Assembly (NCBI GenBank): GCA_027307335.1
Contig: DAHUXD010000044.1
Location: forward strand, 1 to 64,000
Length of the DNA stretch: 64,000 nucleotides
From: Acidobacteriota bacterium
GTDB lineage: Bacteria; Acidobacteriota; Thermoanaerobaculia; UBA5066; Gp7-AA6
Direction: 5' to 3'
Shown: piece after piece, positions 1 to 64,000 of the stretch
Numbering within the stretch: the stretch's first letter is position 1
How the letters are laid out: each line of letters begins with the position of its first letter
The notes under the pieces: generated by a model
What the model was told of the DNA's origin: nothing
Databases searched by the model: none
What the model saw: only the letters and a program-made list of their open reading frames with translations
Program-made: the position numbers and the translations under genes

Positions 1-754
1 CCGGCGCCGCCGCCCGCGCGGCCCCGGCGGCCGAGGCCGCCTCCCCGGGGCCGCCGAGGGGCACGCGGAAGAGCGCCGTCGCGGTCTCGCGCGGCGAGCG
101 ATGAATCCGGAACGACGCGCGGCCGGCCGGGAGCGGCCGTCCCGCGACGACGGCGGCCGGCAGGGCCTCCGCCTCCCCGGCCGCCGGCGGCTCGCCGGCT
201 CCTCCGAGGAACAGCCGGGCGATCTCGTCGACGGGCAGGAAGCGGGCGGCGCGTCCCTCGAGATAGCGGCGCGTGACCGCGGCATGGAGCGCGTCGTCGC
301 TGCCGACCGCGTCCTCCGCGACGAGAACCTCGAAACCGCGCTGGTAGGCGTCGAGCGCCGTCGCGCGCACGCAGCCGTGCAGGTGAACCCCCGCCAGCAC
401 CACGGCGTCGGCGCCGTGGGCGGCGAGCGCCGGAAGCAGCGCGTCCGACGAGAAGCCCGAGAAGAACGTCTTCGCGACGACCGCCTCGCCGGCGGCGGCG
501 GCGAGCGCGGCCGGCGGCGCGTGGCCCGGCGTGCCGGCGACGCAGCGCCGGTCGTCCCGGCGGGCCCAGTGCGGCATGCGGCCGGCCCCATCGGCGGGCA
601 CCGACGTCACGACGTGCAACACCGGGACACCGGCCCGGCGGGCCGCCTCGAGCAGCCGAGCCGCGCCGCGCACGACCGCGCTCGCGGGCGGTTCCAGGCC
701 GGGGGCGCCGAGGAAATCGATTTGGAGATCGACGAGGACGAGGGCCGGCTTCAT
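1..754 (-). CDS. isochorismatase-like hydrolase fused to an aldehyde-dehydrogenase-like N-terminus (partial)
   Basis: The reading frame starts at an ATG at 754 and runs off the window edge without a stop, so only about 251 residues are seen. Residues 1-180 look like a cysteine hydrolase of the isochorismatase/nicotinamidase family. The expected triad is visible: Asp9 in VDLQIDF, Lys95 in AKTFFSGF and Cys128 in GVHLHGCV. After an Ala/Pro/Glu-rich linker, residues from about 215 (FRIHRSPRETATALFRVPL, then an Ala/Arg-rich stretch) resemble the opening strands of NAD-dependent aldehyde dehydrogenases. I infer a bifunctional amidase/hydrolase plus dehydrogenase. The start codon overlaps the stop of the upstream dehydrogenase gene as ATGA, so the two are probably co-translated. 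The hydrolase call is fairly safe. The ALDH part is tentative because the domain is cut. Confidence 0.75.
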   Translation of the reverse strand, partial: MKPALVLVDLQIDFLGAPGLEPPASAVVRGAARLLEAARRAGVPVLHVVTSVPADGAGRMPHWARRDDRRCVAGTPGHAPPAALAAAAGEAVVAKTFFSGFSSDALLPALAAHGADAVVLAGVHLHGCVRATALDAYQRGFEVLVAEDAVGSDDALHAAVTRRYLEGRAARFLPVDEIARLFLGGAGEPPAAGEAEALPAAVVAGRPLPAGRASFRIHRSPRETATALFRVPLGGPGEAASAAGAARAAAP

Positions 755-1899
755 TCGGCCGAGCGCGCGCGGCGGCGGACCGCCTCCGCGACGCGCTCGC
801 CCATCTCCACGGTCCCCGTGGCCCTCTCCCCCTCTCCGACGAGGTCGAAGGGCCGATGGCCGAGCGCGACGACCTCGGCGACCGACGCCTCGACCCACGA
901 CGCCTCGCGCGCGAGCCCCAGACTCTCGCGCAGGAGCATGGCGAGCGAGCAGATCTGCCCGATCGGATTGGCGCGGCCCTGGCCCGCGATGTCGAGCGCC
1001 GAGCCGTGGTTCGTCTGGTACACCGCGGCGCCGTCCTCCGAGAAGTTGCCCGAGAAGGACGCGCCGCGCGAGGCGAGCAGGAGGGCGCCCACGTCCGCGA
1101 GCACGTCGCCGAAGAGGTTCGAGGCGGCCATCACGTCGAACGAGAGCGGATCGCGAACGAGGAGGTAGGCGGCGAGGTCGATGTCGAGCACGCGCAGCGC
1201 GACTCCCTCGCGGGACGCCGCCTCCCGCGAGAGATCCCGCCAGAGCGCGCTCACCGACGGGAGGCCGGCGTCCTTCACGACGACCGCCAGCCGGCCCCGG
1301 CGCGCGGCCGCGAGACGCGCCGCCGCGCCGACGAGCCGCCGCACCTCGGGCTCGGAGTAGCGGAAGGCGTGCTCGCACACGCGCGGACCGCCCTCGGGTG
1401 CCTCGTCCCGCCAGCTCCCGAAGTACTCGCCGCCGGCGTTCTCCCGCACGATCAGAACGTCCGCGCGCGCGGCATGCCCGGGCCTCAGGCTGCCCGCCGA
1501 CAGGAGCGGCTCGAGGGGCTTCAGGGGAGACAGCTTGCAGAAGAGGTCGAAGCGGCGCCGCAGGTCGTAGACGAAACGGCCGCCGCCGGGGCCCGACAGC
1601 ACCGCGCCGCCCGCGGCGAACGTCTCCGCGCAGAAGGCGGCGACGGCGTCCGTGAGCGGCCGGCCCGACAGCACCTCGGCGTCCCGGCCGATCGGGCCGC
1701 CCGTCGTGACGTCGAAGCGGCGTTCCCCGGTCTCGAGCGCCGAGAGCACCGTGAGGGCGGCGCCCACGACCTCGGGACCCACGCCCTCGCCGGGCAGGAC
1801 CCCGATCGGGAACCGTCCGCTCGCGGGGCGGCGCACCTCGCGGAAAACGAGGTCGGTCCAGCGCGGCGCGCTGCGCGGCAGGTCCCCGACGGGTCTCAA
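751..1899 (-). CDS. isocitrate/isopropylmalate dehydrogenase family protein
   Basis: A 382-residue NAD(P)-dependent beta-decarboxylating dehydrogenase. Family motifs appear in order: GEGVGPEVV near residue 37, RFDLFCKLSPLKPL, the substrate-site IVRENAGGEYFG, a metal-binding DVMAASNLFGDVLADVGA and the nucleotide-site YQTNHGSALDIAGQG. The family acts on isocitrate, 3-isopropylmalate, homoisocitrate or tartrate; the exact substrate cannot be fixed from motifs. The start used is a TTG at 1899, which gives about 30 residues ahead of the conserved core. No ATG lies between it and the core. It overlaps by 4 nt with the isochorismatase/ALDH-like gene and not with leu genes. This suggests a small catabolic or cofactor-linked operon rather than leucine synthesis (inference). 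Confidence 0.85.
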   Translation of the reverse strand: MRPVGDLPRSAPRWTDLVFREVRRPASGRFPIGVLPGEGVGPEVVGAALTVLSALETGERRFDVTTGGPIGRDAEVLSGRPLTDAVAAFCAETFAAGGAVLSGPGGGRFVYDLRRRFDLFCKLSPLKPLEPLLSAGSLRPGHAARADVLIVRENAGGEYFGSWRDEAPEGGPRVCEHAFRYSEPEVRRLVGAAARLAAARRGRLAVVVKDAGLPSVSALWRDLSREAASREGVALRVLDIDLAAYLLVRDPLSFDVMAASNLFGDVLADVGALLLASRGASFSGNFSEDGAAVYQTNHGSALDIAGQGRANPIGQICSLAMLLRESLGLAREASWVEASVAEVVALGHRPFDLVGEGERATGTVEMGERVAEAVRRRARSAE

Positions 1900-1960
1900 G
1901 AAAGCGGGTCTCGGCCGCGGAGTTTATCGGATTTTCATTCCACCGCCGCGGGGCGGCTCC

Positions 1961-4375
1961 TCAGTCCTCCCGCAGCACCCGCAGCGGATCGATGCGTCCG
2001 GCGCGCACCGCCGGAACCACGCACGCTCCGAGCGCGACGAAACAGAGGACACCCACGACCGAGGCGAGCGTCGCCGGGTCGGCGGGCCCGACGCCGTAGA
2101 GCAGCGAGCCGAGCAGGCGCGCGAGGGCGAGGGCGCCGACGAGGCCGATCGCGACGCCGACGAGCGTCGTGCGCATGCCCTGCAGGACGACCATGCCGAG
2201 GACGGTCTCGGTCCGCGCGCCGAGCGCCATGCGGATACCGATCTCGCGCCGGCGGCGGCGCACCGAGTACGCGAGCACGCTCGCGATGCCCACGGCGGCG
2301 AGCACGAGCGCGAGCGCCGCGAAGCCGCCGAGCAGCTGGACTCCGAATCGCTGCTGAGACAGCGAGGCGGCGAGGAGGTCCTCGAGCGGGCCGCTCTCGA
2401 TCACGGGCTGCGCGGGATCGAGCGCGCGCACCGCGGCGGTCGCCGCCTTCAGCGTCGCCCCCGGCGTCTTCGTGCGGATCGGCAACTCCATGCCGGACCT
2501 CGGGATCTGCGCGAGCGGCAGGTACATGGCGGAGACGGGCTCCCGAACCTCGAGCCCCAGGAGCTTCACGTTGCCGACGATGCCGACGACCTCGCGCGTC
2601 TTCTCGGGAAAAAATGCCGTCGTCAGCCGCTTCCCGATCGGGTCCTCGCCCGGCCAGAAGCGGCGCGCCATCGCCTCGCTGATGACCACGACGCCCGGCG
2701 CGCTCGGGTCGTCGTGCGCGCCGAACACCCGGCCACGCCGGAGCGGGATGCGCATCGTCCGGAAGTAGTCTCCGGCGACGATCTCCGTGACGACGTTCGG
2801 CTGCTGCGAAACGGGCGGCGCCGGCCGCCCCTCGAACGCGACGGGCCAGTTCGAATTGCCATTCAAGGGGAGATTGCTGGTCGCCCCCACGGACTCGACG
2901 CCCGGGAGAGCCCGGAGGCGGTCGACGAGGGCGCCGAAGAACGCGGCCTTCTTTTCGTTCGTGTCGTATCGCTCCTTCGGCAGGAGCACGGCGATGCGGA
3001 CCACGCCGCGCGGATCGAACCCGGGATCGACGCCGTTGAGCAGCCAGAGGCTGCGGACGAGGAGACCGGCTCCCGTCAGCAGAACGAGCGCGAGCGCCAC
3101 CTCCGCGACCACCAGGACGCTGCGGGCGCCGCGTCCGGCCTCGGTGCCGCCGCGGCTTCCTCCCTGCTGAAGGGCGAGCGCCAGGTCCGCCCGCATGGCG
3201 CCCCAGGCCGGAGCGATGCCGGCGAGCACGCCCGTCAGCGCGGAGACCAGCGTCGTGAACGCGAGCACCGGCACGGACACGCGGATCTCGGCCGCGCGCG
3301 GCAGACGATCGGCCAGGAGCGCCACGAGCGGCGGCAGGCCGAAGCTCGCGAGCGCGAGGCCCAGCGCGCCGCCGGCGGCGGAGAGGAGCAGCGATTCGGC
3401 GACGAGCTGGCCGAGGAGGCGTCGCCGGCTGGCTCCGAGCGCCGCGCGCACCGCGATTTCGCGCCGCCGCGCCAGCGTCCGGGCGAGCAGCAGGTTGCCG
3501 ACGTTCGCGCACGCGATCAGGAGGACGAAGGCGACCGAACCGAGCAGGACCAGGAGGAGGGGCCGGACCTCGCCGACGAGGTCCTCCCGCAGCGGCACGA
3601 CCAGCGCGCCCCACCCCGCGTCGTCGTCGGGATACTGCTTGGCCAGCCGCTCGGAGATCACGTTCATCTCGCTCTGCGCCGCGGCCACGCTGACGCCGCG
3701 CTTCAGCCGTGCGACCGTGATGAAGTTGTGCTCGACCCGCATCGCCCGCTCCTTCGCGTCCATGACGAAGGGGACCCAGGCGCTGGCGAATTCCGGCAGG
3801 CGGTCGGCCGGACGCATGACGCCGACGACGCGGACCATCCGGTCGTTGACGCGAATCTCCCGGCCGACGACCCGAGGGTCCGAGCCGAACCGCGTCCGCC
3901 AGAGCGCGTCGCCGAGCACGATGGCCGGCTCCGCCTCGGGGCGGAAGTCGTCCGGCGTCAGCGTGCGGCCGAGCGCCGGAGAAGCGCCGAGCGCCGCGAA
4001 GAATTTCTCCGTCACCCGCGCGGCCGGAATCGACTGCGGCTCGCCGTCGCCCGCCCAGTTGAGGTTCGTGAAACCGATCAGCGCCATGTTCTCGAAAACG
4101 TGGTTCTGCGCCTCCCAGTCGAGATAGTTCGCGCTCGAAACGGCAAAGGTCTTGACCCCCGGAAAGCCCGACTGCGGCGGCGTGTGCCAGACGCGCACGA
4201 GGCGCGATGCCTCCGGGTACGGAAGCGGCTGGAGCAGGACGGCGTGCACGATGCTGAAGATCGCGGCGTTTGCCCCGATGCCGAGCGCGAAGACGGCGAG
4301 CGCCACGAGCGTGAAGCCCGGAGTGCGCCGCAGCATCCGAAGGCCGTGCTTGAGGTCCTGGCGGAGTCGTTCCAT
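1961..4375 (-). CDS. MacB/FtsX-type ABC permease (acidobacterial duplicated orphan permease)
   Basis: An 804-residue inner-membrane protein. The N-terminus (LRQDLKHGLRMLRRTPGF, then a hydrophobic helix and GIGANAAIFSIVHAVLLQPL) is the hallmark of the large stand-alone permeases common in Acidobacteria. A periplasmic MacB-like domain spans roughly residues 45-260. An FtsX core with three helices follows (RREIAVRAALGASRRRLLGQ motif near 310), then a second periplasmic domain and a second FtsX core with RRREIGIRMALGAR near 690. It ends in LRVLRED. No ATPase gene is adjacent, as usual for this family. Known roles of relatives are macrolide or lipoprotein export; the substrate here is unknown. It is divergent from the selenoprotein gene across 186 nt. 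Confidence 0.9.
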   Translation of the reverse strand: MERLRQDLKHGLRMLRRTPGFTLVALAVFALGIGANAAIFSIVHAVLLQPLPYPEASRLVRVWHTPPQSGFPGVKTFAVSSANYLDWEAQNHVFENMALIGFTNLNWAGDGEPQSIPAARVTEKFFAALGASPALGRTLTPDDFRPEAEPAIVLGDALWRTRFGSDPRVVGREIRVNDRMVRVVGVMRPADRLPEFASAWVPFVMDAKERAMRVEHNFITVARLKRGVSVAAAQSEMNVISERLAKQYPDDDAGWGALVVPLREDLVGEVRPLLLVLLGSVAFVLLIACANVGNLLLARTLARRREIAVRAALGASRRRLLGQLVAESLLLSAAGGALGLALASFGLPPLVALLADRLPRAAEIRVSVPVLAFTTLVSALTGVLAGIAPAWGAMRADLALALQQGGSRGGTEAGRGARSVLVVAEVALALVLLTGAGLLVRSLWLLNGVDPGFDPRGVVRIAVLLPKERYDTNEKKAAFFGALVDRLRALPGVESVGATSNLPLNGNSNWPVAFEGRPAPPVSQQPNVVTEIVAGDYFRTMRIPLRRGRVFGAHDDPSAPGVVVISEAMARRFWPGEDPIGKRLTTAFFPEKTREVVGIVGNVKLLGLEVREPVSAMYLPLAQIPRSGMELPIRTKTPGATLKAATAAVRALDPAQPVIESGPLEDLLAASLSQQRFGVQLLGGFAALALVLAAVGIASVLAYSVRRRRREIGIRMALGARTETVLGMVVLQGMRTTLVGVAIGLVGALALARLLGSLLYGVGPADPATLASVVGVLCFVALGACVVPAVRAGRIDPLRVLRED

Positions 4376-4537
4376 GCCCGGGCGAGGGGCAAGCGCCGTG
4401 CCACGAGGTCATTTCGCGAAGCACGGCAAACAGGAGACTTGCCGGCGCGCCCGGAGCGTCGGGCGCCGGAGAACGTCCGAAGCCGGACACTCCGGTTCGA
4501 TCGCGAACACCGGAGCGGCCGCGGCGGCGTCCCTCGT

Positions 4538-4543
4538 TAGAAT
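4538..4543 (+). promoter_or_regulatory. -10-like hexamer TAGAAT
   Basis: TAGAAT preceded by T, 18 nt before the selenoprotein ATG. A strong Shine-Dalgarno (GGAGGAGG) sits between them. It matches the hexamer found ahead of several other genes in this window. Confidence 0.45.
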
Positions 4544-4561
4544 GCCCCCGGAGGAGGCGCC

Positions 4562-4924
4562 ATGAAACCGTCCGTTCGCACGCTCGCGGCGCTCGCCGTC
4601 GGCTTCGCGATTCTCGTCGTTCCGTCGCTCGCCGCGACGGGTCCCCTGCGCGTGACCTACTACTTCCTGCCCGGCTGACCCATCTGCGCGAAGATCAAGC
4701 CCGCCGTGAGCGGGCTCGAGCAGGAGTACAAGGGAAAGGTGAAGGGCGAGAACCTCGACGCGACCACCCCCGAGAACCGGAAGATCGTCAAGGAGCTCGG
4801 TTTCGACAACCACGGCCTCGTGATCCGCTCCGCGGACGGCAAGGTGCTCTGGAAGGAGCCCGACCACGAAGTGAAGGTAGAGGACGTGCGCAAGGAGCTC
4901 GACCGGCTGCTCGCGAAACAGTGA
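4562..4924 (+). CDS. secreted thioredoxin-fold selenoprotein with a U-P-I-C redox motif
   Basis: The frame opens at an ATG with a strong GGAGGAGG ribosome site. It encodes a Sec signal peptide (about residues 1-25, hydrophobic core LAALAVGFAILVV, cleavage near SLA/AT). It meets TGA at 4676-4678 (codon 39) and then continues in frame for 81 more codons to a TGA at 4922. The context is VTYYFLPG-U-PICAKIKPAV, a beta strand leading into a CxxC-like turn and helix, exactly where thioredoxin-fold proteins carry the catalytic dithiol. Reading TGA as selenocysteine gives a UxxC (U39, C42) oxidoreductase of 120 residues. The downstream part keeps a typical fold (GFDNHGLVIRSADGKVLW). A 7-bp hairpin follows at SECIS distance. 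The alternative is a nonsense mutation of TGC, or a sequencing error. No sel genes lie in the window. Probable role: periplasmic thiol-disulfide or peroxide chemistry (inference). Confidence 0.8.
4698..4716 (+). other. SECIS-like hairpin after the in-frame TGA
   Basis: A perfect 7-bp stem, AGCCCGC (4698-4704) with GCGGGCT (4710-4716), closes a 5-nt loop CGTGA. The loop begins 26 nt after the TGA codon. Bacterial SECIS elements lie within the coding region roughly 16-37 nt after UGA and have a G among the first two loop bases; both hold here (G4706, followed by U). Confidence 0.65.
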
Positions 4925-4940
4925 CCGGCGTGAGAACCCG

Positions 4941-7313
4941 CTGATCGGGCGCAGCCTCGGGCACTACCGGATCACCGCCTCGATCGGCTCCGGCGGCATG
5001 GGAGAGGTCTACCGGGCCTCCGACACGAAGCTCCTGCGCGACGTGGCGCTCAAGGTGCTGCCACCGCAGATGGCGGCCGATCCCGAGCGTTTCGACCGGT
5101 TTCAGCGGGAGGCGCGGGCGCTCGCCGCCCTCGACCACCCCGGAATCGTGGGCGTGTTCTCGGTCGAAGAGGCGGACGGCGTCCACTTCCTGACCATGCA
5201 GCTGGTCGAGGGCGAGCCCCTCGATCTGCACATCGCCGAGGGCAATCTTTCCCTCGGGAGGATTCTCGACATCGCGCTCCCGCTGACGGAGGCGCTGGGC
5301 GCGGCGCACGAGAGGGGAATCGTCCACCGCGACCTGAAGCCCGCCAACGTCATGGTCGGCCGCGACGGGCGGGTGAAGGTGCTCGACTTCGGTCTGGCGA
5401 AGCTCGCCGCCCCCTCGGGAGAGGCCGCGGGATCGCAGATCCAGACCGAGGTGGGCATGCAGACGCGCGAGGGCGTCGTGATGGGCACGGTGCCGTACAT
5501 GTCGCCCGAGCAGCTCTCCGGAAAGGCGGCGGACGCGCGGACGGATGTCTTCTCGCTCGGCATCATCCTCTACGAGATGGCGAGCGGCCGCCGTCCGTTC
5601 CGGGGCGACTCCTCCGCGGAGTTGATCTCCTCGATCCTGCGCGACACGCCGCCGGACCTGACGAAGCTCCGGTCGGATCTGCCGCCCGATCTCTCCCGCA
5701 TCATCCGGCGCTGTCTCGAGAAGGATCCGGCGCAGCGCTACCCGACGGCGCGCGCGCTGCACGACGACCTGAGGACCCTGCGCACGCAACCGGCGCTGCC
5801 GGACGCGGCGCCGGCTCCGGCTTCCCCGCCGCGAACCGCGACCCGACGGACCGTCGCCCTCGCCGCCCTCGCGGCCGCCGTCGTCGTGGCCGCGCTCGTC
5901 CTCGCCGGGAGAGCGCGATCGAGTCGCGTCACGCCGAAGACGGGGACCGCCTCGTCCTCTCCGTCACTCGCCGTGCTGCCCTTCGTCAACCAGGGAGGCA
6001 GCGCCGACGACGAGTACTTCTCGGATGGCATGACCGACGAGGTCGCGAACGCGCTGACGAAGGTCCCGGGCCTGCGCGTCGCGGCGCGCAGCTCCGCCTA
6101 CAGCTTCAAGGGGAAGGCGGCGGACGCGCGCGAGATCGGAGAAAAGCTCACGGTCGGCACGGTCCTCGAGGGAACGGTGCGCCGCTCCGGATCGAAGATC
6201 CGCGTGACGGCGCAGCTCGTCAACGCCTCCGACGGCCTCGTCCTCTGGTCCGAGCAGTACGAGCGCGACGCGAAGGACGTATTCGCCGTTCAGGACGACA
6301 TCACGGGATCGATCGTCTCCGCCCTTCGGCTGAAGCTCGCCTCCGGCAACAAGGCGAGCCAGACCGAGAATGCCGAGGCCCACGACCTCTACCTGCGCGG
6401 CCGCTTCTTCATGTTCCAGCAGTCGGAGGAAGGCCTGCGAAAGGCGCTCGACTATTTCGACCAGGCCCTCGCGCAGGACCCCAAGTATGCGCCGGCCTAC
6501 GCCGGCACGGCGTTCGCCTGGGCGTGGCTCGCCGACTCGGTCCTGCCTCCCCGCGAGGCGTACCCGAAGGCGAAGGCCGCCGCGCAGAAGGCGCTCGAGC
6601 TCGACCCGACCAACGTCGAGGCGCGCGGCATGCTGGGCATCATCCTCTGGCTGTACGACTGGGACCGGGCGGGTTCCGAGAAGGAGTTCCGGCAGGCGCT
6701 CGAGTCCAACCCCAACTCGATGGACATCCACAATCTCCGCGCGATCTCGCTCTGCGAGATGCGCCAGTACGAGGCAGGCCTGGCCGAGGCCGACCGCGCC
6801 ATCGCGCTCGACCCGCTGAACGTGTGGCCGAGCTGGGTGCGCGAGTACTGCCTCTGCATCGGCCGCCGCTACGACGAGGTCCTCGCGCAGCACCGGAAGT
6901 CCGAGGAGCTCGACCCCCGCTTCTTCTACAGCGATTCGTGGTCGGGGGTCGCCTATCGCGAGAAGAAGATGTACGCCGAGTCGGTGGCGGAGTACGAGAA
7001 GGCGCGGAAGATCACGGGGATTCCCCTGCCGGGGCTCGCCGTGACCTACGCCCGCATGGGCAGGACCGCCGACGCGCGCACCGTTCTCCAGGAGCTTCTC
7101 GAGCTCAACCGGGGACGCTACATCCCTCCCGAGTTCTTCTCCGAGATCTACGCCGCCCTCGGAGAGAAGGACGAGGCCTTCGCCTGGCTCGACAAGTCCT
7201 ATGACGCGCGGTCGGCGTTTCTGCCCGCCCTTCTCTATTCACCGCTCTTCGACGATCTCCGCGCGGACCCGCGCTTTCCCGAGATGGTGAAGAAGAGGAA
7301 CCTCGACCGGTAG
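4941..7313 (+). CDS. Ser/Thr protein kinase with TolB-like and TPR extracytoplasmic domain
   Basis: A receptor-like Hanks kinase of about 790 residues. The kinase domain covers about residues 1-280: glycine loop [16 protein letters not shown] lysine, HRDLKPANVM catalytic loop, DFGLAKL and the MSPEQ activation segment. One transmembrane helix lies near 300-323. Then comes a TolB/FlgO-like domain (SLAVLPFVNQGG near 340, ending VQDDITGSIVSALRL) and TPR repeats to the end. The first ATG, at 4998, falls inside the glycine loop and would destroy it. The frame upstream has no ATG, GTG or TTG before stops at 4872 and 4878. I therefore place the start at CTG 4941, just after the selenoprotein stop; this is unusual and uncertain. 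The likely role is a membrane kinase sensing through protein interactions. Confidence 0.85.
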   Translation: MIGRSLGHYRITASIGSGGMGEVYRASDTKLLRDVALKVLPPQMAADPERFDRFQREARALAALDHPGIVGVFSVEEADGVHFLTMQLVEGEPLDLHIAEGNLSLGRILDIALPLTEALGAAHERGIVHRDLKPANVMVGRDGRVKVLDFGLAKLAAPSGEAAGSQIQTEVGMQTREGVVMGTVPYMSPEQLSGKAADARTDVFSLGIILYEMASGRRPFRGDSSAELISSILRDTPPDLTKLRSDLPPDLSRIIRRCLEKDPAQRYPTARALHDDLRTLRTQPALPDAAPAPASPPRTATRRTVALAALAAAVVVAALVLAGRARSSRVTPKTGTASSSPSLAVLPFVNQGGSADDEYFSDGMTDEVANALTKVPGLRVAARSSAYSFKGKAADAREIGEKLTVGTVLEGTVRRSGSKIRVTAQLVNASDGLVLWSEQYERDAKDVFAVQDDITGSIVSALRLKLASGNKASQTENAEAHDLYLRGRFFMFQQSEEGLRKALDYFDQALAQDPKYAPAYAGTAFAWAWLADSVLPPREAYPKAKAAAQKALELDPTNVEARGMLGIILWLYDWDRAGSEKEFRQALESNPNSMDIHNLRAISLCEMRQYEAGLAEADRAIALDPLNVWPSWVREYCLCIGRRYDEVLAQHRKSEELDPRFFYSDSWSGVAYREKKMYAESVAEYEKARKITGIPLPGLAVTYARMGRTADARTVLQELLELNRGRYIPPEFFSEIYAALGEKDEAFAWLDKSYDARSAFLPALLYSPLFDDLRADPRFPEMVKKRNLDR

Positions 7314-7319
7314 GAGGCG

Positions 7320-7922
7320 CTACGACTTCGGCGCCGACGCCTTCACGTCCTTGAGCCACACCGGGTAGCCCGCGTAGTTGGTGATCTGGACCTTCCCGTC
7401 CTTGCCGATCGAGGCCTTGCCGGCGAGCACGATCTTGCCCTCGCCGCTCTTGGCCCCCTTGGGAAAGTGGAGCTCGATCACGGTCGCGTCGTACTGCGAG
7501 AGCGTCGGCGCGTTGGCGGACAGGCCGATCGCGCGGTCCGTTCCGATCACGACCTGGCGCGACCCATCCGGCATCTCGTTCGAGCGCGCGTAGAAGAGCC
7601 CCACGCCCATCGAGTTCGCCGTCCGGATGTAGCCGACCTGCGGCATCTTCTGGAGGTCCGCGATCATCGCCGGCTGGCCCTGCTCCTTCAGGACGTCGAG
7701 CAGCCTCTGGCGCTCCTCGTCCGTCGACCAGCGGGTGATCACGATCTCGACGGCCGCGCCCCGGCCGACCTGCATCTGGACCGCGAACGCGTTGAAGATC
7801 TCGATCGGCTTGTTGCCCGGCTCCGGCCGCGTCTGCGGCGGGCGCTGCGCCGTCGCGGCGGGAACGGCCAGGACGGCGAGAACGAGGCAGGCGGCGGCGA
7901 CGCGGATCACGGTCTTGCTCAT
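7320..7922 (-). CDS. secreted protein of unknown function
   Basis: About 200 residues starting [17 protein letters not shown], with a signal peptide ending near TAQ. The mature part ([55 protein letters not shown]) has mixed alpha/beta character with no cysteines or catalytic motif that I recognise. It has an excellent ribosome site (GGAGGAGG, 6 nt before ATG). It converges on the upstream kinase with only 6 nt between the stops. I do not recognise the family. Periplasmic location is inferred from the signal peptide. Confidence 0.75.
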
Positions 7923-7990
7923 GTTGCTCCTCCTCCGGCTACAACGGTCGGGATGCGCGCGGCATTCTATGGAAAGCCGGCGCCCGGCGC

Positions 7991-9652
7991 TCAGGTCAGG
8001 GCCAGGTATTCGTGGGCGAGTCGGACGACCATGGAGCCCTCGCCGACGGCGGACGCGACGCGGTTCATGGCGCCCGCACGGATGTCTCCGGCGGCGAAGA
8101 TGCCCGGAACGCTCGTCTCGAGGGGCAACGGCTCGCGCGTTTCCTTCCAGGTCTTCGCAAAGGCCTCGGCCGCCATCAGGTCGCGGCCGGTCAGCACGAA
8201 GCCCTTCGCATCGCGGAGCACGCCCGCCGGCAGCCAGTCCGAGATCGGCCGGGCGCCGATGAAGACGAAGACGGCGTCGACGCTCTCGGTGCGGCAGGAC
8301 CCGTCCTGGACGAAACGGAGCGTCACGCGCTCGACGCGGCCGTCGCCCTCGACGCTCGCGACGTCGGTGCCGGAGCGCACGCGGATGTTCGGCGTCTTCG
8401 CGATCTGCTCGACCAGGTACTGGGACATCGTGTCCTTCAGGCCCTCGCGTCGGACCACGATCTGCACGTCCTCGGCGTAGCGCGCCAGGTGCATCGCGCC
8501 CTGTCCCGCCGAGTTGCCGCCGCCCACCACGATCACGCGCTTGCCCCGGAACGCCGGCGCCTCCGTCGTGGCGGCGCCGTAGTAGACGCCGGCGCCCGTG
8601 TGCTCCGCCATGCCGGGCGCCGGATGCTCGCGGTAGGCCATGCCGGTCGCGGCGAGCATCGTCCGGGTGATCAGCTCGCGTCCGTCCCGCAGCGCGAGGT
8701 GCTTGTAGCCGCCGTCGACCGTCACGCCCGTCACCTCGAACGGCACGAGAAACTCCGCGCCGAGGCGCTGCGCCTGCGCCAGCGCCCGCCGCGTCAGCTC
8801 GCTCCCGCTGACGCCCGACGGAAAGCCGAGGTAGTTCTCGATGCGCGAGCTCGTGCCCGCCTGTCCGCCGGGAGCGTGGCGGTCGAGCAGGAGCGTGCGC
8901 AGCCCCTCCGAGGAGCCGTAGACCGCCGCGGCGAGGCCGGCGGGCCCCGCGCCGACCGCGACGAGATCGTAGACGTCGAACGCGGCCGAGAGCGAGCGCC
9001 CGAGCCGCTCCGCGATCTGCCGCGACGGGGGGTTCGTCAGCACGCCGCCGTCCTCGAAGAAGAGCGCCGGGAGCGCCTCGCTCGACAGTCCCGCGGCCTC
9101 GAGCAGGACCTTCGCCTCCGGATCGCGCTCGACGTCGAGCCAGCGGTAGGGAATCAGGTTGCTCGCGAGGAAATCCTTGACGTCGTGCGACCGGGTCGCC
9201 CACTGGTGCCCGACGAGGCGGAGCCCGGTCGCCTCCGGCAGCGACTCGGCCTGCCACGCGTCGAGCAGGTCGTCGACGACCGGGAAGAGGCGATCCTCGG
9301 GCGGATCCCAGGGCTTCGACAGGTAATGATCGAGGTGCGCCTCGTTGATCGCTCGGATCGCCGCCTGGATGTCCGAGTAGGCCGTGAGCAGGACGCGCCG
9401 CGCGAGCGGGTACACCTCGCGCGTCCGGGCGAGAACCTCGTTGCCGAGCATGCCCGGCATGCGCTGGTCGCTGATCACCATCGCGAGCGCGTCGCCGCGG
9501 CTCTTCAGCTCCTTCGCGGTTTCGAGGGCCTCGGGGCCGGAGCCGGCGCTGACGACCGTGTACTGCTCGCGGTAGCGGGAGCGCAGGTCGCGCCGCACCG
9601 CCGCGAGCACCTGCGGATCGTCGTCCACCACGAGGAGAACCGGCTTGTTCAC
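7991..9652 (-). CDS. response regulator-thioredoxin reductase-like fusion
   Basis: A 553-residue three-part protein. Residues 1-125 are a receiver domain ([11 protein letters not shown], phospho-acceptor Asp in [24 protein letters not shown]). Residues 135-225 look like a thioredoxin/glutaredoxin fold ([30 protein letters not shown]) but lack cysteines. From 230 follows an FAD/NADPH disulfide-reductase fold with [27 protein letters not shown] and [14 protein letters not shown], ending [20 protein letters not shown]. At the position where thioredoxin reductases have CxxC the sequence reads [13 protein letters not shown], so the redox dithiol is absent. It starts at GTG, overlapping the histidine kinase stop (GTGA); the two form a cognate pair. 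It may sense redox or flavin state, or transfer electrons to an unknown acceptor (inference). Confidence 0.88.
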
Positions 9653-11067
9653 GCTCGCGCCTGGGAACCCGTGCCGTCGTCGATCGGCAGCGAGACGCGG
9701 AACTCGGTCCGCCCGGGTGCGGAGTCGACCTCGATCGTCCCGTCGTTGTGCTGGACGAGCCGGCGGACGATGTCCAGGCCGAGGCCCGTGCCCAGTCCCG
9801 CGGGCTTGGTCGTGAAGAAGGGCTCGAAGATCTTTTCGCGAATCTCGGCCGGAATGCCCGAGCCGTTGTCGGCGATGCGAACGCAGATTCGTCCGTTGTG
9901 GCGCCCGGCGATCACGTCCACGCGGCCCTTCTCGGAGACGGCGTCGAGCGCGTTGTCGATCAGGTTGCCCCAGATCTGATTGAGCTCGCCGACGAACCCG
10001 CGCACGCGCGGCAGGTCCGGCTCGAGCTCGACTCCCACGGCGACGGCCTTCGAGCGCGCCTTCGCCTTCAGCACCGCGACCGTGTTCGACAGGCTCTGCG
10101 CGAGATCCACGGGCTCGGCGATCGTCGCCTGGTCCATGTGGGTGAAACCCTTGACCGCGAGCACGAGCCCCGCGATCCGGGTGGCGGCGTCCTGGATCTC
10201 CGAGGCCAGTCGGCGGACCGAGCACCCGGCGGCCGCCCACCGCAGCGCGGCATCGAGCGCCGGACCCTGCACGGCTCCGGCGAGCCGGTCCAGCGCCTCG
10301 AGCGTCACGGCCGTCTCCGAGAGCGCCTCGGCGGAGGCGGCGTCGAGGCCGCGGTCGTCGAGCCAGTCCGCGATCGCCTCCTCGCGCTGGGCCTGCTGAA
10401 TGGGCGAGCGCACGCCGGCCTCGGATGCGGCCGCGCAGGCGTTGCGCACCCCGTCCACGGCGTCGAACTGGGCCTGGGTCAGGTTGGACGCGCAGAGCTC
10501 GCGCGTGGCGCGCTCGATCTCGTCGAGCCGCCTGCCGAACAGCGATGCGCTTCGCTCGATCGCGGCCGCCGGGTTGTTGAGCTCATGAGCCAGGCCGGCC
10601 GACAGGCGGCCGAGCGAGATCATCTTCTCGTTCTGCAGCTCGTTCGACGTGAACTCGCGGGCGCGATCCACCATCCGGTGCACCAGGATCGCGGTCAGCC
10701 CCGGACATCTCCGCGTCATCTCGTCGAAGCACTCGCGGGGCACGAAGAGCATCTCCCCCGGCTCGAGGCAGAAGGAGTTTCCGGGAGCGCCGGCCACGCG
10801 GGAGTACGGCAGCGCGCCCGTGACCTCCTCGCCGCCCCATTCGAGCAGCTTCTGCGGTCCCGCCCCGCGGTCGACGAAGAGCGCGAAGCGGCCGGAGAAC
10901 ATCACGAACATGCCCAGAACGGGAGCCCCCTTGGTCGAGAGCTGCTCGCCTTCCTGAAACCGACGCAGCGTCCCGTGCTCGGCCAGCCATACGAGATCCT
11001 CGCGGGGCGCGGCGCCGAGGATCTTGTGCTGCGCGAGCCGATCGACGATGTCGGAGGAATTGGTCAT
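9649..11067 (-). CDS. cyclic-nucleotide-binding-domain sensor histidine kinase
   Basis: A 472-residue soluble protein. Residues 10-140 form a cNMP-binding/Crp-type beta-barrel ([39 protein letters not shown]). Then come the H-box [14 protein letters not shown] near 165, a long helical insert, and a GHKL ATPase domain with [30 protein letters not shown] and GTGLGLDI. No transmembrane segment or signal peptide is seen, so it should sense a cytoplasmic ligand. Its gene overlaps the receiver-reductase fusion by 4 nt, making the latter its likely phospho-acceptor. It is divergent from the large kinase gene across 56 nt. Whether it binds cAMP, another nucleotide or no nucleotide cannot be told. Confidence 0.9.
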
Positions 11068-11105
11068 GGCAGCGGCACCAGGAGCCGAATCCTACATCGG
11101 CGGGC

Positions 11106-11111
11106 TAAGAT
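11106..11111 (+). promoter_or_regulatory. -10-like hexamer TAAGAT
   Basis: TAAGAT lies 12 nt before the ATG of the 1662-residue kinase, in the short divergent gap. No Shine-Dalgarno is visible (CCCGCCCAGCAC precedes the ATG), consistent with a very short leader. Confidence 0.45.
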
Positions 11112-11123
11112 CCCGCCCAGCAC

Positions 11124-14100
11124 ATGTCGCTGTCCACCGGGTCCCGCCTCGGCGCCTACGAGATCCTGGGCCCGCTCGGCGCCGGGGGAATGGGCGAGGT
11201 CTATCGCGCGCGGGACCCGAAGCTCGGTCGCGACATAGCGATCAAGGTGCTCCCCGAAGACGTCGCGCGCGACCCGGACCGCCTGGCGCGTTTCGAGCGC
11301 GAGGCGCGCTCGCTCGCGGCCTTGAATCATCCCGGCATCGTCACGATCTTCGCGGTCGAGGAGTCGGAGGGTGCGCGGTTTCTCGCCATGGAGCTGGTCG
11401 AGGGTGACAGTCTCGACACGCTCGTTCCTCCCGAGGGACTGCCCCTGGCTCGCTTCCTCGAGCTCGCGGTCCCGCTGGCGGAGGCGCTGTCGGCGGCGCA
11501 CGAGCGCGGCATCGTGCACAGAGATCTCAAGCCCGGGAACGTCATGGTGACGCGCGAGGGACGAGTCAAGGTGCTCGACTTCGGCCTCGCCCGGGTGGAG
11601 GCGGCGGACTCGAACGCGGACCTCACGAGTACGCCGACCGAGAGCCGCGTCACGAATCTGACGAGCGAAGGACAGGTCTTCGGCACGGTCGCCTACATGT
11701 CGCCGGAGCAGGCGCGTGGCGCGAGGGTCGATGCGCGATCGGACGTCTTCTCGCTCGGCATCGTGATGTACCAGATGCTCACCGGCGGACGTCCGTTCCA
11801 CGGCGCGACCGCCGTCGACCTGATCTCGTCGATCCTGCGCGACCGGCCCGCGTCGGTCACGGACCTTCGCGCCGATCTCCCGCCGGATCTGGCGCGGGTC
11901 ATCCGCCGCTGCCTCGAGAAGGAGCCGCGCGACCGGTACCAGACCTCGCGCGACGTCTACAACGAGCTCCGGGAGCTGCGCGCGGAGGTTGCCATCCCGC
12001 CGTCGCCGGCCCCGTCGCGGCCCGAGCCCGTCTCGCCCGCGCGCCCCGATTCGGGCTCCCCGAAGACCCAGGCCTTCTGGATCGCCGTCCTCCCCTTCAC
12101 GCATTCGGGAGGCGTTCCCGAGCTCGTGTCCTTCGCGGAAGGACTCGCGGAGGACATCCACGCCGGCCTCGCGAAGTTTCCGTATCTCTCCGTCATCTCC
12201 CGCAACTCGACCCTTCGCTTCAGGACGCAGACTTCCGACGTGCGGGCGGTGGGGCAGCAACTGGGTGCGCGTTACGTCCTGGAGGGTGGCATCCGCAAGA
12301 GCGGATCCGTCCTCCGCGTCAACGTCCAGCTCGTCGACGCCCAAACCGGCGCCCATCTCTGGGCGGAGACCTACAACCGGGACCTTCAGGGCTCGAACGT
12401 GCTCGCCGTGCAGGACGACGTGACGGACCGCGTCGTGGCGACCGTCGCGGACACCTCCGGCGCGCTCGTACGGTCCATGGCCGCGAGCGTCGAGGAGAAG
12501 CCGGATGCCGAGCTGACCGCCACCGACGTCGTGCTGAGACACTGGCGGTATCAGCACCGGGGCACTCCGGCCGAGCACGCGAGAGTCCGGGACGGCCTCG
12601 AGAAGTTCGTCGAGCGCGAGCCGGGGCATGCGGACGTCTGGGCCTGCCTCGCCCGCTTGTACGTCCACGAGTTCGCCCTGGGGTTCAACCGGCGGCCGGA
12701 ACCGCTCGAGCGGGCGCTCCGCGCGGCCCAGCGCGCCGTGGACCTCGACCCCACCTGCCAGCACGCACGCGCCGGCATCGCGCAAATCCATTTCTTCCGG
12801 CGCGAGGTCCCCGCCTTCCGCGCCGCGGCGGAGCAGGCCATCGCCCTGAACCCGCGCGACACCGACACGCTCGGCGTCATGGGCAACATGCTCACGGACT
12901 CCGGAGACTTCGAGCGGGGTCCGAATCTCGTGCGCCGGGCGATGGAGCTCAATCCCCATTTCCCCGATTGGTTCCGCTTCGCCCTGACGGTGGAGCATTT
13001 TCAGAAGGGCGATTACGCGAAGGCTCTCGACGATCTCGCGCGCGTGAACATGCCCGGGTTCTTCTGGAAGGAGCTCTGGGTGGCGGCCTGCGGCGGGCTC
13101 GCGGGCCGCGACGCGGAGGCCGCCGCCGCCGTCGAGGAACTACGTCGGATCGCTCCGGACATCGAACGGCATGCGCGTGAATTCGCGGATGCCTGGCTCT
13201 ATGCGAGCGGGCTCACGGACCGGTTCCTGGAAGGACTCCGCAAGGCCGGCCTGGAGATTCCCGCCGAGAGCGCGCCAGGCACCCTCGCTGGCGAGCGGCC
13301 GCGTTCCCTGCCACCGGTCTCGGGTTCCGTTGCGGCGGATGAGGCCTTCTGGGTCGCGGTGCTGCCCTTCCGGCACACGGGAGCCGACGCACTTGCGGCC
13401 CTCGCGGACGGCCTGACCGAGGACATCGTGACGGGCCTCTCGCGCTTCTCCTATCTCAAAGTCATCGCCCGCAGCTCGACCGCGCGGTACGCCAGCGAGG
13501 CGGTGGACGTGCGCTCCTCCGGAAGGGAGCTGGGCGCTCGGTACGTCATGGAAGGAAGTTTGCGGCAAGCGGGGTCGAAACTGCGCCTCGCGGTTCAGCT
13601 CGTCGATGCGACCTCGGGGGCTCACCTCTGGGCCGAAAGCTACGAGCGCGCGTTCGATCCGAGCGCCCTGTTCGAGGCCCAGGACGATCTGGTTCCACGA
13701 ATCGTGTCGACCGTCGCCGACATGGCCGGCGTTCTCCCGCGCAGCATGAGCGAGAGCCTGCGCAGCCGTCCACCCGAGCAGCTGAGTCCCTACGAGGCGG
13801 TCCTGCGCAGCTTCGGCTACTTCGAGCGCTACAACCCGGAGGAGCTGTCGTCCGCGAGATCCGGACTCGAGGCCGCGGTGCGGAAGGCCCCGACCTATGC
13901 CGATGCCTGGGCCATGCTGTCGTATCTCGGCGCCCAGGATTACGTGCACGGCTACGATCTTCAGGCGGGCGCGCTGGAAGCGGCGGCGTCCGCCGCGCGG
14001 CGGGCCGTCGAGCTGGGTCCGTCGAATCACCTCGCCTGGTTCAGCCTGGCCCAATCGCTGTCCTATCAGAAGGACTTCGATTCATTCCGTCACGCGGCGG

Positions 14101-16112
14101 AACGCGCCGTCGAGCTCAACCCGATGAACGGCAGCTCGGTGGCTCTCCTGGGCGAATTGCTGCTCTACGCCGGGAGCCGCGATCGCGGCATGGAGCTGGC
14201 CGAACGAGCCAAACGACTGAATCCGATTCACGCGGGCGGCTACTACTACGCCGACTTCTACGACGCCTTTTCCCGGGGCAACTATCGCGGCGCGCTCGAC
14301 TTCGCCCTGAAGAGCAAACTGCGCGGCAACCCGCTCGCGCCGATGTTCATCGCCGCCGCCGCTGGTCAGCTGGGAGACACGGATCAGGGGTCGGCGGCGG
14401 TGCGCGATCTACTGAAGTTCCGCCCCGAGCTACCGGCTCTGATGCGCAAGCAGGTCGGCAAGATCTGGAACCCCGAGTACGGTGAGCGCTTCATCGACGG
14501 CTTGCGCAAGGCGGGTTTGGACATACCTGCAGCGCCGGCAACGATCGACCAAACCCCGTCCATTCCGGCGCCCGGAGCCTCCGACGCGATGCCGGCCCCT
14601 CCGAATCGGAGGTGGTGGATCGCCGCGGCGGCCGCCGTCGTGCTCGCGGCCGCCGCGCTCTGGTTCACGCGCTCGCGCCCCGGATCGTCCAGCGCCCCAC
14701 AGCCGGCCGTCGCGGCCGCCCCTCCGGCCATCCGCTCGCTTGCCGTCCTTCCGCTCGACAACTATTCAGGCGATGCGAGCCAGGACTACTTCGCCGAGGG
14801 AATGACCGACGAGCTGACGTCGGACCTCGCCAACATCAGCGGCCTTCGCGTGATCTCGCGTGGCTCCGTGATGCAGTTCAAGGGCAAGGACCGGCCGCCG
14901 ACTCCCGAGATCGCGAAGAAGCTCGACGTCGACGCCGTCGTCGAGGGCTCCGTGATCCGGTCGGGCGACAAGGTCCGGATCACCGCCCAGCTCATCGACG
15001 CGCGCTCGGACAGGCACCTGTGGGCGAAGAGCTTCGAGCGCCGCTCGAAGGACGTGCTCGCGCTGCAGGACGAGCTCGCCTCGGCGATCGCGAACGAGAT
15101 CCACGTCGAGCTGACGCCCGCCGAGGAATCGCGGCTCTCGAAGGGACGCCGCGTGAACCCCGAGGCGTACGACGCGTACCTGAAGGGCCGCTATTTCTTC
15201 AACCGTCCGACCGACGAGAACCTGAGCAAGGCGATCGAGAAGTTCGAGGAGGCGACGCGGCTGGACCCGAACTTCGCGCCCGCGTTTTCGGGTCTCTCCG
15301 ATGCCTACGCCTGGGCCGGCTTCAACGAGGGCATCATGACCGCCTCGGAGTCGCGACCGAAAGCCCGGGAAGCGGCGGAGAAGGCGATCGCGCTCGACCC
15401 CAACTCCGCCGAGGCGCACACGTCCCTCGCGAATTACAAGCTCTGGTACGAATACGACTGGGCGGGCAGCGAGGCCGAGTTCCGACGGGCCATCGCCCTG
15501 AATCCGAACTACGCCTACGCCCACGACCAGCTCGGAGTCGGGCTCGGGTTCGTCGGACGTTTCGACGATTCGATGGCCGAGAGCCGGCGAGCGGCCGCGC
15601 TGGATCCGCTGTCACCCCAGATTCCGATCGACGCGTCTTCGGCCGCCGCCTTCAAGGGCGACTACGAGCTGGGCCGGGAGCTGGCCCGACGGGGCGCCGA
15701 GCTCGAGCCGGGGTACTTCTTCGCCGCATTCTCGGATGGGGTGCTCGAGATCCAGGCGGGACGTGTTCCCGAGGCCATCGCGAGTCTCGAGAAGGCCAAG
15801 GCCATGGGTGGCCCGACGTTCGTGTCCGCCTACCTCGCTTACGCCTACGGGGCTTCCGGCGATCGCTCACGCGCCGCGGCGGAGCTCGAGGATCTCAAGA
15901 AGCGATCACTGCGCGGAGTCGTCAGCCCATACAACATGGCGCTGGTGTGCATCGGCCTCGGCGAGCGCCAGCGCGCGCTGGACTATCTGGAGAAGGCCTA
16001 CGCGACCGATTCGGAGTGGCTGGGTTACCTGAACCTCGACAGGACCTTCGATTCCCTCCGCTCCGAGCCGCGCTTCCAGGCGCTGCTGAAGAAGCTGAAC
16101 TTCCCGGGCTGA
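11124..16112 (+). CDS. giant Ser/Thr kinase with three tandem TolB-like/TPR modules
   Basis: 1662 residues. The kinase domain is residues 1-280 ([47 protein letters not shown]). Three successive copies of a TolB/FlgO-like plus TPR unit follow. Module 1 starts near 315 ([12 protein letters not shown]) and ends near 712 with [12 protein letters not shown]. Module 2 starts near 740 ([14 protein letters not shown]) and ends near 1135 with [11 protein letters not shown]. Module 3 starts near 1203 ([18 protein letters not shown]) and runs to the C-terminus. The only transmembrane helix (about 1162-1182, [18 protein letters not shown]) lies before module 3. By the usual topology, the kinase and two modules are cytoplasmic and the third faces the periplasm. 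Modules 1 and 2 are closest to each other and look like a duplication. Function beyond phosphorylation and protein-protein contact is unknown. Confidence 0.88.
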
Positions 16113-16119
16113 AGGAGTC

Positions 16120-16872
16120 TCAGCGGCTCGCGAGTCCGCCGGCGATCTCGCCGCCGTCGATGATGACGGGGTGGCCCGTAATGTACGGCGCCTCGTCCGA
16201 CGCCAGGAAGGCGTAGAGCGCGGCGATCTCCTCGGGCTTCGCATGGCGGCGGAGCGGGATCTTGGCGTCGACGGCCGCCTTCATCTCCGCCGTGTACTCC
16301 GCCTCCTGCATCGGCGTCCATACGTAGCCGGGACACACGCAGACGACGCGGATCTTCGGCGCGAGCTCGAGCGCCATCGTGCGGGTCAGCTCGATGACGC
16401 CGGCCTTCGCGGCGTCGTAGTCGGCGTAGCGCGGGTAGCCGTTCATGCCCGAGGTCGAGCCCATGTTGAGGATGACGCCCCCGCCGCCGGCCAGCATCCG
16501 GCGCGCCGCCTGCTGCGCGACGTAGAAGACGCCGTCGAGGTCGACGCCCATGACCCGGCGCCACTCCTCGGGCGTGATGTCCAGGAAGTCGTGGCGGATG
16601 CTGATGCCGGCGTTGTTGATCGCGACGTCGAGGCCGCCGAAGACCCCGTCGATCTTCGCGAAGGCCCCGGCCACCGCGGCCGCGTTCGAGACGTCCGCCT
16701 CGAGCACGGCGGCGAGGCTCGGATGCCTCTGCGCGAGCGCGCGGTTGGCCGCCGGATCGCGGTCGATCACGGCGACCCGCGAGCCCTCCTCGAGAAACCG
16801 CGCCACGATCGCCGCGCCGATTCCGCTCGCTCCCCCGGTGACCAGGACGCGCCTTCCCGACAGACCCTTCAT
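16120..16872 (-). CDS. short-chain dehydrogenase/reductase
   Basis: A classical SDR of 250 residues: cofactor loop TGGASGIG near residue 12, NNAGIS, catalytic Ser in GSTSGMNG and the Tyr/Lys pair in ADYDAAKAG, with a C-terminal [14 protein letters not shown]. Its ATG overlaps the stop of the GH95 gene (ATGA), placing it third in a coupled SDR-GH95-SDR operon. A plausible role is oxidation of L-fucose or of a fuconate-derived intermediate in the non-phosphorylating fucose route. That rests on gene order only. It ends 7 nt from the convergent kinase stop. Confidence 0.88.
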
Positions 16873-19334
16873 CGGTCTCTCCTCTTCGGTTCGAGCCGGT
16901 ACGTCGCGCCCGGCGCCGTGCGGAACTCCGTCACGTTCGGAGCGGGGTACGAGACGTCCACCTCCCGGCTCGCGGAGGTCACGCGCAGCGGCTCCTTCGA
17001 GCGCACGCGGCAGGTCCCCGCCCTCGCCGGGATGATCCGCGCGCTCGTGAGCACGCCGCCCTTCCAGGCGATGCCGACCTCGTATCCGCCGCGCGCCCGC
17101 AGGCCCTCAACCTCGCCCTCTTTCCAGCTCTCCGGAAGCGCCGGGAGCAGGGACAGCTCACCTTCGTGCGACTGCAGCAGCATCTCCGCGATCGCCGCCG
17201 TCATGCCGAAGGCGCCGTCGACCTGCATCGCGCTCGAGCAGATCGAGAAGAGGCTGTCGGTCGTGTAGTTCCGGACCGCGTACGTGACGTTTTCGAGCGC
17301 ACGGGACCCGTCGCCCAGCCGCGCCCACGATGCGGCCTTCCACGCCGAGGACCAGCCGTTGCCGGTCAGGCCGCGCTGCTCGAGGACCTTCCCGGCCGCC
17401 GCAGCGAGCGCCGGCGTCCGGCGCGCCGAGATCTGGTGGCCCGGGTAGAGGCCGTAGAGCGGAGAGATGTGACGGTGGCTCTCCTCCCGCTGCGGCCAGT
17501 CCTCGAGCCACTCCTGAAGCTCGCCGTTGTGGCCGAGCTGCATCGGCGCGAGGCGCTTCCGGGTCTCGAGGAGCTTTACGCGGAAGTCCGGGTCCACGCC
17601 GAGGACGGACGCGGCCTCGGCCACGTCGCCGAAGAGATCGCCCAGGATCTGCATGTCGATCGTCGAGCCGGCGACGAGCGTCGTCCCCGGGCTCATGCTC
17701 CCCGTCACTTCGTCGAAGAACGGGTCGTTGCCGGGAGCGAGCGGAAAGTTCTCCGGCGACGTGGACGGATTGGTCACGAGCCAGCCCCGGCGCGGGTCCG
17801 CGACGAGAAAGTCCAGGAAGAACTCGGCCGAGCCCTTCATCACCGGATAGGACTCGCGGAGGAACTCCCGGTCTCCCGTGAAGAGGTAGTGCTCCCACAG
17901 GTGCGTGCAGAGCCACGCGCCCGCCGTCGTGAACGCTCCCCAGCTCGGCCCGTCCATCGGTGCCGCCACGCGCCAGAGATCGGTGTTCTGGTGCAGCACC
18001 CAGCCCCGGGCCCCGTAGTGCTCGCGGGCCACGGCAGCGCCCTGGTCGGATGCCTCGCGGATCAGCCGGAACAGCGGCTCCGCCGTCTCGGAGAGGTTCG
18101 CGACCTCGGCGGGCCAGTAGTTCATCTCGAGGTTGATGTTGGTCGTGTACTTCGAATCCCACATCGGATTCGCGTCCGGGTTCCAGATTCCCTGCAGGTT
18201 CGCCGGCTCGGAACCCGGCCGCGACGAAGAGATCAGCAGGTACCGGCCGAACTGAAAGACCGTCGCCGCGAGGTCCGGATCGTTGATGCCGTCGAAGGAC
18301 TTCCGCCTCTCGTCGGTCGGGAGCTCGGAGGCGGCCGTCTTCTCGAGGCGCAGGCTCGCGGTTCGGAAGAGGCGTCGGTGCTCGGCGACGTGGGCCGCGC
18401 GGAGAGCGTCGAACGGCTTCCCCGCGGCCGCGCCCAGCGCATCGTCGACGCGCCTCTCCGGATCCGCGCTCACGTCCCTGTAGCTGACGAAGTTCGTTGC
18501 CGCCGCGACGAGCAGGAGCACCTCGTCGGCGCCGCGGACGACGAGCGTGTCGTCGACGACCTTCATCTCTCCGCCGCGCGGGATCGCCCGGAGCTTCGAG
18601 ACGTAACGCAGCCGGCCGGCGACGCCGAGGTAGTCCGCCGACTTCCCGCGGACGACGAGCCCGGCTTCCTTCTCGCCGTCCATCCGGAAGTAGTCGGTCG
18701 CGTAGTTCGAATGGGCCTGATTGCGGTCGCCCCGAAGCTGCGCCGAGAACGCAATGCGTCCCGGCACAGAGGCCGTCAGACGAAGGACGATCACCTGGTC
18801 CACCGGGCTGACGAAGGCCTCGCGCCGGAAGAGGACCCCGCCGGCCTCGTACGTCGTGGTCGCGATGGCGGCATCGAGGTCGAGCTCGTTGCGGTAGCTG
18901 GAGCTTCGCACCTCGCCGGCCGGCGCGAACGTCAGGACGAGCGCGCCGAGCGACTGATACTTCTGCTGCTCGACGGGATATCCCATGAGGGAACGCCCGA
19001 AGGCGCGGTGCGCGCGGACGAGCTCCCCGTCGAAGATGAGCCGGCGGACTTCCGGTAGCCCGCGCGAGGCTCCGGCGACGGTGGTCGAATACGGCCCTCC
19101 GGTCCAGTACGTGTCTTCATTGAGCGGGATCCGCTCCTCGTCCGTTCTGCCGAAGACGAGCGCCCCGAGCCGGCCGTTGCCGAGGGGCAGGGCATCCTGC
19201 CACCGAGCGGCCGGGTGCGTGTACCAGAGGCGCGTCGCCGATTCGGCGGCGCCCGCGTCGCTCCCGCCCGCCACCAGGCAGACGAGGACGGCGAACCGGC
19301 GGATCGCGCGATCCGCGCGCCGGAAACGCCTCAG
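16869..19334 (-). CDS. GH95 family alpha-L-fucosidase
   Basis: About 821 residues, exported. After the signal core [11 protein letters not shown] (cleavage near AGA/A) the mature protein begins [18 protein letters not shown], typical of GH95. Landmarks are [18 protein letters not shown] with the paired asparagines of [11 protein letters not shown], the general-acid region [18 protein letters not shown] and [13 protein letters not shown], and the catalytic Asp in [18 protein letters not shown]95 enzymes release alpha-1,2-linked fucose from glycans by inversion. No ATG, GTG or TTG precedes the signal peptide. I place the start at CTG 19334-19332, which overlaps the SDR stop as CTGA. An ATC directly before RRFAVLVC would also give a tidy signal peptide. 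Catalytic residues look intact; only the start is uncertain. Confidence 0.88.
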
Positions 19335-20095
19335 TCCGCGATCCCGCCGCCGTCCACGACGAGCGCCGCGCCCGTCATGAACGACGAGTCGTCCGAGGCG
19401 AGGAAGAGCGCCGCGCGGGCAAGCTCCTCGGGCGTGCCGACGCGGCCGAGCGGCCGGTTCGCGGCACCCTTCATGTAGGCGGCGTAGCTCATCTTCCGCG
19501 CCGCGGCGTCGGCAGCGAGCATCGGCGTCTCGACGTCTCCGGGACAGAGGCAGTTGACGCGGATTCCGTGCGGGCCGTGGTCGATCGCCAATGCCTTGGT
19601 CATGACGACGACGCCGCCCTTCGCCGCGCAGTACGCCACGGCCTGGTCGCCGCCCTGGATGCCCCACCCCGACGCCTGGAGGACGATCGAACCGCGGCGC
19701 TGGGCGATCATCGCCGGCAGCGCGTATTTGCACATCATCCACGCGCCCTTGAGGCTCGAGTCGAGCGTCGCGTCCCACTCCTCCTCCGTGCAGTCGATTG
19801 CGTTGTGAGGGTGAAACACGCCGGCGTTGTGAAAGAGGACGTCGAGGCGCCCGCCGAACGCCTTCAGCGTCTCGGCGACGAGGCGCTCGCAGTCGGCGGC
19901 CTTCGTAACATCGGCGCGGACGAAGAGCGCCTTGCCGCCCGCCCTCTCGATCGCGTCCGCCACCTTCTTACCGCGTGCCTCGTCGCGCCCGGAGACGACG
20001 ACCTTCGCGCCCTCTTCGGCGAAGAGCCGCGCGGCGGCCTCGCCGATGCCGGAGGTCGAGCCGGTGACGATGGCGACACGGTCTTTGAGCTTCAT
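19331..20095 (-). CDS. short-chain dehydrogenase/reductase
   Basis: A 254-residue SDR with TGSTSGIG near residue 12, ADVTKA, HNAGVF, catalytic Ser in VLQASGWG, the YCAAKGG Tyr/Lys pair and the final [13 protein letters not shown]. First gene of the operon with the GH95 fucosidase and a second SDR. Its stop overlaps the putative CTG start of the fucosidase. A fucose or sugar-acid dehydrogenase role is inferred from context only. It is only distantly similar to the other SDR of the operon, so the two probably catalyse different steps. Confidence 0.88.
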
Positions 20096-20204
20096 CGAAT
20101 AATTCGAATCGCTGCGAAAGCTTATCGCGCGGCTATTTCGCGCCGGCGAGGGCTTCCGGAACCGCGGGTCGGGCGCGGCGGATCGGAGCTCGCCTCAGCG
20201 AGCG

Positions 20205-22328
20205 TCAGGGTCCGTAGAGCTGGAGCCCGAACGTCTTGACGAGGAAGACCGCCATCTGGCCGCGCGTGTTCGGATTCGCGGGACAGTAGTTCCCGCCTCC
20301 GCAGCCGCCCGTCACGCCCTCCGTGAAGAGCTGCTCGATCCAGTCGGCGAACTGCGACGGGCACGTCACGTCTCCGAAGACCCCGTGGCAGGCCGGCGGC
20401 ACGTAGGTCGAGCCGTGCTCGGACTTCAGCAGGAATACCGCCATCTGCGCGCGCGTGACCGGATTGTTCGGGCAATAGTTGCCGCCGCCGCAGCCTCCCG
20501 TGATCCCCTCGTGGAACAGCTGCTCGATCCAGGGCGCGAACGGCGATCCGCACGAAACGTCCGGAAAGATGCCCGTGCACGGCGGCGGCACGTAGAGCGA
20601 GCCGTGCTTCGCCTTCAGCAGGAAGACCGCCATCTGGCCGCGGTTCACGGCCGTCGTCGGACAGTAGCCGGCCCCGCAGCCTCCCGTGATGCCGTTGTGG
20701 AAGATGTTCTCGATGAACGGATAGAAGTTGAGAGTCGTCGGCACGTCGGCGAAGCTCTCGCCCACGTGGAGCGTCCAGGTCTTCGCGAAACCGTCGGACA
20801 GCGCTTCGTCGAAGGTGACGTCCCAGTGCGGCACGGGACGGGTGCCGGTCACGGTCACCAGGTAGCAATCGCCGGTGGCGTCGAAGCAGTCGTTCTGCGC
20901 CCCGACGGCGAGGAGACCGTAGTTCGCGGTGTCGTCGGCGATCGCATACGACGCGCCCGGCGGACCGGCGATGTTCGAGGCCGTGCCCGACAGGCTGAAC
21001 GACGAGGCGGTCGTGTTCTTCCACCCCGCCGCGACCTGGACCGTCTCCCCCGCCTCGAGCACGCCGTTGTGGTTCGAGCTGCTGCCGCTCACCGTCCGCG
21101 CATCGACGGCCATCGGCAGCGCGGCGCCGCCCTGGGCCCTCCGGGCGAAGACGCCGTAGCCGGATCCGTCCTTTCCGTAGGTCGTCCAGTCGACGACGAA
21201 GTTTCCGCCGCCGGTCAGCGCGACGCTCGGGTGCGAGCTCTGGTTCGCCGTATCGGCATTGATCTGGAATTCGGAGCCGACCAGGAATCCGCCGGCGTCG
21301 AAGCGCTGGCCCGAGATGTTGCCCGAGTTCTTCCAGACGACGATGAAGCTTCCCGACGCGTCCATTGCGACGCTCGGCGACGTGTTCGCGTACTGCGGGG
21401 GGCCGTTGACCTGGAACGAGAGGCCCTGCGCGTTGCCGGCGTTGTCGAAGCGCTGCGCGTAGATGTTCGAAAGGAGGCTCGTCCAGGTGACGACGAAGTC
21501 GCCCGTAGCGTCCAGAGCGACGCTCGGGTGGTTGCCGGTGTAGTAGTCGAGCACGATCTCGGTGCCCTGCAAGTTGCCGGCGCTGTCGTAGCGCTGCGCC
21601 GCGATCCCGCTGTACGCGCCGCCGCCTCCTCCGGGACCCTGCACCCCTCCATCCCACGCCACCACGAAGTCACCGGCCGGATCCATCGCAACACTCGGAT
21701 TGTTCTGGAATCCGGTCGAATACACGTTGACCAGGAACTCGCTGCCCAGCGCGGCGCCGGCGCTGTTGAAACGCTTCGCGACGATGCCGTAGCCCGACCC
21801 GTCCTGCCCGTAGCTCTGCCACGCGACCACGAAGTTGCCGGCCGAGTCCATCGCGACGCTCGGGGCGTATTGACTGCCGTTCGTGTAGGTGTTGACCTGG
21901 AACTCGCTTCCCTGCGCGGCGCCGGCGGCGTTGAAGCGCTGCCCGAAGACGCCCTGTGCGGAGCCGTCCTGGTTGAAGCTCTGCCACACGACGACGAAGT
22001 CGCCGGCCGGATCCATGGCGATGCTCGGCCGGGCCTGATTACCCGACGTGTACGTGTTGACCGGGAACTCGCCGCCCTGAGCCGTGCCGGTCGCGTCGTA
22101 GCGCTGCGCGAAGATCCCTCCCTGTGAGCCGTCCTGGTTGTTGAGGTTGCTCTCCCAGACGACGACGAAGTTGCCGGCGGCGTCCGCCGCGACCTTCGGG
22201 AAATACTGGTTCAGGGACGTGTACGTGTTGACCTGGAACTCGGGAGCGAAGGAGGGCGCCTGTGCGGAGAGACGAGACGTCGAAATCCAAGCGATCGCCG
22301 TCAGGAGCACGAGAACCCTGCGCGACAT
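20205..22328 (-). CDS. secreted repeat protein with cysteine-containing SLH-like C-terminus
   Basis: 707 residues with a signal peptide (VLVLLTAIAW, cleavage near SAQ/A). Residues 27-400 hold about seven repeats of roughly 55 residues with the pattern VNTYT, SVAMDxAGxFVVxWQS, QDGSxxGVxxQRFxxxG, suggesting a beta-propeller or solenoid. A linker domain (400-520) follows. Then come three SLH-like repeats, each with WIEQLFxEGITGGCGGGNYCP and QMAVFLLK, and with paired cysteines that ordinary S-layer homology domains lack. SLH domains usually bind envelope polymers, so surface anchoring is likely; the repeats may bind a partner or glycan. It has a good ribosome site (GGGAGGAAG). No enzymatic motif was seen. 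Confidence 0.85.
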   Translation of the reverse strand: MSRRVLVLLTAIAWISTSRLSAQAPSFAPEFQVNTYTSLNQYFPKVAADAAGNFVVVWESNLNNQDGSQGGIFAQRYDATGTAQGGEFPVNTYTSGNQARPSIAMDPAGDFVVVWQSFNQDGSAQGVFGQRFNAAGAAQGSEFQVNTYTNGSQYAPSVAMDSAGNFVVAWQSYGQDGSGYGIVAKRFNSAGAALGSEFLVNVYSTGFQNNPSVAMDPAGDFVVAWDGGVQGPGGGGGAYSGIAAQRYDSAGNLQGTEIVLDYYTGNHPSVALDATGDFVVTWTSLLSNIYAQRFDNAGNAQGLSFQVNGPPQYANTSPSVAMDASGSFIVVWKNSGNISGQRFDAGGFLVGSEFQINADTANQSSHPSVALTGGGNFVVDWTTYGKDGSGYGVFARRAQGGAALPMAVDARTVSGSSSNHNGVLEAGETVQVAAGWKNTTASSFSLSGTASNIAGPPGASYAIADDTANYGLLAVGAQNDCFDATGDCYLVTVTGTRPVPHWDVTFDEALSDGFAKTWTLHVGESFADVPTTLNFYPFIENIFHNGITGGCGAGYCPTTAVNRGQMAVFLLKAKHGSLYVPPPCTGIFPDVSCGSPFAPWIEQLFHEGITGGCGGGNYCPNNPVTRAQMAVFLLKSEHGSTYVPPACHGVFGDVTCPSQFADWIEQLFTEGVTGGCGGGNYCPANPNTRGQMAVFLVKTFGLQLYGP

Positions 22329-22353
22329 TCTTCCTCCCCGCTTTGGCGTGCGG

Positions 22354-22359
22354 ATCTTA
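22354..22359 (-). promoter_or_regulatory. -10-like hexamer TAAGAT
   Basis: TAAGAT on the minus strand, 25 nt before the ATG of the SLH-like repeat protein, with the Shine-Dalgarno between them. Confidence 0.4.
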
Positions 22360-22400
22360 GACGAAAGTCGCTAAAGGGAAGCTAAACGGGAGGGTCGCTC

Positions 22401-23078
22401 TCAGCGGAGCCGCTCGACCGTGGGCGCCGGCGAACCGGACCATCGGAAGCGGAACCGCGCTCCCTGCCGGACGTTGCCGACGAGGGCGGGACGGAAGCAG
22501 GCGACGCACGTTCCCTTCGGCCGCCGCGCGCTGGGATAGACGACGCCGAGCGAGCCCGCCTGGAGCAGGTCGGCCGCGAGCCGCTGCGACGCGACGTAGC
22601 TCGACGGATCGAGGCACGCGCGAAACTCGCGCCTCCCCCGCAGGTCGTGGAACTCCGCGCTGAAGTCGGCGCGGTACTCCACGTACGTGGCCTCCTCCTC
22701 GAGCCACCCCACCTCGGACAGCTCGATCCACTTGTGGTGCGCGACCTCGGCCTGCGCCGTCTCGAGCTCGATGCCCGCGTACCAGGCGCCCCGCTCGGGA
22801 CCGTTGAAGCGGCCGCCGCTCGGGTGCGCGTGGGAGAAGGCGGCGTTGACGATGCGAAACCAGGGCACGCCGAAGACGAGCTCGTGGCTCGAGATGCCCG
22901 TTTCGAGGTCGTTCTCCGCGAGGAGCCGGTCGTTCGTCGCCGCGTCGAGCGCGATGACGTCCTTCAGGTGCTCGTCGTCCTCGGCGATGCGCGCGAGCAC
23001 GGTCTCGTCCGCGTGCCTCGACGGAACGAGGCGCGACGTGTCGTTCGCCCGGACGAGGCGGACCGGGGGCCGCCTCAC
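22401..23078 (-). CDS. RES-domain toxin
   Basis: 225 residues of the RES family, the toxin of RES-Xre (ParT/ParS-like) modules that attack NAD or ADP-ribosylate. Seen: the Arg in PPVRLVR near the start, GGRFNGPERGAWYAG (Arg and Tyr of the active-site region), AEVAHHKW with the conserved Glu, and a late Ser in YVASQRL. At 225 residues it is longer than the compact RES proteins (about 150-180), with extra sequence between residues 20 and 90. Its start overlaps the antitoxin stop by 4 nt, the usual antitoxin-toxin order. NAD-degrading activity is family knowledge, not shown here. Confidence 0.85.
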   Translation of the reverse strand: MRRPPVRLVRANDTSRLVPSRHADETVLARIAEDDEHLKDVIALDAATNDRLLAENDLETGISSHELVFGVPWFRIVNAAFSHAHPSGGRFNGPERGAWYAGIELETAQAEVAHHKWIELSEVGWLEEEATYVEYRADFSAEFHDLRGRREFRACLDPSSYVASQRLAADLLQAGSLGVVYPSARRPKGTCVACFRPALVGNVRQGARFRFRWSGSPAPTVERLR

Positions 23079-23509
23079 GAGCCGCCGCGGCGGGCGTCGA
23101 GGAGACGGCGCACCGTCTGGAGGGCGGGAATCCCGCCGGCGCGCGCGTACGCGAGAGGGGTACCGCCTTTGAAAATGGGGTTCGTGTTCGGCCGCTGCAT
23201 CCAGGCATCCGCGAGCTTCTCGGAGTACAGGATGTGCAGCGCCTTGAAGATGCCGATCAGGTAGGAGATGCGGAGCAGCTCGTCGGCGCGCAGGGTCTTC
23301 GGCCGGCTCCTCAGGTTGTACAGCGTTCCGTTCGACACGCCGCCGAGCAGGTCCCGCGCGGCCTCGTCGGGCACCTTCCAGCGCTCGACGATCCGAAAGA
23401 AAGCCCTGACCGCCGACGCGCTCAGCTTCTCCCGCGCCGCGCGCGACTGCAGGTCCACGAGCGGCTCGGGCCCGTAGCGGCTGGTCGGATGGGCGAGGCG
23501 GTCAGGCAA
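23075..23509 (-). CDS. Xre/MbcA/ParS-type antitoxin (DUF2384)
   Basis: 144 residues. The N-terminal half is helical with a helix-turn-helix-like stretch (SASAVRAFFRIVERWKVP, ARDLLGGVSNGTLYNLR). The C-terminal half carries the DUF2384 toxin-binding region (RISYLIGIFKALHILY, NTNPIFKGGTPLAYA). The start is TTG at 23509 with GGAG 7 nt upstream; no ATG or GTG is available in frame. It directly precedes and overlaps the RES toxin. It should neutralise the toxin and repress the operon by binding the palindrome at 23519-23550. Confidence 0.88.
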   Translation of the reverse strand: MPDRLAHPTSRYGPEPLVDLQSRAAREKLSASAVRAFFRIVERWKVPDEAARDLLGGVSNGTLYNLRSRPKTLRADELLRISYLIGIFKALHILYSEKLADAWMQRPNTNPIFKGGTPLAYARAGGIPALQTVRRLLDARRGGS

Positions 23510-23518
23510 ATGGCGTCT

Positions 23519-23550
23519 CCATAATTGGATTATATTCTATCCAAATATGG
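23519..23550. promoter_or_regulatory. RES-Xre operon operator/promoter palindrome
   Basis: A 12-bp inverted repeat, CCATAATTGGAT (23519-23530) against ATCCAAATATGG (23539-23550), matches at 11 of 12 positions around an 8-nt spacer. It is an AT-rich island in high-GC DNA, ten bases upstream of the antitoxin TTG. On the minus strand it contains a perfect TATAAT (complement of 23529-23534). This fits autorepression by the antitoxin. Confidence 0.7.
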
Positions 23551-23668
23551 AAACGCAGGGGACCCCTCGTCCGCACTCCGCTGACCAGTCTTCATCGAGC
23601 ACCTTCCGCCCCGAACTCAGAATGACGAGCGGTCAGCTCCGGATCACTCGAAGAGCGTCCCGGCCCTC

Positions 23669-24373
23669 TCAGGCCACCGTTCCAAACAGGGCCCCGACGC
23701 CGGCGGTCAGGGCCATGGCCAGGGCGCCCCAGAACGTGACGCGGATGGCGCCCTTCCACACTCCGGCGCCGCCGACGCGCGCCGCCACGCCGCCGAGAAG
23801 CGCGAGAAACAGAAGCGACGTCCCGGAGACGAGGGGGATCAGGCGGGCCGCCGGGGCCACGACGGTGACCAGGAGCGGCAGGACGGCTCCCACCGCGAAG
23901 CTTCCCGCCGACGCCAGGGCCGCCTGAATCGGGCGCGCGCGGAACGTGTCGGAAATGCCGAGCTCGTCGCGGGCATGCGCGCCGAGCGCGTCGTGGGCCA
24001 TCAGCTGATCGGCGACCTGCTTCGCGAGCGGCGGATCGAGGCCGCGGGCGACGTAGATCGCCGCCAGCTCACGGCGCTCGCCCTTGTCGTCCGCCACGAG
24101 CTCCGCTCTTTCGAGCTCGAGCGCGGCCTGCTCGCTGTCCGCCTGCGAGTGGACCGACACGTACTCGCCGGCAGCCATCGACATGGACCCGGCCACGAGC
24201 CCGGCGACGCCGGCGACCAGAATGTTGCCGTGGGTCGCGTGCGCGGCGGCGACTCCGAGCACGAGACTGGCCGTGGAGACGATGCCGTCGTTGGCGCCCA
24301 GCACCGAGGCGCGCAGCCAGCCGATGCGTCCGGTGCGGTGTCGCTCCGGGTGGCCGAACGACCCTTTCCTCAC
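23669..24373 (-). CDS. VIT1/CCC1-family transporter
   Basis: About 234 residues starting at GTG 24373 (sequence RKGSFGHPERHRTGRIGWLR). Family signature: ASVLGANDGIVSTASLVLGV in helix 1, SMAAGEYVSVHSQAD at helix 2, then a soluble loop with ERAELVADDKGERRELAAIY and GLDPPLAKQVADQLMAHDAL, and three C-terminal helices. VIT1/CCC1 proteins move Fe2+ or Mn2+ across membranes. The Glu/Asp-rich loop is the usual metal-binding hairpin, so iron/manganese export or sequestration is likely. It follows the eRF1-like gene by 14 nt in the same direction, suggesting co-transcription. Confidence 0.85.
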   Translation of the reverse strand: MRKGSFGHPERHRTGRIGWLRASVLGANDGIVSTASLVLGVAAAHATHGNILVAGVAGLVAGSMSMAAGEYVSVHSQADSEQAALELERAELVADDKGERRELAAIYVARGLDPPLAKQVADQLMAHDALGAHARDELGISDTFRARPIQAALASAGSFAVGAVLPLLVTVVAPAARLIPLVSGTSLLFLALLGGVAARVGGAGVWKGAIRVTFWGALAMALTAGVGALFGTVA

Positions 24374-24387
24374 GACCGGCGGGCTCT

Positions 24388-24762
24388 CTATTCCTGGAAC
24401 CGCTGTCGGGCGACCGCCGAGATCTGATGGTCCGTCATCTTGTCGGCCATTTCCACGGCGGCGATGCTCTTGCCGAGCCCGGCGGCCCGGAGGCGCTTTT
24501 CGACCTCGTGCTTGGCTTCGCCGGGGCCGAGGATCAGGATGGACCGGGCATCGTGGACGGCCGCGATGACCTTGTCGTAGTACAGGTTGAGATGACCCTC
24601 GAAGCGCTTGTCCCGGGAATCTTCCGCACCGTCCCCGCGCGAGGAAAAACGGACGTGCTTCTCGAGACCCGACACGATGCGTGTGAGGTCTTCGGTGTCT
24701 CCGGCGACGGCCGCGATCACGGCCTGCCGGTGATCGATCCACAGGGCGACATCTCTCTGCAT
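24388..24762 (-). CDS. short eRF1-domain-like (baeRF-type) protein
   Basis: 124 residues (MQRDVALWIDHRQAVIA, then HLNLYYDKVIAAVHDARSIL and ILGPGEAKHEVEKRL, ending MTDHQISAVARQRFQE). The core resembles the third domain of archaeo-eukaryotic release factors as found in bacterial baeRF proteins: a Rossmann-like fold with the GPGEAK turn. No GGQ motif or stop-codon-recognition domain is present, so it is not a release factor by itself. Relatives are often seen near stress genes. It sits just upstream of the VIT1-type transporter. Function unknown; the family call is moderate. Confidence 0.65.
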   Translation of the reverse strand: MQRDVALWIDHRQAVIAAVAGDTEDLTRIVSGLEKHVRFSSRGDGAEDSRDKRFEGHLNLYYDKVIAAVHDARSILILGPGEAKHEVEKRLRAAGLGKSIAAVEMADKMTDHQISAVARQRFQE

Positions 24763-24833
24763 CGGTCTCTTTCGTGACCCGGCGAGGCCGGGCCTGCGGC
24801 GGACATCATATCCGCGAGGTCATGGACCATGGT

Positions 24834-24860
24834 CCGCTCTGATCCGGCGGCTCAGAGCGG
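24834..24860. terminator. 9-bp hairpin, possible terminator or leader structure
   Basis: CCGCTCTGA (24834-24842) pairs perfectly with TCAGAGCGG (24852-24860) around a 9-nt loop. It overlaps a 12-bp palindrome GGACCATGGTCC (24824-24835). It lies in the 197-nt gap after the DUF748 gene and before the eRF1-like gene, both on the minus strand. No T-run follows on that strand, so rho-independent termination is doubtful. Confidence 0.4.
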
Positions 24861-24959
24861 AGACGGCTCCCTCACACCGGTCGCCCGCGGGGCAATTGCC
24901 GGGGTAAGCAGCATTGGCTGATCTTCACTTTCCAGCCACGACCTTCTGAAACCTCGGGG

Positions 24960-27900
24960 CTATTCGAGCGCGAAGTCGACGCGGCTGGCGCTCGCCTTTC
25001 CCTCGGGGGTGGAGGGCTTGCTTCCCGGCTCGATCACGAAGACGCGCGCCGCTTCGACCTTTCCGGGTCCCGTGAGGTAATCCTTCACGGCATTCGCCCG
25101 GGCCAGGGCGAGCTGCCTCAGGTCGTCCGCCGTCGGAGTCAGATTGGCGAGCATGAGGCTCTCCATCTCGGGCGCGGGGATATCCTTCGCGATTCCCAGG
25201 AAGCCGGGCTTCTTGAACTTCTCTTTCTTGTAGGCCTTCTTCAGGTACGTCGCGTATTCCTTCTCGTCGACGACGACGGCGTCGACGCTGGCCGGCGCCT
25301 CTCCCCGCTCGGCGAGGTCGGCGAGCTTTTGCGCCTTGACCCTCCGCTCGAGCCGCAGCCGCCGCAGGCCCTCCAGGTCCTCTTCGCCCGAGAAGCGGCC
25401 GGTCGCCTTCAGCTTCAGGGCGGGCCGGTCGTTCAGGGCCTTCGCGAGCGCGTCGAGTTTCTTCCGGGCGGCGTCGTCGAGCGCCTCGTGGCCGGCGGCG
25501 AAGTCGACGGACGAGAACTCCTCCCCCTTGCCGCCCCCGAGGGCCTTTCCGAGGAGCGCGAAGGGCGCGGTGGCCGCCTTGCCGATCAGGTTCCCGATGA
25601 CGTGCCAGATGACTTTTCCGAGGCGGAACTTCGGATCGTCCAGCGATCCCTCGATGGGCAGGTCGAGGTCGATGAGTCCGTCCTTGTCCCTGAGGAGCGA
25701 GACGGCGAGCCGGACCGGCAGCTTCGTCGCGTCCTTGCTTTCCACCTTCTCGCCGAACTCGAACTGGTCGACGAGGAACCTGTTCTCGGCCGCGAGCTTG
25801 CGGTTCTCGAGCTTGTACTTCAGCTCCATCGTGAGCTTGCCTCGAGCGATCGTGTATCCCGCGTACTTGCCGGAGTACGGCGTGAACGGAGGCAGGTCGA
25901 TGTCTCGGAAGCTCGCCGTGACATCGGCGAAGGCCGTCGCCGCGAGGGGGTTGACCCGGCCGGCGATCCGAAGGGGCGAGGCGTTGCCGAGGCTGCCGCT
26001 CAGGTCGAGCTGCGCGACCGTGCCCTCATCGGTGGAGAGGCCGGTCACGCTCCCTCTGAGGTCCATCAGCGTCGCGGCGTAGTTCGGCTTGATGAAATGG
26101 TCGGCGAGGCCGATCCGGCCGCCCTCGAGGGTGAGCGTGTCGATGCGAATGGGCACTTTTTCGCTGGTCTCCGGGGCGGGGGGTGCCGGTGCGGTGGTCG
26201 GCGGTGAAGCGGCCGCTGCCGCCGGCGGTGGAGGTCCAGCGGCCGCCGTCTGCTCGGCGGCGGGCTCCTCCTCTTCCCCCTCGGGGGGCGCGGGCTTGCC
26301 GACGACCCTGCGGAGATTCACCGTGCCGTCCGCTTCGATCACGATGTCGCATGCCAGTCCCTTGATGGCGAGCTTCGCCACCTGGAGAAAGGTCGGGTTG
26401 TAGCCAGCCTTCATTCCCTGGAGGGAGAAGGCGTCCCACTTGAAGAAGTCGAGCTTCGTCGACTCGTCGAGCGCCAGCAGATTCTGGACGGCCGCCCCTC
26501 CGGCGAAGCCGACGCTCGCCTTGCTCTCCGCGCCCTCGCGGATCGAGAGAACGCCCCGCGCGGAAAGCGTCGCCCGGGCGAGCGACAGCTTGAAGTTCGA
26601 CAGGACGTAAGGCTCGAGGGGCACGAGGTCGAGGCTCTTCACCTCGGCGTCGAGCTCGGCGTAGGTCGGGTGGATGCCCACGGGTCCCTTCGCCGAAGCC
26701 GTTCCCCGGCCGTTGATTCCGAACCTCACCGACAGCGTCCCCTTCGCGTCGCGCGCCGTCGAAAAGCTCTCGAGGGAGAGGCTCGTCTTCGTGAGGGCGT
26801 AGCGCGCGGGCCGCCCCGTCGCATGATCCTCGATGCGAACCGTGTACCCGTCGAGCGCGAGCCTTCCCAGGGTCACGTTCCACGGCGCCGACGGCGGCTC
26901 CGGAGGGGCATCGGGAGACGGACGGGCCATCAGGTCGGCGAGGTCGGCGTTGCCGTCCTTTCCCCTCACGACCGCCAGGAGGCCTCCGTCGCTCGAGATG
27001 TCTCCGAGCGCGACGTCGTGCTTCGCGAGGTCCACGGAGGTCCCCGTCATCTTCACCATGGGCGCCTTGAAGAAGGGCTCCTTCGCGTCTCTCCTCCTCA
27101 GCCGAGGAGATCGAAGGGTGGCCGAGAGCGCGGACAGCGTCGTGTTGGCATCGGGCCCTGTCGAGAAGCGGTACTTCGTTCCCACGTCCAGGGTGCCGTC
27201 GTCGACGTCGAAGGTCACGAGGCTCTCGTAGAACGGGGCGTAGCGCTTCAGGGGAAGGCCGGCGATCTCGAACGTGCCCTCCGTGACGAACGGTTCCATC
27301 GAAATCGTGCCCGTATCCTTCAGGGTCTCGCCGGCGTCGGACTTCGCCGACGCCTCGACGGAGGCCGCCGTGCCGGGAGCCGTCGAGAAGCCCTTGACGG
27401 AAACCGCGACGTCCTCGAAGAGTGCATGGAACGGCCGGGCGAAGGCGACGTCGTCGTAGTGGATCTTGCCGTGCGTGACTCCGAAGTCCGCGACCTCGAC
27501 GAGGAGCACGGGGCCGACCGCGCCAGCCTTCGGCGCTTCCGCGCCCGGCTTCTTTCCGCCTTCGGTGGCCGGGGCGATGAAGGCCGCCGCGATCCGATGC
27601 TCGCCCTTCGCCTCGCGCCGAACCCAGACCTCGGGTGCGACCGCCTTCAGGCTGCTGATCCGGACCTTGCGTCGGAAAACGTCGACGGAGTTGACGACGG
27701 CCTCGAACCGGTCCCAGGAAAGCAGCGGCCGGTCGCCGTTCTTCGCGGCGAAGCTCCGCAGAACCGCCGTGCCCGAAAGAGTGAGAGCGGGATTGCCCCG
27801 CGGCGGCTGCGTGAAGACGACCCGGATCTTCGCGTCCAGCCGGCCCGAGGTGAGCTTCCACGGGATCGAGGGCGGCGCATATGCGAAGTAGTGCGCAAGG

Positions 27901-28646
27901 TCCATGTCAGAGAGATCGATGTCCACGGCCGTCTCGCGCGTTTCGCTGAACGGCTTTGTCGTTCCGTGCAGCGAGAACGGCGTGCCATTGACTCTGGCTT
28001 CGAAGACGGGATCGGTCGTGATCTCGACCTTCGAGGGGATGTTCGAGAGGAAGGGGATGCCGATCTTCAGGTCCCTGACGGTGTGCTTCGTCTTCTCCGC
28101 CCGGTCGTCGAAGTCCACGCTCCCGCCTTCGACGCGGATGTTGTTCACCGAGAAGGGCACCGGTTTCTCTTCCTTCTCCGGCCTCGGGGCGGGTTTCGGG
28201 TTCGTGGCCTCGTCGAGAAGGTCCTGGACGCTGTACGTCCTGTCCTCGTTGCGCACGATCGTGACGGACGGTTTCGTCAGCGTGAGCGCCCGGATCACGG
28301 GCCCGCCGCGGAAGATGGAGGCCGCCTCGAGGTTCGCGTAGAGGCGCTCGACCGAGAAAAAGGGACCCGCGCCTCCTTTGTCCTTCACGTCGAGACCCTC
28401 GAGCGCGACGGACAGGGCAAACGGGTTCAGCGAGAGCCGTCGCAGCGTCGTGGAACGGTGGAGCCGCTCCGCGATCTTCCGTTCGACGACGGGGCGGAGG
28501 AAGTGCGGGAGAACCAGGAACCCGACCACGGCCCACGCCGCGAAGAAGGCGCCCACGGCGAGGAGCGCCCTGCGACTGAATAAACGGCCGATCACCTGGC
28601 GCGGGTTCATTCCACCGATTCTCGAACTCGGATCCTCCGCACGCAC
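24960..28646 (-). CDS. DUF748/AsmA-like large envelope protein
   Basis: 1228 residues. One N-terminal membrane helix (RRALLAVGAFFAAWAVVGFLVLP, about residues 25-47) is followed by a very long periplasmic beta-rich region with repeated LxLxGLxxxDG-like strands typical of AsmA/YdbH/TamB-type bridge proteins. A Pro/Ala-rich linker lies near 810-850. The end resembles an OmpA-like module (FAAGHEALDDAARKKLDALA, ARANAVKDYL). Family knowledge: such proteins take part in lipid or outer-membrane biogenesis. The start is either GTG 28646, only 3 nt after the upstream stop, or ATG 28610 (MNPRQVIGRLF). Coupling favours the former, while the shorter cytoplasmic tail favours the latter. Confidence 0.85.
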   Translation of the reverse strand: MRAEDPSSRIGGMNPRQVIGRLFSRRALLAVGAFFAAWAVVGFLVLPHFLRPVVERKIAERLHRSTTLRRLSLNPFALSVALEGLDVKDKGGAGPFFSVERLYANLEAASIFRGGPVIRALTLTKPSVTIVRNEDRTYSVQDLLDEATNPKPAPRPEKEEKPVPFSVNNIRVEGGSVDFDDRAEKTKHTVRDLKIGIPFLSNIPSKVEITTDPVFEARVNGTPFSLHGTTKPFSETRETAVDIDLSDMDLAHYFAYAPPSIPWKLTSGRLDAKIRVVFTQPPRGNPALTLSGTAVLRSFAAKNGDRPLLSWDRFEAVVNSVDVFRRKVRISSLKAVAPEVWVRREAKGEHRIAAAFIAPATEGGKKPGAEAPKAGAVGPVLLVEVADFGVTHGKIHYDDVAFARPFHALFEDVAVSVKGFSTAPGTAASVEASAKSDAGETLKDTGTISMEPFVTEGTFEIAGLPLKRYAPFYESLVTFDVDDGTLDVGTKYRFSTGPDANTTLSALSATLRSPRLRRRDAKEPFFKAPMVKMTGTSVDLAKHDVALGDISSDGGLLAVVRGKDGNADLADLMARPSPDAPPEPPSAPWNVTLGRLALDGYTVRIEDHATGRPARYALTKTSLSLESFSTARDAKGTLSVRFGINGRGTASAKGPVGIHPTYAELDAEVKSLDLVPLEPYVLSNFKLSLARATLSARGVLSIREGAESKASVGFAGGAAVQNLLALDESTKLDFFKWDAFSLQGMKAGYNPTFLQVAKLAIKGLACDIVIEADGTVNLRRVVGKPAPPEGEEEEPAAEQTAAAGPPPPAAAAASPPTTAPAPPAPETSEKVPIRIDTLTLEGGRIGLADHFIKPNYAATLMDLRGSVTGLSTDEGTVAQLDLSGSLGNASPLRIAGRVNPLAATAFADVTASFRDIDLPPFTPYSGKYAGYTIARGKLTMELKYKLENRKLAAENRFLVDQFEFGEKVESKDATKLPVRLAVSLLRDKDGLIDLDLPIEGSLDDPKFRLGKVIWHVIGNLIGKAATAPFALLGKALGGGKGEEFSSVDFAAGHEALDDAARKKLDALAKALNDRPALKLKATGRFSGEEDLEGLRRLRLERRVKAQKLADLAERGEAPASVDAVVVDEKEYATYLKKAYKKEKFKKPGFLGIAKDIPAPEMESLMLANLTPTADDLRQLALARANAVKDYLTGPGKVEAARVFVIEPGSKPSTPEGKASASRVDFALE

Positions 28647-28649
28647 ACG

Positions 28650-29000
28650 TCAGGCTCGGGCCGAGATGAGCAGCGCCTTCGCCTCGGCGGCATCCTTGAA
28701 GAATTGCTCGTCCTCCAGGGCCCGCTCGAGGACGAAGGCGTAGTAAGCCGACCGGTTGACGACGAGGGGAAGCAGGAAGCCGACGCCCAGGACGATCAGA
28801 GCGATCCACCACTTTCCCCAGACGAGGCACGCAAGGGCGAAGGGAATGCTCAGAAGCCAGAGCCACTTCCAGAACCGATGGGCAGCGCGAAACCGCGCGG
28901 CGATGAACCTGGTCTTCACGAGATCCCCAACCCGAGCCTTGTTCACACGAACGTCCAACTGACCCGATCGGTATCTCTCGACAAATTCCGCGTGGGTCAT
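28650..29000 (-). CDS. small membrane protein of unknown function
   Basis: 116 residues (MTHAEFVERYRSGQLDVRVN). Two adjacent hydrophobic helices lie near 45-85 (WLWLLSIPFALACLVWG and WWIALIVLGVGFLLPLVV). A charged C-terminal helix follows (ALEDEQFFKDAAEAKALL). Its stop is 3 nt before the GTG of the DUF748 gene, so they are probably co-translated and may act together at the inner membrane. I do not recognise the family. Confidence 0.7.
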   Translation of the reverse strand: MTHAEFVERYRSGQLDVRVNKARVGDLVKTRFIAARFRAAHRFWKWLWLLSIPFALACLVWGKWWIALIVLGVGFLLPLVVNRSAYYAFVLERALEDEQFFKDAAEAKALLISARA

Positions 29001-29027
29001 GGTGCCCCCGGGTCGAGCGCGCCGTTT

Positions 29028-29741
29028 CTACTTCCCGAAGACCTTCTTCAGCAGGTCCGTCACCTGCGCGGCCGGATTCGTTCGAATCTTCTTCTCCTGC
29101 TCGCCGAGCACGAGAAACAGGCCATCGAGGGCTTTCGAGACGACGTAGGACTCGATGTCCACGGAGGGCAGGCTCGACGCGAACGGAACCGATTGGTACG
29201 CACTCTGGAGCTGCTGGTACTGCTGGATCACGCCGACATCCTTCATCGAGTCCGTGACGACCGGCCGGAAGGCGGCCGTCAGCGCGTCGGAGGTCTTCGC
29301 GCGAAAGTACTCGGTCGCTGCCGTGTCTCCGCCGGACAGAATCTTGCGCGCATCGTCGAAGCTCATGCTCTTGATGGCGCCCCAGAAGATGTCCTTGGCC
29401 CCCGGCGCCGCCTTCTCGGCAGCCCGGTTCATGCTGAGGACGAACTCGTCGACCTTCTCCCCCTGGCCGATCACGCGAAGACCCTGCTCCACCGGCTGAA
29501 GCTGTTTGGGCAGGAGGATCTTGATGGCCTGGTTGCCGAAATAGCCGTCGACCTTGCCGGTCAGGTCGACCGTGTTCGTCGTGCCGACCTCCAGGGCCTG
29601 CTTGAGGCCCGCGACGATGTCGGGGTTACTCAGGTTCTTGTCGGATCCGGACTTGAACAACTGCGACGGGTCGACCTGGGCATGCGACGACCCCGCCAGA
29701 GCGAGAAGGGCGACACCGACGAGAATGGATCTGGTACGCAT
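29028..29741 (-). CDS. DUF4197 family exported protein
   Basis: About 237 residues from ATG 29741, chosen because GGAGG lies 5 nt upstream; an earlier in-frame start at 29762 lacks this. Signal peptide SILVGVALLALAGSSHA, then a mostly helical protein: IVAGLKQALEVGTTNTVDL, NQAIKILLPKQLQPVEQGL, VLSMNRAAEKAAPGAK, IFWGAIKSMSFDDARKIL and GLFLVLGEQEKKIRTNPAAQ, the DUF4197 pattern. Family members are periplasmic proteins of unknown role. It lies upstream of the small membrane protein and the DUF748 gene on the same strand. Confidence 0.85.
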   Translation of the reverse strand: MRTRSILVGVALLALAGSSHAQVDPSQLFKSGSDKNLSNPDIVAGLKQALEVGTTNTVDLTGKVDGYFGNQAIKILLPKQLQPVEQGLRVIGQGEKVDEFVLSMNRAAEKAAPGAKDIFWGAIKSMSFDDARKILSGGDTAATEYFRAKTSDALTAAFRPVVTDSMKDVGVIQQYQQLQSAYQSVPFASSLPSVDIESYVVSKALDGLFLVLGEQEKKIRTNPAAQVTDLLKKVFGK

Positions 29742-29988
29742 GGAAACCTCCAGATAGCACACTATCGCCGGGCTCTGCTTGCCGCCTGATGGGTTTGAAC
29801 CAAGGGGTCATGCCAGCCCCGATGCATTCGCGCCGCGGCTCCGGGACCGTCGTCCGCTCGGATCGTCACGAGTCGTCCCATCGCGCGGGGCGCCACGAAG
29901 ACGTTCCGTTTCCGCAGACGATTTCCCACCGGGGTACCTGTGAGGAGCTATTGTCCCCGCCGATGCCCACTCCTGTCGCTGACGTTCC

Positions 29989-31431
29989 GTGACGAAGCCG
30001 CTCGTTCTGCTGACGGGCGCCACGGGGTACGTGGGCGGAAGACTGCTCGCCGAGCTCGAGCGGCGGAGCGTGCCCGTCCGGTGTTTCACACGGCGGCCCG
30101 AGGCGCTGCGGGGACGGGTGGCGCCCTCGACGGAGATCGCCGCGGGCGATGCGCTCGACGCAGCGGCGGTCAGGCAGGCCCTCGAAGGAGCCTCCGCCGC
30201 CTACTACCTGATCCACTCGATGGGAGGCGAGGACTTTGCCGCGCGCGACCGCGAGTCGGCGCGGATCTTCGGAGAGGCCGCGCGCGAGGTGGGCGTGCGG
30301 CGCATCATCTATCTCGGCGGCCTCGGCGAGCGCGCGAGTGGCCTCTCCGAGCACCTGCGGAGCCGGCAGGAGACGGGCGAGCTCCTGCGCCGGTCCGGCG
30401 TGCCCGTCGTCGAGCTGCGGGCCTCGATCGTGATCGGCTCCGGCAGCCTCTCCTTCGAGATGATCCGGGCGCTCGTCGAGAGGCTGCCGGTCATGATCTG
30501 CCCCCGCTGGGTCGCCGTCCAAACCCAGCCGATCGCGGTCGAGGACCTGATCGCCTATCTCGTCGCGGCGCTGGATCTGACCGAGGGCGCCGAACGGATC
30601 TACGAGATCGGCGGGCCCGACCGCGTGACCTACGGCGATCTGATGCGCGAGTACGCGCGGCAACGCGGCCTGAGGCGTGTCCTGATTCCCGTGCCTCTGC
30701 TGACGCCGCGGCTTTCGAGCCTCTGGCTCGGCCTGGTGACGCCGGTCTACGCCCGCGTCGGCCGGAAGCTCGTGGACAGCCTCCGTAACCCCACGGTCAT
30801 CCGCGATCCGGCCGCCCTCGCGGCCTTCCCCGTGAAGCCACGGGGCGTGCGCGAGGCCATCGCCCGGGCCCTCGTCAACGAGGACGAGGCCTTTGCACGG
30901 ACGCGCTGGTCGGACGCGGTTTCCTCCTCGGGACTGACCGAGCGCTACGGCGGCGATCTCGTGGGCACGCGCCTCGTCGACAGCCGCGCGACCGTCGTTA
31001 CGCTTTCTCCGGCGGCGGCGTTCGCACCGATCCGTCGTATCGGGGGCGACACCGGCTGGTACTACGGCAACCTCCTGTGGCGCTTGCGCGGGTGGCTCGA
31101 CCTGCTGGCCGGAGGCGTCGGCCTTCGACGCGGGCGGCGCCACGCCGAGGATCTCGGCCCGGGCGACACGCTCGATTTCTGGCGCGTCGAATCCTTCGAG
31201 CCCGACCGTCTGCTGCGCCTGCGCGCCGAGATGAGAGTTCCGGGCCGGGCCTGGTTGCAGTTCGAAGTCACTCCGGTCGAGGGAGGCGCTGAAATCCGTC
31301 AGACCGCCATCTTCGACGCCTCGGGGCTCCTCGGTCTCGGATACTGGTACGCGCTCTACCCTATTCACCGCTTCGTCTTCGCCGGCATGCTCCGCGGTAT
31401 TGCCGAACGCGCCCTGGAGGCGGCCGCGTGA
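29989..31431 (+). CDS. NAD(P)-binding Rossmann protein fused to DUF2867
   Basis: 480 residues from GTG 29989. Residues 1-300 are an extended/atypical SDR (NmrA-like): LLTGATGYVGGRLLAEL at the N-terminus, YYLIHSMGG, RIIYLGGLGE and ELRASIVIGSGS; the Tyr/Lys catalytic pair is not evident. Residues 320-475 are a DUF2867 domain (TGWYYGNLLWRLRGWLDLL, GDTLDFWRVESFEPDRLLRL, ALYPIHRFVFAGML), a START-like beta-sheet with polar patches. This two-domain arrangement is known in many bacteria, but its substrate is not. It is divergent from the DUF4197 gene, and no Shine-Dalgarno is seen. Confidence 0.85.
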   Translation: MTKPLVLLTGATGYVGGRLLAELERRSVPVRCFTRRPEALRGRVAPSTEIAAGDALDAAAVRQALEGASAAYYLIHSMGGEDFAARDRESARIFGEAAREVGVRRIIYLGGLGERASGLSEHLRSRQETGELLRRSGVPVVELRASIVIGSGSLSFEMIRALVERLPVMICPRWVAVQTQPIAVEDLIAYLVAALDLTEGAERIYEIGGPDRVTYGDLMREYARQRGLRRVLIPVPLLTPRLSSLWLGLVTPVYARVGRKLVDSLRNPTVIRDPAALAAFPVKPRGVREAIARALVNEDEAFARTRWSDAVSSSGLTERYGGDLVGTRLVDSRATVVTLSPAAAFAPIRRIGGDTGWYYGNLLWRLRGWLDLLAGGVGLRRGRRHAEDLGPGDTLDFWRVESFEPDRLLRLRAEMRVPGRAWLQFEVTPVEGGAEIRQTAIFDASGLLGLGYWYALYPIHRFVFAGMLRGIAERALEAAA

Positions 31432-31657
31432 AGAGCCATCACTCCGTGGGCCCTGTCGACGCTCATGCGGCTTCTCCCGCTTCGGAAGCAGTGCCAGGAA
31501 CCGGCGCGCCCGATGCGGTCACCGACCGGAGTCTCCGGCACTCCTGTTCTCGTCCACGCACGACCCTGCGGTCGCGCCCCCGCACGCCGCGCCCCCACGC
31601 CCTCACGACTGAGCGCGGGCGCCGTTGGATCAGCCGGGCGGGCCCTCGCGGCCTCGG

Positions 31658-32536
31658 CTAGCTGCGCTTCGACGCGCGAACCGTGAGCACGGGGCAGGGA
31701 GCCGTGGCCAGGACACGAGCAGCCACGCTGCCGAGAAGCGCTCCCGAGAGGCCGGTGCGGCCGTGGGTGCCGACGACGATCCAGGCGTCCGGAACGGTCC
31801 GAGCCGCCCGGCCGATCGCTTCGTGGGGAATGCCGCGGAGAACCATGTCGTCCGCGCGCGCTCCCGTCCGTCGCGCTGCGTCCCGTAATCGATGGAGGCG
31901 CCTCCGTGCGTCGGCGATCAGCTCGCCCTCGGCCTCCGAATATGCCCATCGGAGGGGCTGGCCTTCCGCGAGCGGCTTCCGAACGTGGACGATGCGCAAG
32001 CGAGCCCCGGCCGACCGCGCCAGAGCGAGCGCCATCCTCGCGGCGGGGGCGGACGCGCGCGAGAAATCCGTCGCGAAGACCACCGTCCGGGGGATGGGCT
32101 TGCGCGGGTTCCGCTTCACGGCGAGAACCGGGCAGGGCGCCGTGGCGACGATCCGCGCCGCCACGCTGCCGAGAAACACGCGCGCTGCTCCCGTCCGGCC
32201 ATGCGTTCCGACCACGATGAGTCCGGCGCGCCGCTGACGAGCCGCACGTCTCACCGCCTCGGGCGCGGGCCCCTGAAGAAGGAGAGGCTCCGCCCGGACG
32301 CCCCGCGCCTTCGCCGCCGCGGCGAGGCGCTTCAGTCGGCGCGTGGCGTCGGATCGGAGAAACTCGTCCATCTCCCGGTACATCCGGGGAGCCGAGCCTC
32401 GCGGAATCGGCGGAACGACGTGAGCGATCCAGACCTTCCCCCGGCTGTCCCCCGCGAGGGCGAGCGCCGCGGAGAGGGCCGGCCTCGATGCCGGCGAGAA
32501 GTCCGTCGTTACCAGGATGTTTCGGAATCGTCTCAC
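31658..32536 (-). CDS. tandem-domain universal stress protein
   Basis: About 292 residues from GTG 32536 (AGGAA ribosome site). Two USP domains: the first begins RRFRNILVTTDFSPAS, with the nucleotide-binding stretch VVGTHGRTGAARVFLGSVA near 120-140. The second begins RTVVFATDFSRASAPAA, with VVGTHGRTGLSGALLGSVA near 265-285. Both keep the Gly-rich GxxG(9x)GS ATP-binding motif, so ATP-binding UspA-like behaviour is expected. It lies in a region with another USP and a P-type ATPase. The gene converges on the DUF2867 protein. Confidence 0.88.
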   Translation of the reverse strand: MRRFRNILVTTDFSPASRPALSAALALAGDSRGKVWIAHVVPPIPRGSAPRMYREMDEFLRSDATRRLKRLAAAAKARGVRAEPLLLQGPAPEAVRRAARQRRAGLIVVGTHGRTGAARVFLGSVAARIVATAPCPVLAVKRNPRKPIPRTVVFATDFSRASAPAARMALALARSAGARLRIVHVRKPLAEGQPLRWAYSEAEGELIADARRRLHRLRDAARRTGARADDMVLRGIPHEAIGRAARTVPDAWIVVGTHGRTGLSGALLGSVAARVLATAPCPVLTVRASKRS

Positions 32537-32633
32537 GAGCGGTTCCTTTCTGGCGCGGCGACCGGGCCGATGCTCGATCTCCAACGAAAAGGCGGCCGTT
32601 TCGCTCGGCCGCCGGGACGCCGCGTGCGCAGCG

Positions 32634-32835
32634 TCATTTCGACCCCCGAACAATATACGCGTGAGCAGGAACTGCGCCTTCTCTCCCGAGAATCCGGCGC
32701 TTCACGATTTCCACGCAGACGAGGTAAGTGGCTACGATCGAAAGGAGTAGGAGCGCCCTGGGAGCGGAACGAAGCCGAGGGAGCCGCGAAGGGCGGCTGC
32801 GCCGCGAAGTGACGCCGACCGCGTCTGCCGCCGTC
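32634..32835 (-). pseudogene. frameshifted C-terminal remnant of a P-type ATPase (tentative)
   Basis: On the minus strand one frame reads LRGSLGFVPLPG and then stops. From the next bases, a frame shifted by one reads ALLLLSIVATYLVCVEIVKRRIL. Together they resemble the last helices of Mg2+-type or H+-type P-ATPases, where a GFVPLP turn precedes a final hydrophobic helix and a VKRR-like tail. The match is short and is my reading only. No other part of the gene is present upstream. The remaining stretch 32537-32633 shows nothing. Confidence 0.35.
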
Positions 32836-32933
32836 GGTCCGCGCGCCGGGGCCGGCGTGACCTGTCCGAGATTGTGTCCGAGTCCTCGGCCCGAGATCAT
32901 CTGGTTCACCAATTCCCGGTAGTGACCGCTCCC

Positions 32934-33233
32934 CTAGTCGGCCACGTCCTGCTGGCCGACGCGCCGGCGAGCGACCCATTTGCGCAGCTCCTCGAGAACG
33001 ACCATGGCTACGGCAAACGGGACCAGGAAGAGCCAGACCCTGGCCGGAAGAGGCGCCGTTCCGAGGGCGGCGTTGCCCCATGGCGTGTAGTCCGCCAGAA
33101 GGACGAGGGCAATCTCGAGCACGACTCCCCAGACGATCAGCGGATTGCCGAACAGGCCGGTCGAGAAGACCGATCGAACCGAGCTTCGGCACAGAAGCAC
33201 GTTGACGATCTGCAGGGCGACGATGGCACTCAT
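32934..33233 (-). pseudogene. C-terminal fragment of a cation P-type ATPase
   Basis: About 99 residues from ATG 33233 (MSAIVALQIVNVLLCR). The sequence then reads SVFSTGLFGNPLIVWGVVLE, LLADYTPWGNAALGTAPLP and VLEELRKWVARR. This is the cation-ATPase C-terminal membrane domain (last three to four helices) without the A, P or N domains. Upstream sequence encodes an unrelated basic stretch, so the gene is 5'-truncated. The intact P-type ATPase at 39503-42205 ends differently, so this is not simply a copy of it. It could be expressed as a small membrane protein, but decay is more likely. Confidence 0.55.
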
Positions 33234-33358
33234 CGGCGACCCGACGCGGCTGCAGACGACTCGACGTCGTCGAGCCGAGGGACGCGGCGGTCGTCGAGGC
33301 ATGGGCCTTGCTTGCAAGCACGGGAGGTTGCTGTGTATCCCACAGCGCATGGAGGCCA

Positions 33359-34078
33359 ATGTCGGGTTCTAAGGCCTTGATCATCGTCGCTGAAGACGAT
33401 GAGAACGTTCGTGCGGCACTCACCGACGCGCTTCAAGCGGTCGGTCACGAAGTGGAGGAAGCCGCGAACGGCTCCGCGCTTCTCGCGAAAACGAGAGGGC
33501 GAGGCCGGCGCCCGGACCTGATCCTCCTCGATCTGAGAATGCCCGTCCTGAGTGGATGGGAGTTTCTCGCCATTCGCAACAGCGACCCGGTGCTCCTGAT
33601 GGTTCCCGTCATCGTGATTTCGGGCGAGGACGAAGCGCCCGCCCAGTTCGGCCAGAACGCGTCCCTTCGCAAGCCCGTGGATCCCAGGAAGCTGCGTGCC
33701 GTGGTCGAGGAGGTCCTCGAAGAGACGAATCCTGACCCCGAGCGGAGACCTCGGCCGACGGAGCCGTGGTCGATCGATCCCGAGCGCCCGACGCTCCTGC
33801 GGAATCGCCTCGGCCACGTCGTCGCGGTCGTGGCCACCGAAAGGGAGGCGCGTCGCGTGGCGGCGGCCGTCAACGGGGTCTCCCAGGTGTCCACGGAGGC
33901 ACTTCAAAACGGCATCATCGACAAGGGGATCGAATGCCTCTATGAGCTTCACCGATACGACACCGACCCCGCCTTCAAGGACGAAATCGATGCGGGCCCG
34001 GGCTTCGCTTCGGTGGCCGCGCGACGGGAGGAAGTGGCGCGCCTCCTGGGCTTCGGAACCCGGGGCCGGGGGCGCTGA
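33359..34078 (+). CDS. response regulator with C-terminal domain of unknown function
   Basis: About 239 residues from ATG 33359 (GGAGG just upstream; a longer upstream extension is not needed). Residues 1-120 are a receiver: LIIVAEDDENVRAAL, phospho-acceptor in LILLDLRMPVLSG, VIVISGED, and SLRKPVD with the conserved Lys. Residues 130-239 (SIDPERPTLLRNRLGHVVA, EREARRVAAAVNGV, DKGIECLYELHRYDTDPAF) are not a DNA-binding or GGDEF domain that I recognise. No histidine kinase is adjacent, so it is an orphan regulator. Confidence 0.82.
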   Translation: MSGSKALIIVAEDDENVRAALTDALQAVGHEVEEAANGSALLAKTRGRGRRPDLILLDLRMPVLSGWEFLAIRNSDPVLLMVPVIVISGEDEAPAQFGQNASLRKPVDPRKLRAVVEEVLEETNPDPERRPRPTEPWSIDPERPTLLRNRLGHVVAVVATEREARRVAAAVNGVSQVSTEALQNGIIDKGIECLYELHRYDTDPAFKDEIDAGPGFASVAARREEVARLLGFGTRGRGR

Positions 34079-34241
34079 GGGCTCCCCGGCCTCATGGGCG
34101 CGGATCGAGAAGGAGACCCGGCCATCGACCTTCACGCGCCACAGACCCGGCAATTCTCATCGCACCCCTGAACGGGGTCCGAATGGTCCCGCGTCGCGAC
34201 GGGTCGGGCCGGACCCCGTCGCGCCGTCGAAGTCGCTTCGC

Positions 34242-34751
34242 CTAGGGCGTCGGCGTCGGGCCCGCGCGCGGCGGCGTCCGGCGGGGCGTCGACGAAGACG
34301 GCACCGGCGTGCTCGTGGCCGGGACCGGCGTCCGGCGAGGCGTGGGCATGGCGACGCTCGGGGCGGAGCGCTCGATGTCCATGGCGCTTCCTGGCGCCGC
34401 CGTGATCGACATGACGCGCGTCTTTCCCGCGTTGTCGGTCGTCCACATGAGCGAGGCGAGGTGGCCCACGGCGACCGATCCGTCGACCCGCACCCCGGGC
34501 TCGAGCGCCATTTCGTACTGCTTGCCTTCATCGACCCTGAGGGTGATGCTCTGGCCGGGGCGGTAGTCCCAAACGGTACCGGTCATCAACTGTGTTCCGG
34601 CGGCGCAGGGAGTGGAACCCGCAGAAGCCACGATCGCCGAGCATGGACCGGCACTGCTCGGCGACGCCAGGGTCGGGGTCGGCGAGGGCTGCGCCATTGC
34701 CGCGACGCTGACCAGACCGAGCGCCAGTACGAGAAAAGATGCCTTCTTCAC
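34242..34751 (-). CDS. secreted protein with Thr/Pro-rich tail
   Basis: About 169 residues from GTG 34751 (GGAGGG ribosome site at short spacing). Signal peptide ASFLVLALGLVSVAAMAQ. The short folded part (GTVWDYRPGQSITLRVDEG, EMALEPGVRVDGSVAVG, LMWTTDNAGKTRVMSI) looks beta-rich. The last 40 residues are Thr/Pro/Arg repeats (TPRRTPVPATSTPVPSSST), likely an extended wall- or surface-spanning tail. Function unknown. A long inverted repeat lies immediately upstream in the leader. Confidence 0.72.
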   Translation of the reverse strand: MKKASFLVLALGLVSVAAMAQPSPTPTLASPSSAGPCSAIVASAGSTPCAAGTQLMTGTVWDYRPGQSITLRVDEGKQYEMALEPGVRVDGSVAVGHLASLMWTTDNAGKTRVMSITAAPGSAMDIERSAPSVAMPTPRRTPVPATSTPVPSSSTPRRTPPRAGPTPTP

Positions 34752-34771
34752 GAGCCCTCCATCGCTGGCGC

Positions 34772-34822
34772 CCCGGGCATCGAGGCCGCCGGCGTTCGGG
34801 AAACCCGGATTCGATGCCCGGG
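34772..34822 (-). promoter_or_regulatory. inverted repeat in the leader of the secreted Thr/Pro protein
   Basis: CCCGGGCATCGA (34772-34783) and TCGATGCCCGGG (34811-34822) form a perfect 12-bp stem. The 27-nt loop contains a second small stem (TTCGGG with CCCGGA). It ends 20 nt upstream of the GTG start and abuts the ribosome site, so it could affect translation or transcription of that gene. Confidence 0.45.
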
Positions 34823-35031
34823 CCGATCCATTCGAGTCACGCGCGCCGCGCGAACCATCGGCGCTCCGGTCCTCGCTGCCCATACCGCTGTGTACGAAAA
34901 CAGCCCGTCGGAATCGTACTCTTCTTGACCGCGGCAAGGCGGCCGTCGTTGGCCGCTCCCCGGTCGGACTTCTGGAAGGTGCGGTCGAAATCTGACACGG
35001 GACCGCCGGCGCGGCCGGTGAGCCGTGCCAC

Positions 35032-37737
35032 TCATTGGACCTGGCGTCCGAGACGCGACTGCCAGTGGACGGTCACCGCGATCGCATCCACGTCCACGGC
35101 GGCCATGTTCACGACGGCCAGAAACCGTTGCCCATCGGCCGTGACGTCGTAGTCCTGCCAGCCTTCCGGATTCATGCGAAAGAGAGGCCGTGACGCGCCG
35201 ACTTTCACGCTCGAGCCGAGCTCGATCGCCGTTGCGACCATCTCGTTGCCCGCGGACATGAAGTAGAGCTCGCGCCCGTCCCTCCTCCAGCGTGGCGTCG
35301 CTCCACCCGACACCGATACACGCACTCGCTCACCCGGCTCCGGGAAGGAGGTGACGTACACCTCGGATCGGCCGGCCTCGGGGGCGCAGTACGCAATCCA
35401 GCGGCCATCGGGAGAAAACTGAGCATGGGTCAGGTAAGTGGGGTCCGAGACCGACACGAGCCGGCGCGGCTTCGGCTCGCCCTCCAGGTTCAGAACCCAG
35501 AGACCGGTGCCCGATTCGGTCTGGGCGGCGAAATAGAGGATCGACCTGCCGTCGGGCGACCAGTCGTCTGGATGCTGGATTCCGTCGGGCGCGAGAATCG
35601 ATTCCGAGGCGCTCGCGCCGCGCAGGGAAACGGCATACAGCGACGGGGCGTGGCGCATCGAGCCGACGCTGAAGACGAGTCGCGTGCCGTCCGGCGACCA
35701 GACGCCGGTATGGTAGTCGTCCGAACCGAGGTCGAGGCGCGTGAGCACGTCGCGGACCACGTCTCCGGCCCAGAGATTCAGCAAGCCGGTGCGAAGGTCG
35801 ATCCCGCTGACGAGAACCTTTCGCGAATCGGGCGAGAGTCGCACCGACCGAAACTGGGCGGGGGATGCGAGCGACCCGGTCTCCCGGCCGGTTCGGTCGA
35901 CCCAGGCCAGGCGTGTCGGACCGGCCTTGCCGCGGGACGCCAGGACGCCGCTGTCGGAGGCCGAAAACGGGCCCGCACCGATGAGCGCGTGCTGGAAGAC
36001 CTCCTCGCCGGAAGCCATGGCGTCCCCCGTCAGACGCAGCCGCGCCGGGTCGAACCGCTGAATCAGCAGATTGCCGTCGCGGGCGTACAGGAGGCGGCCG
36101 GATCGCCGGTCCGCGGGCGCACTCGGGTCGCCCGACACGTACTGCGCTCGCGAACAGTTCATCAGCAGCGGCGACGTCCGGCCGTCCTCGAGGCTGGCCA
36201 CGCGGACGTAGGTCTGCTTTTCGGCGTCGCTGCGTCCGACGTAGAGGAAGTGGCGGCCATCGGGAAGGAAGCTCGGCCAGCACACGCTCACCTCGTGGCG
36301 GGACGAATCCGCCTTCAGGATGGCTCGGGGGGCGCCGCCGCCTTCCGGTACCAGATTCACGACAGGCTGAGTCAGGCCGGCGAAGAGGATCGAGTGCTCG
36401 CTGCCCCAGGAACCCGAGGGGAACGCCACCGGCACGTCGCAGATCGTCACGGGCAGGCCCCCCGCCGCGTCGACCTTCTTCAGCTTCCCGTCCGCGAAGA
36501 AAGCAATGAAGCGGCCGTCCGGCGACCAGAAGGGCGCCGCCGCTCCTTCGGTGCCAGCGACAGCCGCAGCCGACAGCTCCGCCAGCGGCCTCACCCAGAG
36601 GGAACTCAGCCCATCCAGCCGGCGCGCCGCAAAAGCGATGCGCCGCCCGTCGGGCGACAGCGCGAACAGGTTCTGCATCGGGGCCCACTCGAACCGGGTC
36701 CCCTGGGGCGCCCGAACCTCGAACCGGACGGGCCATGCCGGCGGCACGAGTGGACGACGCAGCGCGGAGAGCGTGGCAAACGCCGCCGCGGCAAGAAGCC
36801 CTGCCGCGGCCAGACCGACGAGCCATCGGGGACTCGGAGAGTGTCCCCTTGCGGCCGCCGCGACGCTCGTCGTCTCCGCGAGCCGCTCCCTGAGTGCCGC
36901 CAGATCGTGCGCCAGGTCGCGGGTCGCGGCATAGCGGCCCTCGGGGCTCTTCGCGAGGCAACGCTCCACGATCCACCGCAGGGGCGCCGGCGTCTGCGGG
37001 TTCAGGCTCGCGATCGGCTCCGGCTCGTCGCGAATGATCGCGGTGAGCGTCTCGGGCACGCTATCCCGCGCGAAGGCGCGTTGGCCGGTCGCGAGCTCGT
37101 AAGCGATCGATCCGAAGGAGAAGTGGTCGGACCGGAAGTCGACGGGCTTTCCCATCGCTTGCTCCGGAGACATGTAACCCACGGTCCCCATCACGCTCCC
37201 GACGGCCGTCGCTCCGGACATCGTCGGCGCTTGCGTCCTCCCGTCCGGTTCCTCCGGCTGCGTCAGTTTCGCCAGGCCGAAATCCAGGATCTTGACGAAG
37301 CCGTCCCGCGTCACCATGACGTTTTCCGGCTTCAGGTCCCGGTGAACGATCGCGGCCCCGTGCGCCTTGGCCAGCCCGTCGGCCACCTGGGCTGCGATCG
37401 CCAGGAGCCGCTTCGTCGGCAGCGGTCCTTCGGCGAGCAGTTCCCGCAGCGTCTGACCGTCCACCATCTCCATCGCGATGAAGGAGGTTCCGCCCGACTC
37501 GCCGATGTCGTGGATCGTCACGATGTTGGGGTGGTTCAGCGACGACGCCGATCGCGCCTCCGTCTCGAAGCGTCTCAGGCGGTCCGTGTCCACGGCGAGC
37601 GAGGGCGGCAGGACCTTGATCGCCACCTCGCGCCCGAGCCGCGTATCCCGCGCCCGGTACACCTCGCCCATCCCTCCCGCGCCCAGGGGTGCCTGGATCT
37701 GGTAGGGACCCAGGCGGGTGCCGGCCGGAAGCGTCAT
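35032..37737 (-). CDS. Ser/Thr protein kinase with WD40/TolB-type beta-propeller
   Basis: 901 residues. Kinase domain 1-275: [50 protein letters not shown]. One membrane helix lies near 303-325. From about 340 to the end is a periplasmic propeller of PD40/TolB-like blades (FALSPDGRRIAFAARRLDG, FWSPDGRFIAFFADGKL, RLSPDSRKVLVSG, WSPDGTRLVFSVG, FSPDGRWIAYCAPE). Such kinase-propeller receptors are abundant in Acidobacteria and Planctomycetes. Ligands are unknown. A zinc-ribbon gene and a 54-codon gene lie directly upstream on the same strand, 30 nt away. Confidence 0.92.
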   Translation of the reverse strand: MTLPAGTRLGPYQIQAPLGAGGMGEVYRARDTRLGREVAIKVLPPSLAVDTDRLRRFETEARSASSLNHPNIVTIHDIGESGGTSFIAMEMVDGQTLRELLAEGPLPTKRLLAIAAQVADGLAKAHGAAIVHRDLKPENVMVTRDGFVKILDFGLAKLTQPEEPDGRTQAPTMSGATAVGSVMGTVGYMSPEQAMGKPVDFRSDHFSFGSIAYELATGQRAFARDSVPETLTAIIRDEPEPIASLNPQTPAPLRWIVERCLAKSPEGRYAATRDLAHDLAALRERLAETTSVAAAARGHSPSPRWLVGLAAAGLLAAAAFATLSALRRPLVPPAWPVRFEVRAPQGTRFEWAPMQNLFALSPDGRRIAFAARRLDGLSSLWVRPLAELSAAAVAGTEGAAAPFWSPDGRFIAFFADGKLKKVDAAGGLPVTICDVPVAFPSGSWGSEHSILFAGLTQPVVNLVPEGGGAPRAILKADSSRHEVSVCWPSFLPDGRHFLYVGRSDAEKQTYVRVASLEDGRTSPLLMNCSRAQYVSGDPSAPADRRSGRLLYARDGNLLIQRFDPARLRLTGDAMASGEEVFQHALIGAGPFSASDSGVLASRGKAGPTRLAWVDRTGRETGSLASPAQFRSVRLSPDSRKVLVSGIDLRTGLLNLWAGDVVRDVLTRLDLGSDDYHTGVWSPDGTRLVFSVGSMRHAPSLYAVSLRGASASESILAPDGIQHPDDWSPDGRSILYFAAQTESGTGLWVLNLEGEPKPRRLVSVSDPTYLTHAQFSPDGRWIAYCAPEAGRSEVYVTSFPEPGERVRVSVSGGATPRWRRDGRELYFMSAGNEMVATAIELGSSVKVGASRPLFRMNPEGWQDYDVTADGQRFLAVVNMAAVDVDAIAVTVHWQSRLGRQVQ

Positions 37738-37767
37738 GGTGTGGTCGCGGCGAGGAGTTTCGGCAAG

Positions 37768-37932
37768 TCAGGCCGCGAACTCGAGATCGGCCGCGACGAA
37801 GTTCCGGCCGTCGACCGGCCGCAGGATGCGATGACGGCCGCCCCGTGTCTCGCGGTGGACCGGATCGCCGTGGAACGCTCTCCGCCAGGGGTCGAAGTCG
37901 GCAACGGCATACTCGAAGCGAAGTGTCGTCAT
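37768..37932 (-). CDS. 54-residue truncated ABM-like (antibiotic biosynthesis monooxygenase/cyclase-type) protein
   Basis: A short frame from ATG 37932: TTLRFEYAVADFDPWRRAF, then HRILRPVDGRNFVAADLEF. The order (a VADFDxW strand-helix followed by RxxRxLRPVDxxNxVxxDLEF) resembles the N-terminal two thirds of small dimeric ABM-like proteins. Those normally have another 35-45 residues with a final helix. Here a TGA follows directly, so the copy seems truncated, or it is a minimal version. It lies between the zinc-ribbon gene (12 nt) and the kinase (30 nt). The family call is from memory of the pattern. Confidence 0.5.
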   Translation of the reverse strand: MTTLRFEYAVADFDPWRRAFHGDPVHRETRGGRHRILRPVDGRNFVAADLEFAA

Positions 37933-37944
37933 CTCGTTCGACAG

Positions 37945-38127
37945 TCAGGCTCGCGGCCCCGGACCCCGGACGCGATCGTCAGGCCGTGAGACCCGGCGTC
38001 GATTCATGGAGCGGACGCTCGTCAGATCGGCGCACTGCTCGCAGATGACGGTCCCGTCGAGAGCCACGGCGGTTTTGTTCGCCCGCTGACATTTCCCGCA
38101 AGTCCAGAATCTCAGGACGTACTCCAC
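37945..38127 (-). CDS. small zinc-ribbon protein
   Basis: About 60 residues from GTG 38127. WTCGKCQRANKTAVALDG followed by VICEQCADLTSVRSM gives two CxxC knuckles 20 residues apart, the pattern of a rubredoxin-like zinc ribbon. The C-terminal 25 residues are Arg/Pro-rich. A longer frame upstream of the GTG is possible but has no homology signal. Likely a metal-binding or protein- or nucleic-acid-binding adaptor. First of a possible three-gene unit with the 54-residue protein and the kinase. Confidence 0.5.
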   Translation of the reverse strand: MEYVLRFWTCGKCQRANKTAVALDGTVICEQCADLTSVRSMNRRRVSRPDDRVRGPGPRA

Positions 38128-38438
38128 GGTGCACTCCGCTTCTCGCCGAAGGCCGGCGACGGGCGGGCACGAGTTGGTCCGTCGGGGGGATCGGGAGCCA
38201 CAGACTATCACTCCGCGCGCCTCGAGGCACCGCTCGGCGAGCGGACTGCGTCACGTTCCACCGGCAAAGGAACCTTTCCGAGAGGCGGGCCGCCCCGGGG
38301 CGGGAATCACGGCAAGGAGACCGTCTCGCACGCCGTGTCCACAAGTGATTCGTCTAAATCACGCCGCGCCCCCATATCTGTGAAGACTGGAAATCGCGGT
38401 GGCCTGTCGGGTCGCCTGCGATTTTGCAGAGGTAGGAG
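38128..38438. other. intergenic stretch without a recognisable gene
   Basis: About 310 nt between the zinc-ribbon gene and the lipoprotein gene. Frames on both strands are short, Arg-rich and unlike known proteins. The last 60 nt are less GC-rich and contain the ribosome site (AGGTAGGAG) of the lipoprotein gene. It probably carries the divergent promoters. Confidence 0.5.
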
Positions 38439-38786
38439 ATGCGCGCGGCACTTGGCTTCTTCGGCGCGGTGGCCCTGACGATCTGCGGATGTGCGAGCCA
38501 TCCAACCAACGGGACTTCCCAGAAGGCCCTGCCACCGCCGCCACCGACCGGACAAATCGACGAGTCAGGCAAGGTCGCCATTGTTGAAAAGTTCTCTCAA
38601 GTGCCGGGGAAGTGCGCCTTCATCCGCGCCGTGGATACGGCGGCTTGCCCCGGGCCGAACGTGACGCAATGCATGGCGAGCAAGGTGGCCGCGTACGGGG
38701 GAAATCTCATGGTTCTGGACGGCGACCGTTCGCTCGCCTACCGGTGCGAAACGCCCCCGCCGTGCGATCCCGTCGCCCCCTGTTGA
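38439..38786 (+). CDS. small lipoprotein, DUF4156-like
   Basis: 115 residues from ATG 38439 with GGAG 2 nt upstream. Signal sequence RAALGFFGAVALTICGC; the second cysteine follows an I-C-G lipobox, so a lipidated Cys19 is likely. The mature part (EKFSQVPGKCAFIRAVDT, ASKVAAYGGNLMVLDGDRS, AYRCETPPPC) has paired cysteines and resembles small DUF4156-type outer-membrane lipoproteins that contain a KxAxxxGGN motif. Function unknown. Confidence 0.75.
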   Translation: MRAALGFFGAVALTICGCASHPTNGTSQKALPPPPPTGQIDESGKVAIVEKFSQVPGKCAFIRAVDTAACPGPNVTQCMASKVAAYGGNLMVLDGDRSLAYRCETPPPCDPVAPC

Positions 38787-39030
38787 CCTCGGGCCCCGTC
38801 GATCGGTGGTCGGAAGTACCGAGGTCCGGATCGCTACGGGTGGATGATGCCGTCGACCGTTTCCGGCAGAGAGGGGCTTCATCGGAGGCGCGACTGAGAG
38901 TCGCTCGACCTCGAGGGAGTGCGGCATTCCGTTCTCCCCGCGAGGCGCGGAAACGGGGCGTGCCTCCTGCTCCTCAACCCTCCGGAACACCCTTCCACGG
39001 GCGCGGATTGAGAAGGAGATTTTGGAGGGG

Positions 39031-39477
39031 CTATCGCGGACCCACGACGAGGACGGGCACCGGAGATCGTGTCAGGATTTCCTGAACGGTGCTGCCGAGG
39101 AGAGCCGCGGTGACTCCTCCTCGGCCGCGGCTTCCCATGACGAGGAGGTCGTAGCCGTGACGGGCTTCGCGCCGGAGAGCGAGGCTCGGCTTGCCCGACA
39201 GGATCTTGCGCGTTTCTCGCCGCCCGCCCGTCGCGAGGGATTTCAGCCTCTCTTCATAGTGTCGAGCCATCGCCTCACCGAGGCTTCCCGCTCTTCCCTT
39301 CAGCAGGTCGACGCGTTCCTCGACGACGGCGGCGCGGACATCGGAGAGCGGCCGGACATGGGCGAGCGTCAACCGGCCCTGAGACCGGCGAGCGAGCTCG
39401 CGCGCGGCGCGAAGCGCCCTTTCGGACTCCGGTGAGAAGTCGATGGCGACGAGGATGCGCAGGCCTTCCCGAGACAT
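39031..39477 (-). CDS. universal stress protein
   Basis: 148 residues, single USP domain: LRILVAIDFSPESERAL at the N-terminus, TLAHVRPL, and the ATP-binding stretch LVMGSRGRGGVTAALLGSTV near 115-135, ending SPVPVLVVGPR. It follows the P-type ATPase gene by 25 nt on the same strand but has its own -10-like hexamer (TAGGAT) 6 nt before the ATG. Stress tolerance and ATP binding are family knowledge. Confidence 0.9.
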   Translation of the reverse strand: MSREGLRILVAIDFSPESERALRAARELARRSQGRLTLAHVRPLSDVRAAVVEERVDLLKGRAGSLGEAMARHYEERLKSLATGGRRETRKILSGKPSLALRREARHGYDLLVMGSRGRGGVTAALLGSTVQEILTRSPVPVLVVGPR

Positions 39478-39483
39478 GGCCGC

Positions 39484-39489
39484 ATCCTA
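39484..39489 (-). promoter_or_regulatory. -10-like hexamer TAGGAT, likely leaderless start
   Basis: TAGGAT on the minus strand, 6 nt before the ATG of the universal stress protein. No Shine-Dalgarno can fit between them. A start point at or within a base or two of the ATG is expected. Confidence 0.5.
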
Positions 39490-39502
39490 CCGAAACCTCG
39501 GC

Positions 39503-42205
39503 TCAGGCGGAGGTCCCGCGACGCGGGGCCGGCCAAAGCAGTTTTCCCGCCTCGACGATGGCCAGCGCCAGGACCGACATCCCGATCACGCGGAGCCAGT
39601 CTGCCAGGGACAGCGGCGCCGTCGGGAGGATGGAAGCGAGTGGAGCCCAGAAAACGGCGAGGGCCTGCAGGGCGAGACCTCCGGCCAGGGCGAGCCAGAA
39701 CGGCGGCGTCAGGCTTCGGGTCATTCGCCAGAACGGCCGACGCTCGGAGAGGGCCGCCAGAGATTGCGTGAGCAGAACCAGGGCAAGCGTCGCCATGGCG
39801 AGAGTCTGGCTCCGGACTCCGCCCTCCCGGTTCGCGCTCGCGGTAAAGAGCCAGAGGACCACCGCGGCGACCAGGCCGCTGCGTAGCCCGACGATGCCCG
39901 TGGCCCGCCAGGTCAGAAGCGGCTCCCGTGGGTCGCGCGGCGGCCTTCGAAGCAGGTCGCTTTCCCCCGGAACCACGACCAGAGCGACGGCGGGAAAGAT
40001 GTGCACGACGAGGTTCAGCCAGAGGACCTGGAGAGGACTCATCGGCAGCGGGAGGTTGGCCACGATCGACGCCAGCATGACGCCGATGGTCGAGAGACTG
40101 CAGAGAAGGAGGAAGTGAACGGAGCGTCGGATATTCGCGTAGATCCGGCGCCCTTCGGCGACGGCATCCGGCAGGGTGCCGTAGTCCCCGCTCGTGACGA
40201 TGAGGTCGGAGGCTTCGCGAGCCACGTCGGCAGCACGACTGCCGATGGTGATGCCGATGTCGGCGGCCTTGAGCGCCGGCGCGTCATTGATGCCGTCGCC
40301 GGTCATCGCGACGATATGGCCCGCCGCCTTGAGGGCGCGGACGATGGAAAGTTTGTCCTCGGGAGAGACGCGCGCGAAGACGGCGGTCCGGCGCAAGTCC
40401 TCCCATCGCCGCTCGCGGACGAGTTCCGCGAGCTCGGTCGAATTGACGCAGAGATCGGCAGGGCCGGCGATCTCGAGCTCGCGTGCCACGGCCATCGCGG
40501 TCCCTTTCTGGTCTCCCGTGATCATGACGGTGCGGATTCCCGCGCCGCTCAGTTGGGCGATGGCATCGCGCACGCCGGCCCGGGGAGGGTCCTCGAGGCC
40601 TGCCAGGCCCACCCAGGTCAGGTCCGTCTCCGCCGCCTCCGGCTCCCCGGCGGATTCGAGGCCTCGGAAGGCGAAGCCCAGCACGCGGTGACCGCGCTCT
40701 CCGAACTCGTGAGCGCGCGCCAGAAGACGTCCACGCTCCTCCGGCCCGAGCGGGCGCTCGCCATCGGACTCGAGCGCGCGAGAGCAGAGGGCAAGGACGT
40801 GCTCCGGGGAACCCTTGACGAGCATCCAGAGCCGGCCCGGACGGTCCCGCACGACGACCGCCATGCGCTTGCGGCGGGAGGTGAAGGCGATCTCGTGGAG
40901 TCTCTCGAGGCTCGCGGCCGACGCGGCCGCCTCGGCACCGCCCTTTCGCGCGAGTGCGAGAAGCGCGCCTTCCGTCGAGGAACCGTGGATGTGCCAGCCG
41001 TCGTGGGCCTCCAGCTTGGCGTCGTTGCAGGCCGCAGAGATCTCGAGCAGGCGACGGAGCGCGGGGTCGCCGTCGGCCGAAATCGCCAACCCCTTCTCGA
41101 GGATCGCCCCCTCTGGCGAGTATCCCCGGCCGGTCACCTCGAGCTCACGGTCCGAGAGCCAGATGCGAGTGACGCGCATGACGTTCTCCGTCAGGGTCCC
41201 GGTCTTGTCGGTGCAGATGACCGAGGTGCAGCCGAGCGTTTCGACCGAGGCGAGCCGCCGCACGAGGCTGTGCGCCCGCGCCATTCGGCGCACTCCGACG
41301 GCGAGGGCGATCGTGGTCACCGCGGGGAGTCCTTCGGGAATCGCCGCGATGGCGAGAATCCCGCCCGTCTCCAGCATCATCCAGATCGAACGGCCCCGCA
41401 GGATGCCGAGCAGAGCGACGGCCGCCGACAGGCCGATCGCCACGGCGGCGAGTCGGCGGCCGAGCTGCTCAGCCCGCCCCTCCAGGGGCGTCGGCTCCCT
41501 CTGTTGCGCGGAGACGAGCTCGCCGATGCGGGACAGCTCGGTCTCGCCCGTCGCCGCGGTCACGATCAGCCTGCCCGAGCCGCTCAGGACGGTCGTGCCG
41601 GCGTACGCCATGCTGGTGCGGTCGGGCAGCGGGGCGGCGCTCGCGACCGGCTCCGTCATCTTCACGACGGGGACGCTCTCGCCGGTGAGGGCCGACTCGT
41701 CGATCTGCAGGTCGCGCGCACCGGCCAGCCGTCCGTCGGCCGCGACGATTTGCCCGGCGGAGAGGATCAAGAGGTCGCCGCGCCGGACGTCCGCGGTTCG
41801 GATTTCGCGCTCGAGCCCGTTGCGAACGACGCGAGCGGTCGGCGCCGAAAGCGATCGCAGGGCCCCGAGTGCCCTCTCGGCGCGCCAGTCGGTGGCGAAC
41901 CCGAACGCGACCGAAAAGACGACCGACGCGAGGATCGCCAGGGCGTCGCTCGTGTGTCCGAGGAGCAGGGACGCGACGCTGGAAACGAGCAGGACGAGGA
42001 TCACGCTCCCTTTGAGCTGTGTCCACAGCGTCCGCCAGATCTGCCGGGAGGCCGAGAACCCCGGCGTCGTCGAGGGGGAAGCGGGGTTGGGGTCCTCGAT
42101 CGCGAGGCCCGTCTCCGGGTGGGTTCGAAAGTCCCGGGCGACGTCTTCGAAAGAGCGGGCGTGCCAGTCGGGAGCGGAAATGTCCGGGCGGTCGAGTTGG
42201 GGCAC
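39503..42205 (-). CDS. cation-transporting P-type ATPase (IIA-like)
   Basis: 900 residues. The N-terminal cation-ATPase domain includes WHARSFEDVARDFRTHPETG. The actuator domain shows ESALTGESVPVVKM. The M4 helix reads IAAIPEGLPAVTTIALAVG. The phosphorylation site is VICTDKTGTLTENVM, and the hinge is MTGDGINDAPALKAADIGI. Six C-terminal hydrophobic segments follow. PEGLP in M4 and the overall layout point to the Ca2+/Mn2+ (SERCA/PMR1-like) or related branch rather than heavy-metal P1B pumps (no CPC). Starts at GTG 42205. Adjacent to a USP gene, as in stress regulons of other bacteria. The ion specificity is not certain. Confidence 0.9.
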   Translation of the reverse strand: MPQLDRPDISAPDWHARSFEDVARDFRTHPETGLAIEDPNPASPSTTPGFSASRQIWRTLWTQLKGSVILVLLVSSVASLLLGHTSDALAILASVVFSVAFGFATDWRAERALGALRSLSAPTARVVRNGLEREIRTADVRRGDLLILSAGQIVAADGRLAGARDLQIDESALTGESVPVVKMTEPVASAAPLPDRTSMAYAGTTVLSGSGRLIVTAATGETELSRIGELVSAQQREPTPLEGRAEQLGRRLAAVAIGLSAAVALLGILRGRSIWMMLETGGILAIAAIPEGLPAVTTIALAVGVRRMARAHSLVRRLASVETLGCTSVICTDKTGTLTENVMRVTRIWLSDRELEVTGRGYSPEGAILEKGLAISADGDPALRRLLEISAACNDAKLEAHDGWHIHGSSTEGALLALARKGGAEAAASAASLERLHEIAFTSRRKRMAVVVRDRPGRLWMLVKGSPEHVLALCSRALESDGERPLGPEERGRLLARAHEFGERGHRVLGFAFRGLESAGEPEAAETDLTWVGLAGLEDPPRAGVRDAIAQLSGAGIRTVMITGDQKGTAMAVARELEIAGPADLCVNSTELAELVRERRWEDLRRTAVFARVSPEDKLSIVRALKAAGHIVAMTGDGINDAPALKAADIGITIGSRAADVAREASDLIVTSGDYGTLPDAVAEGRRIYANIRRSVHFLLLCSLSTIGVMLASIVANLPLPMSPLQVLWLNLVVHIFPAVALVVVPGESDLLRRPPRDPREPLLTWRATGIVGLRSGLVAAVVLWLFTASANREGGVRSQTLAMATLALVLLTQSLAALSERRPFWRMTRSLTPPFWLALAGGLALQALAVFWAPLASILPTAPLSLADWLRVIGMSVLALAIVEAGKLLWPAPRRGTSA

Positions 42206-42212
42206 AACTGCG

Positions 42213-42218
42213 AAACTA
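42213..42218 (-). promoter_or_regulatory. -10-like hexamer TAGTTT
   Basis: Minus-strand TAGTTT, 7 nt before the GTG of the P-type ATPase, without a Shine-Dalgarno between. Same geometry as the other leaderless-looking starts. Confidence 0.35.
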
Positions 42219-42439
42219 GTCGACGGCGGGCCGGCCGTCGAGAGTCAACCGGATCGAAGGCTCAATACCATTCGCGGTGGACGCCTGAGATCCATCGAAT
42301 TTCGGGTGTGGGTTGGAAGCGTGCTTCCCGGCGTCGAATCCGCGAAAGCGCGAAACAGCAGGTTCCAATGATGCAACCGTGACAGACGATGCACTCTCTC
42401 TGACTCACCGAGATTGCTGCCGGCCAGGAGCGAAGTGAG

Positions 42440-42515
42440 TGGTGAGCCGTGTAGGACTCGAACCTACAACCTAGAGATTAAGAGTCTCTTGCTCTACCAA
42501 TTGAGCTAACGGCCC
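42440..42515 (-). tRNA. tRNA-Lys (anticodon CTT)
   Basis: A full cloverleaf on the minus strand, 76 nt including an encoded CCA. The acceptor stem GGGCCGT/ACGGCTC has one G-T pair. The D-arm is TAGCTCAATTGGTAGAGCA. The anticodon stem AGAGA/TCTCT carries the loop CTCTTAA, so the anticodon is CTT (Lys, AAG codons). The T-arm contains GGTTCGAGTCC. It is the only RNA gene seen in the window. Confidence 0.97.
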
Positions 42516-42577
42516 ACTCGGGAGCGCGGAGAATACCCGATGGCCTTTTCGCCCGCAAGCGCGCCGACGGCGCGCTC

Positions 42578-42790
42578 CTATCCCCCGCCCACGAGCTCCA
42601 CCACCTCGAAGACGTCGCCGTCGGCAATCGCCGTCTCTGCGTACCGCGACTTCGGGAGAATCTCGCGATTGCGTTCGACCGCGACGCGCGGGGTCGCGAT
42701 GCGGAGGCGCTCGAGCAGGTCGGTCACGGACGCGCCCGCCGCCAGCCGCATCGGCTCGCCGTTGACGGTGATCGCGACCTCGGAAGTCAC
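42578..42790 (-). CDS. thiS: ThiS-like sulfur carrier protein
   Basis: 70 residues from GTG 42790, overlapping the preceding stop as GTGA. Sequence AITVNGEPMRLAAGASVTDL, then RVAVERNREILPKSRYAET and a C-terminal VFEVVELVGGG. It is a beta-grasp fold with the diglycine tail that is adenylated and thiocarboxylated. The VAVERNxEIxPxSxYxxT pattern is typical of ThiS, which delivers sulfur for the thiazole of thiamine. No other thi gene is in the window, so it is separated from ThiG/ThiF. MoaD-like use is less likely given this pattern. Confidence 0.85.
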   Translation of the reverse strand: MTSEVAITVNGEPMRLAAGASVTDLLERLRIATPRVAVERNREILPKSRYAETAIADGDVFEVVELVGGG

Positions 42791-43623
42791 TTCTTCTTGA
42801 TCGGGTACTGGATCTCCGCGCTCGCCCTCGGACCCGTCACCCGGAAGACGGCGGCCGCCGAGCCGTTCGGAAAGGCGGGCACCATGAAGGAAACGTAGCA
42901 GGACCCGTCGGCGGCCGTCTTCCCCTCGAACGCCGTGGTGGCGCGGGCCGACGTGGACAGGATGCGGACCTGCACCGACGCGCCGCCGAGCGGCTTCGGC
43001 GGAGAGCCGGAGACCGCCTTGAGCCGGGTCTGGATCGACCGGCCCGACACGAACTCGGGCATCGGCGAGAGGGCGACCTCGACCTCCTCCGGCACCTCGT
43101 CGGAGATGAGGTACTCGAGCACCATCTGGTCGAGACTGCGGTCGCCCTCGGGAAACGGCGCGCGGACTCCTCCCGCGGCGGCCGTCGCGTCCGCCTGGCC
43201 CGCGCGCGCGGCGCGCGGCGCCTTCTCGGCCTTGTCGGCGCGCGGGGCCCGGCCCGGCGGCGCTCCGCCGGGGGGCACCGGCGTGACGGCGGGATTCGCG
43301 CCGCTCGCCGCGGCGGCCCGAGCCGGCGCCTCGGGCGCGGACATCCCGTCGGGGACCTGGACGGCGCCGTTCGGTCCGTCGAAGCGGCCGCGCTGGATCG
43401 CCGCGATCATCGTGCGGTGCTGCTGCTCCATCAGGTCCTGCACCGCGTGGTCGTCGCGCCCGTTCTGGACGACCTCGGCGTAGGACGTCTTCTTCGTCGC
43501 CAGGATCTCGCCCCCGACGTAGACGAGCGACTCCACGTAGGGGTTCCCCTCGCCCTTGTCTTCCGTCTGGATGTGGAAGACGCGGTTCTTGTGCTTGACG
43601 TCGGTGTTGAAGCCCGTGATCAC
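42787..43623 (-). CDS. protein of unknown function, coupled to thiS
   Basis: 278 residues from GTG 43623. The N-terminal domain (residues 1-75) reads ITGFNTDVKHKNRVFHIQTE, ESLVYVGGEILATKKTSYAE and DLMEQQHRTMIAAIQRGRF. A 75-residue Ala/Pro-rich linker follows, then a short helix (DQMVLEYLISDEVPEE) and a C-terminal beta-sandwich-like domain (QTRLKAVSGSPPKPLGGA, GKTAADGSCYVSFMVP). I do not know the family. No signal peptide or membrane helix is present. Its stop overlaps the thiS start, so the two are translated together; the reason is unknown. A TACAAT hexamer lies 9 nt ahead of the start. Confidence 0.75.
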   Translation of the reverse strand: MITGFNTDVKHKNRVFHIQTEDKGEGNPYVESLVYVGGEILATKKTSYAEVVQNGRDDHAVQDLMEQQHRTMIAAIQRGRFDGPNGAVQVPDGMSAPEAPARAAAASGANPAVTPVPPGGAPPGRAPRADKAEKAPRAARAGQADATAAAGGVRAPFPEGDRSLDQMVLEYLISDEVPEEVEVALSPMPEFVSGRSIQTRLKAVSGSPPKPLGGASVQVRILSTSARATTAFEGKTAADGSCYVSFMVPAFPNGSAAAVFRVTGPRASAEIQYPIKKK

Positions 43624-43632
43624 GGCCCGGAA

Positions 43633-43638
43633 ATTGTA
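43633..43638 (-). promoter_or_regulatory. -10-like hexamer TACAAT
   Basis: Minus-strand TACAAT 9 nt before the GTG of the unknown protein coupled to thiS. No Shine-Dalgarno is seen. Confidence 0.45.
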
Positions 43639-43662
43639 GCGCGGCGGGCCCGCCGCCCCGGG

Positions 43663-45042
43663 TCACATCGGCTCGAAGCGGGCCGTGAAGTGACGGAGCA
43701 CCGGCGCCTGCTTGACGATCCGTACGCCGCGCAGCGCGGACGGATTCGCCCGCAGGCCCGCCGTGACTTCCGCCACATACTCGAGATGGGTGTTGGTGTA
43801 GACGCGCCGCGGCACCGCCAGCCGGACGAGGTCGAGCGCCGGCAGGATCTCGCGGCCGGGCCGCTCGGGATCGGGCTTTCCGAACATCACGCCGCCGATC
43901 TCGACCGCGCGGATGCCCCCCTCCCGATAGAGCGCGATCGTCAGCGCCTCGGCCGGGTACTGCTCGGGCGGCAGGTGCGGCGCGAACGCGCGGGCGTCGA
44001 TGTACACCGCGTGGCCGCCGATCGGCTCGACGACCGGGACGCCGGCGGCGGCGAGCGCCTCGCCGAACGCCGTCACCTGCCCGACGCGGAACGCGAGGTA
44101 GTCCTCCCGGAGGACCTCCTCGAGGCCGATCGCGATCGCCTCGAGGTCGCGGCCGGCGAGGCCGCCGTAGGTCGGGAATCCCTCGATCAGGATCAGCTTG
44201 TTCTTCAGCCGGTCCACCCACGCCTCGTCGCGGAGCGCGAGGAAGCCGCCCATGTTGGCGAGGCCGTCCTTCTTGGCGCTCATCGTGCAGCCGTCCGAGA
44301 GCGAGAAGATCTCGCGCACGATCTCATGGACGGCACGCTCCCCCTGGCCCTTCTCCCTCTGCTTGATGAACCACGCGTTCTCCGCGAACCGGCAGGCGTC
44401 GATGATCAACGGCACGCCGTGCTTCCGGCAGACCGCGCTCGTGCCGCGCACGTTCTCGAGCGAGACGGGCTGCCCGCCGCCCGAGTTGTTCGTCAGCGTC
44501 AGCAGGACCATCGGCACCCGCCCGCGGTTCTCGGCGAGGCACGCGTCGAGGCGGACGAGGTCCATGTTCCCCTTGAACGGATGCGGCGTGCGCGGCTCCC
44601 GGCCCTCCGGGATCACGAGGTCGACCGCGACGCCGCCGTTCGCCTCGACGTTCGCCCGCGTCGTGTCGAAGTGCGTGTTGTTCGGCACGACGTCGCCCGG
44701 CTTCAGCACCGTCGAGAAGAGGAGGTTCTCCGCGACGCGGCCCTGGTGCGTCGGGATCACGTGCGGCAGGCCGAAGATCGTGTGGACGGTTTCCTCGAAG
44801 CGGTAGTAGTTGCGCCCGCCCGCGTAGGACTCGTCGCCGCGCATGAGGCCGCTCCATTGGACGTCGGACATGGCGGACGTGCCCGAGTCGGTCAGCAGGT
44901 CGATGTAGATGTCCTCGGACGCGATGCCGAAGACGTTGAAACCGGCGCGCCGCAGGCACTCCTCGCGCGCGTCCCGATCGATGCGGCGGATCGACTCGAC
45001 GACCTTGACCCGCCAGGGCTCGGGCTGCGTGTTCTTCATCAT
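43663..45042 (-). CDS. tnaA: tryptophanase (beta-eliminating lyase)
   Basis: 459 residues. PLP-dependent cleavage of L-tryptophan to indole, pyruvate and ammonia. Family motifs: MRGDESYAGGRNYYRFEETV, IPTHQGRVAENLLFS, LTNNSGGGQPVSLENV, IIDACRFAENAWFI, the PLP-lysine region CTMSAKKDGLANMGG and the C-terminal AVPRRVYTNTHLEYV. Near the C-terminus the sequence is GGIRAVEIG. Tyrosine phenol-lyase has an RSMERG-type sequence there, with the phenol-binding Arg, so tryptophanase is preferred. It stands alone: no tnaB permease or TnaC-like leader peptide was found upstream. ATG 45042 is followed by a second ATG, either of which could be used. Confidence 0.88.
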   Translation of the reverse strand: MMKNTQPEPWRVKVVESIRRIDRDAREECLRRAGFNVFGIASEDIYIDLLTDSGTSAMSDVQWSGLMRGDESYAGGRNYYRFEETVHTIFGLPHVIPTHQGRVAENLLFSTVLKPGDVVPNNTHFDTTRANVEANGGVAVDLVIPEGREPRTPHPFKGNMDLVRLDACLAENRGRVPMVLLTLTNNSGGGQPVSLENVRGTSAVCRKHGVPLIIDACRFAENAWFIKQREKGQGERAVHEIVREIFSLSDGCTMSAKKDGLANMGGFLALRDEAWVDRLKNKLILIEGFPTYGGLAGRDLEAIAIGLEEVLREDYLAFRVGQVTAFGEALAAAGVPVVEPIGGHAVYIDARAFAPHLPPEQYPAEALTIALYREGGIRAVEIGGVMFGKPDPERPGREILPALDLVRLAVPRRVYTNTHLEYVAEVTAGLRANPSALRGVRIVKQAPVLRHFTARFEPM

Positions 45043-45051
45043 GGCAGTGCG

Positions 45052-45057
45052 AGTCTA
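45052..45057 (-). promoter_or_regulatory. -10-like hexamer TAGACT
   Basis: Minus-strand TAGACT 9 nt before the tryptophanase ATG. The intervening bases (CGCACTGCC) contain no Shine-Dalgarno. The closeness leaves no room for a tnaC-type attenuator. Confidence 0.45.
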
Positions 45058-45098
45058 GGCGGCGGCGGCCGATCGCAAGCGATGCGCTCGTATCAGTT

Positions 45099-45137
45099 CC
45101 CCTCTCCCTCCGGGAGAGGGGCGTAGGGGTGAGGGGC
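45099..45137. repeat. intergenic CCCTCTCCC palindromic repeat, copy 1
   Basis: CCCCTCTCCC and GGGAGAGGGGC form a hairpin over TCC, followed by GTAGGGGTGAGGGGC. A second, slightly diverged copy is at 56466-56503. It lies between the tryptophanase start and the end of the secreted-protein gene. Confidence 0.6.
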
Positions 45138-45146
45138 GGGCGCGGG

Positions 45147-45713
45147 CTACGGCTGGGCGGCCGGCTTCTGCCGGTGGAACACGAGGAGGGACTCGCGGTT
45201 GTCTTTGTTCTGCACCGTCCACGTCCGGCGCGTCCACGTGTCCGGGTCCCTCAGCATCCATTGCGCGCGCTGGAAGGCGACCTCGGTCCCGTCGTCGTTT
45301 TTCGTGACGGTCTGGATCCAGAGGGACTTCCTGTCCTTGGCCCACGCGGCCTGGACGGTGCCCTTCATTCCGCGGCCGACCGCCTTCTCGTACATCCGCC
45401 CGTCGACGACGATCTCATCCGAGGAGAGATATCTCTTGGATCGGTCGACGGGCTCGATCCAGATGCGGTCGCCGTTCTGCCGGATCGAGATCACCGCGCC
45501 CTGCATGCTGGTCGAGATCCCCTGGCTCTGCGCGGCATCGATCTCCCAGGTGCCCGAGAAGTCGATGGGCGCTCGGGCCGTTTTCGGTTTCTTCGGCGGC
45601 GGCGACGTCGGCCCGGCCGGCGGGGACGACGAGTTCGGCGCCGGGGCGGTCTGCGCCGGGAGCGCGGCCGCCGAGAGCGCGAGGAGTAGGGCGCCGGCGG
45701 CGGCTCGTCTCAT
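45147..45713 (-). CDS. small secreted protein of unknown function
   Basis: 188 residues from ATG 45713, overlapping the uvrA stop (ATGA). Signal peptide AAAGALLLALSAAALPAQ, then a Pro/Ser-rich stretch with KKPKTARAP. The folded part (DFSGTWEIDAAQSQGIST, VISIRQNGDRIWIEP, VDGRMYEKAVGRGMKG, KSLWIQTVTKNDDGTEVAF) is a beta-barrel-like repeat of FxGTWxxD type seen in lipocalin-like exported proteins. Function unknown. The coupling to a cytoplasmic DNA-repair gene appears accidental but is tight. Confidence 0.78.
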   Translation of the reverse strand: MRRAAAGALLLALSAAALPAQTAPAPNSSSPPAGPTSPPPKKPKTARAPIDFSGTWEIDAAQSQGISTSMQGAVISIRQNGDRIWIEPVDRSKRYLSSDEIVVDGRMYEKAVGRGMKGTVQAAWAKDRKSLWIQTVTKNDDGTEVAFQRAQWMLRDPDTWTRRTWTVQNKDNRESLLVFHRQKPAAQP

Positions 45714-48556
45714 GCCCGCGCGCGGCGGCGCGCATCGCCGAGCATGCGCCGGAGGAACTGACCCGTGTGGGACCCGCGGACCTCCGCGACGTCCTCGGGC
45801 GTTCCCTCCGCCACGGTGCGGCCGCCGCCCTCCCCGCCCTCCGGCCCCAGGTCGATCACGTGATCGGCGGTGCGGATGACCTCCAGGTTGTGCTCGATGA
45901 CGATGACCGTGTTGCCCTTCTCCGTCAGCGAGCCGAGCACGCCGAGCAGCTTGTGGATGTCGTCGAAGTGGAGGCCGGTCGTCGGCTCGTCGAGCAGGTA
46001 GAGCGTCCGGCCCGTCGACCGCCGCGCGAGCTCGCGGGCGAGCTTGACGCGCTGCGCCTCGCCGCCCGACAGCGTCGTCGAGGACTGCCCGAGCTGGATG
46101 TAGCCGAGGCCCACTTCGACCAGTGTACGGCAGATGTTGGCGATCGCCGGGACGTTCTGGAAGACCTCGAGGGCCTGCTCCGCCGTCAGCGCGAGGATGT
46201 CCGCGATCGACTTTCCCTTGTAGTGCACCTGGAGCGTCTCGCGGTTGTAGCGCTTGCCGCCGCAGACGTCGCACGTGACGTAGATGTCGGGCAGGAAGTG
46301 CATCTCGATCTTGATCTGTCCGTCGCCCGCGCAGGCCTCGCAGCGCCCGCCCTTGACGTTGAAGGAGAAGCGGCCGGGCTGGTAGCCGCGGGCGCGCGCC
46401 TCGGGCGTGCGCGACATGAGGTCGCGGATCGGATTGAAGACGTTGGTGTACGTCGCGGGGTTCGAGCGCGGCGTCCGGCCGATCGGCGCCTGGTCGATGT
46501 TGACCACCTTGTCGATCTCGAAGATGCCGTCGATGCGCTCGTGAGCGCCGGGCTTGTCGGACGCCCCGTGGAGCGCCCGGGCGAGCGCGCGGTAGAGGAT
46601 GTCGTTGACGAGCGTCGACTTCCCCGAGCCCGAGACGCCGGTCACGGCCGTCATCACGCCGAGCGGGAAGCGCACGTCGATGTTCTTCAGGTTGTGCTCG
46701 CGGGCCCCGCGCACGACCAGCGCCTTGCCGGAGCCCGCGCGCCGCCGCGACGGAATCGGGATCTCCCGCTCGCCCGAGAGGTACTTCGCGGTCAGCGACT
46801 CGGGGAAGCGGACGAGCTCCTCCGGCGATCCCTCCCCCACGATCCGGCCGCCGTGGAGTCCGGCTCCGGGACCGAGGTCGATCACCCAGTCCGCCGACCG
46901 GATGGTCTCCTCGTCGTGCTCGACGACGATCACCGTGTTGCCGATATCGCGCATCGACTGGAGCGTGTCGATGAGCTTGCGGTTGTCGCGCTGGTGGAGG
47001 CCGATCGAGGGCTCGTCCAGGACGTAGAGCACGCCCATCAGCTTCGAGCCGATCTGCGTCGCGAGACGGATCCGCTGCGACTCGCCGCCCGAAAGCGACG
47101 CCGCGCCGCGCGCGAGGTTCAGGTAGCCGATGCCGACATTCGCGAGGAACCGCAGCCGGTCCTGGATCTCCTTCAGGATCTTGCCGGCGATCTCCCGCTC
47201 GCGCGGCGTGAGGCGCAGGTCCTCGAAGAAGGCGATCGCGTCCTCGATCGTCTCCGAGGAGACCTCGTCGATCGCGCGGCCGCCCACGCGCACCGCCAGC
47301 GCCTCCGGCTTCAGCCGCCGGCCCTTGCACGCGGGGCAGGGCTCGGCCGACATGTAGACCTCGAGCTCCGCGCGGTGCTCCGGGTTCTCGGTCTCGCGAT
47401 ACCGCCGCTCGATCATCGGGATGAGCCCCTCGAACGAGGAGCGCCAGTGGTACTCCCCCTTCTCGGCGACGTAGGAAAAGCGGATCTCGTCGTCTCCGGA
47501 CCCGTACAGGATGACCTTCTGCGCCGCCTTCGGGAGCTTCGAGAACGGCTGGTCGAGCTTGAACTTGTAGTGCTTCGCCAGCGTCGCCATCTGGCGCGAC
47601 CGCCAGTTCGTCGAGCCGGGCTTGAGGATCGCAATCGCGCCGCCCTCGATCGACTTCGAGGGATCGAGGACGAGGCGGTCGGGGTCGGCCTTCAGGTTCG
47701 TTCCGAGCCCGGAGCACTTCGGGCACGCGCCGTAGGGCGAGTTGAACGAGAAGAGGCGCGGCGTGATCTCGGTCAGCGACGTGCCGCAGTCCGGGCAGGC
47801 GTAGTTGGCGGACAGGATCTCCTCGGGACCGTCGGCGACCGACAGGATGACGAGGCCTCCGGAGACGCGCGCCGCGGTCTCGATCGAGTCGGCGAGGCGC
47901 TTGCGGTACTCCTCGTCGTCGGCCGGCTTCGCGACGAGCCGGTCGACGACGATCTCGATCGTGTGCTTCTTCTGCTTGTCGAGCTCGGGCGGATCGTCGA
48001 GGTCGATCATCCGGCCGTCGACCCGCGCCCGCAGGAACCCCTCCTTGACCATCTCGGCCATCTGCTTCTTGTACTCGCCCTTCTTCCCGGCGACGTACGG
48101 CGCGAGCACGACGAACTTGCTGCCGGCCGGCAGCCGCTGGGCGCGGTCGACCATCTCCTGGATCGTCTGGGCCTGGATCGCGCGGCCGCACTGGGGGCAG
48201 TGCGGTTTGCCGACGGAGGCATAGAGCAGCCTCAGGTAGTCGTAGATCTCGGTGACGGTGCCGACGGTCGAGCGCGGGTTCTTCGACGTCGTGCGCTGTT
48301 CGATCGAAATGGCCGGCGAGAGCCCCTCGATGGAGTCGACGTCCGGCTTCTCCATCTGCTCGAGGAACTGGCGCGCGTACGCGGACAGCGACTCGACGTA
48401 GCGCCGCTGTCCCTCGGCGAAGATCGTGTCGAACGCGAGCGACGACTTTCCCGAGCCCGAGACGCCCGTGATGACCACGAGTCGGTTCCGCGGGATGTCG
48501 CAGGAGATGTTCTGGAGATTGTGCTGCCGGGCGCCGCGGATCCGGAGAAAGTCCAT
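45710..48556 (-). CDS. uvrA: excinuclease ABC subunit A
   Basis: 948 residues, close to the usual length. Two ABC modules: Walker [20 protein letters not shown] near 33 and [16 protein letters not shown] near 640. The signature sequences are [17 protein letters not shown] and [16 protein letters not shown]. Walker B regions include [15 protein letters not shown] and [15 protein letters not shown]. Zinc modules are [11 protein letters not shown] and [12 protein letters not shown], and [20 protein letters not shown] is also present. Damage recognition in nucleotide-excision repair with UvrB, in the cytoplasm. The start ATG is preceded by a TAGAAT hexamer 9 nt upstream and no Shine-Dalgarno. Confidence 0.97.
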
Positions 48557-48565
48557 GGGAGGGTG

Positions 48566-48571
48566 ATTCTA
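48566..48571 (-). promoter_or_regulatory. -10-like hexamer TAGAAT ahead of uvrA
   Basis: Minus-strand TTAGAAT with the hexamer ending 9 nt before the uvrA ATG. The bases between (CACCCTCCC) cannot pair with 16S rRNA as a Shine-Dalgarno. No LexA-type box was recognised nearby. Confidence 0.5.
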
Positions 48572-48678
48572 ATCGTCGGCCTTTTTCCCTTGGAATAACG
48601 GAACTCGGCACCTAAAATCGAAGCGGCACTCCCACTCGGAAATTTGAAGACCATTTTGGCGGTAGCAAACTGCTGCGG

Positions 48679-51600
48679 TTGAGTTGCGTCCGGCGATTCG
48701 CCGGAATCCGCGCATTTCTCGCTCTCGTCCTCCTCCTCCCCCCCTCTTCCTCCGAAGCGGCGGTCGACTGCGCCACGCCCGGGCGAGACGGCTCGGGGAG
48801 CCTGACCGGCGTCGTCAACACGTACTGGCCCGGCACCGCCACGGCGGCGGCGGGCGCGAGCTCGATCACCCTCGGGGCGGCCCGCGGCGCGCCGGCCGCG
48901 CAGACGCCGATCGCGTCCGGGGACCTCCTGCTCGTCGTCCAGATGCAGGACGCCGCGATCAACTCGACGAACACCGATTCCTACGGCGACGGCGTCGCGG
49001 GCGGCAGCGCCAGCGGCTGGACCAGCCCGAACAACTCGGGCGAGTACGAGTACGTCAAGGCGACGGGCGCGCTCCCGGTCGCCGGAGGGGTGCTGACGAT
49101 CCAGGGGACCGGGACCGGCAACGGTCTCCTCAACACGTACACGAACGCCAACGCCACCGCCGCGCAGGGTCAGCGCCGCTTCCAGGTCATTCGCGTGCCC
49201 CAGTACGGCTCCGCGACGCTGACGTCCGGGCTCACCGCGGCGGCGTGGAACGGCGCGACGGGCGGCGTGCTCGCGATCGACGTGGCCGGCGCGCTCGACC
49301 TCGCCGGCGCGACCGTCTCCGTGGACGGCCTCGGGTTTCGCGGCGGGGGCGCGCGTCAGGTCAACGGGGACAACCAGGGCGCAAACACGGACTACGTGCG
49401 CGCATCGACGAAGAACTTCCACGGAGCGAAGGGTGAAGGCGTCGCCGGCACACCGGGCTGGATCTACGACGTCGGAACGGGCACGACGATCGCGTCGGGC
49501 ACGGACTATCCGAACAACAACGCAACGATCGACGGCGGCATCGCCCGCGGCGCACCCGGCAACGCGGGCGGCGGCGGTACCGACGGCCATCCGTCGGCCA
49601 ACGACCAGAACTCGGGCGGCGGCGGCGGCGGCAACGGGGGCGCGGGCGGTCATGGCGGCCTGACGTGGAGTTCGGGACTGGACAGCGGCGGCTACGGCGG
49701 CGTGGCGTTCAACGCGGCGGTCACGGCCGTCGTCCTGGGCGGGGGCGGCGGCGCCGGGACCCGCAACAACAGCACGGGAGCGCAGTCGAGTGGCGCCGCC
49801 GGCGGCGGCATCGTGATGTTCCGCGCCGGCAACGTGCTCAACTCGGGCACGGTCACGGCCAACGGCGCGACCGGTCCGGTCCCCGACAACGACGGCGGCG
49901 GCGGCGGCGGCGCGGGCGGCAGCATCCTGATCACGACCCTCAACGGGAACCTGTCGAACCTGACCATCGCCGCGAAGGGCGGCGCCGGCGCCAACGCCTG
50001 GCCGTCGTCGGGCCCGGGCACGGGCTGCAACAACAACCCGCCCGGCTCGACCTGCAATCACCACGGCCCCGGCGGCGGCGGCGGCGGCGGCGCCATCCTG
50101 CTCTCGAGCGCGCCCTCGGCCTCGGACGTCACGGCCGGCGTCAACGGCACGACAACCACCGATGCGTCGGCCTACGGAGCGACGGGCGGCGTCAACGGCA
50201 CCGTGGCGACGAACATCCTCCCGTCCCAGATCCCCGGCTCGAGCTCCGGCGCCGAGTGCCTGCCGACGCCCACGCCGACGCTGACGCCGTCGAACACACC
50301 GACCCAGACCTTCACGAATACGCCGACCCGCACCAATACGCCCACCAGCACCCCGACGAATACTCCGACCAATACGGCGACACCGACGCTGACTCCGTCG
50401 AACACGCCGACCCAGACGCCCACGAACACGGCCACCAACACCCCGACCAACACCGCAACGCCGACGAATACGCCCACCAACACTCCGACAAATACGCCGA
50501 CGAACACGGCCACGAATACGGCGACGCCAACGCTCACCCCGTCGAATACACCGACTCAGACGCCGACCAACACGGCAACGCCAACCAATACGGCGACGGA
50601 CACCCCGACCAACACACCGACGAATACGGCGACGCCGACGCTCACGCCGTCGAACACGCCGACTCAGACTCCGACCAACACTCCGACCAATACGGCGACT
50701 TCGACGAATACGCCGACGAACACCGCCACGTCGACCAGCACGCCCACCAACACTCCGACGAATACGGCGACCAGCACGCCCACCAACACGGCGACACCGA
50801 CGCTCACCCCGTCGAATACGCCGACCCAGACCCCGACCAACACGGCGACGCCGACGAACACTTCGACCCACACGCCGACGAATACCCCCACGTCGACGAA
50901 CACTCCGACGAACACGCCCACGCCGACGCTCACGCCGTCGAATACGCCGACTCAGACTTCGACCAACACGCCGACGAACACGGCCACGTCGACCAGCACG
51001 CCCACCAACACCCCGACGAATACGCCGACCAGTACCGCCACGAACACGCCCACCCATACGGCGACGCCGACGCTCACGCCGTCGAACACACCGACTCAGA
51101 CCCCGACCAGCTCGGCGACACCGACGAACACCGCGACCCCGACCCCGACCGCCACGAACACCCCGACCGGTACGGCCACGGCGACGGCGACGAACACGCC
51201 GACGAACACCGCAACGCGCACGGGCTCGCCGACGCCGACGCTGACGTTCACCAACACCCCGACGACGACGGCGACGAACACTCCCACCGGCTCGCCGACG
51301 AGCACGGGGACGGCCACCGCGACGCCGACGGCCACGGCCACGTCGGGCACTCCCACGCTCACGCCGTCGCCGTCGCGCACGCCGACGCCGGGGGCGGGCG
51401 GAGGCGCCGACCTGGTCGTTTCGAAGTCCGTGAGCGGCGGCATGGTGAACCCCGGACAGGAGCTCACCTACACCGTGACGGTCGCGAATCTGGGACCGGA
51501 GGCCGCCGTCGCCACGACGCTCGTCGACCCGCTGCCCGCGGGCACCGTCTTCGTCTCGTGCGCTTCCGCGCCGGGGACCTGCGCCGGACCGTCGCCGGGG

Positions 51601-51873
51601 GCGAACGGCACCGTCACGGCGGACCTGGCCACGATGGGCGTCGGCGCGACCGCGCGGGTCACGATCGTCGTCCGCGTGACGGCCGCGAACGGGGCGCTCG
51701 TGAACACGGCGCGCGGCTCCTCCACGACGCCCGATCCGAACCCGGACAACAACCATTCCACGGTGATCACGAGCGTCGGCGCCGGAATCCCGATGGCCTC
51801 GCCGCCGCTCCTCGGCTTGCTCGCGCTCCTGCTCGGCGCCGCCGGCGCCTGGTTCGTCCGGCGCGACGCCTAG
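48679..51873 (+). CDS. large surface protein: Gly-rich domain, Thr/Pro/Asn repeat stalk, DUF11 domain, C-terminal anchor
   Basis: 1064 residues from TTG 48679. Signal peptide ([15 protein letters not shown]). Residues 30-520 form a globular domain with Gly-rich runs ([35 protein letters not shown]). Residues 529-904 are almost only T, P, N and S as (TPTN)n with a longer cycle that begins [13 protein letters not shown], a likely extended and possibly O-glycosylated stalk. Next is a DUF11-type Ig-like domain ([20 protein letters not shown], ending [12 protein letters not shown]). The protein finishes with a hydrophobic helix and basic tail ([20 protein letters not shown]), like a sortase/exosortase-type or simple membrane anchor. 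Probable adhesin or surface-layer component (inference). Confidence 0.85.
50263..51390 (+). repeat. coding tandem repeat (Thr-Pro-Asn stalk)
   Basis: About 1.1 kb of low-complexity DNA built from ACG/ACC/CCG/AAT-type codons. Seven copies of a marker unit encoding [11 protein letters not shown] are spaced by runs of [12 protein letters not shown]. Phase with the reading frame is kept throughout. Length variation by slippage is expected. Confidence 0.85.
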
Positions 51874-51917
51874 GGCCGCGCGGCCAGTCGACCTGCGTTT
51901 CTCTCGCCGCGTCCGAC

Positions 51918-51923
51918 TAGAAT
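51918..51923 (+). promoter_or_regulatory. -10-like hexamer TAGAAT, leaderless marC
   Basis: TAGAAT ends 7 nt before the MarC ATG (spacer CCGCCCG), leaving no room for a Shine-Dalgarno. Transcription should begin at or next to the ATG. Confidence 0.55.
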
Positions 51924-51930
51924 CCGCCCG

Positions 51931-52566
51931 ATGTTCTCCTCGGCCGACGCGAAGTTCGTCGTTCTCGCGTTCTCCTCCCTCTTCTCCGTGATCAATCCGA
52001 TCGAGGCGGCGCCGATCTTCGTGTCGCTCACGGCCGGAGCGCCGCAGGATCGCCGCCGCATGGCGCTGCGCGCGAGCGCGGCCGCGGCGCTGATTCTCGC
52101 CGTCTTCGCGCTGACGGGCGGCGCGATCTTCTCGGCGTTCGGGATCACGCTGCCCGCGTTTCAGATCGCGGGCGGCATCCTCTTCACCTCGATGGGGCTG
52201 AACACGCTCACCCACGACGAGCGTCACGAGCGCACGGGACCCGTCTCGACGGCCGACCCGTCGATCGTGCCGCTCGGGATGCCGCTCATCGCGGGACCCG
52301 GCGCGATCTCGACCGTGATGGTGCTGGTCGGCCAGGCGCGTGACGGCGGTCACCGAGCCGCGCTGGCGATCGCCATCGCCGCGAACATTCTCCTGACCCT
52401 GGTCATCCTGCTCGCCGCGCCGGGCCTCGTCGCGCGGATCGGGGTGACGGGCCAGCGCATCGTGTCCAAAATCATGGGTTTGATCACGGCCGTCATCGGG
52501 GTGCAGTTCGTCCTGAACGGCGTCGAGACGGTCGCGCTCGCGATCCTGCGCGCCGCGCGCGGCTGA
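51931..52566 (+). CDS. MarC family (UPF0056) membrane protein
   Basis: 211 residues with six predicted helices. Signature features: FSSLFSVINPIEAAPIFVSL in helix 1, AFGITLPAFQIAGGILFTSMG in helices 2-3 with the short GLNTL linker, and VPLGMPLIAGPGAISTVMVL before helix 4. MarC proteins are inner-membrane proteins of unclear transport function; the early link with multiple antibiotic resistance has not held up. Flanked by the surface protein and the GGDEF-EAL gene. Confidence 0.9.
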   Translation: MFSSADAKFVVLAFSSLFSVINPIEAAPIFVSLTAGAPQDRRRMALRASAAAALILAVFALTGGAIFSAFGITLPAFQIAGGILFTSMGLNTLTHDERHERTGPVSTADPSIVPLGMPLIAGPGAISTVMVLVGQARDGGHRAALAIAIAANILLTLVILLAAPGLVARIGVTGQRIVSKIMGLITAVIGVQFVLNGVETVALAILRAARG

Positions 52567-52572
52567 GGCCAC

Positions 52573-52608
52573 CTGTCCTTCCGGTCGGTTTTACCGGGGG
52601 AAGGACAG
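52573..52608 (+). terminator. 10-bp stem-loop after marC
   Basis: CTGTCCTTCC (52573-52582) pairs with GGAAGGACAG (52599-52608), with an inner GGT/ACC stem closing a TTT loop. A second small hairpin (GAGACG 52609-52614 with CGTCTC 52626-52631) follows. No T-run is seen, but the position just after the marC stop fits a terminator or mRNA-stabilising element. Confidence 0.5.
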
Positions 52609-52631
52609 GAGACGTCAAGAACTGGCGTCTC

Positions 52632-52637
52632 TATAAT
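52632..52637 (+). promoter_or_regulatory. -10 box TATAAT
   Basis: Perfect TATAAT, 14 nt before the ATG of the GGDEF-EAL gene. The second hairpin arm touches its 5' side, so the hairpin DNA overlaps the -35 region. Confidence 0.5.
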
Positions 52638-52651
52638 TTCCCGATCCGACA

Positions 52652-55501
52652 ATGAGCGTTCCTGTCCGAGTCCTCCTGGTGGATGACCGTGCGTCCGTGG
52701 CCGGTCTGCTCGCGGACGTGCTCGGCCGCGGCGGCTTTGCGGCGTCGATCGACCGCGTCGCGTCGCGCGAGGCGTTCGTGCGGGCTCTCGCCGGTCGCGC
52801 GGCGGACGTCGTGCTCTCGAATCTCTCCGCGCCGGGGCTCGACGCTCTCGACGCGCTCGCGCTCCTGAAGGACGCCGACCCCGACCTGCCGTTCCTCGTC
52901 GTCTCCGATCGTCTCGATGAGGACGCCGCCCTGCGCGCGCTGCGCGCGGGCGCGCGCGACTGCGTCTCGCACGCATCGGTCTCGCGACTCGTCCCGGTCC
53001 TCGAGCGGGCGCTCGGGGAGACGCGCGTGCGCCGCGAGCGGCGCCAGGCGCAGCGGGCGCTGTCCGAGAGCGAGCTGCGCCTGCGGGATCTCGCGGAGGC
53101 CTGTCCCGATGCCGTGCTCCTCGCCGACGGGACGGGAGCGCTCCTCTTCGCAAACCGCGCCGCGGAGGCGCTGTTCGGCCACCCCGTCGCCGCGCTGATC
53201 GGCCGGCCCGCGGCAAATCTGCTGCCTGGGCTCGGCGCCTCCGCGCCGGCGCCCGCGGGCCGCCGGACGGCGGGGGAGGCCCGCCTCGCCTCCGGGGGCA
53301 CCCTTGCGGTCGAGATCTCGACGGGCGAGATCGCGCGCGACGGGAAGTGCCTCTCGGTCGTCTTCGTGCGACCGGCGGGGTCGACGGCCGGCGACGGTGT
53401 GCGGGCGTCCTCGGAAGAGCTCTTCCGGCGCGCGGCCCTCATGGCCGCCGATCTTGTGCAGGAGTGCGACCGCGCGGCCGGCACGATCACGTGGCACGGC
53501 GACGTCGACCGCGTGCTCGGCTTCGCTCCGGGTGAGTTTCCGCGGACCGTCGAGGCCTGGGAGAAGGTGATCCATCCCGAGGACCGCGGCCGCGTCGGCG
53601 CATCGTCGGCACGCCACTTCCAGACCGGCGAGCCGTTCTTCGAGGAGTACCGCGTTCAGACGCGCGACGGCCGCACCGTCTACTGGCACCACTCGGCGAG
53701 CCTCCTGCCCGCCGGGGGCGGCCGCCCGGCGTGGAGCATCGGAACCGTGGCGGACGTGAGCGGGAGGCGGCAGATCGAGGAGGCCCTGCAGGTCTCGGAG
53801 CGGCGCTACCGCGCCCTGTTCGAGCGCAATCTCGCCGGCGTCTACCGGTCCACGATGGAGGGCCGGATCCTCGACTGTAACGAGTCCTTCGCGCGCATCT
53901 TCGGCTACGGCTCCCGCGAGGAGGTGCTCCGGCAGGCGGCGTGGGACCTCTACGTGCGGCCCGAGGACCGGAAGGCCGCGCTCGCCAAGCTCGTCGAGCG
54001 GCAGAACCTGACGAACTACGAGCTCTGCCTCAGGCGCAAGGACGGAAGCACGGTCTGGGTGCTGCAGAACGAGAACCTGAGCGAGGGACCCGACGGCCTC
54101 CTGTCCGTGATCGAGGGAACGATCATCGACATCAGCGAGCGCAAGCGCGCCGAGGAGCAGGTCAAGCACCTCGCGTTCCACGACCCGCTGACCAACCTGC
54201 CGAACCGCCTCCTCTTCAACGACCGGCTGACGCTCGCCGTCGCGCAGGCGCACCGTCACAACCAGCGCCTGGCGGTCCTGTTCCTGGATCTCGATCGCTT
54301 CAAGATCATCAACGACTCGCTCGGCCACTCCGTCGGCGACGAGCTGCTGCGCCAGCTCGCCGAGCGCATCCAGGAGCACGTGCGCGAGGGCGACACCGTG
54401 GCGCGCCTGGGCGGCGACGAGTTCACGCTCCTCGTCCCGGGGATCAACGCGGACGAGGACGCGGCGAAGATCGCGCGCAAGATCTGCGACGCGATCCACG
54501 ATCCGTTCTGGATCGACGGGCGGGAGCTCTTCGTGACGACGAGCGTCGGCGTGTCCGTCTACCCCGCCGACGGGCACGATGCCGAAACGCTCGTCCGCAA
54601 CGCCGACTCGGCGATGTATCGCGCAAAGGAGCAGGGTCGCGACAACTACCAGCTCTACACGCCGGCGATGAACGCCCGGGCCGTGGAGCGGCTCTCGCTC
54701 GAGTCGCGACTCCGCCAGGCCGTCGCGCACGACGAGCTCGAGCTGCACTTCCAGCCGTTCATCGACCTGAAGACGGCGGAGCTGCTCGGCGCCGAGGCCC
54801 TCCTGCGGTGGCGCCATCCCGAGCTCGGCCTGATCCCCCCGGGCGAGTTCATTCCGATCGCCGAGCTCTCGGGCCTCATCGTCCCGATCGGCGAGTGGGT
54901 CCTCCGCACCGCCTGCGCCGAAGCGCGCAAGTGGCACGAGAAGGGATTCACCGACCTGACGGTCTCCGTCAACCTCTCCAGCCGGCAGTTCCAGCACACC
55001 GATCTCGTCACCCAGGTCACCCATGCGCTCGACGAGACGGGCCTCGAGCCGAACAAGCTCGACCTCGAGATCACCGAGTCGAACGCGATGCAGAACGCCG
55101 AGCACTCCATCAACACGCTCTGGGGTCTGAAGAAGCAGGGCGTGCGGATCTCGATGGACGACTTCGGGACGGGCTACTCGTCGCTCAACTACCTCAAGCG
55201 CTTCCCGATCGACCGCATCAAGCTCGACCAGTCGTTCGTGAGGGACCTTCCGAGCGACAAGGACGACGCCGCCATCGCGATGGCCGTCATCGCGATGGGA
55301 CGCAGCCTCGAGCTCGAGGTGATCGCCGAGGGCGTCGAGACGGAAGAGCAGCTCGCGTTCCTCAAGGGCCACCAGTGCGACCAGCTGCAGGGGTTCCTGC
55401 TCTCGAAGCCGCTCGCGCCGCGGGATTTCGACCGGTTCCTGGACGAGAGCCGCGATCCGGAGTCGGCCCGGGACCGCGCGCGCTTCGCTCGCGCTCATTG
55501 A
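52652..55501 (+). CDS. PAS-GGDEF-EAL protein with degenerate receiver domain
   Basis: 949 residues. Residues 1-125: receiver-like (VRVLLVDDRASVAGLL), but the phospho-acceptor position reads VVLSNLSAPGLDAL with Asn for Asp, and the conserved Lys is replaced in CVSHASVS. It is therefore probably not phosphorylated. Three PAS domains follow: about 135-255, 260-385 (PAS/PAC with WHGDVDRVLGFAPGEFP and IHPEDR) and 385-505 (YRSTMEGRILDCNESFARIF). The GGDEF domain (FHDPLTNLPNRLLFNDR; GGDEF intact near 588) is then followed by EAL (GAEALLRWRHPELGLIPPGE near 713; DDFGTGYSSLNYLKRFPID). Both catalytic motifs look intact, so both synthesis and breakdown of c-di-GMP are possible. No membrane helix is seen. 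Confidence 0.92.
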   Translation: MSVPVRVLLVDDRASVAGLLADVLGRGGFAASIDRVASREAFVRALAGRAADVVLSNLSAPGLDALDALALLKDADPDLPFLVVSDRLDEDAALRALRAGARDCVSHASVSRLVPVLERALGETRVRRERRQAQRALSESELRLRDLAEACPDAVLLADGTGALLFANRAAEALFGHPVAALIGRPAANLLPGLGASAPAPAGRRTAGEARLASGGTLAVEISTGEIARDGKCLSVVFVRPAGSTAGDGVRASSEELFRRAALMAADLVQECDRAAGTITWHGDVDRVLGFAPGEFPRTVEAWEKVIHPEDRGRVGASSARHFQTGEPFFEEYRVQTRDGRTVYWHHSASLLPAGGGRPAWSIGTVADVSGRRQIEEALQVSERRYRALFERNLAGVYRSTMEGRILDCNESFARIFGYGSREEVLRQAAWDLYVRPEDRKAALAKLVERQNLTNYELCLRRKDGSTVWVLQNENLSEGPDGLLSVIEGTIIDISERKRAEEQVKHLAFHDPLTNLPNRLLFNDRLTLAVAQAHRHNQRLAVLFLDLDRFKIINDSLGHSVGDELLRQLAERIQEHVREGDTVARLGGDEFTLLVPGINADEDAAKIARKICDAIHDPFWIDGRELFVTTSVGVSVYPADGHDAETLVRNADSAMYRAKEQGRDNYQLYTPAMNARAVERLSLESRLRQAVAHDELELHFQPFIDLKTAELLGAEALLRWRHPELGLIPPGEFIPIAELSGLIVPIGEWVLRTACAEARKWHEKGFTDLTVSVNLSSRQFQHTDLVTQVTHALDETGLEPNKLDLEITESNAMQNAEHSINTLWGLKKQGVRISMDDFGTGYSSLNYLKRFPIDRIKLDQSFVRDLPSDKDDAAIAMAVIAMGRSLELEVIAEGVETEEQLAFLKGHQCDQLQGFLLSKPLAPRDFDRFLDESRDPESARDRARFARAH

Positions 55502-55537
55502 GCGTTTAGGTTCGGTCGCCCCGGAGGTGACTTCGGG

Positions 55538-55543
55538 TACTAT
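55538..55543 (+). promoter_or_regulatory. -10-like hexamer TACTAT
   Basis: TACTAT ends 7 nt before GTG 55551, the same spacing as at marC. It supports the downstream GTG as the start of the ferritin-like protein on a leaderless mRNA. Confidence 0.45.
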
Positions 55544-55550
55544 CCGGCGA

Positions 55551-56456
55551 GTGAGCGCACCGCAGCCGATTTCCGCCCGTCATCGATCGATCTTCGCCCC
55601 GAGCACCGAAGCCGAGCGCGTCGAGAATTTCGAGTCCTACTGGGCCTTCACGCAGCGCCGCGACGGCGAAATCCTCGAGGACCGCCGGGAGCTGACGAGA
55701 AAGAACGAGCTCCTCGCCGCCTTTCAGAGCAACCCGGTCCGCTCGCGCCGGCCGCTGCCGGACCCGGAGCTCTTCTACCGGAACTACGTGCGGATGCACG
55801 ACGATCCGCGGACGTTCGACCGCAAGACGCTGCTCCTGACCTTTCTCTACAAGTTCGCGAGACACGAGTGGGTCGGGATCTCCGCCGCCTGGGACCGGAT
55901 CCCCTCGATGGCGGAGTGCCGCAAGACGAGCGAGCGGATCAGCCGCTACCACCTGTGCGAGGAGTTCACGCACGTCCGCCTCTTCCACGAGATGTTCCGG
56001 ACGTTCCACCTCGACCGCGTCGAGTGGGTGCCACTCGGCAAGTGGATGGGCCGCGCCTACGGGATCTTCCCGTATTTTCCGGAGCCCGTCATGTCGCCGC
56101 CGGCGTTCGTGAGCGAGCTCATGGGCCTGATGCTCTACCTCCACATCGACGCGATCCTCGACGACGTCTTCGCCGACGAGCCGGAGGCGCGCGATCGGGT
56201 GCGCGCCCTGCTCCGGGAGATCATGACCGACGAGATGGCGCACGTCGGCCAGCGGCGCAACTTCATCGGCAAGATCGGCATTCGCGTGTCGCGGGCAATG
56301 GTCGAGCCGATGTTCCGGGCGTTCTACGCCGACATCCCGGAGTCGAAGTTCCTCTTCGACATCGACCGCATGGTCCGCGAGGCGAAGGAGTTCGACTACA
56401 GCGTCATGCCGGCGGACGTCATCCAGAGGAGCTGGATCCCCTCCTACTGCACGTAG
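55551..56456 (+). CDS. ferritin-like diiron protein of unknown substrate
   Basis: About 301 residues, all-helical. Two metal-ligand motifs lie in separate helices: CEEFTHVRLFHEMFRTFHLD (Glu-x2-His) and LREIMTDEMAHVGQRRNF (Glu and Glu-x2-His), the layout of ferritin-like or AurF-like carboxylate-bridged diiron oxygenases. N-terminal part: NFESYWAFTQRRDGEILEDR. No signal peptide or cysteines of note. GTG 55551 is preferred over GTG 55527 because of the -10-like hexamer 7 nt upstream. Candidate oxidase or oxygenase; no cofactor or partner genes lie nearby. The diiron call rests only on these motifs. Confidence 0.65.
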   Translation: MSAPQPISARHRSIFAPSTEAERVENFESYWAFTQRRDGEILEDRRELTRKNELLAAFQSNPVRSRRPLPDPELFYRNYVRMHDDPRTFDRKTLLLTFLYKFARHEWVGISAAWDRIPSMAECRKTSERISRYHLCEEFTHVRLFHEMFRTFHLDRVEWVPLGKWMGRAYGIFPYFPEPVMSPPAFVSELMGLMLYLHIDAILDDVFADEPEARDRVRALLREIMTDEMAHVGQRRNFIGKIGIRVSRAMVEPMFRAFYADIPESKFLFDIDRMVREAKEFDYSVMPADVIQRSWIPSYCT

Positions 56457-56465
56457 AAGACGACA

Positions 56466-56503
56466 CCCCTCCCCCTCCGGGAGACGGGCAGGGGTGAGGG
56501 GCG
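56466..56503. repeat. intergenic CCCTCTCCC-type palindromic repeat, copy 2
   Basis: CCCCTCCCCC, TCCGGGAGACGGG, then AGGGGTGAGGGGC. It is a diverged copy of the element at 45099-45137. Here it sits between two convergent gene ends and could act as a two-way terminator. Confidence 0.6.
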
Positions 56504-56518
56504 TCCAATCGCCTAGAT

Positions 56519-56962
56519 CTAGATCCCCCTCACCATCTCGTACCCGTCGAGTCCCCGCCCGTAGTAGCTCTTGATCGTGCGGGTCGTCTCGAAGCCGAGC
56601 GATTCGTAGAAGCGGATCGCGCCCCGATTTCGCACGTCCACCTCCAGACGGATCTCGTCCGCGCCCGCTTCGCGCAGGCGCCGGGACACCTCGGTGAACA
56701 GGCGGCGCCCGAGGCCGCGCCGGCGCGCCGACGCCGCGATGTCGATCGTAATGAGGTGACCCATCCGTCCGCGCCGCTCCGCGATCGCGAAGGCCACGAG
56801 CCCTCCCCCGTCTTCCACGGCGACACCGAGGGCGCCCGGACGATCCATCAGCCACCGCAGCTCCGAGCGGTCGTAGGCGATCGCGGGTTCGAAGCAGGCC
56901 TGGTCGAGACGGAAGGCCGCTTCGAGATCGTCGTCGCTGAGATCGCGGATCACGGCGCTCAC
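56519..56962 (-). CDS. GNAT acetyltransferase, RimI-like
   Basis: 147 residues from GTG 56962. GNAT fold: VIRDLSDDDLEAAFRLDQAC, ALGVAVEDGGGLVAF, acetyl-CoA loop ASARRRGLGRRLFTEVSRRL, then LEVDVRNRGAIRFYESLGFE and a C-terminal DGYEMVRGI. The layout matches RimI-type N-alpha-acetyltransferases that modify ribosomal protein S18 and others. Without tsaB/tsaD next to it the RimI name is only likely. Converges with the ferritin-like gene. Confidence 0.8.
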   Translation of the reverse strand: MSAVIRDLSDDDLEAAFRLDQACFEPAIAYDRSELRWLMDRPGALGVAVEDGGGLVAFAIAERRGRMGHLITIDIAASARRRGLGRRLFTEVSRRLREAGADEIRLEVDVRNRGAIRFYESLGFETTRTIKSYYGRGLDGYEMVRGI

Positions 56963-57002
56963 GTTCGTCCCTTTTACCCTACGCCGAACGACGCGATGAC
57001 CC

Positions 57003-57485
57003 TCACCGGCGGCGCATGTCGCGCTCCGCTTCCCGCTTCAGGTCGCGGTCGCGGATCGCGTCCCTCTTGTCGTGGAGTTTCTTTCCCTTCACCAGGGCGA
57101 TCTCGACCTTCACCCGTGAGCCCTTGAAGTAGAGCGACAGCGGCACGCACGCGACGCCGCGCGTCGCCACCGCGCCGCTCCAGCGATCGAGCTCGCGGCG
57201 GTGCAGCAGGAGCTTCCGGTCGCGCTCGGGGATGTGGTTGGTCCACGAGCCGGGACCGTAGGCGGAGATGCTCGCCCCGACGAGGAACGCTTCGCCGTCC
57301 CGGAACTGCACGTAGGAATCCTTCAGCTGGGCCCGGCCCGCTCGGAGCGACTTCACTTCGGTGCCCGTCAGCGCCAACCCCGCTTCCGTTCGATCGTCGA
57401 TGAAGTAGTCATGGAACGCCTTCCGGTTCGTCGCGATGGACTTGACGGTGGCGGTCTTCGTTCCGGAGGCGGGCTTCGGCTTCAT
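57003..57485 (-). CDS. smpB: SsrA-binding protein
   Basis: 160 residues. SmpB motifs: IATNRKAFHDYFIDDRTEAG, TGTEVKSLRAGRAQLKDSYV, HIPERDRKLLLHRRELDR and the basic tail VKGKKLHDKRDAIRDRDLKR. It binds tmRNA and delivers it to stalled ribosomes. The N-terminus carries an extra KPKPASGTKTATVKS segment. The tmRNA gene (ssrA) was not found beside it. TAGACT lies 10 nt before the ATG. Confidence 0.96.
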   Translation of the reverse strand: MKPKPASGTKTATVKSIATNRKAFHDYFIDDRTEAGLALTGTEVKSLRAGRAQLKDSYVQFRDGEAFLVGASISAYGPGSWTNHIPERDRKLLLHRRELDRWSGAVATRGVACVPLSLYFKGSRVKVEIALVKGKKLHDKRDAIRDRDLKREAERDMRRR

Positions 57486-57495
57486 GGGGGGAGGA

Positions 57496-57501
57496 AGTCT
57501 A
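57496..57501 (-). promoter_or_regulatory. -10-like hexamer TAGACT ahead of smpB
   Basis: Minus-strand TTAGACT with the hexamer ending 10 nt before the smpB ATG; the spacer is pyrimidine-rich (TCCTCCCCCC), so no Shine-Dalgarno. Confidence 0.45.
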
Positions 57502-57737
57502 ACGGCTGGCCTCCGGGATGCTGTTCCGATGGACAGGTCGAGCGCAAGAGAAGCGCATCCGAGGCGGCCGCCATTGGCTCAAATCTGGCAAGGCTGTCCT
57601 TCCTTTTAGACAGCGGACGAAGGAAGAAACGGAAATCATTGTGCTAAGCTTTTCCGGAATAACGACATAGAGCACCCGGTTCTGCTCGGCGAAATCGGCA
57701 CTGTTACTGCAATAGGCCAGCGCACGTTAAAGACAGC

Positions 57738-58637
57738 ATGAGGCAGCAGTCCACACTGCGTACGACCGTCTCGATCGATGGCGTCGGACTCCATTCCGGC
57801 CACCCCGCTCGAGCCCATTTCCATCCCGCCCCGGTCAACCACGGTCTGGTTTTCGTGCGGCGGGAGCATGCCGAGCAGCCGATTCCGGCCGACCTCGACT
57901 CCGCCGCCACCTTCGACTACGCGACCACGCTGCGGCGCGGGAGCGTCTCGATCGGCACGGTCGAGCACGTCCTGGCGGCCGCGGCCGGCCTCGGCCTCGA
58001 CAACTGCCTGATCGAGATCGAGGGACCCGAGGTTCCGATCCTGGACGGCTCCGCCCTCCCGTTCGTCCGGCTCTTTCACGCCGCCGGCTTCGAGCGGCAG
58101 GAAGCCATGGTGAAGCCGCTGGAGATCCCGAGCGCGGTCGAGGTCCTCCGGGAAGACAAGCGAATGTCCTACGAGCCCGGCGGCCCGGGGCTCACGATCA
58201 CCTACGAGATCGACTTCAATCATCCCTTCGTCGGCCAGCAGGAGCTGACGTACGTGCTCCGCGCCGAGGAATTCGCCTCCCGCATCGCCCCCGCCCGCAC
58301 CTTCGGCTTTGCCCGCGACGTCGCCGAGCTCCGGGCCCGCGGCCTCGCCCGCGGCGGCAGCCTCCACAACGCCGTCGTCCTCGACGACACGGGCATCCTC
58401 TCGGGGCCGCTGCGCTTCCGGGACGAGTTCGTGCGCCACAAGGTGCTCGACCTGATCGGCGACCTCGCGCTCCTCGGCCGGCCGCTCCAGGGAAGGATCC
58501 GCGCGCGGAAGGCGGGACACGCGGTCCACATCGAGTTCGCCCGCGCGCTCCACGACGCGCTCACGGCGCCCGTGGTGGAGGTCGAGGAGAACGAGTCCGA
58601 ACGGTTTCGCCTGGGCGACCGGCGCCGCCGCTCCTAG
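57738..58637 (+). CDS. lpxC: UDP-3-O-acyl-N-acetylglucosamine deacetylase
   Basis: 299 residues. First committed step of lipid A synthesis, Zn2+-dependent. Motifs: TLRTTVSIDGVGLHSGHPAR, the zinc-binding VEHVLAAAAGLGLDNC (His near 77), IEGPEVPILDGSALPFV, PARTFGFARD and RHKVLDLIGDLALLGRP (second His and the Asp near 234-238), then AGHAVHIEFARAL. It shows that the cell makes LPS. The 250-nt upstream region, shared with divergent smpB, is unusually AT-rich for this genome and probably carries the promoters. Confidence 0.96.
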   Translation: MRQQSTLRTTVSIDGVGLHSGHPARAHFHPAPVNHGLVFVRREHAEQPIPADLDSAATFDYATTLRRGSVSIGTVEHVLAAAAGLGLDNCLIEIEGPEVPILDGSALPFVRLFHAAGFERQEAMVKPLEIPSAVEVLREDKRMSYEPGGPGLTITYEIDFNHPFVGQQELTYVLRAEEFASRIAPARTFGFARDVAELRARGLARGGSLHNAVVLDDTGILSGPLRFRDEFVRHKVLDLIGDLALLGRPLQGRIRARKAGHAVHIEFARALHDALTAPVVEVEENESERFRLGDRRRRS

Positions 58638-58649
58638 CTCGCCGGCGCT

Positions 58650-59549
58650 TCACTCACCCAATAACTTCGTCTCGAGCACCTGCTCGGCGCTGAATCCTTC
58701 CAGCCTCAGGTAGTGCTCCGCGGCGGCGTAGAGCGCATCCGCCGGCGAGAGGCCCACGATCTCCGAGCCGACGACCGGCACGCCGTGGCGCTCGGCCTCG
58801 GCGCGCACGCAATCGAAGACTCGATGGAGCGGCGTCTTGCGGAAGTTCGTCATGTTGATCGAGACCTGCACGAGGCCACGGTCAGCGAGCTCGACCCCCA
58901 TCGCCTTGACGTACCGGAAACCGCCCGAGATGTGGCGGATCGCCTTCGCGATGCGGTCCGCGATCGCGAGGTCGCGCGTGCCGAGGTTGATGTTGTAGGC
59001 GATCAGGAACGGCCGCGCGCCGACCGCGACGACGCCGGCACTCGGGTGCGGTGCGGCCGGTCCGAAGTCGGGCGCCCAGCGCGCGTCCTTCATCTTCTCG
59101 GCGAAGCCCTCGAACTGGCCCTTGCGCACGTCGGCGAGATTGCGCCGGTGCTCCGCCGACGCGGAATCCTCGTAGAGGAAGACCGGAACGCCGAACTCGG
59201 ACGCGATCGCGGCGCCGATCTCCTTCGAGAGGGCCACGCACTCCTCGACGGTGACGCCGCGCACCGGGATGAACGGAACGACGTCGACCGCGCCCATCCG
59301 CGGGTGCTCGCCCCGGTGGGTGCGCAAATCGATCCGCGGGAGCGCGGCGCGGAAGAGCGCGAGCACGCCGGCCCGGACCGCGGCCGCGTCGCCGACGAAG
59401 GTCAGCACGCTCCGGTGGTGCGCGGAATCGGAGGACACGTCGAGCAGCCGCGCGCCCGGCGCCTCACGGACGGCGGCGGCCATGGCGTCGATCGAATTCC
59501 GGTCGCGGCCCTCGGACACGTTGGGCACGCACTCGATGATCGTTCTCAT
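58650..59549 (-). CDS. ftcD: glutamate formiminotransferase
   Basis: 299 residues, matching the stand-alone formiminotransferase domain without the cyclodeaminase. Motifs: IIECVPNVSEGRDRNSIDAM, DSAHHRSVLTFVGDA, RTHRGEHPRMGAVDVVPF with the catalytic His, GPAAPHPSAGVVAVGARPF and NLGTRDLAIADRIAKAIR. It transfers the formimino group of formiminoglutamate to tetrahydrofolate in histidine breakdown. No hut genes lie nearby. The C-terminus (ALYAAAEHYLRLEGFSAEQV) is typical. Confidence 0.92.
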   Translation of the reverse strand: MRTIIECVPNVSEGRDRNSIDAMAAAVREAPGARLLDVSSDSAHHRSVLTFVGDAAAVRAGVLALFRAALPRIDLRTHRGEHPRMGAVDVVPFIPVRGVTVEECVALSKEIGAAIASEFGVPVFLYEDSASAEHRRNLADVRKGQFEGFAEKMKDARWAPDFGPAAPHPSAGVVAVGARPFLIAYNINLGTRDLAIADRIAKAIRHISGGFRYVKAMGVELADRGLVQVSINMTNFRKTPLHRVFDCVRAEAERHGVPVVGSEIVGLSPADALYAAAEHYLRLEGFSAEQVLETKLLGE

Positions 59550-59569
59550 GTAAGTTCCTGACGGGACAG

Positions 59570-59577
59570 TTTATAAT
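59570..59577. promoter_or_regulatory. overlapping divergent -10 elements
   Basis: TATAAT on the plus strand (59572-59577, toward the TPR protein) and TATAAA on the minus strand (complement of 59570-59575, 20 nt before ftcD) share bases. Transcription in the two directions may exclude each other. Confidence 0.45.
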
Positions 59578-59634
59578 CTCTGTCGCCTTGACCGAATCTC
59601 ATCCGATCCGGCCGCCCCATCGTGAGTGGCCCGC

Positions 59635-61953
59635 ATGAGCGCCTTGCCTCCGGGGTCGTACCCCGGGAATCCGTCCCTGCCGAAAGAGGTCCGGGACAAG
59701 ATCCTCTCCACCTTCCGGCACACGCTGAACCTCTACAAGGAGGGGAAGTCCGAGGATTGCCTCATCGGCTGCGACTTCATCCTCAAGATGGATCCCCGAT
59801 TCGCGCCGGCCCGCCAGCTGATGGAGAAGGCCAGGAACCCGGCGAGCGAAGTCGACGTCGCCGGCCTCGAGGCCCTCGTCGCCGAGGCTCCCGTCCGCGC
59901 GGAGCGGTCGTCTTCCCCCGAGACCGACCGGCTCCTCGTGCGCGCCGCGGAGAGCTTCAACACCCGGGACTTCGACGCGGCGATCGCCTCGGCCGAGCAG
60001 GTGCTCCAGGTGCTGCCCGGCAATCAGGACGCGTCCGAGATCCTCCGGAAGGCCCGCGAGCGCAAGGGGGCGCAGCCCCAGTTCGAGGCCGCCCGGCAGC
60101 GCGCGATCGCGGCGCTCGATGCACGCCGCAACGGCGAGGCACAGGCAGCGCTCGAGAAGATGCGGTCCCTCGACGCCGACCATCCCGCGGTGGCGCTCCT
60201 CGAGCGGCGGCTCGCGAAACCCGCCGCGGAACCCGCGGCCGAGATCGGCGAGTCGACCAATCCGGGCCTCGAACCCCGCCCGACGGGCGGCGCGCCCAAG
60301 CCGGCGCCGCCTCCGCCGCCGCGGTTTCACGAAGAGCCGGCCGGCGGGCTCGGGGACCTCTCCCTCGATTCGCTCTCGCTCGACGACGACAGCTCGTCCG
60401 TGGTGCCGCCGCCGCCCGACATGGGCGCGTCGGCCGGCGGCCCGCTTTCGGACTTGTCGTTCTCCGATTCGCCCGCGCCGGCGAGCGACCGCTCCACCCA
60501 CGACTCGGTCCCCGGCGCCCCGAATCTCTGGAGCGACGCTCCGACGGACGGCGACCCCGGAGGTCTGTCGCTCGACATGTCCGCCGCGGAGCCGATCGCA
60601 CCGGCGCCGGCCTTCGGGGGACCTCCTCCGCCGTCGGCCGCGGCTCCCGAACCGCCGTCGCAGCAGCAGGAGATCGCCTCCCTGCTCGAGCGCGGCGACA
60701 CGGCCGCTCACGCGGGCAACCGGCAGCAGGCGATCGAGATCTGGTCGCGCATCTTCCTGATCGACATCAACAATGCCGAGGCCGTCGGGCGCATCGAGAA
60801 GGCGCGTCAGGAGATGGCCGAAGGCAACAAGCGCATCGTCGAGAGCCTGAAGCGGGGCCGCGAGGCCTTCGAGGCCGGCGACTTCACGGCCGCCCGCGAG
60901 GCCTTCCTGCAGGTGCTCGCGCTCGACGAGACCGACGCCACCGCCCGCTCGTACCTCGACCGCATCGAGACGGAGCTCGCGCGCCCGTCCTCGGGCCTCG
61001 ACCTCGCGAAGAAGACGCCGCAGTCCGACATCCTCTCGGAGGAGATGGCCGATGCGGCCGCGATCGAGGATGCGCCCGAGGAGGCGCCCCACGCCGCCGA
61101 GATCGAAACTCCGGCCCGCCCCGAGAGGCCCCGGCGGGCGCCGCTCGACCGTCGCTTCGTCGCCGCGCTCGGCGCGGCCTTCCTGCTCGCGATCCTCGTC
61201 GGCGGCTATTTGATGCTGCGGGGCCGCCACGCGCCCGAAGCGGCGTCGCCCACCGCGGACGGCGGCGCGTCCCTCGAGCATGCGACCGCGCTCTTTCGCG
61301 ACGGCAAGATCCCCGAGACCATCGCCGAGCTGAAGCGGATCCCCCGCGGCCATCCCGACTACGCGCGGGCGCAGAAGCTGCTCGCGTCCCTGACCAAGAA
61401 GGGCGCCGACTCCGCCGCGCCGGCGACGGGCGAGGCGGGAGCGCCGCCCGAGAAGCCGGAAGCGCCGGTCGCGGGTCCGCCGCCCGAGGCGGTCCACCAG
61501 AGGCAGGAGGCGGAGAAGGCGCTGGCGGAGAAGCGGTACATCGACGCGCTCACCGCCTTCAACCTCGCCGCGCCCGCATTCGAGAAGGACCCGACGTTCG
61601 CGCAGTCGCTCGGCGCGGCTTCGGAGAAGGTCAGCGAGTTGACGCCGGCGGTCAAGCTCTACAACGAGGGCGAGTACGAGACCGCGATTCCGATCCTCTG
61701 GCGCATCTTCCAGGCGGATCGGGAGAACCAGGACGCCCGCTCGTACCTGCTGCGCTGCTACTACAACGAGGGCATCGGGCAGCTGCAGAACGGCCTCTAC
61801 GCGAAGGCCGCCGACAGCTTCAAGGAAGTCATCGCGATCGATCCTTCGGACGCGGACGCGACGCGCCACGAGAAGTTCGCCCAGCACTACGCCAAGGGCG
61901 ACCTGGACCTGATGGGCCGCATCTACGTGCGCCACGTCCAGCAGAGACCATAG
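59635..61953 (+). CDS. TPR-rich membrane protein of unknown function
   Basis: About 772 residues from ATG 59635 (GTG 59626 is an alternative). N-terminal soluble part with TPR-like helices (DKILSTFRHTLNLYKEGKSE, LLVRAAESFNTRDFDAAIAS). A Pro/Ser/Asp-rich disordered stretch lies near 200-340. More TPRs follow (LLERGDTAAHAGNRQQAIEI). One membrane helix lies near 510-530 (FVAALGAAFLLAILVGGYLML). Outside it are further TPRs (KYIDALTAFNLA-like, LYNEGEYETAIPILWRIF, LYAKAADSFKEVIAIDPSD). The topology is a cytoplasmic N-terminus and an exported C-terminal TPR domain. It is co-oriented with the RDD gene, 8 nt before it, so they probably work together at the membrane. No enzyme motif. Confidence 0.8.
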   Translation: MSALPPGSYPGNPSLPKEVRDKILSTFRHTLNLYKEGKSEDCLIGCDFILKMDPRFAPARQLMEKARNPASEVDVAGLEALVAEAPVRAERSSSPETDRLLVRAAESFNTRDFDAAIASAEQVLQVLPGNQDASEILRKARERKGAQPQFEAARQRAIAALDARRNGEAQAALEKMRSLDADHPAVALLERRLAKPAAEPAAEIGESTNPGLEPRPTGGAPKPAPPPPPRFHEEPAGGLGDLSLDSLSLDDDSSSVVPPPPDMGASAGGPLSDLSFSDSPAPASDRSTHDSVPGAPNLWSDAPTDGDPGGLSLDMSAAEPIAPAPAFGGPPPPSAAAPEPPSQQQEIASLLERGDTAAHAGNRQQAIEIWSRIFLIDINNAEAVGRIEKARQEMAEGNKRIVESLKRGREAFEAGDFTAAREAFLQVLALDETDATARSYLDRIETELARPSSGLDLAKKTPQSDILSEEMADAAAIEDAPEEAPHAAEIETPARPERPRRAPLDRRFVAALGAAFLLAILVGGYLMLRGRHAPEAASPTADGGASLEHATALFRDGKIPETIAELKRIPRGHPDYARAQKLLASLTKKGADSAAPATGEAGAPPEKPEAPVAGPPPEAVHQRQEAEKALAEKRYIDALTAFNLAAPAFEKDPTFAQSLGAASEKVSELTPAVKLYNEGEYETAIPILWRIFQADRENQDARSYLLRCYYNEGIGQLQNGLYAKAADSFKEVIAIDPSDADATRHEKFAQHYAKGDLDLMGRIYVRHVQQRP

Positions 61954-61961
61954 GGGACGGC

Positions 61962-62477
61962 ATGGTCGAACCGGATTCGGCCGCACGGCTCGAGGACTTC
62001 CCGCTCCAGGCGGAGGGCGGGCCCGAACGCTCGCCGCTCTTTCCCACGGCGGAGCCACCGTCCCTCGGCGCCTTGGGCGCGCCGCTGCTGCCCCGTTTCT
62101 ACGCGGCGGCGGCCGACGCGGCCGTCGTGATCCTGCTGACCGCCATCGCGATCCTCGCGGCGCGGCTCGGCACGGGCCGCAGCCCGCGCGGCGCGGGTCT
62201 CCTATGGGCGATCGCGTTCATGGTCTACCTCTCCGCCGTCACGACGGTCCTGCCGCTCGTGCTGTTCGGGCGCACCATCGGCATGGCCCTGTCGGACCTC
62301 TCGGCTCGCGACGACGACTCCGGCGCCGGCCTCGATCCCGCCGCGGCCCTGCGACGCTGGGCGGGCACGCTCGCCACGGCCGCGACGGGAGGGCTCGTCC
62401 TCCTCGCGACCCGCCGCAACCCCGACCGCCCCACGCCGGCCGACCGTCTCTCCGGGTATCCTCTCTCGCTTGACTAG
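61962..62477 (+). CDS. RDD family membrane protein
   Basis: About 171 residues from ATG 61962. After a 35-residue soluble N-terminus comes GAPLLPRFYAAAADAAVVIL, the RDD-like Arg/Asp helix start. Then follow a second helix (LLWAIAFMVYLSAVTTVLPLVL), GRTIGMALSDLSAR and a third hydrophobic segment (WAGTLATAATGGLVLLAT). RDD proteins are small inner-membrane proteins, some tied to Na+/H+ transport. The C-terminus RRNPDRPTPADRLSG is typical. It overlaps the NAD synthetase start by 8 nt. Confidence 0.78.
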   Translation: MVEPDSAARLEDFPLQAEGGPERSPLFPTAEPPSLGALGAPLLPRFYAAAADAAVVILLTAIAILAARLGTGRSPRGAGLLWAIAFMVYLSAVTTVLPLVLFGRTIGMALSDLSARDDDSGAGLDPAAALRRWAGTLATAATGGLVLLATRRNPDRPTPADRLSGYPLSLD

Positions 62478-64000
62478 CCGACGCGCCCCGCTCCGCATCG
62501 CGGTCGCGCAGATCGACACGACCATCGGCGACTTCGAAGGCAACGCCGAGAAGATCGTCGCGCACGGACGCCGCGCCGAGGCGGCGGACGCCGACCTCGT
62601 TCTCTTCCCCGAGCTCGCCGTCTGCGGCTATCCGCCGCGGGACCTCGTCGAGCGCGCGTCCTTCGTCGCCGCAACCGAGCGGGCGGCCGACCGGATCGCG
62701 CAGGCGTCGGGCGACGCCACCTGGGTCTTCGGCGCCCTCGCCGCGAACCCGGGCGCGAGGGGCCGGCGCGTCTTCAACATCGCCGTCGCGGCGCGGCGGG
62801 GACGGCGGGTCGCCGTCTACCGCAAGCGGCTTCTGCCGACCTACGACGTCTTCGACGAGGGACGCTTCTTTCAGCCCGGCAACCGGCCCTGCGTCCTGCG
62901 GGTCGCCGGACGCCGCGTCGCCGTGACGATCTGCGAGGACATCTGGAACGACAAGGCATTCTGGAAGCGGCCCCTCTACGACACGGATCCGGTGGCGGAG
63001 CTGAAGCCGCTTGCGCTCGACGCGCACGTGAACATCTCGGCGTCGCCGTACACGCTCGGCAAGAACCGGTTGCGCCGCCGCATGATGCAGAGCATCGCGA
63101 AGCGCACCGGCGTGCCCCTCGTGCACTGCAATCTGGTGGGCGGGAACGACAGCCTCGTCTTCGACGGCGCGTCCACGGCCTTCGACGCCCGCGGGCGCCT
63201 CGTCGGAGCGGGGCGCCGGTTCGAGGAAGACTTCTGGACGATCGACGTGCCGGGCGGGCGCGGACCCGAGGCGCCGGAACTGCCCGCGATCCAGGGGCTC
63301 CGCCGCGCGCTCGTGGTGGCGCTCGCCGACTATGCGCGCAAGTGCGGATTCCGGAGCGCCGTGCTCGGACTCTCGGGCGGCATCGACTCCGCGGTGACCG
63401 CGGCCCTCGCCGTCGACGCGCTCGGCGCCGAACGCGTGCTCGGCGTCGCGATGCCGGGGCCCTACTCGTCCGAGGGGAGCCTGCGGGACGCGAAGGACCT
63501 CGCCGAACGACTCCGGATTCGCTTCGCGGTGGTCCCGATCGGGGACGTGCTCGCGGCGTACGGACGGACGCTCGCGGAGCTCCTCGGCGTCGAGAGCCCC
63601 TCGCCCACGGAGGAGAACCTGCAGGCGCGCATCCGGGGCGCCATCCTGATGGCGCTCTCCAACCGGTTCGGCTACCTGGTGCTCTCGACCGGCAACAAAT
63701 CGGAGATCGCCGTCGGCTACTGCACGCTCTATGGCGACATGGCCGGCGGCTACGCGCTCCTGTCGGACGTGCCGAAGACGCTCGTCTACGAGCTCGCCGC
63801 CGAGATCAACGCGGACGCCGAGCGCATCCCGAGGGCGTCGATCGAGAAGGAACCCTCGGCGGAGCTCCGGCCCGACCAGCGCGACTCCGACTCCCTTCCG
63901 CCGTACGAGCGGCTCGATCCCCTCATCGACGCGCTCGTCGACCGCGCGCTCCCCATCGCCGAGGCGGCCCGGAAGACGAAGACTCCGCTCGACGTCGCCG
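62470..64000 (+). CDS. nadE: glutamine-dependent NAD+ synthetase (partial)
   Basis: 510 residues are visible; the gene runs off the window edge. It starts at TTG 62470, inside the RDD gene end. The N-terminal nitrilase-type amidase shows FPELAVCGYPPRD (catalytic Glu), YRKRLLPTYDVFDEG (Lys) and ICEDIWND (Cys). The synthetase domain has the PP-loop GLSGGIDSAVTAALAVD near 298, SPTEENLQARIRGAILMALS, LSTGNKSEIAVGYCTLYGDM and KEPSAELRPDQRDSDSLPPY. It converts deamido-NAD to NAD with glutamine as nitrogen donor. Usual length is about 540-680, so most of the protein is present. Confidence 0.95.
   Translation, partial: MTSRRAPLRIAVAQIDTTIGDFEGNAEKIVAHGRRAEAADADLVLFPELAVCGYPPRDLVERASFVAATERAADRIAQASGDATWVFGALAANPGARGRRVFNIAVAARRGRRVAVYRKRLLPTYDVFDEGRFFQPGNRPCVLRVAGRRVAVTICEDIWNDKAFWKRPLYDTDPVAELKPLALDAHVNISASPYTLGKNRLRRRMMQSIAKRTGVPLVHCNLVGGNDSLVFDGASTAFDARGRLVGAGRRFEEDFWTIDVPGGRGPEAPELPAIQGLRRALVVALADYARKCGFRSAVLGLSGGIDSAVTAALAVDALGAERVLGVAMPGPYSSEGSLRDAKDLAERLRIRFAVVPIGDVLAAYGRTLAELLGVESPSPTEENLQARIRGAILMALSNRFGYLVLSTGNKSEIAVGYCTLYGDMAGGYALLSDVPKTLVYELAAEINADAERIPRASIEKEPSAELRPDQRDSDSLPPYERLDPLIDALVDRALPIAEAARKTKTPLDVA

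Follow-up and report, generated by a model that had tools for sequence, protein, structure and literature searches.

An apparently undescribed family of predicted exported, thioredoxin-like selenoproteins in Acidobacteriota

The window, i.e. the entire stretch of 64,000 nucleotides that was analysed, very probably contains a genuine selenoprotein gene at positions 4562-4924, in which the TGA at codon 39 is read as selenocysteine (Sec). Based on sequence comparison, the gene apparently represents an undescribed family of thioredoxin-like selenoproteins, whose members are predicted to be exported, seem to occur in the Sec form only and lack the cis-proline of thioredoxins. A role of the product as a selenol/thiol reductase outside the cytoplasm is considered likely. 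The relevant features are located as follows.

1961..4375, minus strand: upstream, divergent MacB/FtsX-type permease-like gene (named by eye; outside any conserved unit)
4550..4557, plus strand: Shine-Dalgarno sequence GGAGGAGG, 4 nt before the ATG
4562..4924, plus strand: probable selenoprotein gene of 120 residues, from ATG to TGA stop (frame translation and homologue alignment)
4562..4636, plus strand: predicted export signal peptide MKPSVRTLAALAVGFAILVVPSLAA (sequence inspection by eye; N-termini of relatives)
4676..4678, plus strand: in-frame TGA, very probably read as Sec39 (aligned TGA in 16/16 genomes)
4685..4687, plus strand: putative resolving Cys42 of UxxC (invariant in the alignment)
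4699..4715, plus strand: bacterial SECIS-type hairpin (covariation, uniform codon choice, published bSECIS model)
4811..4816, plus strand: invariant His84-Gly85 in place of the Ile-cisPro of thioredoxins (invariant columns; profile alignment with 6bkv)
4998..7313, plus strand: downstream Ser/Thr protein kinase-like gene (named by eye; outside any conserved unit)

The coding frame (4562-4921) comprises 120 codons and is followed by the terminator TGA at 4922-4924. With TGA translated as U, it yields a single open frame, MKPSVRTLAALAVGFAILVVPSLAATGPLRVTYYFLPG-U-PICAKIKPAVSG...LLAKQ, in which codon 39 (4676-4678) is the sole internal in-frame TGA. The retranslation thus agrees with an earlier note on this DNA, which had described one frame interrupted by this TGA and a strong ribosome site in front of it; the latter corresponds to the Shine-Dalgarno sequence listed above. 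A start codon preceded by such a sequence and located upstream of the TGA was found for 15 of the 15 genes examined (the window gene and 14 relatives). The standard list of open reading frames contains just the last 72 codons (4706-4924, from a GTG), as had been anticipated in the note, according to which gene finding would miss or shorten the gene. The idea that GTG 4706 starts a gene of its own was rejected, since the region upstream of the TGA is conserved as well and contains the first strand of the fold.

The translation with Cys in place of Sec served as query in a six-frame search that read through stops and covered 396 genomes from the phylum of the window. This search matched 12 other genomes with E-values from 1.7e-40 to 4e-15. 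Each homologue has exactly one in-frame TGA, which upon retranslation aligns with U39 and is followed by two residues and a Cys, indicating that the TGA at codon 39 is not a product of chance. Two extra carriers with the same TGA (L048/G487 and L054/G486) were obtained from a contig scan over about 85,000 species. When 149 genomes from the class of the window were searched, both turned up again along with one new carrier, G398; in this set, the family to which the window belongs is represented by three genomes, and each of them carries the gene. Altogether, the carriers amount to 16 distinct genomes (the window and 15 other Acidobacteriota) from at least three classes, some genomes in the sample being close relatives, and codon 39 is TGA in 16 of 16. 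The TGA had been proposed to occupy the position of the first Cys of a CxxC motif, and its alignment together with the retention of Cys42 in all 16 genomes is in line with this proposal. Neither TGC nor TGG was found at codon 39 in any of these genomes, and none of the homologues ends at codon 38.

The motif variants observed are UPIC, UPVC, UMVC, UMIC, UAVC, USIC and UQFC, with Cys at position +3 throughout. The general conserved motif is [LIM]PG-U-xx-C, of which UPIC is merely one form. Residues that are invariant in the alignment include Y33, P37, G38, Sec39, C42, D66, G80, F81, H84, G85, H102 and R110. Between the window and L048, 14, 11 and 28 differences were counted at first, second and third codon positions, respectively, over 79 codons, which indicates that the frame behind the TGA is subject to selection on the protein. 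A tree of the family has poor resolution. A viral origin was rejected, since no relative was detected in viral contigs and no family in PHROGs; plasmids gave no match either.

A bacterial SECIS-type hairpin follows the TGA. Its 6-bp stem is formed by positions 4699-4704 and 4710-4715, so that it spans 20-36 nt after the TGA. The loop CGUGA (4705-4709) has G at position 2, followed by U, and the distance from UGA to the loop is 26 nt. The published bSECIS model (PMC13188914) specifies a loop of 3-9 nt, a stem of 4-16 bp, a UGA-to-loop distance of 16-37 nt and a G as the first or second nucleotide of the loop, the next one often being G or U; the hairpin is consistent with the model in each of these respects. 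Covariation was analysed with 17 sequences (16 members and the outgroup G367) and 500 shuffles. Pairing was found in 93.1% of the cells, and four of the six pairs show double changes. The number of double-changed cells (7 vs. 1.9 expected) and the covariation score (0.300 vs. 0.169 in shuffles) were each reached by 0/500 shuffles, and not more than 46% of the cells paired when the partner was slid by 1-3 columns. The double changes stem from few divergent sequences (G279, G319, G398 and G367), and the signal was similar, but weaker, without the outgroup and G398. In comparisons of identical residues, the same codon was used in a fraction of 0.89 in the hairpin codons vs. 0.53 elsewhere, and the five-codon windows with the most uniform codon choice centre on the hairpin. 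Taken together, codon uniformity and covariation point to an RNA constraint beyond that of the protein. In single-sequence folding, the region exceeds shuffles in stability by a modest margin only (z = -1.67), and an Rfam search with the hairpin gave no match.

The genome has a size of 4.37 Mb, is 96.5% complete and is available as a draft in 65 contigs. Genes for the Sec machinery were identified with scores of 345.7 bits for selB (cut-off 242), 458 for selA (268) and 373 for selD (125), along with a tRNA-Sec of 66.5 bits with the anticodon TCA (selC); the complete set is hence present. Three formate dehydrogenase alpha-like genes with an in-frame TGA at the UHxP motif (G000:C33:111455-114523, C22:36302-39334 and C44:6592-7035) are probable Sec-FdhA paralogues and, as such, a further sign of Sec use in this genome. 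Within the phylum sample, selA was found in 13 of the 13 carriers. Sec use looks widespread in Acidobacteriota, given that selA exceeds the cut-off in 250 of the 396 genomes of the phylum; the selenoprotein papers that were retrieved hardly mention the phylum.

The N-terminus of the window protein is hydrophobic (by eye), and a lipobox-like Cys (e.g. LPLAGC, LSVLGC or LVGC) was noted in roughly half of the relatives, the others having putative signal peptides. The protein had been called secreted in the earlier note, which holds as a sequence prediction. An AlphaFold model based on 13 sequences reached a mean pLDDT of 87.8, with values of 94-98 over residues 31-120 and about 50 for residues 1-20. 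The order of secondary structure elements in the model is E-H-E-H-E-E-H. Comparison of the model by Foldseek and VIA-align identified thioredoxins with Z values of 11-13.7 and a best rmsd of 1.7 over 87 residues, in keeping with the conserved thioredoxin-like body that had been postulated behind the TGA. The product is therefore predicted to consist of a small thioredoxin-like domain behind a signal peptide.

In thioredoxins, substrate binding is normally shaped by the cis-proline, which also prevents metals from reaching the thiols of the active site. In a profile alignment, H84-G85 of the window protein aligns with the Ile-cisPro pair of the Helicobacter pylori thioredoxin (6bkv). As His-Gly has taken the place of the cis-proline, the surface offered to substrates may well differ from that of an ordinary thioredoxin.

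With the exception of a cluster formed by three related genomes, no gene neighbourhood is conserved across the carriers, hence no partner gene backs a particular function. Apart from the kinase-like gene directly downstream, the window contains a second large Ser/Thr protein kinase-like gene (11124-16112). Several unrelated genomes have similar kinases close to their selenoprotein gene, the probable reason being that Ser/Thr kinases are abundant in these genomes.

With respect to known families, all scores with Pfam and NCBIfam models remain below the respective cut-offs. The window protein scores 17.2 bits with PF00085, which is below the cut-off of 23.5 bits. When 13 members were compared with NCBIfam release 20.0 as a whole library, none of SaoT, HUIPC, GOS_C, VPGUxxT, UXX-star and TsoX exceeded the cut-off; weak matches to TsoX, UXX-star 3 and HUGP/GUXX-star occurred once each (E ≥ 0.09). 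An inventory from 2026 lists 119 prokaryotic selenoprotein families, several of which are UxxC thioredoxin-like (PMC13188914), but it holds no family with the [LIM]PGUxxC motif and no obvious equivalent. In the openly searchable literature on selenoproteins in Acidobacteriota, we found no paper describing a [LIM]PGUxxC family. The description of the protein as an undescribed one thus stands with regard to Pfam, NCBIfam and this inventory.

The new family shares the thioredoxin fold, Sec at the first active-site position and Cys at +3 with the Sec-containing thioredoxins (UxxC, PF00085), but differs from them in its predicted export, the [LIM]PGUxxC motif, His-Gly instead of Ile-cisPro and a score below the cut-off. 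The VPGUxxT family (NF041383, OS_HP5) is likewise thioredoxin-like and has Pro-Gly directly before Sec (motif from PMC13188914); going by its name, however, it has Thr instead of Cys at +3, and 0/13 members match it. HUIPC (NF047660), SaoT (NF040730) and GOS_C (NF045500) are also UxxC selenoproteins, the first two being named thioredoxin-like (PMC13188914), but none of the 13 members matched them at E ≤ 1. A further frame in Acidobacteriota, used as outgroup above (L083; G367:C259:420-704), encodes an exported thioredoxin-like protein with an in-frame TGA and a U-L-G-C motif. It resembles the new family in its signal-like N-terminus, the Cys at +3 and a hairpin (GCCCAT-CGTGC-ATGGGC) at equal distance, but has retained Thr-Pro in the place of the cis-proline and reaches only 33.8 bits against the new family. 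Judging from these differences, it probably belongs to another, separate subfamily of Sec thioredoxins in Acidobacteriota.

Cysteine forms were searched for at two levels. In the 396 genomes of the phylum, no Cys version was found by translated and family-profile searches. The last family member in the profile search has an E-value of 1.5e-38 and the next proteins follow at about 1e-7, with TGA in all family members. The proteins at E ≥ 1e-7 have the look of ordinary thioredoxins, or of thioredoxin domains at a C-terminus, with Cys-x-x-Cys, and the His-Gly motif is present in the aligned part of none of them. Among them is the G367 frame, which has a TGA of its own but is of a different type. 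The contig scan covered 84,980 species and relied on two peptide patterns, one having Cys in place of Sec and the other lying downstream; in this motif-based scan no Cys version was detected and TGA members alone were confirmed. Cys orthologues thus appear to be absent as far as the searches extend, i.e. by profile within the phylum and by peptide patterns in other phyla.

Concerning the proposed reductase role, the product would be exported, either free or as a lipoprotein. Sec39 is predicted to take an exposed N-terminal position on the active-site helix, with the Cys three residues further on. Outside the cytoplasm, the selenolate of Sec39 may attack an oxidised substrate (a disulfide, sulfenic acid or peroxide), upon which Cys42 would resolve the intermediate as a selenosulfide. 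Electrons could be returned by a DsbD/CcdA-type membrane protein; a DsbD_TM homologue is encoded in the genome.

Alternative readings of the TGA were also considered. The assembly is a draft in 65 contigs, and decaying genes are most often recognised by a single in-frame stop, so that the gene might be a former CPIC thioredoxin with a truncated product, in which TGC was misread or mutated to TGA. This explanation was rejected as practically negligible, as codon 39 is TGA in 16 genomes, the searches revealed no copy with Cys and protein-level selection continues behind the TGA. It is also extremely improbable that the TGA specifies another amino acid (e.g. Trp or Gly) or is subject to leaky read-through, although the inserted residue is not readable from the sequence alone. 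Codon 39 is the only one affected and falls on the first Cys of CxxC, the SECIS-type hairpin then follows, and the genome harbours the full Sec machinery together with the Sec-FdhA genes. Moreover, TGA terminates the gene here and in most relatives. A change of the genetic code was rejected for this reason, TGA being the normal terminator of the same gene.

If the gene is accepted as one for a selenoprotein, two other roles compete with that of a reductase. A Sec form of the ordinary thioredoxin TrxA that was moved to the periplasm would account for the thioredoxin fold, the UxxC motif and the fact that the best weak matches are thioredoxins. It is nevertheless very unlikely, as the protein remains below the Pfam gathering score and reaches 21.6 bits with the NCBIfam TrxA model (cut-off 140 bits), has neither a WCGPC-like motif nor the cis-proline, and belongs to a tight group that is separated from thioredoxins by a wide gap in scores. 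The absence of the cis-proline makes a role linked to metals a serious alternative: Sec39, Cys42 and His84 could bind a metal, and the protein might mainly act as a metal or Fe-S binder or in metal detoxification. This role would fit the invariant His-Gly in place of Ile-cisPro and the fact that several known bacterial selenoprotein families handle metals (PMC13188914). In addition, mutation of cis-Pro75 in human TRX1 is sufficient for uptake of an Fe-S cluster, as cited in PMC8161271. We regard it as rather unlikely, given that no conserved partner gene accompanies the selenoprotein gene and that UxxC at the start of a helix is the classical redox arrangement.

A broader proposal is put forward tentatively and has a low probability. 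The family may be Sec-only without Cys orthologues anywhere, and the replacement of the cis-proline by an invariant His-Gly might allow a chemistry of Sec39, Cys42 and His84 in which Cys cannot replace Sec, e.g. metal or Fe-S binding or, outside the cytoplasm, the reduction of over-oxidised or metal(loid) substrates. According to a statement from 2025, all known selenoproteins seem to possess Cys homologues (PMC12013277); if the proposal is true, the family would be an exception to it.

The gene is missed or truncated by standard gene finding, and a method based on Cys/Sec pairs would probably miss it as well, since no close Cys form was found. For annotators, the family provides a profile, the [LIM]PGUxxC motif and a SECIS element for gene calling. 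The exchange of the cis-proline for His-Gly is a defined and testable departure from thioredoxin, and a Sec-only family would be a natural test of what selenium is able to do beyond sulfur. For the Acidobacteriota, a large and mostly uncultured phylum, the family indicates selenium chemistry in exported proteins.
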